Virus record (IMG/VR): IMGVR_UViG_3300036826_000328
Span: 1 to 43,849 of that record
Length of the DNA stretch: 43,849 nucleotides
Origin: a virus
Reading direction: 5' to 3' (one strand)
The first letter of the stretch is position 1, and each line of letters begins with the position of its first letter. The notes under the pieces were generated by a model, which saw only the letters and a program-made list of their open reading frames with translations, did no database searches and was not told where the DNA came from. Below are positions 1-43,849 of this stretch, piece by piece. The translations under genes were made by a program, and so were the position numbers.

Positions 1-17
1 GGGCACGCCGTTGATCC
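1..17. repeat. Left copy of 17-bp terminal overlap (contig circularisation)
   Basis: Bases 1-17 (GGGCACGCCGTTGATCC) are identical to bases 43833-43849. Joining the ends through this overlap keeps the fibre reading frame open: 1953 + 441 nt = 798 codons including stop. The overlap is best read as an assembly overlap of a circular molecule, not as a biological terminal repeat. Confidence 0.95.
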
Positions 18-1953
18 GGCCGAGCACCAGGTGCCCGGCGGCCTGGTAGGAGATCGCCGCGATGCCGCCGTCGTGGCTGCCGGTCGGAGCGCCGCCGGCG
101 CCGGCGACGACGTGAAAGAGGGTCGAGTCGGACCCCAGCATGTCGTAGGGAAAAAGCTGCGCCGGGCCGGTCGTGTCGAGGTTGACGTAGAGAGAGCCGA
201 GGTTGGTGTTGCCCGGGTCCTCGACGACCGGGGTCGTCGTGCCCGACCAGCTCCCGGCGCCCTCGACGATCGTCCGGTTGGCGCCGAGCCCGATATGGAG
301 CCCGACCGTGCACGCTTCGGCATAGGGCTTGACGATGCGGGTGCGGCTGACCGGGAGCGTGGCGCCGTCGAGCCCGAGCGCGTAGGCGGTGTCGTTCGAC
401 GAGGTGTCGATCGATTCGAACGTGTTGTCGCCGCCGCAGCTCACATAGACGGCGACCGTGCAGCCGCCGATCTGGCCGCCGTAAAATTGATTGTAGTTGG
501 CGCGCTGGCTGGTGCCGCCGGTCGAGGTGCCGAGCCACACGCCATAACCCTTGCGGGCGCCGGCCGAGGTCTGGATGTCGATAATCTCGACCGTGTTGTA
601 GTAGCACCCGGCCCCGCCGTTGCCGGCGCCGTCGTCGCCGCCGGGCGGCATCCCCTTCAGGATGATCCCGGCATTCGGCAGCGTCCCCGCATTCTCGAAC
701 CGATCGTGCCACGGGAAGGTGCCGGGCAAGGGCAGGTTGAGAAGCCGCGGGTTGACGACTTTGCAATAGCGGGCGCATTCCAGAAGGATCGCCGTCCCGG
801 CATGGCTCGCCATGTCGATGACCGGCTTGTCGAGGGTCACGTTGGTGGTCAGCCCTTGCAGGGCGCCGGGGGCCGGCAAGGTGGCGAGGCAGGCGCCGGT
901 GGCGGTCATCTTGAGCGACCCGCCCTGGGCAAAGTGCAATCGCATCCCGGAATAGATTCTGAGCCCGGTGACCGAATAGACGCCGCCCGAGATCACAAAA
1001 TCGAGGCCGAGATTGTAGGCGGCGTCGAGACCCGATTGCAGGGCCGCGGTCGCGTCGGGCCCGCCGGCCACCGCCCCGAACATCGCCGGGTAGAGGGCGG
1101 CGAGCGGCGCCCAGGAGCCGCCGTAGCGAGCATAGGGATAGGTCGCCGGCGCCTCGCCGATCCCCGGCGGCGGCACCGCGACCCAGGCGCCGTTGCTGCG
1201 CCCGTACAAGGTCGTGTTGAGCGGCGCTTCGGCCGGCACCTTCGCCCAGGCGCCGTTGCGCCGGCCGTAATAGAAGCCGTCCTGCGTCGCTTCGGCCGGC
1301 ACCTGCTGCCAGGCCGCGTTTTGCCGCGCATAGGCGCTGCTGTCCGATGGCGCATCGGCAATCCCGGCCGGGGGCACCGCGACCCAGGCGCCATTCTGGC
1401 GGCCATAAAGGGTCGTGTTCAACGGCGCTTCCGGCGGGACCTTTTGCCAGGCGGCGTTTTGCCGGGCGTAATAGGCGCTGTCGCTGGGCGCTTCCGGCGG
1501 CACCTTCTGCCAGGAGCTGTTGCGCCGCGCGTAATAGCTATTGTCGCTCGGCGCCTCGGCCGGCGCCTTTTGCCAGGCCGCGTTTTGCCGCGCATAGGCG
1601 CTGCTGTCCGATGGCGCGTCGGCAATCCCGGCCGGGGGCACCGCAACCCAAGCGTTCGAGCGCCTTCCGTAGAGGGTGCCGCCGGTCGGCGCCTCGCCGA
1701 TGCCCGGCGGCGGCACGACCGCCCAGGCGCCGTTGGAGCGACCGTAGAGGGAGCCGGTCGTTGGCGCGTCGGGCGGCATCGGCGCCCAGCCGCCGCTCTG
1801 CCGGGCGTAGGGGGTGCCGGTCAATGGCGCCTCGGGGACGGTGCCGGCCTGAAGTGCGGTGATCTCGTCGCGCGCGGTCTGGAAATTCGCCCGCACCGAG
1901 GCGGTCGTCGGGTCGCCTTCGTTGGGCTGGGTCGGGTCGATCAGGCTCGCCAA
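1..1953 (-). CDS. Tail fibre/spike protein, N-terminal part of a gene that crosses the contig junction
   Basis: The TTG start at 1953 lies just after the TGA of the upstream fibre gene, with GAGGAT as a modest ribosome binding site. The frame stays open to base 1 and continues from 43832 down to 43392, giving 797 codons in total. Residues 1-40 (LIDPTQ...TTASVRANFQTARDEI) are almost the same as the N-terminus of the neighbouring fibre, so they are probably the baseplate attachment module. Next come about eleven repeats of 21 or 25 residues built on Y-[AG]-R-x-N-x-[AS]-W. After these comes a region beginning GGPDATAALQSGLDAAY, typical of pectate-lyase-like beta-helix spikes, and then a C-terminal domain in the other contig arm. 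Role inferred: host receptor binding, possibly with depolymerase activity. The family is clear but the enzymatic activity is not proven. Confidence 0.85.
   Translation of the reverse strand, partial: MASLIDPTQPNEGDPTTASVRANFQTARDEITALQAGTVPEAPLTGTPYARQSGGWAPMPPDAPTTGSLYGRSNGAWAVVPPPGIGEAPTGGTLYGRRSNAWVAVPPAGIADAPSDSSAYARQNAAWQKAPAEAPSDNSYYARRNSSWQKVPPEAPSDSAYYARQNAAWQKVPPEAPLNTTLYGRQNGAWVAVPPAGIADAPSDSSAYARQNAAWQQVPAEATQDGFYYGRRNGAWAKVPAEAPLNTTLYGRSNGAWVAVPPPGIGEAPATYPYARYGGSWAPLAALYPAMFGAVAGGPDATAALQSGLDAAYNLGLDFVISGGVYSVTGLRIYSGMRLHFAQGGSLKMTATGACLATLPAPGALQGLTTNVTLDKPVIDMASHAGTAILLECARYCKVVNPRLLNLPLPGTFPWHDRFENAGTLPNAGIILKGMPPGGDDGAGNGGAGCYYNTVEIIDIQTSAGARKGYGVWLGTSTGGTSQRANYNQFYGGQIGGCTVAVYVSCGGDNTFESIDTSSNDTAYALGLDGATLPVSRTRIVKPYAEACTVGLHIGLGANRTIVEGAGSWSGTTTPVVEDPGNTNLGSLYVNLDTTGPAQLFPYDMLGSDSTLFHVVAGAGGAPTGSHDGGIAAISYQAAGHLVLGRINGVP
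1100..1825 (-). repeat. Tandem coding repeat in the tail fibre (about 11 units of 63 or 75 bp)
   Basis: The translation of this stretch is a run of units such as SAYYARQNAAWQKVPPEAP and TTLYGRQNGAWVAVPP. Each has Tyr-[Ala/Gly]-Arg, then Asn-x-[Ala/Ser]-Trp, then a Pro-Pro turn and an AP-[ST]-D linker. Units are 21 residues long, or 25 where a PPxGIxxAP extension is present. Several unit pairs are nearly identical at DNA level, which would allow expansion and contraction by recombination. The block separates the attachment module from the beta-helix and probably forms an extended shaft. Confidence 0.85.
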
Positions 1954-1963
1954 TGTCCGATCC

Positions 1964-3037
1964 TCAAATCTCGTGGCGGCTCGTCGCCACCGAGGACACC
2001 GTCGCGGTGCCGCCGCCCACCGCGGCGACCGCGAGATCAATCCAATAGGCCGTCCCGGCGGTGAGCCCGGTCAGCACCGCGGTCAGGCAAAACGGGACCT
2101 TGCCGGCAGCGCTCGGGCTGGTGAAGGCCTGCACCGAGCCGATGGCGGTCCCGGTCAAGGCCGCACCGTTCGCCGGGGCGGTGCCGGTGCCCCAGCAGAT
2201 CTGCACGGTGCCGCCGGCGGCCGCGACGCTGTTGGCGGCCGAGCCGCAGAAGGCGACCAGGACGGCGGTGTTGAATTGCGGTTGGATCGAGCCGGCGAGG
2301 CCCATCATGACCGCCGTCGCGCTCGTCGTGCCGGCCGGGTTTTGCGGCGTCGTCTGGCCGCGCGACTTGCCGGTGAGGATGTTGACGCCCTGGATGTAAT
2401 AGCCAGCTTGCAAATTGATCGAGCCGACGCCTTTCGAGCCGCCGGTGACGCCGCTCCACATCAGACCCGAATCCTGCGCGATCTTGCAGGCGTTGCCGCG
2501 AACCGTGGAGCCGATCGGGGTAACGCTGAATTGCACCTCACCGCTATGGTCGCCCACCGCCCAAGGCGCCCCGCTTATGATCGAGATCGCCGCGCCGCCC
2601 TGGTTGCTCCATGCCGCCCCGTCGTGGCCGCCGCCGGTGACCGAAAGCAATGTCTGGTTGGCGGTCGGCGGGGAGGGCGCTGCGGGCGTGCCGTTGGCGC
2701 GGCGGCCGACGATATTGACCGAGGCGTAGCCGTCGATCTGCACGCCCTGATTGCCGCCGCTCAGGCCGGCGAGATAAATTCCCTGCGTCCCCAAAAACCC
2801 GCCGGCGGCGCTATAATTGGCGGTGAGGACGCCGGCCGCCTCGGTCCATAAGGAGGAGGCGATCGGCGATGCTCCGGCGCCGCCGCCGAGGACGAGGGCT
2901 CCAACGTCGAAGCTCGGCGGGGCGACCGCGGCTTGCAAGGCGCTGATCTCGTCGTGCGCAGTCTGAAAGTTGGCGCGCACCGAGGCGGTCGTCGGGCCGC
3001 CGTAAACCGGCTTGGTCGCGTCGATAAAGCTCGTCAT
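1964..3037 (-). CDS. Tail fibre / tail-associated structural protein
   Basis: A 357-residue protein. It begins MTSFIDATKPVYGGPTTASV and shares its first 40 or so residues with the longer fibre encoded just downstream (TTASVRANFQTA-[HR]-DEI-[ST]-AL). The two genes therefore use a common baseplate-binding N-terminus with different distal parts. The rest is rich in Gly, Ala, Ser and Thr with predicted short beta-strands and no cysteine-rich or membrane segments. It lies directly after the gp48-like baseplate gene, the usual place for fibres in Mu-like tails. No enzyme family is recognised. The 3' end abuts the TTG start of the next fibre. An alternative reading is a fibre-trimer tip or receptor-binding partner. 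Confidence 0.8.
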   Translation of the reverse strand: MTSFIDATKPVYGGPTTASVRANFQTAHDEISALQAAVAPPSFDVGALVLGGGAGASPIASSLWTEAAGVLTANYSAAGGFLGTQGIYLAGLSGGNQGVQIDGYASVNIVGRRANGTPAAPSPPTANQTLLSVTGGGHDGAAWSNQGGAAISIISGAPWAVGDHSGEVQFSVTPIGSTVRGNACKIAQDSGLMWSGVTGGSKGVGSINLQAGYYIQGVNILTGKSRGQTTPQNPAGTTSATAVMMGLAGSIQPQFNTAVLVAFCGSAANSVAAAGGTVQICWGTGTAPANGAALTGTAIGSVQAFTSPSAAGKVPFCLTAVLTGLTAGTAYWIDLAVAAVGGGTATVSSVATSRHEI

Positions 3038-3047
3038 CCGGCCCCCG

Positions 3048-3818
3048 TCACGGCGGCGCCTTTGATCCCGCCGCCGGGAATAAAGACGGCGGCATGTCCC
3101 AGCGCGAGCCGCCGCGGTCCCAGATCGAGCGGCCCTGGTCCCAGACCGAGCCCACGGTCAGGTCCCAGGGCGAGGCGCCGTCGTCCCAGATCGATTGCCC
3201 CTCGTCCCAATTGGACCCGCCGAGGAAATAGGCGAATTGCAATACCGTGTGCGCCGGCGCGACCGCCCTGAGCGCGCATTCGAGCACCTCGTTTCCCCAG
3301 GCGCGCAACGGCTCGCCGGCCGAGCTCGCCCCGGCGCTGAATTCCCAGATCGTGTCGGCGATCGCCGAGACCCGCCAGGCATAGGCCCAATCCGCCCCGT
3401 AATCCGGGTCCCCGGCGCGGTTCTGGCCGGCGCGGAAAGGCGCAAACTCGGTGATCTCGATCGTGTAGCCGAGCGAGGCGGCGACGGCGATGAAATAGGC
3501 CTTGGTCTGGCCGCCGCGCGCCTTGAACTTGGCGCAGACCGCGGCTTGGCGCTGCTGCAGGGTCGGCAGCGGGCCGGTGCACGGGTCCGGGAGCCCGAGG
3601 CTCGCCTCCCATTCCGGCACCAGCTCCGTCGTCGTGCACGGAAAGATTTGCGCAATGAGGTCGTTGAGCCGCAGGTGCAATCGCACCCAGGCCGGCATCA
3701 GAGTCAGCAGGTCGGCGTCTTGCACCAGCCCGACGCCGCGGTGCCACACCCGGCCGCGCGGTAACAGCCGCTGAAATTGCGCCAAATAGTCGGTGGCCGA
3801 ATAGGTGGGCGGCGGCAT
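3048..3818 (-). CDS. Mu gp48-like baseplate protein (DUF2313/YmfQ family)
   Basis: A 256-residue protein following the baseplate J-like gene. The N-terminus (YLAQFQRLLPRGRVW) and the block LPTLQQRQAAVCAKFKARGG are typical of DUF2313/YmfQ proteins, which in Mu-like phages complete the baseplate wedge and receive the tail fibres. The C-terminal 65 residues are unusual: five or six S-x-W-D-x-G motifs (SNWDEG, SIWDDG, SVWDQG, SIWDRG, SRWD), which look like an added tandem repeat. The last 12 codons (SLFPAAGSKAPP) come from a 42-bp palindromic element that also precedes the stop. Start at ATG 3818, 9 bp after the previous stop. An alternative upstream ATG at 3827 overlaps that stop. Confidence 0.88.
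   Translation of the reverse strand: MPPPTYSATDYLAQFQRLLPRGRVWHRGVGLVQDADLLTLMPAWVRLHLRLNDLIAQIFPCTTTELVPEWEASLGLPDPCTGPLPTLQQRQAAVCAKFKARGGQTKAYFIAVAASLGYTIEITEFAPFRAGQNRAGDPDYGADWAYAWRVSAIADTIWEFSAGASSAGEPLRAWGNEVLECALRAVAPAHTVLQFAYFLGGSNWDEGQSIWDDGASPWDLTVGSVWDQGRSIWDRGGSRWDMPPSLFPAAGSKAPP
3052..3093. repeat. 42-bp palindromic element, copy 1 (in gp48-like gene)
   Basis: Imperfect palindrome with GGCGGCGCCTTTGATCCCG on the left and CGGGAATAAAGACGGCGGC on the right. It is exactly 42 bp long, so it adds 14 codons without a frameshift. It forms the C-terminus of the host gene. Confidence 0.85.
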
Positions 3819-3827
3819 CAGCCGGCA

Positions 3828-4958
3828 TCAGGCAAGCGCGGCGATCTCGACAACGAGCGCGCCCATCACCGGCAGCGCCCCCGCGGGTGCCACGACCGGC
3901 AGGGCCGGCGCCGACATCGTGAAGTGGAGGACGCCGGGGGTCGCGAGGATCGCCTGATAGAGCTGCGACGGGTAGACCGTGCCGCCGGGCTCGCCAATGA
4001 CGAGGAACGCGTCGTCGAGCGCGGCCAGGATCGCCGCCTCGATCTCGGCGGTGTCGCTTTCGAGGGCGAGCAAGGTGACATCGACCGGGTAGGGGGTCGG
4101 TGCGACGACATAGACGAGGGCGGTCACCGGCTGGCGCGGGTAGATCGAATCGGCAACGACGAGCTGGTCGCCGGTCGCCGCCGGCGTGGCCCGGGTTTCG
4201 GCGCCGGCGACCCCGTCGGTCCCTTGCGGGAAGCCGCCGTGCGCCGCCTCGGCGTCGTCGAGCATCGGGTAAAGGATCACGGTGCCGGGCCCGAGCGCGT
4301 CGCCCGTGCACCAGGCGCGGGTCACCCCGGGCACCTCGAGCGCCCAGAGGACGTAATCGGTCGCCGCACCCCCCTGCGGCGGCGCCCGGTACTTGGCGAG
4401 CATCCGGGTCCGCAATTCGTCGTTCGTTTCCTGATCGGCGCCGCCGGTCGTCGGCCCGAGCGTGGCACCGCCGGAATTGATCCCGGCGACGGATTGGGCG
4501 ATCGAGATCGGGGTCGCGTCGTCGCAATTGGTAAAGGCGCCCTTGAGCGTGGCGCCGATCGGCACGGTGACGATGCCGGCGATATCGACGGTGCCCTCGC
4601 CTGTCGTCTCGTAGGGGGTGCCGTCCTGGCGGGCGAGCGGCGTGCCCAGCGGCAAGACCGTCCCGGGGTTTCCCGTGAAACTCGCCGCCCCGGCGGCCGC
4701 GGTCGCGTCCTTCGGGTAGACCCCGATCAGCGCGGCCCAGGCATAGAGGTATTCGTCGAGCGCGGTAAAGGGGACGCCCATCCGGGCGATCCAGTCGGCA
4801 TAGCCGTAAACCGCATAGGCGAGCCCGGCCATGCACCAGGCGAGGACGCGCAGCACCGCGTTGCGCAGAAGGCCGGTGAGCCCCGGGACGCCCGAGCTGG
4901 TGATGTCCTCGATCGACTGGTCGCGGAGCGCGGTCAGGGTCGGGCGGGCGAACGGCAT
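3828..4958 (-). CDS. Baseplate J-like wedge protein (Mu gp47-like)
   Basis: A 376-residue protein with the layout of the Baseplate J/gp47 family. The N-terminal segment (LTALRDQSIEDI...GVPGLTGLLRNAVLRVLAW) is followed by the AY-[AV]-YGYADWIARM block, the conserved YLYAWAALIGVYPK, and a central beta-rich domain with GTPLARQDGTPYETT. The family forms the baseplate wedge that links hub and fibres and drives sheath contraction. ETNDELRTRMLAKYRAPPQG is the family's C-terminal helix motif. It starts one base after the stop of the gp46-like gene and is followed by the gp48-like gene, exactly the Mu order. Confidence 0.93.
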   Translation of the reverse strand: MPFARPTLTALRDQSIEDITSSGVPGLTGLLRNAVLRVLAWCMAGLAYAVYGYADWIARMGVPFTALDEYLYAWAALIGVYPKDATAAAGAASFTGNPGTVLPLGTPLARQDGTPYETTGEGTVDIAGIVTVPIGATLKGAFTNCDDATPISIAQSVAGINSGGATLGPTTGGADQETNDELRTRMLAKYRAPPQGGAATDYVLWALEVPGVTRAWCTGDALGPGTVILYPMLDDAEAAHGGFPQGTDGVAGAETRATPAATGDQLVVADSIYPRQPVTALVYVVAPTPYPVDVTLLALESDTAEIEAAILAALDDAFLVIGEPGGTVYPSQLYQAILATPGVLHFTMSAPALPVVAPAGALPVMGALVVEIAALA

Positions 4959-4959
4959 A

Positions 4960-5541
4960 TCAGGCGGCCCGGCCCAAGCGCTGCAATTCGGGGAACGGGT
5001 CGGGAATGCGCACCGGCGAGGTCACGACCGCGAGCGAATCCCAGACCCAGCCAAAGCGAAAGCGCGCGGTCGAGCCGTCCGGCTTGCGGATCGCGATTGC
5101 GATCCCGAGCATCGTCGGCGTCACCCACGAGGTGTCGCATGCGATCGCGGCGGCGATCCCGTCCTCGACGAGCCATTGCAAGGCGTCGAGCGCATAGCGC
5201 CGCGCGGTGCCGAGCGTGTCGCGGGTCTTCTTCGCGCGCTCGAGCTGCCAGAGGTTCGAGCCGAGCGGCCGGTCCTCGTAATAATCGGCCCACCAGCCGC
5301 GGCGGTCGGCGGTGCCGTCGGTGGGGGTGAAGTCCGGGGTCGCGAGCCGGTCGGTAAAAAGCGAGACGAGGCAGGCGGTTTCGAGATCCTGCCCCGTCTC
5401 GAGGTCGCCCGACGCAAACGACCAGTCGCCGAGGGTGAGGCTGTTGTCCCAAACGATCCGGATGTCGCCGCCGGTCCCGCCCGCAGGCAAGGGCCCGACC
5501 GGGACCGGCACCGGCAAGGCGTCGTCCACCCAGCCGCTCAC
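4960..5541 (-). CDS. Phage GP46 family baseplate protein (Mu gp46-like)
   Basis: A 193-residue product when started at the GTG that overlaps the upstream stop (GTGA). It matches the GP46 family: an N-terminal DIRIVWDNSLTLGDW segment, ETACLVSLFTDRLA, the hallmark RRGWWADYY, and GSNLWQLERAKKT. These proteins correspond to the gp25-like lysozyme-fold wedge component that anchors the sheath's first ring. The position between the spike (gp45-like) and baseplate J genes supports the call. An ATG-initiated longer version in the same frame would run deep into the spike gene and is unlikely. Confidence 0.92.
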   Translation of the reverse strand: MSGWVDDALPVPVPVGPLPAGGTGGDIRIVWDNSLTLGDWSFASGDLETGQDLETACLVSLFTDRLATPDFTPTDGTADRRGWWADYYEDRPLGSNLWQLERAKKTRDTLGTARRYALDALQWLVEDGIAAAIACDTSWVTPTMLGIAIAIRKPDGSTARFRFGWVWDSLAVVTSPVRIPDPFPELQRLGRAA

Positions 5542-6029
5542 GCGACGTTCGCCACGATGTCGCCGGTGCATTCGAGGCGCGGGCTTTCGACCCGCACCTT
5601 GGTCCTGGCCTTGATCGTGACCAGGCCCGAGGCATCGATCGTCACGTTCTTCGTCGTGATGTTGCACGCCTCGCCGGCGGTGACCGCGACGATCTTGCCG
5701 CGCGCGAGCTTGATGCTGTCGCCCTCGTCGGTATAAAGCGCGACCTCGCCCGATTTCAGGTTCCGCAATCGGAATTTCTGGTTGTTGGTCGAGACGATCA
5801 CCCCGTTGGCGCGCAAGCCGCAGGCGAAGAGCGCGACCGCGTCGGAGCCGACCGGCTGGTGCGAGGCGAGCCCGTAAAACGTCATCAGCGGCACCCCGTC
5901 GATCTGCTCGGGGGTGCCGTTGACCCGCATCTGCGCCTTGTGGACCGGCCCCGTGTCGTCGGTGGCGGTGACGATCGCCGGCGCCAGCGCCATCAGAATC
6001 CGCCGGTAGAGCCGGTCGGTGGTGCTCAC
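5538..6029 (-). CDS. Baseplate spike / assembly protein V (Mu gp45-like)
   Basis: A 163-residue protein from a GTG start overlapping the hub stop (GTGA). The N-terminal helix (TTDRLYRRILMALAPAIV) leads into an OB-fold-like region (VHKAQMRVNG...VPLMTFYGLAS, VALFACG). The C-terminal part is a beta-helix-like run of alternating residues (SGEVALYTDEGDSIKLARG, NITTKNVTIDASGLVTIKA). This is the layout of Mu gp45, the membrane-piercing spike. The C-terminus SPRLECTGDIVANVA lacks an obvious HxH iron-binding tip in the visible sequence. Neighbours are the hub (gp44-like) and gp46-like genes. Confidence 0.9.
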   Translation of the reverse strand: MSTTDRLYRRILMALAPAIVTATDDTGPVHKAQMRVNGTPEQIDGVPLMTFYGLASHQPVGSDAVALFACGLRANGVIVSTNNQKFRLRNLKSGEVALYTDEGDSIKLARGKIVAVTAGEACNITTKNVTIDASGLVTIKARTKVRVESPRLECTGDIVANVA

Positions 6030-7153
6030 GGCTTCTTCGCCGGGTTGTTCTTTTCGATGTCCTGCACCAGGGCCGGGGTCGGCATATAGGCGGTCGGCTC
6101 CGGCAGAAAGGCGCCGGGCGGCATCAGGACGAGGGTCGCGTGCTGGCCGGTCTCGTCGCGGGTATAGGTGACCTGGCCGATCGTCCACTTTTGCGTTTCG
6201 TCGACCTTGAGCGCCGGAAGCTTGATCGGCGCCAGGTGGTTCGGCGCCCAGAGCGCCCGGGCGCTGTCGCGCCAGGCGTCGGTGGTCAAGGTGACGGCGA
6301 GGCTGCGGCCGCTGCGGCGGTTCATCTCCCAGACCGCCCGGTCATGGGCGATCGGCATCCCGTCCTGGGTTTGCTCGCTCAGCACATAGTGCAATCGAAA
6401 CCGCGGCACGCCCGGATCGTAGACCGGGTCGCCGACGCCCGGCAAGTTCGGCCCGGCATCGGTGCCGAACACCACCGTCGCGACGACGTGCCCCTCGTAT
6501 TTCGAAAACCGCTCGTCCATCGAATAGGCGACCGCCGCCTGCTCGATGTTGCGGCCCTGCTCGAACCCCGAGGCCATCTGCTCCTTGCCGGCTTGGGCGA
6601 GCTGCACCGAGCCGTCCGGGAGGTCGTAGGCGATCAGTTGCGAGACGCGCAGGAGCCGGTCGGCGACCTCCCAGACCGTCTCGCCGTAGTTGATCGCAAA
6701 GGGCTGCATGTTGCGCCCGGGGCCGGCGATCGAGGTGATGTTTACATTGTAGGGCTTGGCCAGCTCTTGGATGATGGAAAGCGCCGAGCCACTATACATC
6801 GCTTTTTTCGGATCGATCACGACACAGCAATCGACGAGGTCCTCGGATTTCGATCGGCCGAGAATGCGCACATTGTGCGCCGAGGAGCCGACGATCGCGG
6901 CGTAGCGGTCGACATAGCCGGTCAAGACCAAATCGCCGCCGATCTTGATCTGGCACGAATCGCCGGGCTTGGCGACGAGCTCGGCGGCGAGGTCGGGATA
7001 ATGCTCGGTGACCTCGAGGTCGAACGAGGCGGGGATCGTATCGACCGAGCGGGTGACCTGGATGCGCTGCCAGCCGACCCATTCGCGGTTGCCGATGACG
7101 AGCCCGAGCCGGTCGCCGTCGGCTGGGGCCGAGGTCGCCCGGAGCCCGCTCAT
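6026..7153 (-). CDS. Baseplate hub protein (Mu gp44 / P2 gpD-like)
   Basis: A 375-residue protein. Its ATG overlaps the stop of the gp43-like gene (ATGA). The N-terminal domain (LGLVIGNREWVGWQRIQVTRSVDTIPASFDLEV) is the standard start of the gp44/gpD tail hub family. LTGYVDRYAAIVGSSAHNVRILGRSKSEDLVDC and VNITSIAGPGRNMQPF are further family blocks. The hub sits under the tube, binds the spike encoded next, and closes the baseplate centre. The C-terminus is Pro-rich and Lys-rich (DIEKNNPAKKP). The gene order gp43-gp44-gp45 is conserved in Mu-like tails. Confidence 0.93.
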   Translation of the reverse strand: MSGLRATSAPADGDRLGLVIGNREWVGWQRIQVTRSVDTIPASFDLEVTEHYPDLAAELVAKPGDSCQIKIGGDLVLTGYVDRYAAIVGSSAHNVRILGRSKSEDLVDCCVVIDPKKAMYSGSALSIIQELAKPYNVNITSIAGPGRNMQPFAINYGETVWEVADRLLRVSQLIAYDLPDGSVQLAQAGKEQMASGFEQGRNIEQAAVAYSMDERFSKYEGHVVATVVFGTDAGPNLPGVGDPVYDPGVPRFRLHYVLSEQTQDGMPIAHDRAVWEMNRRSGRSLAVTLTTDAWRDSARALWAPNHLAPIKLPALKVDETQKWTIGQVTYTRDETGQHATLVLMPPGAFLPEPTAYMPTPALVQDIEKNNPAKKP

Positions 7154-8604
7154 GCGGCGAGCGCCGAAAATTCGAGGGGCAGGAAGAGCGGGTGAGCGGG
7201 TGCCGCCGAGGCGGTGAGCTGCGGCTCGCGCGAGGTGTCCTGATAGAGCGTCCAGGCCTCGGCGAGGGACGGCATCGGGACCCGCGTGGTGACCTCGATC
7301 AGCATCGGGAGCTGGGCGCCGCGCCATTCGAGGTCGAGCGCCACGGCGGCGCGCAAATCGCGCAAGGCCCGGTAGGTGGCGTCGCGCCCGGCATCGGCGG
7401 CGCGGATCGCCTCGGCGTCGAGGGCGCCGACGACGAGCAGTCGCACCGATTGCGCGTCCTGGTAGCTCGCCGGCCGGTAGGAAAGCGCGGCTTGCGCCAA
7501 GGCGGCGCAGGCGGATGCGCGCAGAGTGCCGGCGATCGCGTCTTGCGCGGCCGCGGCGTCGGCCCACAAGGGGCCCGAGCCGGGGAGCGGCGGCGGCAGC
7601 CAGGCGCAGAGCGGCAATAGCAGGCGGATCGCGTCGGCTGGGCTCGAAACCGCGAGCACCAGATCGGCGGCGAGCTGCTGCCCGGCCGCGGCAAATTCCG
7701 TTGCGTTCCAATAGAGCGGCGGGGGAGCTGGGGTCGCGCCGCGCAGGCCGGCGCTCGGCGGCGCCTTTGATCCCGCCGCCAGGAATAAAGACGGCGGCCT
7801 GGCGGTGGTCAACACCGTCGTGGTCAGCCGGGCGACATCGGCGAGGACCGCCGAGCGCCGGGTAATGCTGTCGGCGAGCGTCGAGGCGATTGTCGCCGTC
7901 GCCGGCAATAGGGTCGTGCGCGAGCCCGAAGCGTAGCGGCCGAAATATCCGGCGAGGCCGGCGACTGCGCCGAGCGCGCGGGCCGGGTCATCGATGACCT
8001 GCAAGGCGAGCGCGCCGAATTGCGGCAATGCCCGGGTCGCCGCCTGCGGCACCGAGCCGAGCGCGCCGAGCGCGAGGCCAAGGTCCGAGGCCGAGGCGGT
8101 GTTGACCCCGGCCGCCGCATCGCCGACCGCGGCCCCGGTCGAGCTCGCCGGCACCGGCAGGAGCTGGTCGCCGCCGACGACAAACTGGAACGCCACCTCG
8201 ACCATCCGGCCGCGCTCGCGCCGGTCGGTGGTCGAGAATTCGAGCAAGGTGCAGGTGACCGTCCCCATCGTCGGATGCACCAGGGTCCCGGGGCCCGCTT
8301 GCTCGCAGGCGGCGACCATGGCGTTCCTCTGCCGGTAGACGTCGTCGCCGACGAGAAACGCCTGAAAGGCAAAGCGGCGCGGGAGCTTGCCGAGGTCCTC
8401 CGGCCAGACCGTGTCGCGGTAGGGGTATTCGTGCAAGGCGACGCGGCGGCCGGCGCGGTTCTCGGCGGCGTCCATGACAAACCCGACGCCGCGCCAGGAC
8501 CCCGGCTGCAATTGCTGCCACCAGGACGAGGCGAGCCACGACCCCGGCCGGTTGTCGCCGGCGAGGTCGATCCCGCTGTCCTGGGTCGCCTGGGCCGAGA
8601 TCAC
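7150..8604 (-). CDS. DNA circularisation N-terminal-domain protein (Mu gp43-like)
   Basis: A 484-residue protein. The GTG at 8604 overlaps the tape-measure stop (GTGA). The segment SWWQQLQPGSWRGVGFVMDAAENRAGRRVALHEYP is a clear DNA_circ_N domain. It is followed by the YRDTVWPEDLGKLPRRF and FVVGGD-QLLP motifs typical of Mu gp43/gpN, a tail/baseplate protein despite its family name. The rest is Ala-rich and poorly conserved. A 42-bp palindromic element (SLFLAAGSKAP) is inserted in frame near codon 275 in this variable region, so the fold must tolerate it. Confidence 0.9.
   Translation of the reverse strand: MISAQATQDSGIDLAGDNRPGSWLASSWWQQLQPGSWRGVGFVMDAAENRAGRRVALHEYPYRDTVWPEDLGKLPRRFAFQAFLVGDDVYRQRNAMVAACEQAGPGTLVHPTMGTVTCTLLEFSTTDRRERGRMVEVAFQFVVGGDQLLPVPASSTGAAVGDAAAGVNTASASDLGLALGALGSVPQAATRALPQFGALALQVIDDPARALGAVAGLAGYFGRYASGSRTTLLPATATIASTLADSITRRSAVLADVARLTTTVLTTARPPSLFLAAGSKAPPSAGLRGATPAPPPLYWNATEFAAAGQQLAADLVLAVSSPADAIRLLLPLCAWLPPPLPGSGPLWADAAAAQDAIAGTLRASACAALAQAALSYRPASYQDAQSVRLLVVGALDAEAIRAADAGRDATYRALRDLRAAVALDLEWRGAQLPMLIEVTTRVPMPSLAEAWTLYQDTSREPQLTASAAPAHPLFLPLEFSALAA
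7757..7798. repeat. 42-bp palindromic element, copy 2 (inside gp43-like gene)
   Basis: Identical to copy 1 at all but one base (CAGGAATAAAG where copy 1 has CGGGAATAAAG). It lies in the middle of an essential tail gene and encodes SLFLAAGSKAP in the same frame and orientation as copy 1. Confidence 0.85.
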
Positions 8605-10655
8605 GGCCCCGACATCGCCTGAAATTCGGTGCGCGGCGGCGCGACCGCGACGTCGCCGGTGCCGGCGACGCGCAGATTGGCGCCGGGCGGCGGGTTCTTG
8701 TGCGTCACCGTGACATCGACCGAGCCATTGACCGGCGGTCCGCCGGTCACCTGCGCCGGGGCGCCCTCGGCCTGCAAGCGGGCGATTTCGAAATGCATCG
8801 GGTCGGGGCGATCGTGGAACGAGCCGCCCCATTTGATGCCGTGGCGGGCGGCAATGTCGCCGGTATCGCCAGGCAGATCGGTTTGCAATTTGCCCATCAG
8901 CATCGGATTGGTCGCGGGGTTGATGTCGATCGCCGTGCCGTAGGCGTGCTCGGACCATTCGGCCGATTCGCGGATCGTGCGCCGGTTGTAGCCGCCGCCG
9001 GAGGTGATCGGATAATCGGGATGCGCGCGATGGAAATCGTTGAGAAATGCCTCGAATTGCGGGGCGGCGAGCTTGTTGACCGTGAACCGGGCGCCGCCGG
9101 GGCCGGTGATCGTGACCATCCGGCCGGCGTCGCCGGGCGGCCCGAAGAGACCGCTGTGCTTGGCGAAATTGGCGCTCAGGTTTTCTTGCGCGGTGCCGCC
9201 GGAGGGCGAGAGCTGGTTGACGATCCTGTTCAAATTCTCGGCATAGCCGGCATCGGCGGTATAGCCGCCGGCGACGAGGCCGCTGATCTGCTCGGATGGC
9301 GTCTTGCCGGCGCGCGCCGCGGGATAGCGGCGGTTGATCAAATCGGCGTAAGCCTGAAAGCTCTCCTCCATCGACCCGTATTGGGCGAGCGTGCCGCCGG
9401 GCTTGACGCCGAAGAAGTTCTGCCCGCTTGCCTTCTTGCCCCAGCCGCTTTCGAGCGCTGCTTGCGCGACGACGACGCGCGGGTCGAGCCCGGTTTGCGC
9501 CGCGACCTGCTGGGCGAGCGGCCAGGCCTTCTTCAAAAACTCGGCATGGTCACCCGAGAGCGCCGCGGGGCCGGCGCCGGGCTTGATCTTTTGCATTTCC
9601 GGCGGGACCGGCGGGCCGAATTTCTCGCCGCCGAAGAGCTTGTCGTAGCCGTAGCCGAGGATCGCTCGGCCGGGGCCGCCGGTCGACAGCCACCAGGCCC
9701 CGCCGGCGGCCTTGCGCAGAAAGGAATCGTTTTTCGGATCGTTGATCCACCGGTCGATCGCTCGGGTCATGCGGTCGAGCAAATCCGAGACATGGGTGAC
9801 GCCGCGTTCGAGCGCCGCGACCGGATCGCTCAACAGCGAGCCGATGGTGTGCGCCAGGTGACCGAGGCTCGTCGTCAAATCGCCGGTCGCCTCGCTAAAG
9901 CGCTGCGCGCGGTCGATGTCCTCTTGCGAGATCATCGGCCGCCGAGCGGCCGCGTCGGCAATGCGCCGGTAAGCCTCTTCGAAGGTTTCGCCCGAGCGGC
10001 GGGCGCGCTCGATCTCTTCGGTCAAATTCGCAAAGCTGGCCGAGCCGAGCCCGATCGCGGCGGTCATCCGATCCGCCGGATTTTTGATGCTGTCGAGAAA
10101 TTTGAGCACCTCGGGAAGAAGCTCGGTCGTGTTGCGCAAATGCCCGTTGGCGTCGCGCAAGGCGATGCCGGCGCGGTTGAACCAGGCGGCCGCATTGGTG
10201 TCGCGCCCGGTAAAGGCCGCCGCCGCCGAGGTGGTCAGGTCTTTCAGGCTCGCGGTCATGTCATCGGCCGAGCCGCCCGCGATCCGCATCATGTCTTGTA
10301 GGGTTTCGAGCTTTTGCGCGGTGGTGCCGATCCGGTCGGCATCGGTGCGCAAGGCGACCCCCCAGGCGGCAAAGCCCTTGGCGAGCTCATAGACGCCGGC
10401 GATCGTCGCGGCGCCGGTGATCGTGCCGAGCACCGGGACGATCCGCGACAACGATGAAAACGCCGCCCCGGCGGTGCGGGCGATCGAGGTAAAGCCGTCG
10501 GCGACCTTGCCGAGCCCGGCGGCGTCGATGAATTTTTGCACGGCGCGCGCCTGGCGCTCGATCGGCTCGCGGATTTGGCGGATGCGCTGCGAAATGCGCT
10601 CGATCTGCGCCGTCGCCTCGTCGACGACCGAGAAGGTGACGCTATAGCCGGCCAT
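8601..10655 (-). CDS. Tail tape measure protein with two peptidoglycan-hydrolase domains
   Basis: A 684-residue protein beginning MAGYSVTFSVVDEATAQIER. The first 340 residues are helical with a hydrophobic stretch around 75-100 and tape-measure character. Residues about 370-490 form a FlgJ-type glucosaminidase domain (VVVAQAALESGWGKKASGQNFFGVK), with E402 as the likely catalytic acid. Residues about 520-630 form an M15/VanY-type peptidase: H570 and D577 in EHAYGTAIDIN and H621 in DPMHFE are the expected zinc ligands. One protein could therefore cut both glycan and peptide bonds during DNA ejection. Length is short for a tape measure, which predicts a short tail. It is preceded by the frameshifted chaperone, as is standard. 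Confidence 0.92.
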   Translation of the reverse strand: MAGYSVTFSVVDEATAQIERISQRIRQIREPIERQARAVQKFIDAAGLGKVADGFTSIARTAGAAFSSLSRIVPVLGTITGAATIAGVYELAKGFAAWGVALRTDADRIGTTAQKLETLQDMMRIAGGSADDMTASLKDLTTSAAAAFTGRDTNAAAWFNRAGIALRDANGHLRNTTELLPEVLKFLDSIKNPADRMTAAIGLGSASFANLTEEIERARRSGETFEEAYRRIADAAARRPMISQEDIDRAQRFSEATGDLTTSLGHLAHTIGSLLSDPVAALERGVTHVSDLLDRMTRAIDRWINDPKNDSFLRKAAGGAWWLSTGGPGRAILGYGYDKLFGGEKFGPPVPPEMQKIKPGAGPAALSGDHAEFLKKAWPLAQQVAAQTGLDPRVVVAQAALESGWGKKASGQNFFGVKPGGTLAQYGSMEESFQAYADLINRRYPAARAGKTPSEQISGLVAGGYTADAGYAENLNRIVNQLSPSGGTAQENLSANFAKHSGLFGPPGDAGRMVTITGPGGARFTVNKLAAPQFEAFLNDFHRAHPDYPITSGGGYNRRTIRESAEWSEHAYGTAIDINPATNPMLMGKLQTDLPGDTGDIAARHGIKWGGSFHDRPDPMHFEIARLQAEGAPAQVTGGPPVNGSVDVTVTHKNPPPGANLRVAGTGDVAVAPPRTEFQAMSGP

Positions 10656-11122
10656 CTATTCTTCGCGCATCTGGCGCTGCACATTTTGAATGCGCTGCGC
10701 TTGATCGAGCCAGTAGAGCATCTGGCTGCCGGTCAGTTCCCACGCCTCGGCGGGGCCCCAATGCCACCAATGCGCCAGATCGGCGATCAGGTCTCGCCAG
10801 TTGGCGGGCCAGCGGCGATGAAGCTCGATAAAAAATCGGCGGCCTCACGCACCTGGCTGATCCGCATCTGCTCGACAACCGCGCGCGGCGCCCCCGAGCA
10901 TTGGCTGACCAAGGCGATCTGGTATTTCCGCATCGTGTGCATGTTGACCGCCCCGGCGAGCTCGGCCTCGGCGCGCTCGATCATCCGCGCGGTCGGCTCC
11001 TCGAGGTGCAGCATCGTCCAGGTGCGGCCGTTGGCGTCGACCGGCGGGTCGATCTCGATGTCGAGCGTGCGCGCCGGCTCGGGCGCGGCGTGGCCGTTTG
11101 AAACGACGTCCTGGCTCAGCAT
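10656..11122 (-). CDS. Tail assembly chaperone, -1 frameshift product (gp41-gpE-like fusion)
   Basis: Translation starts at 11122, runs to a T-TTT-TTA slippery heptamer at 10835-10829, and shifts to the -1 frame. It then continues through an open extension (IELHRRWPANWRDLIADLAH...) to a TAG at 10658-10656. The extension ends WELTGSQMLYWLDQAQRIQ and resembles P2 GpE-like proteins, rich in Trp and without its own good start. It stops one base-triplet before the tape-measure ATG, exactly where lambda G-GT, P2 E-E' and Mu gp41 frameshift extensions lie. The fusion should be about 155 residues. The site and frame are seen directly; its use is inferred. Confidence 0.85.
10787..11122 (-). CDS. Tail assembly chaperone, unshifted form (Mu gp41-like)
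   Basis: A 111-residue protein (MLSQDVVSNG...) starting at the ATG that overlaps the tube-protein stop (TGATG). The block RTWTMLHLEEPTARMIERAEAE and VNMHTMRKYQIALVSQCSG, with a helical C-terminus (VVEQMRISQVREAADFLSSF), matches the phage tail assembly chaperones found between tube and tape measure in Mu-like phages. It ends with a TGA 42 bases after the slippery site. The protein is expected to coat the tape measure during tail assembly and to be absent from virions. Confidence 0.88.
   Translation of the reverse strand: MLSQDVVSNGHAAPEPARTLDIEIDPPVDANGRTWTMLHLEEPTARMIERAEAELAGAVNMHTMRKYQIALVSQCSGAPRAVVEQMRISQVREAADFLSSFIAAGPPTGET
10829..10835 (-). promoter_or_regulatory. Programmed -1 ribosomal frameshift slippery site (T TTT TTA)
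   Basis: On the minus strand the zero-frame codons read GCC GAT TTT TTA TCG, which places a canonical X-XXY-YYZ heptamer T-TTT-TTA in the correct frame. The run of six T is striking in such GC-rich coding DNA. Slippage by -1 opens the GpE-like extension. A GC-rich region follows and could supply a stimulatory structure. Confidence 0.85.
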
Positions 11123-11490
11123 CAGGCTTGCTCCGAAACGTTGATCCCGTCGAAACGCACCTGAAAGGTGCCCTCGGCGGCGCGCACCTCGAGCGCCGCG
11201 GTGTTCCACATGTTCGAGCCGCCGACCACCTTGCCGTTGGCGAGGCTGATGAGGACCTCGACGCAGCGCATGTCGTTGAAGTCGCCGACCGAGATCGCCC
11301 CCGAGTCGCGCAGCGTCGCCTCGACATAGCCCTGGATCGGGACCTCGCTAAAGCCGTGCACCGAGTCGAGCCCGACCAAAGTCTCGCGCTTCCACCGCGC
11401 CGGCGACCAGGTGACGTCCGACACCACCATGTAGGCGGTGCCGTCGATCGTGAGCCCGGTGATGCCGGCCAGGCGCTCGCAATTCGGCAT
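11122..11490 (-). CDS. Tail tube protein (Mu gpM-like)
   Basis: A 122-residue protein (MPNCERLAGITGLTIDGTAY...) immediately downstream of the sheath. The sequence (TWSPARWKRETLVGLDSVHGFSEVPIQGYVEATLRD and DFNDMRCVEVLISLANGKVV) is typical of the Mu gpM tube family, whose hexameric rings form the inner tail tube. The ribosome binding site AAGGAGGT 9 bases upstream of the ATG is near-perfect, as expected for a high-copy structural protein. It overlaps the chaperone start. Confidence 0.93.
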   Translation of the reverse strand: MPNCERLAGITGLTIDGTAYMVVSDVTWSPARWKRETLVGLDSVHGFSEVPIQGYVEATLRDSGAISVGDFNDMRCVEVLISLANGKVVGGSNMWNTAALEVRAAEGTFQVRFDGINVSEQA

Positions 11491-11502
11491 GACCGAACCT
11501 CC

Positions 11503-12978
11503 TTACGATTTCCGGAACTGCAATAGGATCGCGATCTGCCGGAGCTGGTTGACCAGATCGACCGGCGCCAGAATTTTGACGAGGCCGTGGCCGGCGTCCT
11601 CGGCGACGACGTCGCGGGCAAAGTTGCGCGAGTTCTGGACATAGCCCGCGGCTTCGAGCGCGATGTACTCGCTGACCACCGACGCCTTGATCATTTGCGC
11701 CGAAACGCAATTCGACCCGGGGAGGATCGGCGTCGTGTCGGAGACGAGCTTTTTCCTGGCATAGCGGGCGAGCAAATAGTTCGCCAGGTCGCGCGCCACG
11801 AACATCAGCCCGTACATGGTTTCGACGTCGAGATAGGCGTCGTCGGTGGCGCCGGCGGCGTTGCGCTGGTAGGTCGTCGTCATCCGCTCGATCGTGACGG
11901 TGCCGTCGTCGGCGACGCGGAATGTCGAGAGCCCGTCATAGAGCAAGGTGTTGCGCTCGCCGATCGACCAGCGCGAGGCGACGGGCGGGGCCTTCAAGGT
12001 GGTCCCGATGTATTGCAAGGGGAGCCCGGGATCGACGCGCAACGAGGCGGCGCAGCGCGCCCCCACCTGCGCCGCCCAGTTCCAGGCGACGTCGGGCGAA
12101 TCGTCAAAGGCGATGATCGACATGTGCTGGTCGTTGCGGCTGGTGCCAAAGGCGGTGCAGGCCCCCAAGGTGCCGCGGATCGCGCTGAAGCAGCCGCCGT
12201 AGAGCATCTGCTCCCACGACCACCGGCCCTGGTAGTCCGAGAGGAAATTCTTCATCTCGTCCAGATTCGCCGTGTCGATATAGGGCGAGACGATGAAATC
12301 GTAGGTTTCGTCGCTCAGATTGGCGAGCCCGTCGCCGATGTCGGGGTTGGCGGTGCCGCCGACCATCGCCGAGACCGTGGCGGTAATGCCGGCCGGGAAG
12401 TATTCGCCGCCGGGCTGGCCGAGGTAATTGAAGCGGAGGTCGATGTCGTTCGCCGCCTCGCCCTTGTTCTTGGCGGTCAGTTGCACGGCGGCACCGGTGC
12501 CGGTGTCGGCCGCGACGGCGAGGTCGGGGTTGGCGGCGATCGCGGCGCGCAAGGCGGTGGCGGCCGCCGCGGCGTCGTCGCCGGCATTGACCGGCGAGCG
12601 CACCCGGATCCCGCCGATATAGAGGTTCAAGGTGCCGGGGGCGGTCGCGGACCCGGCGAGCGTCACCGAGCCGACCGCGGGCTGGGCCGAATCGTCGTCC
12701 TCGAACGGCAACACCCAGAGATCGCCGAAATTGTCGCCGGAGAGGTAATTCTCGGCCATCTGCGCCAGGATCGAGCCGCGCCCGCAGGCGAGCTGGACCT
12801 GGGTCAAGGAGGTCACCTCGAGCGGGGTCAGCGGCGTCGCGCCGCCATCGGCGGTCATCTGCCCGAGGATCAGGCTGCGCTGCAGGGTCTGCGCGGTGTT
12901 GGCCTGCGACGGGTCCATCTCGACATAGACGCCGGGGACCCGGTTCGAGGTCGGGTAGCTGGTGAACTGGATCGCCAT
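11503..12978 (-). CDS. Contractile tail sheath protein (Mu gpL-like)
   Basis: A 491-residue protein. The N-terminal motif TSNRVPGVYVEMDPSQAN and ILGQMTADG are diagnostic of Mu-type tail sheaths. Later blocks include WVLPFEDDDSAQPAVGSVT, DFIVSPYIDTANLDEMKNF and the C-terminal helical region that contacts the tube. The sheath makes the tail contractile, so the phage is a myovirus. An AAGGGA ribosome binding site precedes the ATG. It is followed after 12 bases by the tube gene. Length is normal for the family. Confidence 0.95.
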   Translation of the reverse strand: MAIQFTSYPTSNRVPGVYVEMDPSQANTAQTLQRSLILGQMTADGGATPLTPLEVTSLTQVQLACGRGSILAQMAENYLSGDNFGDLWVLPFEDDDSAQPAVGSVTLAGSATAPGTLNLYIGGIRVRSPVNAGDDAAAAATALRAAIAANPDLAVAADTGTGAAVQLTAKNKGEAANDIDLRFNYLGQPGGEYFPAGITATVSAMVGGTANPDIGDGLANLSDETYDFIVSPYIDTANLDEMKNFLSDYQGRWSWEQMLYGGCFSAIRGTLGACTAFGTSRNDQHMSIIAFDDSPDVAWNWAAQVGARCAASLRVDPGLPLQYIGTTLKAPPVASRWSIGERNTLLYDGLSTFRVADDGTVTIERMTTTYQRNAAGATDDAYLDVETMYGLMFVARDLANYLLARYARKKLVSDTTPILPGSNCVSAQMIKASVVSEYIALEAAGYVQNSRNFARDVVAEDAGHGLVKILAPVDLVNQLRQIAILLQFRKS

Positions 12979-12990
12979 TATTCGGTCCCT

Positions 12991-13152
12991 TTACGATGCC
13001 GGAAGGGCCGGCAGGTCTTCGGCGACGACGTCGCCGTCACGGACGCGGCGGCGCCAGAACGGGTTATTCGGCACGTCGCGGCCGTCCTCGGGGAGGAGCT
13101 GCATCGTCGTCGGGTCGCGCACGGCGCGGCCGGGCGCGGGCTTCACCTTCAT
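12991..13152 (-). CDS. DUF2635 small tail protein (Mu gp38-like)
   Basis: A 53-residue protein, MKVKPAPGRAVRDPTTMQLL followed by PEDGRDVPNNPFWRRRVRDGDV. This is the DUF2635 pattern: [KR]PAPGR.VRDP, then G..VP....WRR...DGDV. In Mu-like phages it always lies between the gp37-like terminator and the sheath, as here. The ATG overlaps the terminator stop (ATGA). The exact function is unknown; it is thought to be involved in tail assembly. Confidence 0.92.
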   Translation of the reverse strand: MKVKPAPGRAVRDPTTMQLLPEDGRDVPNNPFWRRRVRDGDVVAEDLPALPAS

Positions 13153-13763
13153 GGCGGGGTCTCCTGATCGGCCCCCTGTTCGGGGCCAGGGGCAAGGGTA
13201 TCGATTTTGACGATGGCGGCGGGGTCGGAGCCGGCGGCGACCTGGTCGGCCATCGGCGGCGGCACCGAATAGAGGTCGAGCTCGATGCCGACGAGGTCCA
13301 CGGCTTCGGGCGACCAGGCGTCGGCGTCGGTCAATTGCCAGGCGAGGGCGAATTCCCACTGGTAGAAGAGCCGCGCCCGGTCGAGGTCGAGAAAGCGCCC
13401 GCCGGAAAACCAATAACCTTGCTGGTTGAGGGTGGCGCAGACCGCCGGCTGCCAGTTGAGGAGCGCCCCGAAAAGGGCCGTTTCCATCGCATCGTAATTC
13501 ATGACCGGCGCCTGGCCGCGGCGATCCGGCCGCGCGTCGAACTCGACGATCACGCCGATCGTCTTTTCGACGACTTGGATAAGCCCGGTCATCACCTGGT
13601 TGCCGGGGCTCGCCTGGTCGAGCGGCACCACATAGGCGGCCGGCAACGGCATGTTCTCGTTGTAGTTCCGGAGGCCCAATTGAAAATCCGCGGCCCCGGC
13701 GACGCGCCCGCCGAGCGGCGGGCAGGCGGCGCGGAGCTGGGCGATCGTCGCATCGACGACCAT
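13149..13763 (-). CDS. Tail terminator / gp37-like protein
   Basis: A 204-residue protein. Features such as MPLPAAYVVPLDQASPGNQ, QVVEKTIGVIVEFDARPDRRGQA and WQLTDADAWSPEAVDLVGIELDL fit the phage tail terminator group found upstream of DUF2635 and the sheath. It should cap the finished tail and join it to the head connector. The C-terminal 35 residues are Pro, Asp and Gln rich and probably disordered. It follows the gp10-like protein with a single-base gap. Confidence 0.8.
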   Translation of the reverse strand: MVVDATIAQLRAACPPLGGRVAGAADFQLGLRNYNENMPLPAAYVVPLDQASPGNQVMTGLIQVVEKTIGVIVEFDARPDRRGQAPVMNYDAMETALFGALLNWQPAVCATLNQQGYWFSGGRFLDLDRARLFYQWEFALAWQLTDADAWSPEAVDLVGIELDLYSVPPPMADQVAAGSDPAAIVKIDTLAPGPEQGADQETPP

Positions 13764-13764
13764 C

Positions 13765-14310
13765 TCAGGCGGTCCCCTTGGTCTCGCGCCAGGAGAGCCC
13801 GACCTCGAAGGCGGCGTGCAATCGGCGTTCGAGCCTTGCCTGCTCCTCTCGCATCACCCTGCCGAGAAACGGCCGCGGCTCGAGCCGGCGGACCGTGTAG
13901 CGGCGCGCTGTTCGCCGGCGGCCGCCGCGCGCCGCGATCGCCCGGCGCCCTGGATTGCCGCCGCCGGTGGCGCCGATTTCGAGGAAGGAGGCGTGCACGG
14001 CGCGCGCCCGGACGGCAAAGCCGTCGCCCGAGCGGTAGGGATAGGTGCGGATCGAGCGGTAGAGGGTGCCGGTGACCCGCACCGGCGGCGATCCCGGCGC
14101 CGAGGCGCGGTAATGGCCGGCGCGGTAGCCGCCGCGATAGCCGGCCCCGCCGCCGCCGCGATAGGTCCGGCCGCTGCCGGTCGATTGCGCGATCAGCCGG
14201 CGGGTCTTCCGCGCGACCTCGCCGCCGGCGGCGCGCATCAATTTCTTCATCCCCGTCTTGTCGAGGCGGACCGTGCCCCAGGACCGGATTTTCATTTCGA
14301 GGCCGCTCAT
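13765..14310 (-). CDS. HK97 gp10-like tail completion / neck protein
   Basis: A 181-residue, strongly basic protein starting at the ATG that overlaps the previous stop (TGATG). The segment APGSPPVRVTGTLYRSIRTY matches the HK97-gp10-like family core (P-P-x-x-x-TG-x-L-x-x-S), as do the C-terminal RPFLGRVMREE and HASFLEIGATGG motifs. These proteins sit at the neck of HK97-type heads. The N-terminal GSGRTYRGGGGAGYRGG-YRAG stretch is a Gly-Arg-Tyr-rich insertion. A longer frame-open version would overlap the adaptor gene and is not favoured. Confidence 0.85.
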   Translation of the reverse strand: MSGLEMKIRSWGTVRLDKTGMKKLMRAAGGEVARKTRRLIAQSTGSGRTYRGGGGAGYRGGYRAGHYRASAPGSPPVRVTGTLYRSIRTYPYRSGDGFAVRARAVHASFLEIGATGGGNPGRRAIAARGGRRRTARRYTVRRLEPRPFLGRVMREEQARLERRLHAAFEVGLSWRETKGTA

Positions 14311-14762
14311 CAATTGATGACCGGGTTCTCGGCAAAGACCAACTCGCGCTCGGCGTCGCTGTCGCCTTCGGTCGTGGCGACACGCTCGAGCTCGCACTCC
14401 AATTCGACAAAGCGCTTGCGCCCGCCGATTTCCTTGATCCGGCGGACGCGGAACAATTCGGTGCGGATCGTCCCGTCGCTCGGCCGCCAGGTCGAGCGCG
14501 CGATGACGTGGGTCGTCTCGACGTAATCCTGCCAGCGCAGCCGCACGAGGTGGGTCACCGGCGTATCGATCTGCGCCGACAGATAAAAGGTCGAGGGATA
14601 GGTCGGCTGCACGTCGGCGTGGACATTGGCGATCGGCGTCAAGGCTTCCGAGATCGCCCCGCCCGGCCCCGGCCCCTGGTCGCGCCGGTAAAGCGTCACC
14701 AGCCACCGGAGCTGCCCGATCCCGCTCTGCGCCGGCAACGAGCCCGACGGGTTGTCCGGCAA
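14310..14762 (-). CDS. Head-tail adaptor (SPP1 gp16 / Phage_H_T_join-like)
   Basis: A 150-residue protein from a TTG at 14762. The pattern (LRWLVTLYRRDQGPGPGGAI, then ANVHADVQP, TPVTHLVRLRWQDYV, then FRVRRIKEIGGRKRFVELECE) is the beta-barrel head-closure family that includes SPP1 gp16 and HK97-type adaptors. It binds the connector ring encoded upstream and closes the head. TTG is the only plausible start; the ribosome binding site is weak, so translational coupling with the gene that ends four bases upstream is likely. Confidence 0.85.
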   Translation of the reverse strand: MPDNPSGSLPAQSGIGQLRWLVTLYRRDQGPGPGGAISEALTPIANVHADVQPTYPSTFYLSAQIDTPVTHLVRLRWQDYVETTHVIARSTWRPSDGTIRTELFRVRRIKEIGGRKRFVELECELERVATTEGDSDAERELVFAENPVIN

Positions 14763-14766
14763 TCAA

Positions 14767-15255
14767 TTATTCCCGGCTGCTCCGATGCCGCGCCGAGGGG
14801 CGGGCATCGCTTGCCGCGGCGGCGCCGTCTTTATTTTCGGCGCCGGAATCAAAGACGGCACCTGGCCCCGGCCAGACCAAGGCCTGGTTGGCGGCGGCCC
14901 AGTTGGCAAACGAGTTCAATGGGCCGCCATGGACAAAGTTGCCGCGCAATTGGCGCGCAGCACCGTTGTTGGTTGCGAGCCACTCCCACAGCTTGGCGAG
15001 CGAGCCCCGCCACAAATCGGGAGCGATCGCGGCGCCGCCGCGGATATGCACCCATTGCGGCGATTTGATCGGGTCGGTGTCGGGCGCCGCCGGCGGCAAG
15101 GCGCCGACGACATTCGGCTTGGGCTCGGCCGCGCCGGTCTCGTCGATCGTCCAGGCAAGGATCGAATTGTCCCACATGTCGCACCAGGCGAGCCCGTCGG
15201 GCGCGTATTCGATCGAGATCACGAGGTCAGCCGGATCGCCGACAACGACGCTCAT
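14767..15255 (-). CDS. Hypothetical head/neck-region protein with palindromic-element C-terminus
   Basis: A 162-residue protein between the two head-tail connectors. I do not recognise the family. The central part is rich in Trp and Asp (GLAWCDMWDNSILAWTID, SPQWVHIRGGAAIAPDLW, KLWEWLATNNG), giving a compact, acidic, probably soluble protein. A 42-bp palindromic element supplies AVFDSGAENKDGA near the C-terminus, followed by a basic tail of 17 residues. The start has a good ribosome binding site (AGGAGC). The position suggests a head accessory or completion role, but nothing in the sequence proves it. Confidence 0.7.
   Translation of the reverse strand: MSVVVGDPADLVISIEYAPDGLAWCDMWDNSILAWTIDETGAAEPKPNVVGALPPAAPDTDPIKSPQWVHIRGGAAIAPDLWRGSLAKLWEWLATNNGAARQLRGNFVHGGPLNSFANWAAANQALVWPGPGAVFDSGAENKDGAAAASDARPSARHRSSRE
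14821..14862. repeat. 42-bp palindromic element, copy 3
   Basis: The left half is GGCGCCGTCTTTATTTTCGG and the right half CGCCGGAATCAAAGACGGCACC. The arms are complementary except for a few positions around the TTTATT/AATCAAA block. It encodes GAVFDSGAENKDGA in the gene on the minus strand. Confidence 0.87.
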
Positions 15256-15264
15256 CGACAGCTC

Positions 15265-15897
15265 CTATCCTGCAAATTGCCAGAGCCGGTAGGGCGTCAT
15301 CAGCGCCCAAGCGGCGTCGGGGCCGGCGGCGTTCACGTCGCCGCGGCCCTCGTAAAGGTAGGCGGTCAGCAGCAGGATCCCAGTGCGGATCGGCATCGGC
15401 ACGGCGTCGGCGGTCGAGCCGTAGCCGGCGGTGTAGTCCATCTGCATCGCATAGGCCGGGATCATCGGCACCAGCGGCGCCTTGAGCATGATCTGCCCGG
15501 GCTCGACCTCGAGGTTGAGGACATAATCGTTCTCGGGATCGGCCGCGACCAATTCGCCGACCTGGCCCCACATGACCGAGGCGACCGCAATGCAGGGCGC
15601 GCGCGGGATCGAGATCGGCTTGCGGATCACCGGCGGCCAATTCAGCGGAAAGACGATCAGGCTCTGCGGCACCAAGGGCGAGGCGGTCGGCGGCGGGCTG
15701 TTGGCGAGGGTAAAGCGCAGCTCCTGGGTGATCAGCGCGCGGTTGAGCCAGGCTTCGGCCCATTGCCGCGCCGCCGTCTGATACATCGTCAGCAAATCGT
15801 CGTCGTAATTCGAATCGACCCGGCAATGCCGGCGCACGGTGTCGAGATCCACCGGCTCGACGGCGGGCGGGGTGACGGTGCGCACCGACGCGAACAT
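15265..15897 (-). CDS. Head-tail connector (gp6-like / QLRG family)
   Basis: A 210-residue protein starting TAG-ATG after the previous gene. The N-terminal pattern (VDLDTVRRHCRVDSNYDDDLLTMYQTAARQWAEAWLNRAL) is the signature of HK97 gp6-like connectors: L-x-x-x-[KR]-x-H-x-R-[IV]-D, then DD-x-L, then a long helix with A-x-x-x-x-E. The C-terminal segment has VPMPIRTGILLLTAYLYEGRGD, the second family motif. It should form the ring beneath the portal. Neighbours are the small protein after the capsid and the adaptor. Confidence 0.9.
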   Translation of the reverse strand: MFASVRTVTPPAVEPVDLDTVRRHCRVDSNYDDDLLTMYQTAARQWAEAWLNRALITQELRFTLANSPPPTASPLVPQSLIVFPLNWPPVIRKPISIPRAPCIAVASVMWGQVGELVAADPENDYVLNLEVEPGQIMLKAPLVPMIPAYAMQMDYTAGYGSTADAVPMPIRTGILLLTAYLYEGRGDVNAAGPDAAWALMTPYRLWQFAG

Positions 15898-16188
15898 CTA
15901 AAGGTCGATGTCGTCGTCCCAGCCGCCGCCGCCCTTCACGACATGCTCGGCCGGGGGCCGGGTCGCCCAGACCGCGTCGGGCGGCACCGGGGCGTCGGGC
16001 GGCGCGATGTTGACCCGCTGGGCCTTACCGCGAGCGACGAGGTTCGCCGCCATCCGCGCCGGGAAGGTCGCGACGTCGCCCGGGTAGTAGCTCTGCCAAC
16101 GGCCGGTAAAGCGCACGGCGAGGCGCGCCTGCGGCCCGAGCCGCGTCCCGGGCTGCGGCTGCGGTTGCGGTTGCGGTTGCGTCCTCAT
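15898..16188 (-). CDS. Hypothetical small head-region protein with PQ repeat
   Basis: A 96-residue protein whose ATG overlaps the capsid stop (ATGA). The N-terminus is a run of Pro-Gln dipeptides encoded by a hexanucleotide repeat, followed by a small domain: RLAVRFTGRWQSYYPGDVATF, then ARGKAQRVN. The motif of an aromatic followed by YPGD resembles small beta-barrel phage proteins found right after the capsid gene in related genomes. It ends acidic (WDDDIDL). No function can be assigned from sequence. Confidence 0.72.
   Translation of the reverse strand: MRTQPQPQPQPQPGTRLGPQARLAVRFTGRWQSYYPGDVATFPARMAANLVARGKAQRVNIAPPDAPVPPDAVWATRPPAEHVVKGGGGWDDDIDL
16149..16182. repeat. Hexanucleotide microsatellite (GCGGTT/GCGGCT)
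   Basis: Five to six tandem copies of a 6-bp unit (GGCTGC then GGTTGC) encode the Pro-Gln run at the start of the small protein after the capsid. The length could vary by slippage without changing frame. Confidence 0.8.
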
Positions 16189-17936
16189 CGCGCGGTCGCC
16201 CCTTCACCGCTTCCGCTGCCGCCGCCGCGGCGCCCGCTCGGCGGTGGCGGCGCAGCCGGGGGCTCGCCCTCGCTCAATCCGGTGGCGAGCGGGTAGGGGC
16301 CGCCGCCGGGGTTGGTGGTGAGCGTGCCGTCAAAGGCCGAGGTCCCGACCACCGCGGGGTCGTAGATCGTCGGCGCCGCATCGTGCGTCGGGTTCGCCGG
16401 CCACGCCGCCGGCGCCTGCGCCCAATGCGGGTTCAAGGGCTGGGTTGACCACGGCGCCCCCGAAGAGCCCGGGAGCCCCGAGAACATCCAATCCGAGGTG
16501 ATCCCGACCGCCAGGCTTTGCAGGTGGCGCATGTTGAAATCGTGCTCGGCGATGACCCGGAACAGCGACTGGTCGCGCTGAAAGGTGGAGACCACCTTGC
16601 CGTCGGTGCCGTAATAGGCGGCGACGTCGGAGGCGTCGACGGTGACGTTCAAGGTGTCGGCGATGACCGTGTCGGCCATATCGACGAGGTAGATTTCCGA
16701 GCCGTTGCCGGCGCCGAGATTGGTCGGGAGCTGCTGCGAGACCATGATCGGAAAACCTTCGAGCGTCCCGCTATTGACCTCGTCCTTGTAGTAAAAGCCG
16801 CCGACCGAATCGCGCCGGGTCTTGATGTATTCGCGCACCGTCGGCGCCATAAACCAGGTCGGGCGGATCATCCGGCTCAACCCGTTAACCAAGGTCAGCT
16901 TGAGCGCCGCCAACGCCTGAACCACGATGTTGAGGTCGTCGCCGGGGGCCGGGGTGGCGCCCAAGGCCGGGATCGTGATCAAATTCGGGGCCAAGACCAG
17001 GCTGCGCCAGCCGACCGGCCCCTTGTCCGAGCCGTCGCCGCGCAAAAAGACCTTGTCCTCCTTCCTCGCGATCCCCTGGACGAGGTCGTCGCGGACGATC
17101 GCCTCGACCCCGATCGGGGCGCGCCGGATCAGATCGTTCGACACCGGCACCATCGCGGTCAGCTTTTTCGCGACGAGGTTCAAATCGTCGAAGGCTTCCT
17201 CGGTCACGCTGATGTCGTCGAGCTCGCCTTGGTAGACTGCGGTCGAGCCGCCGGCGAGCCGCGGGATCGTCAAATTGCCCATCGGCATCTGCACGCTCAT
17301 CGGCTGCGCGGCGCGGACCACGACGTTGGCGCGCAACAATTCGATCAACTCCGCGATGAAATCCTGCGGGATCAAGGCACCGCCCTCGGCGACGACCGAA
17401 TAGTTCAGGGCTTTGCTGACAAGCATCTTGGCGACCTGGTCGTCGCCAAAGCGATTGGTCACGAACTCGGCCGCCTTCTCGGGCCCGAACCATTTCGAAT
17501 GGACGAGGCCGATCATAAAGCGGGCGACGGCAAAGCCTTTGCCCTCGATCGGATGGCGCTTGGGCCTTGCATAGACGCGCAGCCCGCCGCGGGCGACGAT
17601 CCCGGCGACGCCGCTCATTCCGGGCCCCCGGTATCTTTTGTCCTCGTCGTCATCGTCGCGGTCCTCGTCGTCGTCGCCATTGCCGTTGCCGTTGCCGTTG
17701 TCGGCCCGGGCCTGGTCGTCGTCCGGGGCGGCGGCGGTGATCGCCCGCTCGCACCGGGCAATGCGGTCCTCGAGCTCCTGAAGCTCGGCCATGATCTGGT
17801 CGAACTTGGTCTTGTCGTCGTCGGACATCGGCTCGCCCTCGGGGCGGTCCTCGTCCTGCTTGATAAAGGCGGCGACCTGCTCGCGCAGCGCCGAGCGCTT
17901 GCGCTGCAACTCGTGCAATTTGTCGCGGTACGGCAT
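16185..17936 (-). CDS. Major capsid protein, HK97 fold, with scaffolding N-terminus
   Basis: A 583-residue protein. Residues 1-75 form a charged coiled coil (LHELQRKRSALREQVAAF and ELQELEDRIARCERAI), the delta/scaffolding domain removed by the protease encoded next door. A Gly-Asn and Asp-Glu rich linker follows (about 80-105). The main body carries HK97 features, for example SVVAEGGALIPQDFIAELIELL, KLTAMVPVSNDLIRR and FLRGDGSDKGPVGW. The C-terminal 100 residues, with APPPPSGRRGGGSGSGEG, exceed the usual core and look disordered. AAGGAGG upstream of the ATG is an excellent ribosome binding site, fitting the most abundant protein. Confidence 0.95.
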   Translation of the reverse strand: MPYRDKLHELQRKRSALREQVAAFIKQDEDRPEGEPMSDDDKTKFDQIMAELQELEDRIARCERAITAAAPDDDQARADNGNGNGNGDDDEDRDDDDEDKRYRGPGMSGVAGIVARGGLRVYARPKRHPIEGKGFAVARFMIGLVHSKWFGPEKAAEFVTNRFGDDQVAKMLVSKALNYSVVAEGGALIPQDFIAELIELLRANVVVRAAQPMSVQMPMGNLTIPRLAGGSTAVYQGELDDISVTEEAFDDLNLVAKKLTAMVPVSNDLIRRAPIGVEAIVRDDLVQGIARKEDKVFLRGDGSDKGPVGWRSLVLAPNLITIPALGATPAPGDDLNIVVQALAALKLTLVNGLSRMIRPTWFMAPTVREYIKTRRDSVGGFYYKDEVNSGTLEGFPIMVSQQLPTNLGAGNGSEIYLVDMADTVIADTLNVTVDASDVAAYYGTDGKVVSTFQRDQSLFRVIAEHDFNMRHLQSLAVGITSDWMFSGLPGSSGAPWSTQPLNPHWAQAPAAWPANPTHDAAPTIYDPAVVGTSAFDGTLTTNPGGGPYPLATGLSEGEPPAAPPPPSGRRGGGSGSGEGATAR

Positions 17937-17948
17937 CTGTGGTCCTCC

Positions 17949-18641
17949 TTAAAAAACCCCGAGCATTGCCGCCCGCGCGCGCCGCTTGCGCCGGTCGGGG
18001 TCGTAGCCGACGAGTTGAACAGGCGCCGGCACGATGACGTTGGCCGAGCCTTGATCGTCGCCGCCGGGCTCGATCGGCGCTTCGATCAGCGCCTCGGGGT
18101 TCGACGGCACCGAGACGATCGAGAACTCGACGAGCTCTTGGCGCTGGTAATCGATGCCCGGGAACCAATCCTCGGCGCCGCGCTCGACGTCGGTGGTGAA
18201 ATCCCATTTGACGGGCCGAAAGCCGACGCTCGTCGCGGCAAGCCAGCCGTCCGACGCCATCCGGTAGATCGTGTCGGCGATCTCTGAGGCCTTGCCGTAG
18301 CCGTCCGGCAAAAACCGCACCGCCGAGAAGAGGCGCCGCTCGTCGGCGCCGAAATCGATCGCCTTGCCGATCGGCGGGTCGTCGGCGCGGTGCGACCACA
18401 GCACCACCGGGTTTTTTTCGAAGGCGGCGAGGTCCCAGCCGCCGGGCGCCACCGTGTCCATGTCGCGATCGACGGCGCCGGTCGAGACGGTAAAGCGCAG
18501 GGTGCGGTCGTCGAGCTTTTCGACCGGGCCCGAGGCGTGCTTGCGCAAGCCGGCGAGTGCCGCACCCCCGCGCCGGACGTAGCCGCGACCGAGGCGTTTC
18601 AGGTGCAGCCGTTTCCAGGCGGCTGCGTCGAGGAAATTCAT
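17949..18641 (-). CDS. HK97 family prohead protease (peptidase S78)
   Basis: A 230-residue protein. The block GAVDRDMDTVAPGGWDLAAF, VLWSHRADDPPIGKAIDF and GWLAATSVGFRPVKW is the S78 prohead protease core. H84 in the WSHR motif and S138 in TSVGF are the likely catalytic His and Ser. It removes the scaffolding domain of the capsid protein. The ATG overlaps the portal stop (ATGA-type overlap), and the capsid gene follows after 12 bases. Confidence 0.93.
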   Translation of the reverse strand: MNFLDAAAWKRLHLKRLGRGYVRRGGAALAGLRKHASGPVEKLDDRTLRFTVSTGAVDRDMDTVAPGGWDLAAFEKNPVVLWSHRADDPPIGKAIDFGADERRLFSAVRFLPDGYGKASEIADTIYRMASDGWLAATSVGFRPVKWDFTTDVERGAEDWFPGIDYQRQELVEFSIVSVPSNPEALIEAPIEPGGDDQGSANVIVPAPVQLVGYDPDRRKRRARAAMLGVF

Positions 18642-19984
18642 TCCTCGCTGTCGCCCTCACCCTCGCCGAGGCCGGGCATCGGCGGCGTGTTGCCGCCTTG
18701 GTGCAATGGGTTCCCGGTATTGAGCGGGACCCGATACTCGTCGCCGCCGGGGATCGGGTTCATCCCTTCGAGGGCGCGCACCTCGTTGCGGGACATGAAC
18801 CCGTTGAGGAGCCCGATCTGATAGGACTGGTAACGCCGGATCGTATCGCCGCGCAAAAGGCCGGTGAAATCGAAATGCGTTTCGTAGGCGGTGCGCTCGT
18901 CGTCGAAGAGGAGCTGGTCGTTCATTAAGCCTTCGAGCTGCTCGGTGTGCGGCCCGAGGCAATCGTCGATGTATTGCTGCTGCTGCTGCTCGAGGTTGTT
19001 GAAGGTGGCGCGGCCATATTCGCCGAGCTTGTGCGGCGGCACCCGGTAGATGCGGGCGATATCGACGACCTGGAACTGCCGGGTTTGCAGAAATTGCGCG
19101 TCCTCGTTGGTGATCGCGATTTTGTCGAAGGTCATGCCTTCTTCCAAAACTGCGATCTTGTGGGCGTTCTGGACGCCGCCATGGGTGTCGCGCCAACTTT
19201 CGGCAAGGTTCTCGGCGGCCTCCTTGCCGAGCCGGCCCGGGTGCTTGAGGACGCCCGAGATCTGGCCGCCCTGGCGAAAGAGAACCGCACCATGCTGCTG
19301 CGCGGCGAGGCTGAGCCCGATCACGTCCTGGGCGCAGGCGATTGGGCTGAGGCCCAAATAGCCGTCCACCGACATGTTCATCATGTGCAGCATGTCGTCG
19401 GGCGGGACCCAGACCCCGATCCCGATCTGCCGCGCATTGACGAGATACCAGGGCTCGCCGGTCTCGGGGCTGAGCTTGACCGTGACCCGATCGGGGGTGA
19501 CCGGGATCAGCTCGACCGGGGCGCCGGCGCGGTCGCGCTGGATGACGATGTAGCTGTTGCCGCGCAGGCAATAGGCGGTCAACACGTAGGACCAGAACTG
19601 GAAGGCCGACATCCACCGGTTCGGCTTGCGAAACAGCAGGTTGAGTGGGTGCCGCTCGTCGATGATCCAACCGCCGTTCGCGGTCTTGCGCCGGATCTGT
19701 AGCGGCAGGGAGGCGATGTCCTCGCCAATGCATTTGGTGCAGCCGTAGACCGCGGCACTTTGCAATGCGGTAAAGGGGGTGACCGGCACGCCGGTGTTGG
19801 ACGCGTAGCCGCCCAATGCTGCGTAGAGCAGCGGCTGCGGGAAGGCGAGGCTGTTCAACGAGCCGACGATGTCGCCCGGCGCCTTGAACGCCGGCACCCC
19901 GTTTACGCCGAGCTGGGGCTCGGTGCGGATGATCGGCGGCGGTGCTGGCGGCTCGCTGCCGACGAGCCAGGTCCAAAGGCTCAT
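18638..19984 (-). CDS. Portal protein, HK97 family
   Basis: A 448-residue protein with the HK97 portal architecture: TPFTALQSAAVYGCTKCIGEDIASLPLQI near the N-terminus, HPLNLLFRKPNRWMSAFQFWSYVLTAYCLRGNSYIVIQRD, LSPIACAQDVIGLSLAAQQHGAVLFRQGG, and RIYRVPPHKLGEYGRATFNNLEQQQQQYI (family clip and stem regions). It forms the dodecameric DNA gate at the head vertex and binds the terminase. The ATG overlaps the large-terminase stop. The C-terminus (GLGEGEGDSEE) is acidic. Confidence 0.95.
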   Translation of the reverse strand: MSLWTWLVGSEPPAPPPIIRTEPQLGVNGVPAFKAPGDIVGSLNSLAFPQPLLYAALGGYASNTGVPVTPFTALQSAAVYGCTKCIGEDIASLPLQIRRKTANGGWIIDERHPLNLLFRKPNRWMSAFQFWSYVLTAYCLRGNSYIVIQRDRAGAPVELIPVTPDRVTVKLSPETGEPWYLVNARQIGIGVWVPPDDMLHMMNMSVDGYLGLSPIACAQDVIGLSLAAQQHGAVLFRQGGQISGVLKHPGRLGKEAAENLAESWRDTHGGVQNAHKIAVLEEGMTFDKIAITNEDAQFLQTRQFQVVDIARIYRVPPHKLGEYGRATFNNLEQQQQQYIDDCLGPHTEQLEGLMNDQLLFDDERTAYETHFDFTGLLRGDTIRRYQSYQIGLLNGFMSRNEVRALEGMNPIPGGDEYRVPLNTGNPLHQGGNTPPMPGLGEGEGDSEE

Positions 19985-21657
19985 CCGAGGCTCAGAAGCC
20001 CCCGCGTTTCATAGACCGAGGGGCCGCCGTCCTGCATGACGCGGGCAATCCCCATGATCAATGCAATCGCGCCGTCGATCTTGTTCTCGGGGCGCGCTTT
20101 TTTCGGATAGATGTTGCCGCGCGCGTCTTCGTGGCCGACGACATTGCCGATGCACCAGGTCAACGGGCCGTTGCCGGTGTGACGCAGCCGGCCGGCGCGC
20201 ATCGCCGCGTCGAGCTCCTTGGTGGGCTCCGAGAAATTCGCCGTCGAGGAGCGGAACTCGACCATCGGCACGCCTTGCTCGGCGAGGCGCTGCGCGAGAT
20301 AGGTCGAGGCCCACGGATCGTAGGCGACGCTCTCGACCCGCAGCCGCCGGCAGAAATCGAGGATGTCGTCCTCGATCGTGTGAAAGTCGGTTTCTTCGCC
20401 GCCGGTGACGACGAGGTCGCCGTCATTGGCCCAGCCGGGATAGCTGGCGTTCCTCGCCTCGATGACCGCCGCCTCGTTGATGTAGCAGCGGGCGAAGGCG
20501 GCGTAGCCTTCTCCCTCGCGAAACACGATGGCGAGGGCGGCGAGGTCGGTCTTCGACGCGAGGTCGATCGCCAGGTGACAGGGGCGGCCGGCAAAGTCGG
20601 CGAGGTCGAGGGTCGGGTCGGCGCAGGCGTTCCAGGCGCGCAGGCTGTAAAGCGCCTCGTCGGCGCCGATCCAGATGTTGAGGTGCCGGGTCCGCGCCGC
20701 CGCCTCTTGCGCCGGGTTGTTTCTGGCCTGGCGCATGATCGAGCGCAAGGCCTCGGGCTGCACCGATTGGCCCCAGCCGGGGTTAGCCTTTATCCAGGTT
20801 TCCTCGGCCCAGGGATCGTCCTCCTCGTCGATCGAATAGAGGACGGCAAAGAGCCGATCATCTTCCTGACTCTGCTGCAAAACCCGCAAGCTGTAGTCCC
20901 AGAGCTGCTTGCCGATGCCGGCGGTGTTGCCGGTGGCGGTCGAGATCGAAAGAAGAAACGGCTGGCGCCGCTTGCCCATGGCGGTGGTGAGCGCATCGTA
21001 AACCTCGCTGGTGCGGTGGCTGCCGATCTCGTCGCAGACGCCGCATTGGACGTTGAGCCCGTCGAGCGCCTTGGCGTCGGAGCTGATCGGCACGAATTTC
21101 GAGGCGGTCTCCTCCTGGAAAATCGAGTTGGTCAGGACGCCGACACCCCACTCGCTGCGCATCTCGTCGGTGCGCCGCGTCATGTTCTGCGCCACGTCGA
21201 AGAGGAGCCGCGCCTGGTCGCGGGTCACCGCGGCGGCGTAGCCTTCGGCACCCCCCTCACGCTCGCCAAAGGTCAGGTAAAGCGCTAAGGGCGCGCTGAT
21301 CGTGGTCTTGCCGTTGCCTTTCGGGACATAGATGACACCTTGGCGGTAGCGCCGGGTGCCGGTCTCGTCGACAAAGCCGAAGATGTTGGCGAGCGCGAAT
21401 TTCTGCCAATCCATCAGGCGGATCGGCTTGCCGGCCTCGGGGCCCTTGATGTTGGGCATGGTGGCGGCGAACAGCATCGCCCGCGAGGCCTTGGCATGGT
21501 CGAAGCGCCAGCGCCCGCCTTTCTGCGCCTGGTCGAGGTCGCGCAAAAACCGCTCGGCCGCGAGCCGCGCGTGAAAGCTCGCCAAGCTACGGTCGCCGAC
21601 GAGCCGCTCGGCATAGTCGATCGCATCATGGGTAAAGCCGCGTCCGACCTGGCTCAT
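19981..21657 (-). CDS. Terminase large subunit
   Basis: A 558-residue protein when started at the ATG overlapping the small-subunit stop (ATGA). A longer frame-open version would run into the small subunit and is not favoured. The ATPase domain has Walker A PKGNGKTT (112-119) and Walker B CGVCDE (205-210). The C-terminal nuclease domain has acidic motifs in AIDLASKTD (about 364-371), SVAYDPWAS and ENKIDGAIALIMG. This matches the HK97-type terminase family that goes with HK97 portals and cos- or pac-type packaging. An adjacent HNH gene favours cos packaging by known association. Confidence 0.95.
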   Translation of the reverse strand: MSQVGRGFTHDAIDYAERLVGDRSLASFHARLAAERFLRDLDQAQKGGRWRFDHAKASRAMLFAATMPNIKGPEAGKPIRLMDWQKFALANIFGFVDETGTRRYRQGVIYVPKGNGKTTISAPLALYLTFGEREGGAEGYAAAVTRDQARLLFDVAQNMTRRTDEMRSEWGVGVLTNSIFQEETASKFVPISSDAKALDGLNVQCGVCDEIGSHRTSEVYDALTTAMGKRRQPFLLSISTATGNTAGIGKQLWDYSLRVLQQSQEDDRLFAVLYSIDEEDDPWAEETWIKANPGWGQSVQPEALRSIMRQARNNPAQEAAARTRHLNIWIGADEALYSLRAWNACADPTLDLADFAGRPCHLAIDLASKTDLAALAIVFREGEGYAAFARCYINEAAVIEARNASYPGWANDGDLVVTGGEETDFHTIEDDILDFCRRLRVESVAYDPWASTYLAQRLAEQGVPMVEFRSSTANFSEPTKELDAAMRAGRLRHTGNGPLTWCIGNVVGHEDARGNIYPKKARPENKIDGAIALIMGIARVMQDGGPSVYETRGLLSLG

Positions 21658-22148
21658 TCGCTCACCAGGCGCAACGCCGCCCACGGGCTCGCCTCGTCGG
21701 CCCGAGGCTCGGGGGCGATGCGGATCCGCGGCCGCGCTGCCGGGCTGAAGCCGAGCTCCTGCGCCGCGCGAAACATCGTGCCGGCGCAGCGTTCGAGGAT
21801 CGCATGGTAGGGCGAGGGGCGCGGATTGCCGTTCGACCCCATGATGCAGAGCTTCATCGGCGCCTCGCGGTCGAGCCGCAGCTGCTCGCGCCGTGCGACC
21901 TCCCACCGGGCGCGCGCTTCGCACCACACCATCAAGAGATCGCGGTCGATCGCTTTCAGCACGCCAGGCGGCGCGTGCTCGATCGCATAGCGCCAGACCC
22001 GCCGTTCCAATGGGGTGAGCCCGGAGGGCGCTTTGCCGAGCTCGCCCAGGGCGATCGCCTCGCCGACCCGGTCGCGCCCGTGGTTGGTCGCATTCCAGGT
22101 GCCCTGCAAGCGGTGCAACGCGGTAGGCTTCGGCCGGCGTCCGGCCAT
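21654..22148 (-). CDS. Terminase small subunit (P27-like)
   Basis: A 164-residue protein (MAGRRPKPTALHRLQGTWNA). The opening GRRPKPT.L..L.G and a helical middle (LTPLERRVWRYAIEHAPPGVL, DRDLLMVWCEARARWEVA) plus the C-terminal SPYHAILERCAGTMFRAAQELGFSP block are typical of the P27 family small terminase, which binds DNA and directs the large subunit. Its ATG overlaps the stop of the DUF3309 gene (TAATG). The frame stays open far upstream, but only this start gives a family-like N-terminus. Confidence 0.92.
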   Translation of the reverse strand: MAGRRPKPTALHRLQGTWNATNHGRDRVGEAIALGELGKAPSGLTPLERRVWRYAIEHAPPGVLKAIDRDLLMVWCEARARWEVARREQLRLDREAPMKLCIMGSNGNPRPSPYHAILERCAGTMFRAAQELGFSPAARPRIRIAPEPRADEASPWAALRLVSE

Positions 22149-22306
22149 TACAGCAAGGCCAGGATCAGCAGCACGACGAGGATCAGCACCAGGCCGCCCG
22201 AGGGGTAATAGCCCCAGCTCACCGAATAGGGCCAGCGCGGCAAGCCCGCGACCGCCAGCACCACCAGCACGATGACGAGGACGACGAGCAGCCGGTGCGA
22301 GATCAC
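22148..22306 (-). CDS. DUF3309 family small membrane protein
   Basis: A 52-residue protein from the GTG at 22306 (a longer GTG start at 22351 is possible). The pattern of a hydrophobic segment, then GLPRWPYSVSWGYYPSGG, then a second hydrophobic segment VLILVVLLILALL is the DUF3309 signature known from many alphaproteobacterial chromosomes. It has two membrane-spanning segments joined by the WPY/WGY-PSGG turn. It is translationally coupled to the small terminase through a TAATG overlap. Its function in a phage is unknown; a membrane accessory role in lysis or stress is conceivable. Confidence 0.82.
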   Translation of the reverse strand: MISHRLLVVLVIVLVVLAVAGLPRWPYSVSWGYYPSGGLVLILVVLLILALL

Positions 22307-22375
22307 CCGCCCCCGCCGCGGGTAGGGGGGTCGAAACTTTCCCCTCTCCACCCCGTAGACCGCGCCCCAGCCAAC

Positions 22376-22393
22376 ATTTCCTGTTTAGGAAAT
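22376..22393. promoter_or_regulatory. Perfect hairpin ATTTCCT-GTTT-AGGAAAT in AT-rich gap
   Basis: A 7-bp perfect inverted repeat with a 4-base loop lies between the second HNH gene and the packaging genes, in an AT-rich patch (22370-22430). It could be an attenuator or terminator between HNH and late structural genes, or an operator. There is no long T-tract on the minus strand immediately after it. Confidence 0.4.
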
Positions 22394-22410
22394 CGACGCA
22401 TTTTTTTCCG

Positions 22411-23160
22411 TCATAAAAGGTGTTCCCGGCGCGCCGCTTTCTCGCGATTTTGTTTGCCCCAGATCGGCCGCAGATTGGAAAGTGCCCAGCATGCGCGAAA
22501 TTCCGGATCATCGACTGAGGTGAAGTTGAAAGACGACGCCGGCACGATATGATCGACATGCCACTTGCCAAAATTTTTCCAGGACATGCGCGGCTGAAAT
22601 TGTTTTTCGAGATGGGCGCGCAATTCTTGTGCGGTGTAGCCGGCGAGCGCTTCCCAGGATCGAGCGTTTTTGTCGGTCCGTAATTTTTTGACGGTGAACG
22701 CACGCCGGATTGCCGAGCGCATCGCACTGGAAAGGTTCTCGGCTGGCTTTTGCCGTCGGCGTTCGTAGGCGGCTTTTCGAGCTTGAGGATTGCTACGGCG
22801 ACGCTCCCGAACCCGAGCATTGATCCGTTCTCGATTGGCGGCGGCCCATCGTGCATGTGCTAAAGCTCGGCGCTTTTGGCGCTCTTGCTCGGATAGTTTG
22901 GCGCCATATGGGGTTTTAACAATCTTGCCCAGATCTGCTCGCCGTTTACGATATTGAGCCGCCGCCCGAGCAAGGACCTGTGCTCGGTTCTCGCGATATT
23001 TGGTCTTCCTATAGTCGCGCATTTCCTCATATCGCGCAGTGCGGCTCCGTCGGCGGGCAGCGCGCGCCCGCTGTCGGCGCTCTTCATCGGTTTTTGGGTG
23101 CCGCCCGAAGTACCGCCGCTCGGCAAATTCGAGCCCTGGCAAGCCGGGCTGAGTCATCAT
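22411..23160 (-). CDS. HNH endonuclease, homing-type, with long basic N-terminus
   Basis: A 249-residue protein. Residues 15-150 are extremely rich in Arg, Lys and Ala with tandem-like blocks (RQRARAARRRSRTARYEEMR, RWAAANRERINARVRERRRS), the pattern of NUMOD-like DNA-binding repeats. The C-terminal domain contains the HNH motif: WHVDHIVPASSF, then FRACWALSNLRPIWGKQNREKA. It is separate from the packaging HNH encoded upstream. GC content is visibly lower than in its neighbours, suggesting a later arrival. The ATG overlaps the stop of the small Pro-rich gene. Likely a free-standing homing endonuclease. Confidence 0.85.
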   Translation of the reverse strand: MMTQPGLPGLEFAERRYFGRHPKTDEERRQRARAARRRSRTARYEEMRDYRKTKYRENRAQVLARAAAQYRKRRADLGKIVKTPYGAKLSEQERQKRRALAHARWAAANRERINARVRERRRSNPQARKAAYERRRQKPAENLSSAMRSAIRRAFTVKKLRTDKNARSWEALAGYTAQELRAHLEKQFQPRMSWKNFGKWHVDHIVPASSFNFTSVDDPEFRACWALSNLRPIWGKQNREKAARREHLL

Positions 23161-23267
23161 GGCCTACCGGAGCGTCGCTCAGGACGTGGCGGCGTCGGCT
23201 TTGGAACGTCGGGCCGTTTGATCGGCGGCGGCTCCCTTTTGGGCGGTGGGGGTTTCGGCGCTTTCAT
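23157..23267 (-). CDS. Small proline-rich basic protein (36 aa)
   Basis: A 36-codon ORF (MKAPKPPPPKREPPPIKRPD...) linked by 4-bp ATGA overlaps to the HNH gene upstream and to the second HNH gene downstream. The double coupling is the main evidence that it is translated. About 40 percent of its residues are proline and one third are basic, so it is probably disordered. Function unknown. Confidence 0.55.
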   Translation of the reverse strand: MKAPKPPPPKREPPPIKRPDVPKPTPPRPERRSGRP

Positions 23268-23584
23268 CGAATCGGGTTGCCGAAGCCGCCGTCGAATGTG
23301 GCGGTCTTCTTGTCGTGGCAAGCTTTGGTCAGCGCTTGCAAATTGCCCCAGTCGTAGAGGAGCTGCGGGTCGCCATGGTGCGGCGTCTTGTGATCGACGA
23401 CGCTCGCGGCGTAGCCGCAGCCGCATTCGCACAAGGGATGCGCGGCCAGGTAAAACCGGCGCAAACGCTGCCAGCGGCGGCCATAGGTGCGCGACGGCGA
23501 GGCGCGTTCGCGGAAGTAGAGCGCGCGGTTTTCGAGGTAAGAGCGAACGCCGGTTGCGCGATGAACCGGTCGGCGGAATGGCAT
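23264..23584 (-). CDS. HNH endonuclease (packaging-associated type)
   Basis: A 106-residue protein. It has a Cys-x-Cys-x-Cys zinc-site element (HPLCECGCGYAASVVDH), then KTPHHGDPQLLYDWGNLQALTKACHDKKTA. This is the compact HNH family found next to terminases in many long-tailed phages. Established work links this arrangement to cos cleavage together with the large terminase. It is the first gene of the late minus-strand operon. The ATG at 23584 follows a 220-bp intergenic stretch. Confidence 0.9.
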   Translation of the reverse strand: MPFRRPVHRATGVRSYLENRALYFRERASPSRTYGRRWQRLRRFYLAAHPLCECGCGYAASVVDHKTPHHGDPQLLYDWGNLQALTKACHDKKTATFDGGFGNPIR

Positions 23585-23806
23585 CTCTGGGATTTGGTGC
23601 CGCGTCTCGCGACGCTTATCAAAATCGCGTGCAAAAACGGGAATTTGTCAACCGGATTTTGGGCTTGGCCGCCGCTTGGCGCGAGCGATCAAAAAAACGG
23701 CGAGATTTATCAAGCGAGACGGCGGGACCGGCATCACATAGGGCGAGACGGCAGGGTGCGCGAAACACCCGGCCGCCTCTGACCAGACCGTGAAGGGACT
23801 CACGAA
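23585..23806. promoter_or_regulatory. Divergent intergenic region, likely late-operon promoter and possible cos region
   Basis: 222 bp between the divergent HNH gene (minus) and the secreted-protein gene (plus). On the minus strand an exact TTGACA (bases 23651-23646) is followed by AT-rich sequence; no convincing -10 is seen at 17 bp (GCGATT). The region is more AT-rich than its surroundings and is the natural position for both the late promoter and the packaging site. I see no RNA gene in it. Confidence 0.4.
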
Positions 23807-24277
23807 ATGGCTCAATTCAAAGTGCGGACGGCAAGGCACCTCGTCAACATCCTCGCCGCGACAGCATTCTCGCTCGGCCTCGCCGGTGTCGGGCAGGCCG
23901 AACAGTCGGGCGGAGGGAGTGAATTTTCGCCCTTCGAGCAAGCGCGAAACAAGAAAATCGGTGAAATCTGCGACGAGGTTTGGCTCCCAGCCGGGCGCGA
24001 TTCTTGGCTGGCGCATATAATAGACTGTGATAACGAGGGCGTCGATATCTCAAATCGGCTGTGGAAAATGCAAGACCCGCGGCCTTTTCTAAATATTCCG
24101 AAGACGCACAACGCGATGTATACCGGCCCGGTCCTCCCGCCACTCGGATGGCCGAGCTGTCGGTTCGCGCTGGCCGCATGTCCGGTTGCCGGCAATTGCC
24201 TTTGGCGAGAACAGGTCGAGATGCTGATCCGTCAAAGTGACGAATGCGTGTTCCCCGACCAGGAACAGGCGAAATGA
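23807..24277 (+). CDS. Secreted/periplasmic cysteine-containing protein, unknown family
   Basis: A 156-residue protein with a clear signal peptide: basic RTARHLVN, hydrophobic ILAATAFSLGLAGVG, and cleavage near QA-EQ. The mature part has about six cysteines (EICDEVW, IIDCDNE, SCRFALAACPVAGNC and ECVF), suggesting disulphides in the periplasm. A GAAGGGA ribosome binding site precedes the ATG. The gene lies on the plus strand between minus-strand operons, and its GC content is below average. This is the pattern of a moron expressed independently, for example in the lysogen. I do not recognise the family. Confidence 0.78.
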   Translation: MAQFKVRTARHLVNILAATAFSLGLAGVGQAEQSGGGSEFSPFEQARNKKIGEICDEVWLPAGRDSWLAHIIDCDNEGVDISNRLWKMQDPRPFLNIPKTHNAMYTGPVLPPLGWPSCRFALAACPVAGNCLWREQVEMLIRQSDECVFPDQEQAK

Positions 24278-24543
24278 GCGACATCGCCCAATTCAGCGCG
24301 CTTGCCGGTTTGATCCTCGGCGGCTTCGGGTTGTTCGCGTTTATGTTCCAGCGGCTCGAAAGCCGGCTCGATGATCGGATCGACCGGCTGGACGACCGCG
24401 TCGGACGGTTGGAAACCGAGGTCCGCGACGGGTTTGCCGGGCTGCGCCGGGATCTCGCCGAGGAATTCCGCGCGCAGCGGGCCGAGGCGGCGGCGCAAAC
24501 GAGCGCCATCGCCAACGCCATCAACGCCGCGCGGAGGCCTTGA
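24274..24543 (+). CDS. Small membrane-anchored coiled-coil protein
   Basis: An 89-residue protein whose ATG overlaps the previous stop (ATGA). One N-terminal membrane segment (FSALAGLILGGFGLFAFMF) is followed by a heptad-like charged coiled coil (RLESRLDDRIDRLDDRVGRL...) that runs almost to the end. The layout, N-in/C-out or the reverse with a long helix, resembles phage accessory proteins of holin or spanin cassettes and ATP-independent membrane tethers. The endolysin and holin are located elsewhere in this genome, so a lysis role is uncertain. Confidence 0.75.
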   Translation: MSDIAQFSALAGLILGGFGLFAFMFQRLESRLDDRIDRLDDRVGRLETEVRDGFAGLRRDLAEEFRAQRAEAAAQTSAIANAINAARRP

Positions 24544-24545
24544 TC

Positions 24546-24749
24546 ATGGCGCTGCAGCTTGGCGCATTGCGCGATGCGTTGATCGAGGCCGGAGCCTCGG
24601 CGGACAAGGCCGAAAAGGCCGCCGAAGAAGGGGCCGCCTACGAAACGCGGCTCAGCGGGATCGAGGCCGATCTGCGCGTGCTCAAATGGATGGTCGGCAC
24701 CCTCTACCCGCTCGTCTTGGCGATCCTTTTAAAGCTATTCATTCCCTGA
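24546..24749 (+). CDS. Small XhlA-like membrane protein
   Basis: A 67-residue protein from ATG 24546; a TTG at 24540 overlapping the previous stop is an alternative. The N-terminal half is a charged amphipathic helix (LRDALIEAGASADKAEKAAE). The block ETRLSGIEADLRVLKWMVG leads into a C-terminal membrane segment (TLYPLVLAILLKLFIP). This coiled-coil then tail-anchor layout resembles the hemolysin XhlA type of phage protein, which can assist holins. It forms a three-gene plus-strand operon with the two upstream genes and ends in an 11-bp convergent overlap with the next minus-strand gene. Confidence 0.75.
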   Translation: MALQLGALRDALIEAGASADKAEKAAEEGAAYETRLSGIEADLRVLKWMVGTLYPLVLAILLKLFIP

Positions 24750-25191
24750 ACGCGGCGGCGAGCGCGCGCAGCGCCACGACGACGAGCTCCTTCGCGGTCT
24801 TCGGATCGACGCCGAGGAAGCGGCCGAGGCGCTCCCAATTCCCGTCATCGACGATCGCGACCTCGAGGAAGCCCGTCAGTTTCGGCCCGAGGCGGGCGCT
24901 GAGCGCGCGCAATTCGCGGAGCGCATCGAGGCGGGCGGCGATGCCGCCGTCGCCCGCCCGAACCCCTGAGAAGCCGCTGAGCCCGCGGTTGCCGGCAAGC
25001 CCGCGAAAGGCGATGGCGTAGAGCCGGCGCAGCCGCACGCCGGCATGCCATTGCGCAAGCGTGATCCGGCGATCGCGCCGGAGTCGGTCGAGCCGGCATT
25101 GGACCCGCCAAGGCGGATCGAACGCCGTGTCATCGACGCGCGGCGAGGTGACTTCGTGGTGCTGGCGGTAGTGCGCGGAGGGCTGCGGCAC
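24739..25191 (-). CDS. Hypothetical protein, DUF6456-like
   Basis: A 150-residue basic, helical protein from a GTG at 25191, 3 bases after the VRR-NUC stop. The pattern (RLDRLRRDRRITLAQWHAGVRLRRLY, a central SGFSGVRAGDGG loop, then a region about 85-150 with LGPKLTGFLEVAIVDDGNWERLGRFLGVDPKTAKELVVVALRALA) resembles DUF6456-type proteins of alphaproteobacteria and their phages. The C-terminal helix-turn-helix-like part might bind DNA. Assignment by pattern only; a regulatory or replication accessory role is possible. Confidence 0.65.
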   Translation of the reverse strand: MPQPSAHYRQHHEVTSPRVDDTAFDPPWRVQCRLDRLRRDRRITLAQWHAGVRLRRLYAIAFRGLAGNRGLSGFSGVRAGDGGIAARLDALRELRALSARLGPKLTGFLEVAIVDDGNWERLGRFLGVDPKTAKELVVVALRALAAAFRE

Positions 25192-25194
25192 GGC

Positions 25195-25626
25195 TCAGGC
25201 CGCGATCCGGCCGCGCAACGGGATGTGCCAGGCGGCGCATTGCGCCAGCACCTCCTCGACGCTGTGGGCGACGGCGATGTCGCGAAAGCCGCGGCTGGCG
25301 AGCAAGGCTGGGAAAACCTCGTCCTGGCCGACGAGGACGCGCGGCGAGCCGCGTGCGGTACGGACAACGCGTGTTTTCGAAAGCCGGCCGCCGGGCCGCT
25401 TCAGCTCGATCCCCCAGGTGCCGTGGTGGAAAATGAGGATATCGGGGAAGCCGCGCTTCAGCCCCAGGAGCGCATAGCGCGCGTGCTGCTGCGGCGTGAG
25501 CTGCACCGCCCCGGCCGGATAGCAGCACCAGAGCGCCGGCGGCGCCAAGAGCCGGTCGAGGGCGCGCGCGCAGGCGGCGTGAATATCGAGCTCGCTGGGC
25601 TCGTCCGGGCGCAGGCGAAAGGTCAT
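25195..25626 (-). CDS. VRR-NUC domain nuclease
   Basis: A 143-residue protein from the ATG at 25626. The core RYALLGLKRGFPDILIFHHG and TWGIELKRPGGRLS matches the VRR-NUC nuclease family: G-[FW]-PD, a few residues, then E-L-K. The D in GFPD and E-x-K are the metal and catalytic residues. Such stand-alone VRR-NUC proteins are common in phages and act in recombination or replication as structure-specific nucleases. It is followed with a short gap by the DUF6456-like gene. Confidence 0.87.
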   Translation of the reverse strand: MTFRLRPDEPSELDIHAACARALDRLLAPPALWCCYPAGAVQLTPQQHARYALLGLKRGFPDILIFHHGTWGIELKRPGGRLSKTRVVRTARGSPRVLVGQDEVFPALLASRGFRDIAVAHSVEEVLAQCAAWHIPLRGRIAA

Positions 25627-25639
25627 GCCCTGCACCCCG

Positions 25640-25707
25640 GCCCGCGATCGGGTAAAAACATGACGGCGCCGCGGACGGGCCGCGACGCCGCTAGCAAGGA
25701 GAATGCG
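25640..25707 (+). promoter_or_regulatory. Leader with hairpin and Shine-Dalgarno of microprotein module 1
   Basis: The leader contains TAAAAAC, then an imperfect GC hairpin (GGCG-C-CGCGG, loop ACGGG, CCGCG-A-CGCC), then CTAGCAAGGAG and the ATG at 25708. The second microprotein module near 32.4 kb has the same order: TAAAAC, hairpin, GCAGAGGAGG, ATG. The matching layout argues for a conserved regulatory leader. Confidence 0.6.
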
Positions 25708-25785
25708 ATGGTGAAGCATCGCAAGCTCCTGGTGCTGATTGTGGTGATTTGGCCGTTCACGGTCAAGCTCACCCTCTATCGGTAG
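25708..25785 (+). CDS. Microprotein 1 (25 aa, KH-KL family, hydrophobic)
   Basis: A 25-codon ORF beginning MVKHRKLLVLIVV and ending LTLYR, with AAGGAG seven bases upstream of the ATG. It is basic at both ends with a hydrophobic centre long enough to associate with a membrane. The same pattern, M-x-KH-x-KL then VI then VK and a C-terminal R, occurs in a second microprotein at 32484. The codons of the first seven residues are also conserved. It lies on the plus strand in the gap between two minus-strand genes and its last 17 bases overlap the 3' end of the lyase-like gene. Function unknown; it resembles type I toxin or membrane regulator peptides. Confidence 0.6.
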   Translation: MVKHRKLLVLIVVIWPFTVKLTLYR

Positions 25786-28168
25786 CCAGGGGCGGGGCCG
25801 CCTTCAAAAGAGGCGGCCCTCTCCTTCGCCCGACCCGCTTGACGTGGCGGCCGCGCGCGCCCGGGGGCCGCGGCAGGATCGCCCATTTCGGCTCCTTGGT
25901 GTAAGGGCAGGCCGAGCCCGGGATCTTCTCCACCACCATCGCCTCGAGCCAGGCCCAGGCCTCGGCCCCGCCCGGCAACTCGACGAGATAGGAGGCGCCC
26001 GGGATCGCCCACGCCTCGCGCCCGTCGGCATTCAGGTTCTGCGCCCAATATTGCGGGAGCGACGTGCAGCCCTGGGAGGGCGGCGCGTAATCCTCGCCGG
26101 TCAGCCACGAATGCTGGTGTGCTGCGACAAACCCCGGCCAATCGAAAAACCCGCCGCCCGCCATCTCGACCGGCGACTGGTACTCACAGACGAGCTGCGG
26201 GTAGCCCGACTCGTTGATCAAATCGATCAGCCAGCGGCCGACATGCGCCAGGTTGGGCCCGGCGTCAAAGCCGAGCTCGGCGGCGCGGCCAAGCGAATAG
26301 ACCGTGTAAAACTGCATCCACGGCGAGGTGAACGACCCGACCCTCCCCGGCACGTAGATCCCGTTCGCCTCGTTGGTGTTGATCGTCGCGTTCTGATCGG
26401 CCTTCAGTGGGTTGCCGTTCGATTCCCACTGCCCGAGCGAGGGCGGCTTGCCGTTCATCGGCCCGGCGTTCTGGTTGTAGTAGTTGCCGTATTTGGCGCC
26501 CCAGGTCTTTGTCGGGTCGCCGTCGAAGATGGTGCCATTGATCCCGAACCCGGCTTCCCAGCGCGCCAAGGCGTCGTTGGCGAGCCGCACGAAATATTCC
26601 TTTTCGGGGTCGCCATCGGGCGCCATCAGCGCGGTCTCGACCCGGCCGCGCAACACCCAGCCGCCGCCCCTTACCTCGTCGTTGATCACCCCCTCGGCCC
26701 CGGTGGGCCCGCGGCCGTAGGCGGTCGTCGGGGCCGCGCCGTTGTAGCGTCCGGCCGAGTTGCCGGCCCAGAAATAGGCCTCGTCGAGGTAGAACGGGTC
26801 GCCCGAGAGGAGGTACGGCACCAGCCACGGCTGCGGCTGGTGGGCGCCGTCGAACGACCATGGCTGGTTGATGTTCAAGGCCCCGACGATCTGCACCCGG
26901 TGCTCGGGCTTGGTATAGCTGTAGGTCAGTTGTCCGCGCCCGGTGACAAGCGTCTGCCGGTCGGTGATCGAGACGGTATGCCCGAGCCCGGTCCCCGAGC
27001 CGGCCTCGTCGGTGCGGTTCAACCGCCGCGCCGGGTCGGTCTCGCGCAGGTGCGTCGGCCAGGCAGAGGCGAGGTCGGCCATGCCGAATTGCATCTCGCG
27101 CAGCCGCCAATCGCCCGACAGCAATGCCATCACGTCCCAGGTCGGGTAGGGGCCGATCTCCTGGCGCTCGCCGCTGGTCGCCATCCCGGCCTGCCATTGC
27201 CCGCCGTTCCAGGCGCCGTCGTAGATGTCGTGCGGCTTTCCGGTCCAGAGCTTGTACTGCCCGGCGATCGTCGCCTCGGGCAAGACGATGCTGGTGTCGT
27301 AGCTCGGCAGCCACAGGGTCGAGACCAGATAGCGAGCGTTCCAGTCGATGTCGATCTCGGCCGGCGGCGTGCCGCCGAGCCAAAAGCTCCGCGACCAGCG
27401 GCTCATCGCCCAGTGGCGTTTCGAGCCGGTCAAATCGGCGCTGTAGACGGTTTCGCCGCCGGCGAGGATGTCGAAGCGATAGGCGAGGTCCTCGATCTCG
27501 GTGGTGAGCCCGCTCTCGCCGACGACGCGCACGTGCACCTGACCGGTCGCCGGCCAAAAGGTCGCGGCGGCGCGGCAGCGCAACGGCCGAAAGCCGTCGC
27601 CGAAGCCGAGGTCGAGGGCGCGGTTGGTGCCGTCGTCGGCGATGACGACGGTCTGCGCGACCGGCCCCTCGGTCCACAAGATGGCGTGCCCGGCGTCGAG
27701 CGCCCCGGCAAAATCGATCGTCTGCTCGTGGCCCTCGGTCGAGGTCACCCGCAGCGCGACGTTGAAGCCGAAGGCCAGGTCGAGCAAGACCCCGAGCCCG
27801 ATCGGCGCATTCCCGACACCCGGCCCCGCCCCAGGGACAAAAGCACTATCGACGATCGCCAGGGTGACCTCGAGGTCGGGCGGCAAGGAGGGGACCACGA
27901 CCGCGAGGACCGCGAATTGGACCGAGCCGTCGGCATAGCGGTTTTTGACGTCGGCCTGCGCCGGAGCCCTCGCGCCGTCGATCAGCACCGTCGGCCGGTG
28001 CGGGATCTCGCCCGGGCAAAACGGCCGGCCGAATTGCAAGGGGTAGTTGGCGACCGCGGCCCCGGTGCGGTTGGTTAATTTGATCGTGTTGTCGCTGTCG
28101 GGCGGCGGCAATGGCTCGCCATCCTCGACGGTGAAGGTGACGAGCGCCGTCCCGGCAAGGCGCGGCAT
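25769..28168 (-). CDS. Large carbohydrate-active protein resembling PcRGLX/YetA-type lyases
   Basis: A 799-residue protein. The N-terminal part has NYPLQFGRPFCPGEIPHRPT and DVKNRYADGSVQFAVLAVVVPSLP, the pattern of the RIFT-barrel N-terminal domain of the PcRGLX/YetA-like exo-rhamnogalacturonan lyase group. The rest is rich in Trp and Tyr, with a probable alpha/alpha toroid: LRETDPARRLNRTDEAGSGTGLGHTVS and PWLVPYLLSGDPFYLDEAYFWAGN. No signal peptide is visible, so it is probably virion-associated or released at lysis. It sits in the replication-side minus operon, not among tail genes. A depolymerase role against host exopolysaccharide is inferred. The start ATG at 28168 lies just after the preceding stop. 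Confidence 0.7.
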   Translation of the reverse strand: MPRLAGTALVTFTVEDGEPLPPPDSDNTIKLTNRTGAAVANYPLQFGRPFCPGEIPHRPTVLIDGARAPAQADVKNRYADGSVQFAVLAVVVPSLPPDLEVTLAIVDSAFVPGAGPGVGNAPIGLGVLLDLAFGFNVALRVTSTEGHEQTIDFAGALDAGHAILWTEGPVAQTVVIADDGTNRALDLGFGDGFRPLRCRAAATFWPATGQVHVRVVGESGLTTEIEDLAYRFDILAGGETVYSADLTGSKRHWAMSRWSRSFWLGGTPPAEIDIDWNARYLVSTLWLPSYDTSIVLPEATIAGQYKLWTGKPHDIYDGAWNGGQWQAGMATSGERQEIGPYPTWDVMALLSGDWRLREMQFGMADLASAWPTHLRETDPARRLNRTDEAGSGTGLGHTVSITDRQTLVTGRGQLTYSYTKPEHRVQIVGALNINQPWSFDGAHQPQPWLVPYLLSGDPFYLDEAYFWAGNSAGRYNGAAPTTAYGRGPTGAEGVINDEVRGGGWVLRGRVETALMAPDGDPEKEYFVRLANDALARWEAGFGINGTIFDGDPTKTWGAKYGNYYNQNAGPMNGKPPSLGQWESNGNPLKADQNATINTNEANGIYVPGRVGSFTSPWMQFYTVYSLGRAAELGFDAGPNLAHVGRWLIDLINESGYPQLVCEYQSPVEMAGGGFFDWPGFVAAHQHSWLTGEDYAPPSQGCTSLPQYWAQNLNADGREAWAIPGASYLVELPGGAEAWAWLEAMVVEKIPGSACPYTKEPKWAILPRPPGARGRHVKRVGRRRGPPLLKAAPPLATDRG

Positions 28169-28169
28169 C

Positions 28170-28463
28170 TCAGTAATCCACCTCGTAGGCGACCGGGTAG
28201 TCTTCCCAGGCGCCGATTTCGATCGTGCTGGCGTCGAGCAAGACGGTGACTTCCGGCCCCGACCCGGAGAACGACAACAGCGGGTCGGGCGACGACCATT
28301 GGGCGGCGCTGAAATCGTAATTGTCGTCGAGGATTTCGAGCGACAAGGTGCCGAGCTCCTGGCCGGGTGCGGGCGCCAGCACCAGATCGGCGGCCGGCAC
28401 AAAGATCGCCCCGGCGGCCGGGACGGTAAACGAAACCTCGGCGGTGCCGCTATAGGTCAGCAT
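28170..28463 (-). CDS. Small beta-rich protein of unknown function
   Basis: A 97-residue acidic protein (MLTYSGTAEVSFTVPAAGAI...), preceded by GGAGG. Short alternating hydrophobic stretches (AEVSFTV, EVTVLL, YPVAYEV) suggest a beta-sandwich. It lies immediately upstream of the lyase-like protein and may be translated together with it as a partner, for example a carbohydrate-binding or attachment subunit. No known family is recognised. Confidence 0.65.
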   Translation of the reverse strand: MLTYSGTAEVSFTVPAAGAIFVPAADLVLAPAPGQELGTLSLEILDDNYDFSAAQWSSPDPLLSFSGSGPEVTVLLDASTIEIGAWEDYPVAYEVDY

Positions 28464-28487
28464 CGTTGTCGTCCTCCATTCGGGGGG

Positions 28488-28892
28488 TCAGTGGGCGAGG
28501 TGGGCGCGGGCGCGGCCGAGCGCGTCGTCGACGGTGGCGCGGCGCGGCCGCCCGCGCCGCCGGGGCTCGTGAACGGGCTGCTCGGCAAAGGATTTCGCCG
28601 GGTACTCGACCTCGACCCGCTCCATCGCCGCGGCGCCGAGCGGGGTGTCGGCGAGCATGCCGAGCGCGGCGCGGTAGCTGTCCAGCAGCGCATAGCGCGA
28701 GTGCCGCGCCTCCTCGTCCATCTGCCGCTCGCGCACGATCTCGCGCAACGTCGTCACGTCGAAGCCGGCGTTTTTCGCCTGGCCGTAGACCTCCTTGAGG
28801 TCGGCGTTGAGTGTCGCGCGTTCTTCATGCAGCCGCTCGATCCGCTCGACGTAAGAACCGAGCGCGTCGCGGTTGACGATCTGGGCTTCCAT
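28488..28892 (-). CDS. GapR-like DNA-binding protein (DUF2312) with C-terminal AT-hook
   Basis: A 134-residue protein. Residues 10-80 (ALGSYVERIERLHEERATLN, then LKEVYGQAKNAGFDVTTLRE, then VRERQMDEEARHSRYALLDS) match the DUF2312 core of Caulobacter GapR. GapR is a nucleoid protein that clamps overtwisted, AT-rich DNA ahead of replication forks and stimulates topoisomerases. The C-terminus adds HEPRRRGRPRRAT, a classic AT-hook core (RGRP). GGGGAGAAACG precedes the ATG. Located two genes downstream of the replication initiator, so it probably helps phage replication or shapes the phage origin. The family is well supported; the phage role is inferred. Confidence 0.9.
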   Translation of the reverse strand: MEAQIVNRDALGSYVERIERLHEERATLNADLKEVYGQAKNAGFDVTTLREIVRERQMDEEARHSRYALLDSYRAALGMLADTPLGAAAMERVEVEYPAKSFAEQPVHEPRRRGRPRRATVDDALGRARAHLAH

Positions 28893-28906
28893 CGTTTCTC
28901 CCCTGG

Positions 28907-29455
28907 TTAAAGCTCGAATTCGGTTTCGGGACGGCCGCGCACCCCGAGCTCGCGGGCCAGCTCGTCGATCGCCGCCGCCTGGTCCGGCAACGGCCGCTGC
29001 TTTTCGGCCCACCGCGCGACGTTCTCGCGCACCATGCGAAAGGCAGCCTCGCCATAGGCGAGCAAGGCGGGGCCGCGCTCGATGCCGGCGCGCTTCTCGG
29101 CCTCCGCCGCCGGCCGGAGCCGGGCCAGCTCCTCCCATTGCGCGCGAAAGCGCGCGGCGTCCTCGGCCGAGGTCCCGGGGGGCGGCGTCTCGTCGCGCAC
29201 ATAGCGGGGCTTGGGCTGGGTAAAGCGCTCCCGCCACATCGCCTCGGCGCGCAGCACGTCGGGCTCGTCGAAATATTCCCCCTGCGGGTCGATCGGCGAG
29301 GTCTGGGCGCGGTCGTTCAGCCGCACCCGCCGCCAGCCGTAATCGTAGGCGTGGTACCACTGGCGCTCGCGCCCCCCGAGCGCCTTGAGCCCGCCGCCTT
29401 CGTTGCGCGCGCGCTTGAGCGTTTCCCATTGCTCAACCGACGGGAAACCGGTCAT
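28907..29455 (-). CDS. Hypothetical protein in replication operon
   Basis: A 182-residue charged, helical protein overlapping the initiator stop (ATGA). The opening FPSVEQWETLKRARNEGGGL and RERQWYHAYDYGWRRVRLND are rich in aromatic and basic residues. A middle acidic and Pro-rich linker (RDETPPPGTSAEDAARFRAQ) leads to a helical C-terminus. The layout suggests a protein-protein or helicase-loader partner of the initiator, since this position in lambdoid-like operons holds the helicase loader; no P-loop is present. I do not recognise the family. Confidence 0.68.
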   Translation of the reverse strand: MTGFPSVEQWETLKRARNEGGGLKALGGRERQWYHAYDYGWRRVRLNDRAQTSPIDPQGEYFDEPDVLRAEAMWRERFTQPKPRYVRDETPPPGTSAEDAARFRAQWEELARLRPAAEAEKRAGIERGPALLAYGEAAFRMVRENVARWAEKQRPLPDQAAAIDELARELGVRGRPETEFEL

Positions 29456-30618
29456 GCGGCCAGCCTCTCGGCCGCCAGGTCGCGACCCGTGCGCTCCCGG
29501 TAGAAGGCGAGAAATTCGGCAAGATAATCCGGCATCTTGGCGAGCCTCGTAAACGGATCGAGCTCACCCTTTTCAAATGACGCCGCGTCGCTCTCCAATG
29601 TCATCCGGCGGAGCTCAGGGTTGACCTTCGGCGCCGCATCCGCCGGCGCGGCGTCCTCCCAGCGCCGGCCGCGCAGCCAGGTCGCGGCGTGCGCCCATTG
29701 CTGCCAGTCGGGCTTCGATCGCTTGTAGGCGGCGAGCCCGGCCATGATCGCGTCGAGCGAGGCAAAGCGGCGGGCGCCGCGGAATTCCTTCGCCGCCAGG
29801 TGGCGTTTGGCGGTGTCGGGATAGGCCGGCCAGAAGGTGTCCTTGAATTCCTTGTCGATCGACGCGCGCGCCGGCGGCGCTGAAAGCGCGGCCAATGTGT
29901 GTGTAGGACTCGACGATTCAGGGGGGGAAAGAAGGTTGGCACGAGTCTCTTCTTCTGACTCTGACTCTGACTCTAAGAGGGGGGCTGGTGATCGCGGGTG
30001 ATCCACCGGTTTCTGAGCTAAGCCGTTGTTCCATATAGGGGGGTGATCACGCAGTGATCGAGGGTGATCACGCGTGATCCCGGTTTCCGACGCTATGTCG
30101 TTGATTTTATTAGGCTGGTGATCACGGGTGATCACGGAGTGATCCGCGCGGCGTGGGGGATCGCCGGCTAAGTCGTTGTTTTGCATAAGGTGGTGATCAC
30201 GTTTTTCAGACGCGTGATCACGCGTTTGGGCGCCGGCGTGATCACCGGTGATCGGCAAAAGGAGGCTCAGCTGGCGCGGGTCGAGGCGCTGTCGCCGGCG
30301 GTAGCGCGCCTGCGCTAGCCGGTGCTTCTCGCGGTCGCGCGGCTTGCGCAGCGAGGCGATCATCCGGCGCATGACGAGGCCGAGCCGGCAGAGCTTGCGG
30401 ATCACCTTGCGGATCGCCTCGATCGCGCACCCGTGCATCCAGGCGAGCCGCTCGATGTCGAGGGGGCCGAGCCGCTTCCCCTCGTTGTCGAGCGCGGCGC
30501 AGGCGAGCGCCACACCCTGGCAAATCCCATAGGAGGTTCCGGTTGCCTCCGCGGCCTGGCGGAACCGGGTGTCGAAAACAAAATGATGATCGAGCTTCAG
30601 CCAGAAGCGGCCGGGCAT
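29452..30618 (-). CDS. Replication initiator / replisome organiser with internal origin iterons
   Basis: A 388-residue protein. The ATG at 30618 has GGGGGAG nine bases upstream; a TTG at 30630 is less likely. The N-terminal 110 residues (FWLKLDHHFVFDTRFRQAAEAT...LDIERLAWMHGCAIEAIRKVIRKL) look like a winged-helix replisome organiser. The middle, residues about 120-215, is a low-complexity region of DH-x-x-S and R-DH repeats encoded by GTGATC iterons. The C-terminal 120 residues (EFKDTFWPAYPDTAKRHLAAKEF...) match the DnaT/phage replication C-terminal type. The arrangement mirrors lambda O, whose gene contains the origin. The block starts an operon read toward the GapR-like gene. Confidence 0.85.
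   Translation of the reverse strand: MPGRFWLKLDHHFVFDTRFRQAAEATGTSYGICQGVALACAALDNEGKRLGPLDIERLAWMHGCAIEAIRKVIRKLCRLGLVMRRMIASLRKPRDREKHRLAQARYRRRQRLDPRQLSLLLPITGDHAGAQTRDHASEKRDHHLMQNNDLAGDPPRRADHSVITRDHQPNKINDIASETGITRDHPRSLRDHPPIWNNGLAQKPVDHPRSPAPLLESESESEEETRANLLSPPESSSPTHTLAALSAPPARASIDKEFKDTFWPAYPDTAKRHLAAKEFRGARRFASLDAIMAGLAAYKRSKPDWQQWAHAATWLRGRRWEDAAPADAAPKVNPELRRMTLESDAASFEKGELDPFTRLAKMPDYLAEFLAFYRERTGRDLAAERLAA
29948..29976. repeat. Hexanucleotide microsatellite TCTGAC inside initiator gene
   Basis: Three to four tandem TCTGAC/TCTGAC-like units encode a Glu-Ser run in the initiator's linker. The length could change by slippage without shifting the frame. Confidence 0.75.
29987..30253. 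repeat. Replication origin: thirteen GTGATC iterons in four clusters
   Basis: Thirteen copies of GTGATC (many as the palindrome GTGATCAC) lie within 265 bp of the initiator gene. Within the clusters most neighbours start 10 or 11 bp apart, about one helical turn. Three AT-rich spacers share a motif of the type CTAAG-CGTTGTT with TATAGG or CATAAGG between clusters. Arrays of phased iterons next to AT-rich DNA in the initiator gene are the organisation of lambdoid origins. The iterons are likely bound by the initiator's winged-helix domain. Confidence 0.85.
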
Positions 30619-30954
30619 TTTCTCCCCCAATCACCCAGAACGGCCGCTGGCATTCCATCGGCCGCCGCGCTATAAGCCCGGCCATCGCCCCCCTCTTTAG
30701 GGCAGGCGGCTTGCCGGTCCTACAGCGCGCATGTGATCCCCAAATCCCAGGCGCTGCGGCTGGCCCGAAATCGCTACCAGCGAGAGCCCCGGCCTTAGCG
30801 CCGGGGCTTTGGTGTCGAGGATCGGGTCCGCAGCCAGAACCCTATTATGGGAAATTCCACAGCGTCAACGACGGCGCCGAACCCGTCGCGCTGGCGTCGT
30901 AGGATGGGGCGCAGGGGGTTGTTTTTGCCGGTATTTGCTGTAAAGAACGGCAGA
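30619..30954. promoter_or_regulatory. Divergent control region between initiator and repressor candidate
   Basis: 336 bp without a convincing ORF. It holds a terminator-like hairpin at 30785-30808 and, just before the repressor ATG, an imperfect palindrome (CCGGTATTT with AAAGAACGG around GCTGT). Candidate -10 elements for the minus operon include TTATAG in GGGCTTATAGCG (30668-30680). No matching -35 is clear. It is the expected site for divergent early promoters. Confidence 0.5.
30785..30808. terminator. Strong hairpin, terminator-like
   Basis: The stem AGCCCCGGC pairs perfectly with GCCGGGGCT (9 bp) across the loop CTTAGC, followed by TTTGG on the plus strand. The T-tract is short, but the stem is very stable. 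It may end a short transcript from the divergent region or insulate the two operons; a small RNA upstream cannot be excluded. Confidence 0.55.
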
Positions 30955-31503
30955 ATGGCAAATGGGATTGGGGATCGCGTTGCCGTGACAAGCTGGCCGG
31001 AAATCCGCGCGCGATTTGTCGAGCGCGTCGCGCAGCGCGGTCAATCCATCGCTCAGGTCACGCGCGCGGCGGGCATCTCGCCGGACGCGCCATACCGCGA
31101 TCGCGGCGGCATCCCCCGCCTCGACACGCTGGACAAGCTCGCCGCTTCTGTCGATTGGCGGCTGCAAGATCTGCTCGGCCTCGATCACGAGGTCGATCAG
31201 ATATTGATCAAGGCCGCGGTGATCATTGTCCGCCGCGCTTTCGGCAAGCAAAGCGACGACGAGCTCGCCCGTTGGCTGGCGATCGTGATCAATCAGTTGT
31301 CAAAGGAACGCGACGCAGGCGGCCAAATAGACGGCGTGCTGATCGATCGATATTCACAGACATTGATCGAACTAAAGGCGCGGGGCCAATCGGCAGGGCC
31401 AGAATCAGCAGCCATCCCGCCAGATGCCAGCCAAACGCCCCGGCCAGCCGCGGCGCCTCGGGGGCGGCGTCGAAGCCGAAAATCAGAACCGCCGTCAGAA
31501 TGA
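30955..31503 (+). CDS. XRE/CI-like repressor candidate
   Basis: A 182-residue protein starting MANGIGDRVAVTSWPEIRAR. Residues about 15-65 (FVERVAQRGQSIAQVTRAAG, then GGIPRLDTLDKLAASVDWRL) form an XRE-type helix-turn-helix, with the characteristic PRLDTLxKLA at the end. The C-terminal part is helical to about residue 145 and then basic low complexity, where it overlaps an opposite membrane-protein ORF. It is divergent from the replication operon, the normal place for a lysogeny repressor. No LexA-type protease dyad is visible, so induction may not be RecA dependent. Genuine coding of the last 40 codons is uncertain. Confidence 0.7.
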   Translation: MANGIGDRVAVTSWPEIRARFVERVAQRGQSIAQVTRAAGISPDAPYRDRGGIPRLDTLDKLAASVDWRLQDLLGLDHEVDQILIKAAVIIVRRAFGKQSDDELARWLAIVINQLSKERDAGGQIDGVLIDRYSQTLIELKARGQSAGPESAAIPPDASQTPRPAAAPRGRRRSRKSEPPSE

Positions 31504-31732
31504 CGGAGGCGCCGCTCGGCCCGCCGCCCAGCAGCAGCGCGATCGGCACAGCAAAATCGAGCGCCAGGAGGGGATGGTTAATCGCGGCGCCGGCGGCAAC
31601 GCCGCCGATCGCGAAAAAAACGCCGCCCGCGATCTGAACCCATCTGCCGCGGCGGTCGAGACGCTGGCGGCGCTCGGCTGTGACGCACGCCACAAAAGCC
31701 GCGGCGAGGCGATCATCATTCGGATCATGCAT
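31289..31732 (-). CDS. Small membrane protein, convergent overlap with repressor candidate
   Basis: The ORF from ATG 31732 (MHDPNDDRLAAAFVACVTAE...) encodes three likely membrane segments: WVQIAGGVFFAIGGVAAGAA, a long hydrophobic run beginning LDFAVPIALLLGGG, and WHLAGWLLILALPIG. Such a hydrophobicity pattern is unlikely by chance in a shadow frame. It overlaps the last 215 bp of the repressor candidate on the opposite strand, so at least the overlap zone is constrained in only one of the two. Could be a superinfection-exclusion type moron. The ribosome binding site is weak. Confidence 0.5.
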   Translation of the reverse strand: MHDPNDDRLAAAFVACVTAERRQRLDRRGRWVQIAGGVFFAIGGVAAGAAINHPLLALDFAVPIALLLGGGPSGASVILTAVLIFGFDAAPEAPRLAGAFGWHLAGWLLILALPIGPAPLVRSMSVNIDRSARRLFGRLRRVPLTTD

Positions 31733-31834
31733 GCAGGCCGTCCCGGTTCGGTGCTGGCGGATTTTTTCGAGGGTGGCGTGGTTAACGACGCAGCCCAAAG
31801 AACCTGTCCATTAACTGACAGTCGGATTCCCGCG

Positions 31835-31909
31835 TCAAGCGCCGGCGGCCGATTCGGTGATGGGAAAAATCACAGAACCTTCTTGACGTGGTTCTGTGAC
31901 GGTAGCCAT
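31835..31909 (-). CDS. Short ORF (24 aa) spanning an operator-like inverted repeat
   Basis: ATG at 31909 with GAGGTG eight bases upstream, stop at 31835. It encodes MATVTEPRQEGSVIF and nine further residues. The ORF spans a perfect 10-bp inverted repeat. It could be a leader peptide or a chance ORF on the back of a regulatory site; it has no recognised family. Confidence 0.4.
   Translation of the reverse strand: MATVTEPRQEGSVIFPITESAAGA
31870..31899. promoter_or_regulatory. Perfect inverted repeat TCACAGAACC-N10-GGTTCTGTGA (operator)
   Basis: Two 10-bp arms match exactly around a 10-bp spacer. The spacer contains TTGACG (31883-31888), a good -35, with CATGAT at 31907-31912 as a possible -10 (18 bp apart). 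A dimeric repressor bound here would cover the -35 of the early plus-strand promoter that reads into the gene at 31951. Confidence 0.7.
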
Positions 31910-31950
31910 GATCGGGGCACCTCGTTTCTGGGGATCGCGAGGGTCCTGAA

Positions 31951-32175
31951 TTGCAAAGACACGATTGCGCCTGGCCAAATTGCCCGAAGCGGGTGTCGAC
32001 GCGGCTCCTGATGTGCGCGCCGCACTGGCGCCGCTTGCCGGCGTCGGTCCGGCACCACGTCTGGGCAACCTATAAGCCGGGAGAGGCCGATCTCGGCGGC
32101 GCCGAGCACCAGGCCGCGATCAAAAACGCTGTCGCCTGGGCGCGCAAGGCGAGCCGCAAGGATATGCCGAAATGA
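31951..32175 (+). CDS. Small zinc-binding early protein
   Basis: A 74-residue protein from a TTG at 31951 with GAGGG upstream. Residues 6-26 hold a C-x4-C-x10-C-x2-H pattern (CAWPNC, then MCAPHW), a compact zinc site seen in small phage proteins. The rest is helical (HHVWATYKPGEADLGG, AWARKASRK). It is the first gene after the operator/promoter region and probably the first early gene. Function unknown; DNA or RNA binding is plausible. Confidence 0.78.
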   Translation: MQRHDCAWPNCPKRVSTRLLMCAPHWRRLPASVRHHVWATYKPGEADLGGAEHQAAIKNAVAWARKASRKDMPK

Positions 32176-32396
32176 CCGCGCTCCGCGTCGTGCTCGACGA
32201 GCGGCGCTTCCGGCGGCTCGTCGCCGGCGAGGTCGTGTCGGCCGCCGCGGGCGGCGAGCGTGTCGAGCTGATCCTTTCCGACATCGGCTGGACCGCGATG
32301 CTGCGCGCGGTCTGCGACGCGATCGAGCCGCCGCCGGATCCGCCCGAGGCGCGCGAGTTTCTGCCGAACGAATTCACTCGGGAGCGCCAGGGGTGA
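32172..32396 (+). CDS. Hypothetical early protein
   Basis: A 74-residue protein coupled to the zinc protein by an ATGA overlap. The sequence (LRVVLDERRFRRLVAGEVVS, ERVELILSDIGWTAMLRAVC) fits a small alpha/beta protein typical of alphaproteobacterial phage early regions: an N-terminal strand, the F-R-R-L-V-x-G-[EK] turn, and a helix ending IEPPPDPP. Function unknown. Confidence 0.68.
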   Translation: MTALRVVLDERRFRRLVAGEVVSAAAGGERVELILSDIGWTAMLRAVCDAIEPPPDPPEAREFLPNEFTRERQG

Positions 32397-32430
32397 CCAC
32401 GGCGATATTCACGCCGCCGGTGACGGCCGC

Positions 32431-32483
32431 TAAAACGAAAATGCCGGTCGCGTTGGGACCGGCATCTCGCAGAGGAGGATGGG
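32431..32483 (+). promoter_or_regulatory. Leader with perfect hairpin and Shine-Dalgarno of microprotein module 2
   Basis: TAAAAC is followed by a perfect 9-bp hairpin (ATGCCGGTC at 32441-32449, loop of 7, GACCGGCAT at 32457-32465), then GCAGAGGAGG and the ATG at 32484. The order of elements matches microprotein module 1 at 25.6 kb. Confidence 0.7.
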
Positions 32484-32555
32484 ATGGGCAAACATCCCAA
32501 GCTCCGGCTGCGTATCCTGGTGATCTTGCGGCTAATCGTCAAGATCATCCGGTAA
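32484..32555 (+). CDS. Microprotein 2 (23 aa, KH-KL family)
   Basis: A 23-codon ORF beginning MGKHPKLRLRILVIL and ending VKIIR, with AGAGGAGG five bases before the ATG. It is paralogous to the 25-aa microprotein at 25708: M-x-KH-x-KL, then an Ile/Val-rich centre with VI, VK and a terminal Arg. Conservation extends to codons (AAG/A-CAT-C-C-AAG-CTC). A longer ORF in another frame (GTG at 32393, 70 codons) covers the same stretch but lacks its own good ribosome binding site. Function unknown; small cationic amphipathic peptides of this kind can act on membranes. Confidence 0.65.
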   Translation: MGKHPKLRLRILVILRLIVKIIR

Positions 32556-32607
32556 CAGCCGAGGGCGGTCAACCTGCGGGTTGGCCGCTCTCCTGCGGGG
32601 CTTAAAG

Positions 32608-33480
32608 ATGATCGGCCCCGATATCGTGATCCGCTGTTCGGCCTTGAGCCAGTACCCGGATTGCCCCCGGCGCGCGGCAGCACGGCTCTTTTGGCGCGAG
32701 ATCAGCGCCATGGGCTACCGGCTGCGGTCGACGCCGCGCGGCATCGGGGCGGCGATCGGCACCGCGATCCACCGGGCCGCCGAGATCACCTTGCGCGAAA
32801 AGGCCAAAAGCGGAAGCTTGCCGCCGTCGACGGTCGCCGCCGACGTCGCCGCGGTGACGTTGGCCGAGGACCTCCGCCAGGGCGAGATCGCGTTCGACGG
32901 GCCCTCGGGCGCCACCCACAACCGGGTCGAGGCCGAGGTCCAGGCGGTCGGCATGGCGCGCGCCTATCACCGCGTCGTCGCCCCGCAGGTCGAGCCGCTC
33001 CTCGTCGAGGAGCGGTTGGAGGCCGAGGTGGCTCCGGGCCTCGTCTTGTCGGGGCAGCCCGACGTCGTCGCGCGCGAGCCCGAGCGCATTCGCGACCTGA
33101 AAAGCGGGGCGCGCGCCGGCGGGAGCCACACCGCCCAGCTCGGCGGCTATAGTTTGCTGGCGCGCTCGAACGGCATCGACATCGCCGACGCCGCCGTCGA
33201 TTTCGTCCGCCGCGTCGCGGTCGGAAAGCCGCAGCCCGACCCGGTGTCGAGCCCGGTGCCGATCGCCCCGGCGGAATTGACCGCCGCCAACGTCCTCGCC
33301 CACATCCGCCGCGACCTCGAGGTGTTCCGCGAGGGCGACGACGCCACCGGCACCCCGCCCGGCCGCGCCGAGGCGTTTTTGGCGAACCCGAACTCGATCT
33401 TGTGCAGCGCGAAATTCTGCCCGGCGTTCGGAACCGAGTTTTGCAGAGAAGGCAATCCGGAAAAATCAAACGCTGTCTAG
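32608..33480 (+). CDS. Cas4/RecB-like PD-(D/E)XK nuclease with cysteine cluster
   Basis: A 290-residue protein. It has cysteines near the N-terminus (IRCSALSQYPDCPRRAA) and three close together at the C-terminus (LCSAKFCPAFGTEFC), the arrangement that holds a 4Fe-4S cluster in Cas4/AddB-type nucleases. The core has GLVLSGQPDVVA and then RIRDLKSGARAG, giving the D and the D-L-K of the PD-(D/E)XK active site, and AQLGGYSLLA with the RecB-family Q-x3-Y motif. It should act as an exonuclease next to the annealing/ATPase genes downstream. A GGGG-type ribosome binding site precedes ATG 32608. Confidence 0.87.
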   Translation: MIGPDIVIRCSALSQYPDCPRRAAARLFWREISAMGYRLRSTPRGIGAAIGTAIHRAAEITLREKAKSGSLPPSTVAADVAAVTLAEDLRQGEIAFDGPSGATHNRVEAEVQAVGMARAYHRVVAPQVEPLLVEERLEAEVAPGLVLSGQPDVVAREPERIRDLKSGARAGGSHTAQLGGYSLLARSNGIDIADAAVDFVRRVAVGKPQPDPVSSPVPIAPAELTAANVLAHIRRDLEVFREGDDATGTPPGRAEAFLANPNSILCSAKFCPAFGTEFCREGNPEKSNAV

Positions 33481-33506
33481 TGACTAACGCGGAGGAGGCC
33501 ATCGAC

Positions 33507-34172
33507 ATGACAGACGAGTTCCAGCACAAATATATAATTGTTACTGTAAAAATGATTGATCTTCACAATGCACCCTGGGAGCCAGCGGCGCGTTTGGAGA
33601 TATCTTCTGCGTTCAACTCCTTAAAAAGAAGCATTCAGCAGTTTGGCCTTCTATATCCACCGTTGGTGACGATGAGGCAGCCAAACGGTAGCGGATATAT
33701 AATTTGTGACGGGCATCGCCGCACAAATGCATGTCGTGCATTAAATTGGACAGAGATGCCGGTAAGAATAATGCCGGGTGAGGCAGAAAAGCTATTTGCC
33801 GAGGCGTCCGGCCATGTGCAGAAAACGACGGCGGTTCAATGGATCGAAATTTATTTGGGTGGGGGCGCCGTGGCGAGCGGACCAACGAGAACGAATATTA
33901 AAAAACTGGAGCAAACCGTAGGAAAAGAATTTTTGGTGGAATTGATAAACGCGAAGATGAGCCCGCAAATTTGGCAGGTGGCCAATGCCATGCATAAATA
34001 TTGCGACATACCGGAGGAAAGAAAATCGGATACCCTGCATTGGATTTTACGACACAAGCTCACGCGAATCGTAATGCAGTGGATCCATGGCCAGAACCCG
34101 GTGGAGGAATTGCGAAACGCGTTTCTCGAAAATCGTGCGCCAGGGTTTGGGTTCAATTTAGCGGCGGAATAG
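33507..34172 (+). CDS. ParB/sulfiredoxin-like domain protein, AT-rich (recently acquired)
   Basis: A 221-residue protein with GGAGGAGG upstream of ATG 33507. Residues 35-90 (FNSLKRSIQQFGLLYPPLVT, then IICDGHRRTNACRALN) form a ParB N-terminal fold, with the D-GHRR motif at 68-72, which binds nucleotide or cuts DNA in relatives. The remainder is helical and not recognised. It has clearly lower GC than all neighbours and different codon use (many AAA, ATA and AAT codons), a sign of recent transfer. It might regulate transcription, segregate a plasmid prophage, or be a defence/counter-defence gene. Confidence 0.82.
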   Translation: MTDEFQHKYIIVTVKMIDLHNAPWEPAARLEISSAFNSLKRSIQQFGLLYPPLVTMRQPNGSGYIICDGHRRTNACRALNWTEMPVRIMPGEAEKLFAEASGHVQKTTAVQWIEIYLGGGAVASGPTRTNIKKLEQTVGKEFLVELINAKMSPQIWQVANAMHKYCDIPEERKSDTLHWILRHKLTRIVMQWIHGQNPVEELRNAFLENRAPGFGFNLAAE

Positions 34173-34179
34173 GCTCCCG

Positions 34180-34446
34180 ATGCGCGACGACGAGATCGGC
34201 TTTGTCTTTACGACGCTCGCCGCCAGGGAAACCGGATTAGGGGCCGACATCATGATCGGCGACGAGACGCCGCTGGTCATCGCCGTGGCCGTCCTGCCCA
34301 CTGACTTTGCGGCCGTCGCCGCGATCCGGCGCTGGGTCATGCGGCACCGCCAGGCGCTGATCGACCACTGGCAAGGCCGGACCTCGAGCGCCGAAATGAT
34401 CCGGGCTCTCGACCTCAAATCGCAGCGAGGATTTGGCGATGTCTGA
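34180..34446 (+). CDS. Hypothetical protein in recombination operon
   Basis: An 88-residue protein (MRDDEIGFVFTTLAARETGL...). It has alternating hydrophobic stretches (TPLVIAVAVLPTDFAAVAAI) and a basic helix (RRWVMRHRQALIDHW). Its last codons overlap the ATG of the next gene, so it is probably coupled. The GC content returns to the phage average, which marks the end of the AT-rich insertion. Function unknown. Confidence 0.66.
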   Translation: MRDDEIGFVFTTLAARETGLGADIMIGDETPLVIAVAVLPTDFAAVAAIRRWVMRHRQALIDHWQGRTSSAEMIRALDLKSQRGFGDV

Positions 34447-35464
34447 CGAACGCAGCACGTTGCCGCGGCTGGCCGAGCCGCGCGGCCGGGCGCGCGCGCT
34501 CGAAGCGGTGCGGATGATGGGCGACGGCTTCGATGTCGATGCCTGGCATTGCATGGAGGCGCGCGACGATCAGCTCGTCGCCGAGGAAATTCTGCACGGC
34601 GCCGGCTCGGCGAGCTTTGTCTACAGCTTCGAGATCAACCGCAAGCTCACGACCGGGGTCAGCGTCGTCGGCGCGCGCCACCTGGCGGCGCATTACAAGG
34701 GGTTGAAGCACCGCCTCGTCGCCTCGATGCAAAAGACCGGGGCGCTCTTCACCTTTACCAGCTATCCCGCCGAAAACCTGCCGATGTCGGTTTCGGCCTC
34801 GGTCGTGCACGAGCTCGCCGACGAGGCCGATTACTATGCCGCGGTCTGCGAGATGCTCGATCTCAAAACCGGGAACGCCATCCAGGTCGAGCGCCGCGAG
34901 GCGCGCTTCGAATATTCGCGCGACGGCAATCCCTACGAGCGCCCGAACTATTCGACGATCGCGCAGTCGAAAGCCTATCGCAACGCGGTCCTCGCCCTCG
35001 TCCCGCAGGACGTCTTGATCCGCTGGAAGCTCGAAATGCTAAAGCTCGACCGCAGCGAGCTGATCACCGACAGCGTCCTCGACCAAAAGCGCGCGAATGT
35101 CCTGCGCTTTGCCGCGCAGCGGGCGATCGCGCTCGACCGGCGCGCGGTCGAGGCGTTGACCCTCGACCAGATCGCCGGCCTCGGCGACGCCGCCCGCGAA
35201 GGCCGATTGCCGGCCTTTGTCGAGGCGGCAAAAGCGGTCGGGCTCGATCTCGCCGCCGAGGACGGAAAATCACCGGTGCCGGAAGCCGCGCCGGAGCCGC
35301 AGGAGCCCCGTCGCCGCGGCCGGCCACCGCGCGCCGCCCCGGTAGCGGAAGGCCCGCCGGCGCCCGCCGCCGTGGCGCAGGAGGCGCCTCCGCAACAGCC
35401 GGCGGCCGAGCCGCAACCGCCACTCGCGACGCCATCCGGCCGGCGCGTCAATTTCGAGATGTGA
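34439..35464 (+). CDS. Recombination-associated protein with AT-hook, possible single-strand annealing protein
   Basis: A 341-residue protein from ATG 34439 with GAGG upstream. The core (ASFVYSFEINRKLTTGVSVV, GARHLAAHYKGLKHRLVASM, then QSKAYRNAVLALVPQDVLIR) has the block order of phage recombination/annealing proteins of the RecT/Erf kind, though I cannot place it in one family. The C-terminal 80 residues are Pro/Ala rich with an AT-hook (PRRRGRPPRAAP), the same core as in the GapR-like protein. The flanking nuclease and SMC-like ATPase genes support a recombination role. Confidence 0.6.
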   Translation: MSDERSTLPRLAEPRGRARALEAVRMMGDGFDVDAWHCMEARDDQLVAEEILHGAGSASFVYSFEINRKLTTGVSVVGARHLAAHYKGLKHRLVASMQKTGALFTFTSYPAENLPMSVSASVVHELADEADYYAAVCEMLDLKTGNAIQVERREARFEYSRDGNPYERPNYSTIAQSKAYRNAVLALVPQDVLIRWKLEMLKLDRSELITDSVLDQKRANVLRFAAQRAIALDRRAVEALTLDQIAGLGDAAREGRLPAFVEAAKAVGLDLAAEDGKSPVPEAAPEPQEPRRRGRPPRAAPVAEGPPAPAAVAQEAPPQQPAAEPQPPLATPSGRRVNFEM

Positions 35465-35470
35465 GCGGCG

Positions 35471-37162
35471 ATGATCCGGATCCGCGTCAGGAATTTCCGC
35501 GGCTGTGCGGCGGCCGATATCGACCTCGACCCGGTGGCCTTGGTCGCCGGCAGGAACGCCGCCGGCAAATCCTCGGTGGCGCAGGCGGCGGCCGCCGCCC
35601 TCGTCGGCGACCCGACGATCGCCGGGCTCGCGACCAAGGGCCGGGCGAGCCTCCTGGTGCACGACGGCGCCGCCGCCGGCTCGGTCGAGATCGAGGACCC
35701 GGCCGGGCGGGTGCGCGTCTTGTGGCCCGAGGCCGCGGCTTCCGCCACCGGCATCGCCCCGCAGGCGAGCGCCTATGCCGCCGGCATGATGTCGCTCGCC
35801 GAATTGGCGCCGCGCGACCGCGGCGCCGTCCTCGCCCAGTGCCTCGAAGCTGCCCCCGACCGTGACGATGTGAGCGCGGCGCTCGCCGCGGCCGGGCTCG
35901 GCGAAGAGACGATCGTCGCGGCGGTCTGGCAATTGCTCGAAGACCGCGGCTGGGACCACGCGTTGCAGCTTCGCCGCGACAAGGGCGCCGAGCTCAAAGG
36001 CCAGTGGCGCCAGGTGACGGGGCAGAGCTGGGGCTCGCGGGTCGCGGCGTCATGGCTCCCGGCCGATTGGACGAGCGACCTCGACGACATGACCGCCGAG
36101 CGGCTCGCGGCCGAAAGCGAGGCGGCGAGCCGCAGCCATGACGAGGCGGTCGGAACCCGCGCGGTCTCCGAGGCGCAGCGCCAGCACTGGGCGGCCGAGG
36201 CGGCGAGCCTCGACGAGCGCCGGGATCTGCTGCGCGACGCCGAAGCCGCGGCCGAGCACACAAACACCGAGCTCGAGCAGGCTCAGGCGGCGCGGGCGGC
36301 GTTGCCGGTCGGCGGCACCGGGGCGCCGATGCCGTGCCCGCATTGCGGCGCCCTCGTCGATCTGGTCAAGGTCAACCTGGTCGAAAGCCGTCTCGTCGTC
36401 GCCGAGGCGATTTCGCCGGCGGATCTGAAAGCGCGGCGGCTCCAGATCGCCGAGGCCGATGGCGCCGTGTCGCGGCTCGCCGCCGAGCTCGGCCGGGCCG
36501 ATCGCGCGGTCGAGGCGGCGCGCGCCCGGATGCAGCAGGCGAGCGAGGCGTCGCATCGCCTGGCGCAATTGCCGGCGGGCCCCGCCGCAGCAGCCGATAC
36601 CGCGGCGGCCAAGGATGCGGTCGATCGGGCGCGGGCGCGCGAGCGCGCCTGGCATCAGCGCAACGAGGCCGCCGATCTCTCCGGCAAGATCGCCTCCAAT
36701 GAGGTGCTCCTCAAAATCCTCGCCGGCGACGGGCTGCGGGCGGAAAAGCTCGGCCGCGTCTTGGCCGCGTTCAACGGGGGCCCGCTCGCCGAATTGGCGG
36801 CGGCGGCCGAGTGGCCGGCGGTCGCGGTCGAGCCCGACATGACCGTGACGTTGGGCGGCCGACCGTATCTCCTGTTGTCGAGCTCGGAGCAATACCGGGC
36901 GCGGATCGTGCTGCAGGTGGCGATGGCCGGGCGCGACGGCTCGTCGATGGTGGTGATCGACGCCGCCGACCTCCTCGACGCGCCGTCGCGCTCCGGGCTG
37001 ATGGCATTGCTCGACCGCGCGCAGATGCCGGCCCTCGTCTGCATGACGGCAAGTCGCAAGGACCAGGTGCCCGACCTCGCCCGCGCCGGCCTGGGCCGAA
37101 GCTACTGGCTCGACGCCGGCGCCGCCCAACCGATCGGCGAGCTTGCGGAGGCCGCGGCATGA
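35471..37162 (+). CDS. SMC/RecF/SbcC-like ATPase with zinc-hook
   Basis: A 563-residue protein. The N-terminal Walker A is GRNAAGKSS (27-35). Two Ala/Arg/Glu-rich coiled-coil arms flank a CPHCG zinc-hook near residue 290. The C-terminal half carries the ABC signature-like LLSSSEQYRARIVLQVA and Walker B SMVVIDAADLLD. This is a small SbcC/Rad50-like architecture. With the RecB-like nuclease and the possible annealing protein it forms a recombination/replication-repair module. The signature has S-S-S-E instead of S-G-G-E, which is common in RecF-like phage members. The start lies 6 bp after the previous gene. Confidence 0.87.
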   Translation: MIRIRVRNFRGCAAADIDLDPVALVAGRNAAGKSSVAQAAAAALVGDPTIAGLATKGRASLLVHDGAAAGSVEIEDPAGRVRVLWPEAAASATGIAPQASAYAAGMMSLAELAPRDRGAVLAQCLEAAPDRDDVSAALAAAGLGEETIVAAVWQLLEDRGWDHALQLRRDKGAELKGQWRQVTGQSWGSRVAASWLPADWTSDLDDMTAERLAAESEAASRSHDEAVGTRAVSEAQRQHWAAEAASLDERRDLLRDAEAAAEHTNTELEQAQAARAALPVGGTGAPMPCPHCGALVDLVKVNLVESRLVVAEAISPADLKARRLQIAEADGAVSRLAAELGRADRAVEAARARMQQASEASHRLAQLPAGPAAAADTAAAKDAVDRARARERAWHQRNEAADLSGKIASNEVLLKILAGDGLRAEKLGRVLAAFNGGPLAELAAAAEWPAVAVEPDMTVTLGGRPYLLLSSSEQYRARIVLQVAMAGRDGSSMVVIDAADLLDAPSRSGLMALLDRAQMPALVCMTASRKDQVPDLARAGLGRSYWLDAGAAQPIGELAEAAA

Positions 37163-37335
37163 GCCCAGCGGTGCCGCTAATCGAGCAAATCCACTGCGTG
37201 GAGCGCGAGATCGCGCTCCGGGAGCGCGCTTACCCGCGCTGGGTCAAAAACGGGCGCATGTCGGCGATCGAGGCGGATCGCGAGCTCGCCCGCATGCGCG
37301 CCGTGCTCGACACGCTTTTGGACTTGGCGAGGTAG
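37159..37335 (+). CDS. Small helical early protein
   Basis: A 58-residue protein coupled by an ATGA overlap to the ATPase. The sequence (IEQIHCVEREIALRERAYPRW, then KNGRMSAIEADRELARMRAV) matches a pattern common in alphaproteobacterial phages: a helical hairpin with E-R-E-[IL]-x-[LM]-R and YPRWV. It may be a cofactor of the ATPase. Function unknown. Confidence 0.72.
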   Translation: MSPAVPLIEQIHCVEREIALRERAYPRWVKNGRMSAIEADRELARMRAVLDTLLDLAR

Positions 37336-37337
37336 CG

Positions 37338-37715
37338 ATGTGCGACGACGACGCGCCCGATTTCGGCCCGTGCTGCATCTGCGGCGGCGCCTGTGATTCC
37401 GCCGCCGGAAATAAAGACGGCGGCGGCGGCTCCTGCCGGAACATCGTCATGCTCAGCCGGCGCGGCGCCGAGCCGGGGCATGGCTGGGGCTGCGTGGTCT
37501 GCGGCTTGCCGCTCGACGGCGCCTACGCGGTGCTGTGCGACCCGTGCTTGGAGCGCTGGCACAGGGACAACTCGCTGTTGAGGACCGCCTGCGCCGGCTA
37601 TCCCGGCGACGGTCGCCGCGTCCTGATCGCCGATTTGCCCGAGGGCGTCTTCGACCACGACCGCTCGCGGCACCCGCCCGAAGATTTTCCGGAGGATTTC
37701 GACAATGCAGGCTGA
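37338..37715 (+). CDS. Zinc-finger protein interrupted by a palindromic element
   Basis: A 125-residue protein from ATG 37338 with GAGG upstream. Two zinc sites are visible: an N-terminal CCICGGAC-xn-C group and a second C-x2-C-x14-C-x2-C (CVVCGLPLDGAYAVLCDPC). A 42-bp palindromic element is inserted in frame inside the first finger, lengthening the loop (SAAGNKDGGG). The fold must either tolerate the insert or this finger is lost. The C-terminal part is acidic (RSRHPPEDFPEDFDNAG). It overlaps the next gene by 11 bp. Function unknown; a nucleic-acid-binding role is inferred. Confidence 0.72.
   Translation: MCDDDAPDFGPCCICGGACDSAAGNKDGGGGSCRNIVMLSRRGAEPGHGWGCVVCGLPLDGAYAVLCDPCLERWHRDNSLLRTACAGYPGDGRRVLIADLPEGVFDHDRSRHPPEDFPEDFDNAG
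37383..37424. repeat. 42-bp palindromic element, copy 4 (inside zinc finger)
   Basis: Left arm GGCGGCGCCTGTGATTCCGC, right arm CGCCGGAAATAAAGACGGCGGC. It encodes GACDSAAGNKDGG in the zinc-finger gene, in the same frame as copies 3, 5 and 6. Confidence 0.85.
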
Positions 37716-38280
37716 GACCCTCGAGCTCGACCGCGAGAAGGCGCGCGAGCTCTACCGCAAATACCGCGAGCACCAGCACTGGTCGGAGCCGATCGACCAG
37801 GAGATCCAGCGCACCTATCGGCTGATCGCGCAGGGCCGCGTCGTGATCCGGGCGCTGGCCTCGGTCGCCGCCGCCGGGGTCGGCGACGACGGCTACCCGA
37901 AATTGGCGCTGTGCCGCGCCGACGCCGAAACCTGTCATCTGAGCTACAACAGCGACGGCGGGATCCGCATGGCCGCAAAGGATTGGGTCCGCGACAGCGA
38001 GGTCCGGTGCTATTTCGACTGGCCCGCCGGCACGTTCCCGACGCCGCCCAGCCGGCCCGCCTGGGCGCGGCGCCGGGCGCTGGTGCCGCTGGTGCCGATC
38101 CACCTGCGCCCGAAGCGCGGCCTCGCCAACTACCACATCCTGTTCGAGGCGCTCTGGCGCCCCGAGCCGCCGGTCGACCCGATGCTGTTGCGCCGCCTCG
38201 GCCAGGGCGACCTCTGGGTCGTCGTCGCCGCCTGGGACCTGACCCCGGTCGAGCAGGCGGCGCTCGCCGCGCGGCTGTGA
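37705..38280 (+). CDS. Hypothetical phage protein
   Basis: A 191-residue protein. The opening helix (LDREKARELYRKYREHQHWS) is followed by DQEIQRTYRLIAQGRVVIRALASV, then ALCRADAETCHLSYN, then a Pro/Arg-rich segment and the C-terminal LWVVVAAWDLTPVEQAALAA. Similar proteins recur in tailed phages of alphaproteobacteria, next to early genes; no function is known. It overlaps the previous gene slightly and ends just before the small integrase-linked gene. Confidence 0.7.
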   Translation: MQAETLELDREKARELYRKYREHQHWSEPIDQEIQRTYRLIAQGRVVIRALASVAAAGVGDDGYPKLALCRADAETCHLSYNSDGGIRMAAKDWVRDSEVRCYFDWPAGTFPTPPSRPAWARRRALVPLVPIHLRPKRGLANYHILFEALWRPEPPVDPMLLRRLGQGDLWVVVAAWDLTPVEQAALAARL

Positions 38281-38337
38281 TTATCATTGCAACAACATTG
38301 TTAAGCTCGATTGATTCCGGCGGCGGGGATATCAACT

Positions 38338-38553
38338 TTGGCTCGGGAACGCTCAGCCTTTCGGCAATCGGATGTGAGCCGAGCGCTCCGCGCGGTGCGC
38401 AAAGAAGGATTGCCGGTGCGCGAGGTCAAAATCACGCGCGATGGCGAAATCCTCGTCCAAATCGGCGAGCCGAGCAAAGACCAGAAGCCGCCCAATCCCT
38501 GGGACAAGTATTATGAGAACCCGCCTGACTGGAATAAAAAAGTACGTCGATAA
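38338..38553 (+). CDS. Small integrase-linked protein (excisionase-like position)
   Basis: A 71-residue protein from a TTG at 38338 (an ATG at 38311 in the same frame is possible). MARERSAFRQSDVSRALRAV with KITRDGEI and a Pro-rich NPWDKYYENPP tail is a pattern commonly found directly upstream of, and overlapping, tyrosine integrase genes in alphaproteobacterial phages. The helical N-terminus could bind DNA. Overlap of 41 bp with the integrase suggests coupling. An excisionase or integration-regulating role is inferred from position. Confidence 0.7.
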   Translation: MARERSAFRQSDVSRALRAVRKEGLPVREVKITRDGEILVQIGEPSKDQKPPNPWDKYYENPPDWNKKVRR

Positions 38554-39625
38554 CCGGGGCAAGCTGCGCTGTTATTTGCGCCGCCAGGGCCAGCGCGACA
38601 TCCCGTTGCCGGGAAAGCCGGGATCGCCCGAATTCATGGCCGCCTATCACCAGGCGGTCGCGCAGACACCTCCGCGCCAGACGATCGGGCGGTCGCGGCC
38701 GGGCAGCCTCACGGCGGCGGTTGCCGGCTATTACGAGCATCCGAGCTTTGCGGGGCTCGCCCTGTCGACGCGCGGCATGCGCCGGCGCATCCTCGAAAAA
38801 ATTCGCGCGACGGTCGGGCAGGAGCCGATCGCGGCGTTGACGCGCGGTCATATCACCTCGGTGATCCTCAGCCCGCTCAAGCCGTTCGAGCGCAACAACT
38901 GGCTGAAGACATTGCGCGGATTGATGGCCTATGCGCTCGACGCCGGGCTGATCGACAGCGACCCGACGATCGGGGTCGAGCGCAGCAAGGCGCAGGCCGG
39001 CTCGATCCACACCTGGAGCGAGGCGGAGATCGCGCAATTCGAGGCGCGGCACGGGGTCGGCACCAATGCGCGGCTCGCCTTGGCGCTGCTGCTTTACACC
39101 GCGCAACGCCGGTCCGACGTGGTGCGGATGGGGCCGCAACATATCCGCGACGGCGTGCTCTATGTGCGGCAGAAAAAAACCAAGATGGAAAAAGAGGATC
39201 GGGTGCTGCGCATCCCGGTCCTGCCTGAATTGCAAGCGGTGATCGACGCGACGCCATCGGGCAATCTGACGTTCCTCGTCACGCGCGACGGCAAGCCCTA
39301 CAGCGAAAAAGGGTTTGGCATCCGGTTTGGCGACTGGGTCGATCAGGCCGGGTTGCCGCACGGTTGCTCGGCGCACGGACTGCGCAAGGCGGCGTGCGTG
39401 CGATTGGTCGAGGCCGGGTGCTCGATCAGCGAGGTCCAGGCGATCAGCGGGCATCGCAACATGGCGCAGGTGAAGCCCTATATCGAGGCGGTGAGCCAGG
39501 CCCGGCTGGCTGAAACGGCGATGGCGCGGCTGCGAACAAAAGCCGAAAAAAGTGGTACGGAATCGGCGGCGCCGAACCCCGAAATTGCGAACATCCGCGG
39601 ATCAAAATTGTCTAGCAGGTCGTGA
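38513..39625 (+). CDS. int: Tyrosine integrase
   Basis: A 370-residue protein. The N-terminal part (KLRCYLRRQGQRDIPLPGKP) and the core-binding domain (about 60-160) precede the catalytic domain. Catalytic residues are visible: R199 in YTAQRRSDV, a lysine in QKKTKMEKEDR, H288 and R291 in AHGLRKAACV, H314 in SGHRNMAQV, and Y323 in KPYIEA. This makes it a complete R-K-H-x-x-R-H-Y tyrosine recombinase. The last codons (KLSSRS) run over the first of four TGTCTAGC repeats. It integrates the phage, so the phage is temperate. The ATG is coupled to the preceding small gene. Confidence 0.93.
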   Translation: MRTRLTGIKKYVDNRGKLRCYLRRQGQRDIPLPGKPGSPEFMAAYHQAVAQTPPRQTIGRSRPGSLTAAVAGYYEHPSFAGLALSTRGMRRRILEKIRATVGQEPIAALTRGHITSVILSPLKPFERNNWLKTLRGLMAYALDAGLIDSDPTIGVERSKAQAGSIHTWSEAEIAQFEARHGVGTNARLALALLLYTAQRRSDVVRMGPQHIRDGVLYVRQKKTKMEKEDRVLRIPVLPELQAVIDATPSGNLTFLVTRDGKPYSEKGFGIRFGDWVDQAGLPHGCSAHGLRKAACVRLVEAGCSISEVQAISGHRNMAQVKPYIEAVSQARLAETAMARLRTKAEKSGTESAAPNPEIANIRGSKLSSRS

Positions 39626-39790
39626 AAACCTGTCTAGCACATCAACAAAATCAAAACGATAAGGACACTGTGGCGTCCCCTACCGGACAATGAGCTTCGC
39701 GATTATTCAGCCGGTTGCACTGTCTAGCAGCCCCGGAACGGGCAAAAGCATCCCAGATGCAGCAATGGGTTAGAGGTCGAATGTCTAGCT
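39609..39790. other. Candidate attP with four TGTCTAGC arm sites
   Basis: TGTCTAGC occurs at 39609, 39631, 39721 and 39782. Two copies lie on each side of TGGCGTCCCCTACCGGA (39671-39687). That core closely resembles the 3'-end sequence of many bacterial tRNA genes read on the opposite strand (TGGCGTCCCCTAC-GGGA), the usual bacterial target. Four arm sites around a core, directly after int, is the attP layout. The exact crossover cannot be decided without the host junctions. Confidence 0.65.
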
Positions 39791-39798
39791 AAAAGAGG

Positions 39799-39835
39799 TT
39801 GACGGCGCGGCGCAAACGTCCTATATAGAGGACGT
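39799..39835 (+). promoter_or_regulatory. Strong promoter overlapped by perfect palindromic operator
   Basis: TTGACG (39799-39804), 17 bp, then TATATA (39822-39827) is close to the sigma-70 consensus. A perfect 7-bp inverted repeat ACGTCCT / AGGACGT with a 6-bp centre (39816-39835) is centred on the -10 box. It drives the plus-strand genes that follow. Repressor binding would block RNA polymerase directly. Confidence 0.8.
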
Positions 39836-39884
39836 GACGGACGGGGATCGGCCCCGCCGAGGATGGGCAAGGAGGCCCGCCGAG

Positions 39885-40088
39885 ATGACCAACCAAATCG
39901 ACGGAACATTCGAGATGCTGAACGGCCGCTGGGTCGTCCGCTGCTATCGCTATGTGCGCGAGGGCGACGCGATCTCGGTCGCCCGCAAGGGCGGCGCGGT
40001 CGAGCGCATCGTCAAAAAGGTGATCGCGGTCGATGGCAAAGGCCGGGTCGGCGGCGGCGGCAAGAGCTATGTTGTGGAGGTGCGGTAG
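39885..40088 (+). CDS. Small early protein downstream of the operator-controlled promoter
   Basis: A 67-residue protein from ATG 39885 with AAGGAGG at 39869-39875. The pattern (FEMLNGRWVVRCYRYVREGD, AISVARKGGAVERIVKKVIA) suggests a small beta-barrel. It is the first gene after the strong promoter and is coupled closely to the next. Function unknown. Confidence 0.72.
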   Translation: MTNQIDGTFEMLNGRWVVRCYRYVREGDAISVARKGGAVERIVKKVIAVDGKGRVGGGGKSYVVEVR

Positions 40089-40340
40089 ATGGACGACGAT
40101 ATCGCGGCCCGGCGGGACGCGGCCGAGGCGGCGCGAGCCGATCTGGGCGACGGCTTTCGCGGCCCGGCCCCGGACATCGACCCACCGAACACCGTCGCGC
40201 TGACACCAAACGGCCGGTATGTGAGACGGCAGCCGGACGGCCGCCTGACGGTCCAGCCGCACAACGACAATTACCTGCTCACCGTCGACACCCTCGACGC
40301 GGCGAAGGGAGCCTATTTCCGGCCGCAGGATTTTCGGTGA
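40089..40340 (+). CDS. Hypothetical small protein
   Basis: An 83-residue protein starting directly after the previous stop, with GGAGGTG in front. The N-terminal charged helix (DDDIAARRDAAEAARADLG) is followed by a likely beta-rich stretch (TPNGRYVRRQPDGRLTVQPH) ending in AYFRPQDFR. The last bases overlap the GTG of the next gene. I do not recognise it. Confidence 0.66.
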   Translation: MDDDIAARRDAAEAARADLGDGFRGPAPDIDPPNTVALTPNGRYVRRQPDGRLTVQPHNDNYLLTVDTLDAAKGAYFRPQDFR

Positions 40341-40705
40341 CCGGCGATATCGCCGCCCTGCTGCGCCGCTGCGGCGAGGCTCTCTACGGGTCGCGCTGGC
40401 AGCACGATTTGAGCCGCGCCCTCGGTGTCTCGGCGCGCGCGGTCCGGCGCTGGACGAGCGGCGAGGACCGGCCGCGGCCCGGGGTGTGGCGCGATCTCGC
40501 CGCGCTCTTGGCCGAGCGCCTCGCGGCGCTCGCCGAATTGCACCGGATCCTCGCCGACGAGCTCGGCGCCGCAAATAAAGACGGCGCCGCCTTTGACCCC
40601 GGCGCCGCAAATAAAGACGGCCCCGATGGGGTTGACCCGCAGCGCGCGCCCGGCGATGATGGCGCTCCCGGCTCCGGCCGGGCCTCATCGAAGCGAGGGA
40701 TCTGA
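40337..40705 (+). CDS. HTH transcription regulator, Cro/YdaS-like
   Basis: A 122-residue protein from a GTG overlapping the previous stop (GTGA). Residues 15-60 (ALYGSRWQHDLSRALGVSAR, AVRRWTSGEDRPRPGVWRDL) are a clear helix-turn-helix of the type that binds phage operators, with W-x-x-D-L-[SA]-x-x-L-x-V-[SD]-x-R-x-V-x-R-W. The C-terminal 60 residues are low complexity and come partly from a 42-bp palindromic element (AANKDGAAFDPGAANKDG) and from the first unit of a hairpin array. It may control the promoter upstream or the lysogeny switch. Confidence 0.8.
   Translation: MTGDIAALLRRCGEALYGSRWQHDLSRALGVSARAVRRWTSGEDRPRPGVWRDLAALLAERLAALAELHRILADELGAANKDGAAFDPGAANKDGPDGVDPQRAPGDDGAPGSGRASSKRGI
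40565..40582. repeat. Half copy of the 42-bp palindromic element
   Basis: GGCGCCGCAAATAAAGAC repeats the right arm of the full copy that follows (40583-40624), giving a tandem arm duplication inside the HTH gene. Confidence 0.75.
40583..40624. repeat. 42-bp palindromic element, copy 5 (in HTH gene)
   Basis: Left arm GGCGCCGCCTTTGACCCCGG, right arm CGCCGCAAATAAAGACGGCCCC. It encodes AAFDPGAANKDGP in the regulator's C-terminal tail. Confidence 0.83.
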
Positions 40706-40836
40706 CGGACGGGCGGTAACGCTCGTTGCGGTTTTCCCGGCCACGGCCGGGCCTCATCGAAGCGAGAGCGAGAGCATTCGCGTGGTCACGCTCGTGTGAT
40801 CGATCCGGCGGCAACCGCCGCCGGCCTCATTGAAGC
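40667..40836. repeat. Three-unit hairpin array, about 70-bp period, with CRISPR-like 3' tails
   Basis: Units at 40667-40697, 40736-40766 and about 40805-40837 each contain a perfect short hairpin (CCCGGC-N4-GCCGGG, CCCGGCC-AC-GGCCGGG, CGGCGG-caac-CGCCG) followed by GGCCTCATCGAAGC or GGCCTCATTGAAGC. Distances between units are 69 and 73 bp. Between units GGTAACGCTCGT and GGTCACGCTCGT are also shared. The tail ATTGAAGC is like the 8-nt handle of type I CRISPR repeats. The hairpin sequences differ between units, so it is not a standard array. No cas gene is present. Confidence 0.6.
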
Positions 40837-40839
40837 CAA

Positions 40840-41232
40840 ATGACGAGCTGGCAGCCGATCGCCCTCTCGGGCAAGCAGAAGAAGGCGGCCGACCGGGTCG
40901 GCGGGGCGGAGCTGATCCTGCCCTGGCCGCCCGGCCTGCCGCCGGGTCCGCCGATCGCGGATGTGAGGGACGCAACGCCGGCGGAGCATGCCGCCGCCGA
41001 GGCGATCGTCGGACCGGCTTGCCATGCCGCCGATTTGGTGCCGGTCCGCTCGACTGTCGCGGTCTTGCGGCGGCCGACCTCGTTCCGGTTGCGGCCGGGG
41101 ACGGTCGAGCCGCATCTGATCGTGCTGGTCATCGGCCGGCGCTGGGTGCACGCCTCGACCCGGCGCGTGCCCGAGCAATGCTGGTATTCGGGAGAGGTCG
41201 AGGAGGCCGCGCCGGCTTTTAAGCCGGAGTGA
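40840..41232 (+). CDS. Hypothetical protein next to the lysis genes
   Basis: A 130-residue protein (MTSWQPIALSGKQKKAADRV...). It has a Pro-rich ILPWPPGLPPGPPIADVRDA segment and HLIVLVIGRRWVHASTRRVPEQCWYSG. The ATG follows directly after the third hairpin unit and has no clear ribosome binding site, so the array could affect its translation. It ends with a 14-bp convergent overlap with the holin-like gene. I do not recognise the family. Confidence 0.6.
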   Translation: MTSWQPIALSGKQKKAADRVGGAELILPWPPGLPPGPPIADVRDATPAEHAAAEAIVGPACHAADLVPVRSTVAVLRRPTSFRLRPGTVEPHLIVLVIGRRWVHASTRRVPEQCWYSGEVEEAAPAFKPE

Positions 41233-41545
41233 CCGGCGGCGGCCGCGGCGGCGGCACGCCGGCGGCGTGGCCCAGCACATAGCCGGCGATCGCCGAGATC
41301 GCGGTGATCGCCTCGCCGCCCGAGATCTTGTCCAGCATGCCGAGCGCGCAGATCGCCGGGACGATGACCAGGATTCCGATCATCCGCACCACCGCCTGGG
41401 TCTCGGACCAGGATTGGACGATCGGCGGGATCATCTCCGGGTGACGCCAAAAGGCGGCGGCGACCATCGCGGTGATCCCGAGGACCATGCCGAGCACGAC
41501 AATCGCCACCGGCCAGGCGACCCGGGCGAACTCGGCGGCGCTCAT
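41219..41545 (-). CDS. Holin-like membrane protein
   Basis: A 108-residue protein with three membrane segments: VAWPVAIVVLGMVLGITAMV, MIGILVIVPAICALGML and AITAISAIAGYVLGHAAG. The short Pro-rich tail (PPPRPPPVTPA) follows. It lies directly downstream of the endolysin and is the last gene of the late operon. It should form the pore or trigger that releases the endolysin. The family is not certain; the topology fits class I holins. The stop overlaps the plus-strand neighbour. Confidence 0.78.
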   Translation of the reverse strand: MSAAEFARVAWPVAIVVLGMVLGITAMVAAAFWRHPEMIPPIVQSWSETQAVVRMIGILVIVPAICALGMLDKISGGEAITAISAIAGYVLGHAAGVPPPRPPPVTPA

Positions 41546-41553
41546 CCTCGATC

Positions 41554-42114
41554 TTAGAAGCCGGGCAGCGGCCAGTTGTCGGCCGCGTCGAGCGGGACGC
41601 GCACCAGGCGCCGCGACCAGCCGCGGCCGAACTCTTTCCAGGCGCCGAGTCCGACCATGAAAGAGAGCCGGCGGGCGTGAAATTCGATCAAGAGCGCCTC
41701 GCCCTCGGGGTCGCGCTCGAACGCCCTCGTCGCCGCCGCTCGGGTCGCCGGCCCCCAGACCCCGTCGGCGCGCACGTCCAATGTCTCCTGCAGCCAGCGG
41801 ACGGCGCGGCCGACCCCATTGTTGACCGCGGCGTCGAAGACGACATAGGCGAGCCGCGGCGGCAGGTCGGCGCAGCCGGCCTTGTCCCAATAGTCGCGGC
41901 GGTAGATGGCGGCGGCCTCGGCCGCCTCGAGCCGCTCGATGTCGAGCTCGGGATAGGCGGCGGCCGAGATCCCGTATTTGGTGCCCCGGAGCACGCCCTC
42001 GCCGCAGCTGCCGCCGGTCCAATTGCCGGCGTCGCCCGCGTGGCACGAATAGCCGCCCTCGTGGCGCAGGATCAGCGCCAGGGCGCGCTCGAAATCCTCG
42101 TTGCTTGTCGTCAT
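41554..42114 (-). CDS. Endolysin, glycoside hydrolase 108 family (N-acetylmuramidase)
   Basis: A 186-residue protein from an ATG overlapping the spike stop (ATGA). The N-terminus (FERALALILRHEGGYSCHAG) contains the catalytic Glu19 in HEGGY. GVLRGTKYGISAAAYP and DYWDKAGCADLPPRLAYVVFDAAVNNG are GH108 motifs. The C-terminal part is a PG_binding_3 domain (VRWLQETLDVRADGVWGPAT). There is no signal peptide, so it depends on the holin. Three extra cysteines lie near positions 24, 37 and 81. Confidence 0.93.
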   Translation of the reverse strand: MTTSNEDFERALALILRHEGGYSCHAGDAGNWTGGSCGEGVLRGTKYGISAAAYPELDIERLEAAEAAAIYRRDYWDKAGCADLPPRLAYVVFDAAVNNGVGRAVRWLQETLDVRADGVWGPATRAAATRAFERDPEGEALLIEFHARRLSFMVGLGAWKEFGRGWSRRLVRVPLDAADNWPLPGF

Positions 42115-43136
42115 GCGTAAATCCCGCCGGTCGCCACCGTGCCGGCGGCGTTCCCCGGAAACGCGGTGGCGCCCTTGCCGAGGGTTTGGATGACCGCGTT
42201 GTCGATCGCCGAATAGCGCGAGCCGGTGGCCGAGCCGGTAAAGATCGAGCGCGGCGAATAGATGTAGGCGAGGTCGCGCGCCTCGTTGAACGACGACGAG
42301 AAATTCGGCGTGCCGGTCAGGGTGATCGCGACGTCGGAGGTGACCGGCGACTGGATCACCGTCGCCCCCGAGGTCGCGAGGATATGCTGCTGCGCGCCGC
42401 CGTGGATCGCATACTTGGTCAGCGCCCGCACCTGGCCGCCGAAGCTCGCGAAGATGTGCGACACGTCGCAGGCGTTGAAAACGACGTCGTCGAAGGTGAT
42501 CGTGCCCCCCTGCGCGGCGACGAGCGCCGAGCCGCCGGCGGTGGTGCCCGAGGCTTGCAAGGTCAAATGCTCGACGTCGAGGACCGCGTTGAACTGCGCC
42601 CAGATCGCATGCGCGTTGGCAACATTGATCACGACCGCCGCGGGGTTGGCGGCGGGCCCGAGGATTTGCACCGGCCCGCTCAACGGCGCCACGGTGGCGT
42701 TGAGCCCGGCGGTGTAGGTGCCGGCGGCGAGGTTGATGCGGATCGGGTAGCCGCCGAGGTTGACGGTGTTCTGGACGATCCAATTGTAGGCGTAGGGCAA
42801 TGTCGCCCATGGTGCGCCAGCGCTGCCGTTGCCGCTCGTATCGTTGCCGGTCGTCGCGACATAAAAATCGGTGGCGGCGACGATCGGGGTTTTGCCGGCA
42901 AACGCCAAGAGCCGCAGGGCTTGCAGCAGCTGCGTCGTGTCGGCCTTGCTCGGCGTCAATCCGGCGGCGCCGATGACGGCGAGGATCTCCTCCTGGATCT
43001 GGTTCAGCCACCAATCGTCGACGATTGTCGCGGCGACCGCGCTCGACGGGTTGCCGTTGGTGAAATAGCCGGGGGTCGAAGGGCCCGGTAGGGCCGGGGC
43101 GGCCGGAACGGCGGTCGGGTTGTCGATGCGGAACAT
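42111..43136 (-). CDS. Beta-helix tail spike/fibre
   Basis: A 341-residue protein. Residues 1-75 (FRIDNPTAVP..., PGYFTNGNP, ATIVDDWWLNQIQEEILAVI and SKADTTQLLQALR) are the particle-binding start found in P2- and Mu-like fibres. From about residue 90 the sequence is a run of short strands and turns (DFYVATTGNDTSGNGSAGAP, PIRINLAAGTYTAG, VEHLTLQASGTTAGGSALVA) typical of a right-handed parallel beta-helix, as in surface depolymerases. The C-terminal SIFTGSATGSRYSAIDNAV is a usual fibre end. Its place next to the endolysin fits a receptor-binding spike. Confidence 0.88.
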   Translation of the reverse strand: MFRIDNPTAVPAAPALPGPSTPGYFTNGNPSSAVAATIVDDWWLNQIQEEILAVIGAAGLTPSKADTTQLLQALRLLAFAGKTPIVAATDFYVATTGNDTSGNGSAGAPWATLPYAYNWIVQNTVNLGGYPIRINLAAGTYTAGLNATVAPLSGPVQILGPAANPAAVVINVANAHAIWAQFNAVLDVEHLTLQASGTTAGGSALVAAQGGTITFDDVVFNACDVSHIFASFGGQVRALTKYAIHGGAQQHILATSGATVIQSPVTSDVAITLTGTPNFSSSFNEARDLAYIYSPRSIFTGSATGSRYSAIDNAVIQTLGKGATAFPGNAAGTVATGGIYA

Positions 43137-43378
43137 CAGGCGGCCTCCACCTCTGCGGCACCGCCTTTAGTTCCGGCGCCGGAATCAAAGACGGCACCGT
43201 TCGGGCCGGCGGGCATCCCGGGCTCGGGCGGCGGCGGTAGCGGGTGCTGCAATTGGCCGAGGATCGCCTGGATCAGCGGCGCCGAGACCCGGTAGGGCGC
43301 CTCGGCCAAGGCCGCCAATACCGCGTTCCATTGCTGGATGTCGAGATAGACCGGGGCGCCCGTCCCCAACGGCAGCAT
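43136..43378 (-). CDS. Small hypothetical protein with palindromic-element C-terminus
   Basis: An 80-residue protein between the two fibre-type genes. The first part (VYLDIQQWNAVLAALAEAPY, RVSAPLIQAILGQLQHPLPP) is helical; the C-terminal 24 residues contain the element-derived AVFDSGAGTKGGA. The stop overlaps the next start. It could be a fibre chaperone or connector. No family is recognised. Confidence 0.65.
   Translation of the reverse strand: MLPLGTGAPVYLDIQQWNAVLAALAEAPYRVSAPLIQAILGQLQHPLPPPPEPGMPAGPNGAVFDSGAGTKGGAAEVEAA
43157..43198. repeat. 42-bp palindromic element, copy 6
   Basis: Left arm GGCACCGCCTTTAGTTCCGG, right arm CGCCGGAATCAAAGACGGCACC. The CCGGCGCCGG centre is perfectly self-complementary. 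It lies in the C-terminal codons of the 80-residue gene. Confidence 0.86.
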
Positions 43379-43391
43379 GGCTCACTCCCCC

Positions 43392-43849
43392 CTATGCGTC
43401 GATCAGCCCGTAGGATTTGAGCGCGGCGACGAGGTCGCCGACCGTGTAGCCGGTCGGGCCCGCCGCCGCACCCCCGGTGTAGCGGGTGTTGAGATAGGCC
43501 TGCGCGCCGCTGCCGGCGACGCTGGTGACGGCACTCCCGCCGCCGGTCGGCTGGCTCGCCGGCGCCGAGCTGCCCCACCAGCCGCCGCCGTGCTGAAAAA
43601 GCGTGCCGTCGGCGCGCACCCGGACCTCGTTGACGACGGTGGTGGTGCCGAGCGCCACCGCCTGGATCGTCGTCTGCGCGCCGTGATGCGCGCCGGTCCA
43701 GTCTTCGAGCGCGAGAAAAACGATGCCGGGGCTGGCGCCGGGCGACATGTTGATCGACATCGCCGCCCCGTCCCAGCCCGAGCCGACGATGTGGCCGAGG
43801 AGATCGCCGTTGCCGATCGCCGCCTTGGCCGAGGGCACGCCGTTGATCC
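43392..43849 (-). CDS. Tail fibre/spike protein, C-terminal part (continues from base 1)
   Basis: The downstream end of the fibre gene that starts at 1953. From 43832 the frame continues as GVPSAKAAIGNGDLLGHIVG, then NMSPGASPGIVFLALEDWTG, NEVRVRADGTLFQHGGGWWG and finally YTVGDLVAALKSYGLIDA. The NGxP-SAK...GNGDxLG and RADGTL motifs are typical of the distal domain of phage spikes. The ATG inside at 43838 is internal, not the start. Stop at 43392. Confidence 0.85.
   Translation of the reverse strand, partial: INGVPSAKAAIGNGDLLGHIVGSGWDGAAMSINMSPGASPGIVFLALEDWTGAHHGAQTTIQAVALGTTTVVNEVRVRADGTLFQHGGGWWGSSAPASQPTGGGSAVTSVAGSGAQAYLNTRYTGGAAAGPTGYTVGDLVAALKSYGLIDA
43833..43849. repeat. Right copy of the 17-bp terminal overlap
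   Basis: Identical to bases 1-17; see the left copy. After circularisation one of the two copies disappears, giving about 43,832 bp. Confidence 0.95.

Follow-up and report, generated by a model that had tools for sequence, protein, structure and literature searches.

Tandem Type I-G CRISPR Repeat Mimics in a Three-Unit Cassette of a Temperate Phage, a Candidate Multi-Unit RNA Anti-CRISPR

Organization of the Cassette

The window analyzed in this study is the whole 43,849-nt stretch of the IMG/VR virus record IMGVR_UViG_3300036826_000328, which belongs to a temperate phage. The following features were found in the cassette and next to it:

39885..40340, + strand: two directly abutting small ORFs (67 and 83 aa) that overlap the start of the HTH gene
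40337..40705, + strand: 122-aa HTH protein (HTH_3), a homolog of the one encoded before the units of phage L153
40632..40660, + strand: sigma-70-like promoter TTGACC-17-GATGAT (consensus match only), ending 6 nt before the stem of unit 1
40663..40694, + strand: unit 1, type I-G repeat mimic; hairpin CCCGGC-TCCG-GCCGGG, CCTC and handle ATCGAAGC; model score 16.1 bits, E 0.013
40695..40731, + strand: spacer-like segment 1, 37 nt; holds GCGGTAACGC and resembles segment 2 (p about 0.01)
40732..40763, + strand: unit 2, type I-G repeat mimic; hairpin CCCGGC-CACG-GCCGGG, CCTC and handle ATCGAAGC; 26.9 bits, E 5.8e-6
40764..40800, + strand: spacer-like segment 2, 37 nt; contains the inverted repeat GCGTG-GT-CACGC and resembles its L153 counterpart
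40801..40836, + strand: unit 3, full-length 36-nt type I-G repeat mimic with an 8-bp stem and a perfect CCTCATTGAAGC; 36.7 bits, E 5.2e-9
40840..41232, + strand: 130-aa ORF without a family match; 3 nt lie between the end of unit 3 and its ATG

The two small ORFs and the HTH gene likely form one operon. Unit 1 coincides with the final codons of the HTH ORF and is thus not wholly intergenic. The product of the 130-aa ORF may be regarded as a candidate accessory or anti-CRISPR protein.

Other repeated sequences were noticed in this region. The low-complexity tail of the HTH ORF includes two 36-bp tandem copies containing GGCGCCGCAAATAAAGACGGC (40552–40623). Four copies of TGTCTAGC within 39609–39789 (39609, 39631, 39721 and 39782, + strand) are located at the end of the integrase gene and beyond, and nowhere else in the window; these are possible arm sites of an integrase or excisionase. 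A 563-aa ORF was also found at 35471–37162, and its start weakly matches AAA_15 and OLD- and GajA-like ATPases.

The three-unit hairpin array described in the initial annotation is real. The tail GGCCTCAT, followed by C, C and T in units 1, 2 and 3, respectively, and then by GAAGC, occurs in exactly three copies in the 43.8-kb record (40681–40694, 40750–40763 and 40823–40836), all on the + strand and with no other exact match. Perfect stems of 6, 6 and 8 bp with 4-nt loops lie directly 5' of these copies. The spacings are 69 and 73 bp and the intervening segments are 37 nt long, in agreement with the reported spacing of 69–73 bp and the 35–40 bp of spacer-like DNA. The stems had also been said to differ while remaining paired. 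This is true of unit 3 compared with units 1 and 2, where several stem pairs and the hairpin length have changed and all the pairs are kept; between units 1 and 2, only the loop is different and the stem is identical. The hairpins of both are 4 nt shorter than that of a full-length type I-G repeat.

The 12-base tail CCTCATYGAAGC is expected 0.017 times per window in random sequence of the same first-order composition, and no case of this tail with a 6-bp stem was found in 60 random-sequence trials matched in the same way. A chance origin of the units was rejected based on these trials and on the scores of the bacterial-repeat model described below. No Rfam family reached its cut-off within the window.

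In line with the earlier statement that the phage has no cas genes, PADLOC revealed no cas families in the ten larger or cassette-near ORFs of the window, which is a linear record of unstated completeness, and none were revealed in a further selection of window ORFs using PHROGs and Pfam scans. The exact motif CCTCATYGAAGC was absent from the terminase relatives of the phage (L225–L245; terminase 65–80% identical), so the cassette is accessory. A model search of eight of these relatives listed no unit at E 0.1. The terminase was also used to look for the phage host among 397 genomes from a single order, the one that includes Rhodoplanes, which gave nothing at the strict cut-off. Relatives of the HTH protein in 297 and 385 genomes (33 loci) had no convincing unit adjoining them, and a short-hairpin unit was not found in 385 genomes of the class of Azospirillum. 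No relatives of the downstream ORF were found in viral contigs, nor was the cassette DNA found in annotated phages.

Relationship of the Units to Type I-G CRISPR Repeats

Genomes of bacteria and archaea were scanned for two copies of CCTCATYGAAGC located 42–72 bases apart, which yielded at least 117 loci. Among the loci listed, about 100 are CRISPR arrays with at least three units, and the largest locus contains 93. The bacterial arrays have a period of 71–76 (median 73), and 93% of the periods counted fall within 69–75. Their repeats are 36 nt long and consist of 4–5 nt, a 7–8 bp hairpin closed by CC/GG, CCTC and then ATTGAAGC. A match to the units was thereby found in bacteria at large, so that the refuting condition named in the initial annotation, the lack of a matching repeat in any host, did not come true. 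The equation of the last eight bases with a known handle was not exact: ATCGAAGC of units 1 and 2 matches ATTGAAAC at six of eight positions, and ATTGAAGC of unit 3 at seven of eight. The handle position that is C in units 1 and 2 is T in 1968 of the 1969 bacterial array units.

The subtype of the repeat family was determined from the cas genes of the array-bearing genomes. A fusion of Cas4 and Cas1 adjoins the array of the L046 genome (cas4g_cas1g, 852 bits with a cut-off of 560). Among 36 genomes with such arrays, 27 had Cas4g/Cas1g above the cut-off, compared with none of 14 controls; the family is therefore type I-G. All of the 47 aligned bacterial repeats are fully paired over seven pairs, five of which have changed on both sides, and 60 double-change cells were counted compared with 11.5 in shuffles. 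A covariance model built from the bacterial repeats alone, with no phage sequences, ranked the window units in the order 3, 2, 1 (scores are given in the list above). Unit 3 is thus a full-length member of the family, unit 2 has a shorter hairpin and one change in the handle, and unit 1 is weaker. Unit 1 is convincing only in combination with its neighbors, because a plain GC palindrome at 30787 reaches about the same score. This palindrome (30787–30807) is an isolated GC-rich perfect hairpin, which has a score of 16 bits with the type I-G model and is not followed by a CCTCAT tail. Chromosomal type I-G-like arrays of Azospirillum (L062 and L037) were also observed, in which nearly all repeats differ from each other, unlike other bacterial arrays; these are either decayed arrays or another kind of element.

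In the type I-G system of T. sulfidiphilus, Csb2 cleaves the 36-nt repeat at a site 4 nt 3' of the hairpin, so that an 8-nt handle remains, and produces 72-nt crRNAs; it binds the hairpin at 43–55 nM, with no appreciable binding of the handle (PMC9638904). This published biochemistry fits the repeat architecture to the base. The window units share with the T. sulfidiphilus repeat the hairpin, the 4 nt, the 8-nt handle and the crRNA unit of about 72 nt. They differ from it in occurring in a phage record with no cas gene detected, and in the shorter hairpins and the ATCGAAGC handles of units 1 and 2. The mimicry of CRISPR repeats suggested in the initial annotation is strongly supported by the bacterial arrays, Cas4g/Cas1g and the covariance model, and it can now be specified as type I-G. 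The assignment of the units as type I-G repeat mimics is well supported by these comparisons, and their function is inferred.

The Same Layout in an Unrelated Phage

A similar cassette was found in L153, a 29-kb viral contig. The HTH gene of L153 is homologous to that of the window (40% over 60 aa), and a promoter-like sequence, TTGACT-17-GATAGT, is located near its 3' end, in the same place as the consensus match of the window. Unit 1 of L153 lies at the stop codon of the HTH gene, unit 2 follows 69 bp on and unit 3 another 75 bp on, and then an ORF begins. In unit 3, the handle is changed to GGAGG (Shine-Dalgarno) with an ATG 6 nt later, and the 9-bp hairpin is perfect. Segment 2 is similar in the window and L153 (p 0.0025 in the local comparison; 0/2000 in the global one). 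The downstream ORFs of the two phages are unrelated to each other, and no other related genes were found between the window and 9.5 kb of L153. The shared layout and the similar segment 2, combined with unrelated downstream ORFs and the lack of other related genes, argue for a transferred, selected cassette of an HTH gene, a promoter, three units and an ORF, in which the last gene would be exchangeable.

At about 3750–3830 of L153, near the cassette, the translated text VESSILSGSTI was noticed, which suggests a partial tRNA gene and perhaps an attachment site. ARAGORN found no complete tRNA near the cassette of L153.

Units in Further Phages

Pattern scans and the model revealed units in several other phage contigs. 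L143 contains three units with spacings of 73 and 71 bp and another unit 577 bp beyond them, L144 contains three (spacings of 74 and 75) and L010 contains two (spacing of 71). Two units each were found in L313, which has the near-identical contigs L315 and L329, and in L310, L321, L314 and L357. In L310, TTGACA-16-TATGAT lies just upstream of the units, and a GC stem with a T-rich sequence, uncalled by the terminator scan, lies just after them. In L321, the units are followed by a predicted 13-bp terminator, and in L314 by a terminator-like stem that was seen by eye and not called by the tool. The element of L357 (440–640, − strand) comprises a promoter-like site, a short-hairpin unit, a segment of about 50 nt, a second unit with CCTCAATTGAG and a 13-bp terminator, and it is an apparent stand-alone gene for a phage small RNA. 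On the whole, the elements of L310, L321 and L357 look like independent small-RNA genes. Promoter and terminator assignments in this study rest on consensus matching. Both units of L313 (922–1027) lie between the apparent tail sheath and tail tube genes and are probably carried on a late structural transcript.

In all eight of these phages (L143, L144, L010, L313, L310, L321, L357 and L314), neighboring units differ from each other. The first handle of the two-unit elements L310, L321, L313, L314 and L357 is GAAGC or GAAGT in four of five cases and GAAGG in the other, and the last handle is usually more decayed than the first. This difference should be read as a trend and not as a test, since the sample is small and several loci were found by patterns that fix part of the tail.

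The spacings of 69/73, 69/75, 73/71, 74/75 and 71 share no multiple of 3, and unit 3 of the window is out of frame with units 1 and 2. No reading frame is therefore kept across the phages, and coding repeats, which the initial annotation had named as a refuting observation, were rejected. Beyond the HTH gene and distant integrases, no gene content of note is common to the window and the unit-carrying phages. CCTCATC-type matches in other viral contigs were mostly due to chance or coding, with no stem of at least 6 bp beside them.

Comparison with CRISPR Arrays and Known Systems

The constant period of the window units (69 and 73) resembles that of CRISPR arrays, and 69 represents the short edge of the bacterial range (2 of 1893 periods). 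Adjacent cas genes were not found among the window ORFs scanned, and near-identity of the repeats, a typical feature of CRISPR arrays, is lacking when units 1/2 are compared with unit 3; no single host repeat can be identical to all three. In 100 bacterial arrays, neighboring hairpins are identical in 94% of cases, and the 12-base tail is changed in only 14 of 1878 units. Neighboring phage units differ and yet stay paired, so that their sequence is not preserved by array maintenance and their pairing is retained.

A comparison of 16 phage spacers with 50,697 phages revealed no significant match, only weak ones with E of 1–4. The best self-target beside a TTN PAM was an 8-nt seed match, with 14 matches in all, which is about the chance level. 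Most spacers match nothing, so the lack of a match is weak evidence against guided targeting.

Of the known phage-borne elements, Racr (RacrIF1; Camara-Wilpert et al. 2023, PMC10651486) is similar to the cassette in being a copy of a host repeat carried by a phage, without cas genes and just downstream of a promoter, with an intact stem-loop and cleavage site and a relaxed 5' handle. The Cas6-type stem-loop and its cleavage context are intact in the window units, and the promoter immediately upstream is represented by a consensus match only, as in L153. In contrast to the single unit of Racr, the window has three tandem, mutually different units at array-like spacing within 174 bp; they are also of type I-G, a subtype not named in the main text of PMC10651486. 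The Racr-like solitary unit of the initial suggestion is thus matched in the stem-loop, the cleavage context and the promoter-like site, and not in solitariness. In the Racr survey, full matches within 100 bp were clustered into arrays and dropped, and units with partial flank matches were removed (PMC10651486); owing to this solitary-repeat filter, elements like that of the window were outside its reach.

Virus-borne mini-CRISPR arrays (Medvedeva et al. 2019, PMC6858448; PMC11656645) likewise have two to three repeats, one to two spacers, no cas genes and array-like spacing, but the window repeats are not identical to each other and no spacer target was found. CreTA and CreR (PMC9458426, PMC12737573) share with the window degenerate repeats around a spacer-like segment. 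However, they are described as partners of host CRISPR-Cas loci and have one or two units compared with three, and no toxin or cas promoter target was identified in the window. The cassette is thus like Racr in its proposed action and like a viral mini-array in its looks, and lacks one defining feature of each.

Possible Function of the Cassette

We slightly favor the interpretation that the cassette is a multi-unit RNA anti-CRISPR, in which three tandem type I-G repeat mimics would titrate or mis-assemble Cascade via Csb2. A small RNA with the three mimics would be transcribed from the promoter at the end of the HTH gene. In a type I-G host, each hairpin would be recognized by Csb2, a Cas5-Cas6 fusion, which would cleave the RNA 4 nt 3' of the hairpin into products of crRNA length. 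These products would engage Csb2, Cas7 and possibly the remainder of Cascade but provide no useful guide, and the phage RNA would thereby inhibit type I-G as a multi-unit Racr or as dummy crRNAs. The window units keep the hairpin and CCTC, and their variation falls in the handle; in RacrIF1, the stem-loop is essential and changes in the handle are tolerated, and Racr candidate units are often found immediately downstream of a promoter (PMC10651486).

A pure hairpin decoy would not need a spacing of roughly 72 nt, and the fact that this spacing is kept hints that products of crRNA length matter. Together with the better-kept first handles, it suggests that dummies of crRNA length, and not bare hairpins, may be the products. 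A wider proposal, which we put forward tentatively, is that phages carry tandem "dummy crRNA" genes against type I-G, whose diverged mimics (perhaps avoiding recombination) keep the crRNA length and give useless guides that capture the whole Cascade; the last unit in the window and L153 may, in addition, make downstream translation sense free Csb2.

The same array-like spacing, at or within the bacterial period range and leaving 37-nt spacer-like segments, would also be expected from a Cas-less mini-array or crRNA-guided regulator. Here, the host Csb2 would make two real crRNAs that guide the host's type I-G Cascade to a promoter, a plasmid or a competing phage, in the manner of viral mini-arrays, CreA or CreR. 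The first handles of two-unit elements are better kept, as expected if the first handle alone enters the crRNA, segment 2 is similar in L153, and CreA likewise has diverged repeats around its spacer (PMC9458426). However, the spacers had neither a significant match in phages nor a good TTN-flanked self-target, and viral mini-arrays are described with host-identical repeats and spacers against related viruses (PMC11656645), whereas the window repeats differ from each other. Units 1 and 2 also carry the handle base C, which is seen in 1 of 1969 bacterial units. The mini-array suggested in the initial annotation thus agrees with the spacing and disagrees with the repeats and the spacer searches, and we consider guided targeting rather improbable.

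The position of unit 3, 3 nt before the ATG, could point to a leader in which the binding or cutting of Csb2 at this unit controls translation of the downstream ORF, for example, of an anti-CRISPR protein switched by free Csb2. The Shine-Dalgarno-like handle of L153 beside a still perfect hairpin is consistent with this. However, such a position was seen in the two cassette phages only, and their downstream ORFs are unrelated and have no family match. A general function of this kind is excluded, since several other phage elements have a terminator at their end or lie far from a start codon; for the window, we regard it as unlikely.

A captured host array that has decayed to a relic, or a repeated DNA site for the HTH protein, in either case with no present CRISPR function, would account for the differing repeats and for the small imperfect, operator-like palindromes GCGGTAACGC and GCGTGGTCACGC in the segments, but it is highly improbable given that the stem of every unit is fully paired, that the layout recurs in the unrelated L153, where the HTH gene is a homolog and the promoter-like site has the same position, and that most bacterial relatives of the HTH gene have no units nearby, so that the units cannot be explained as HTH sites alone.

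Few type I CRISPR systems have been studied less than type I-G, and no RNA inhibitor of it is mentioned by name in the two main sources used here. As a multi-unit RNA anti-CRISPR, the cassette is a concrete candidate for which the target enzyme (Csb2), the cleavage site and the controls can all be specified beforehand. Several unrelated phages carry divergent repeat mimics in multiple units. Because filters designed for solitary units remove such elements, the phage CRISPR mimics known so far probably form an incomplete set. The layout of an HTH gene, a promoter, three units and an ORF may also serve as a guide to new anti-CRISPR protein candidates.
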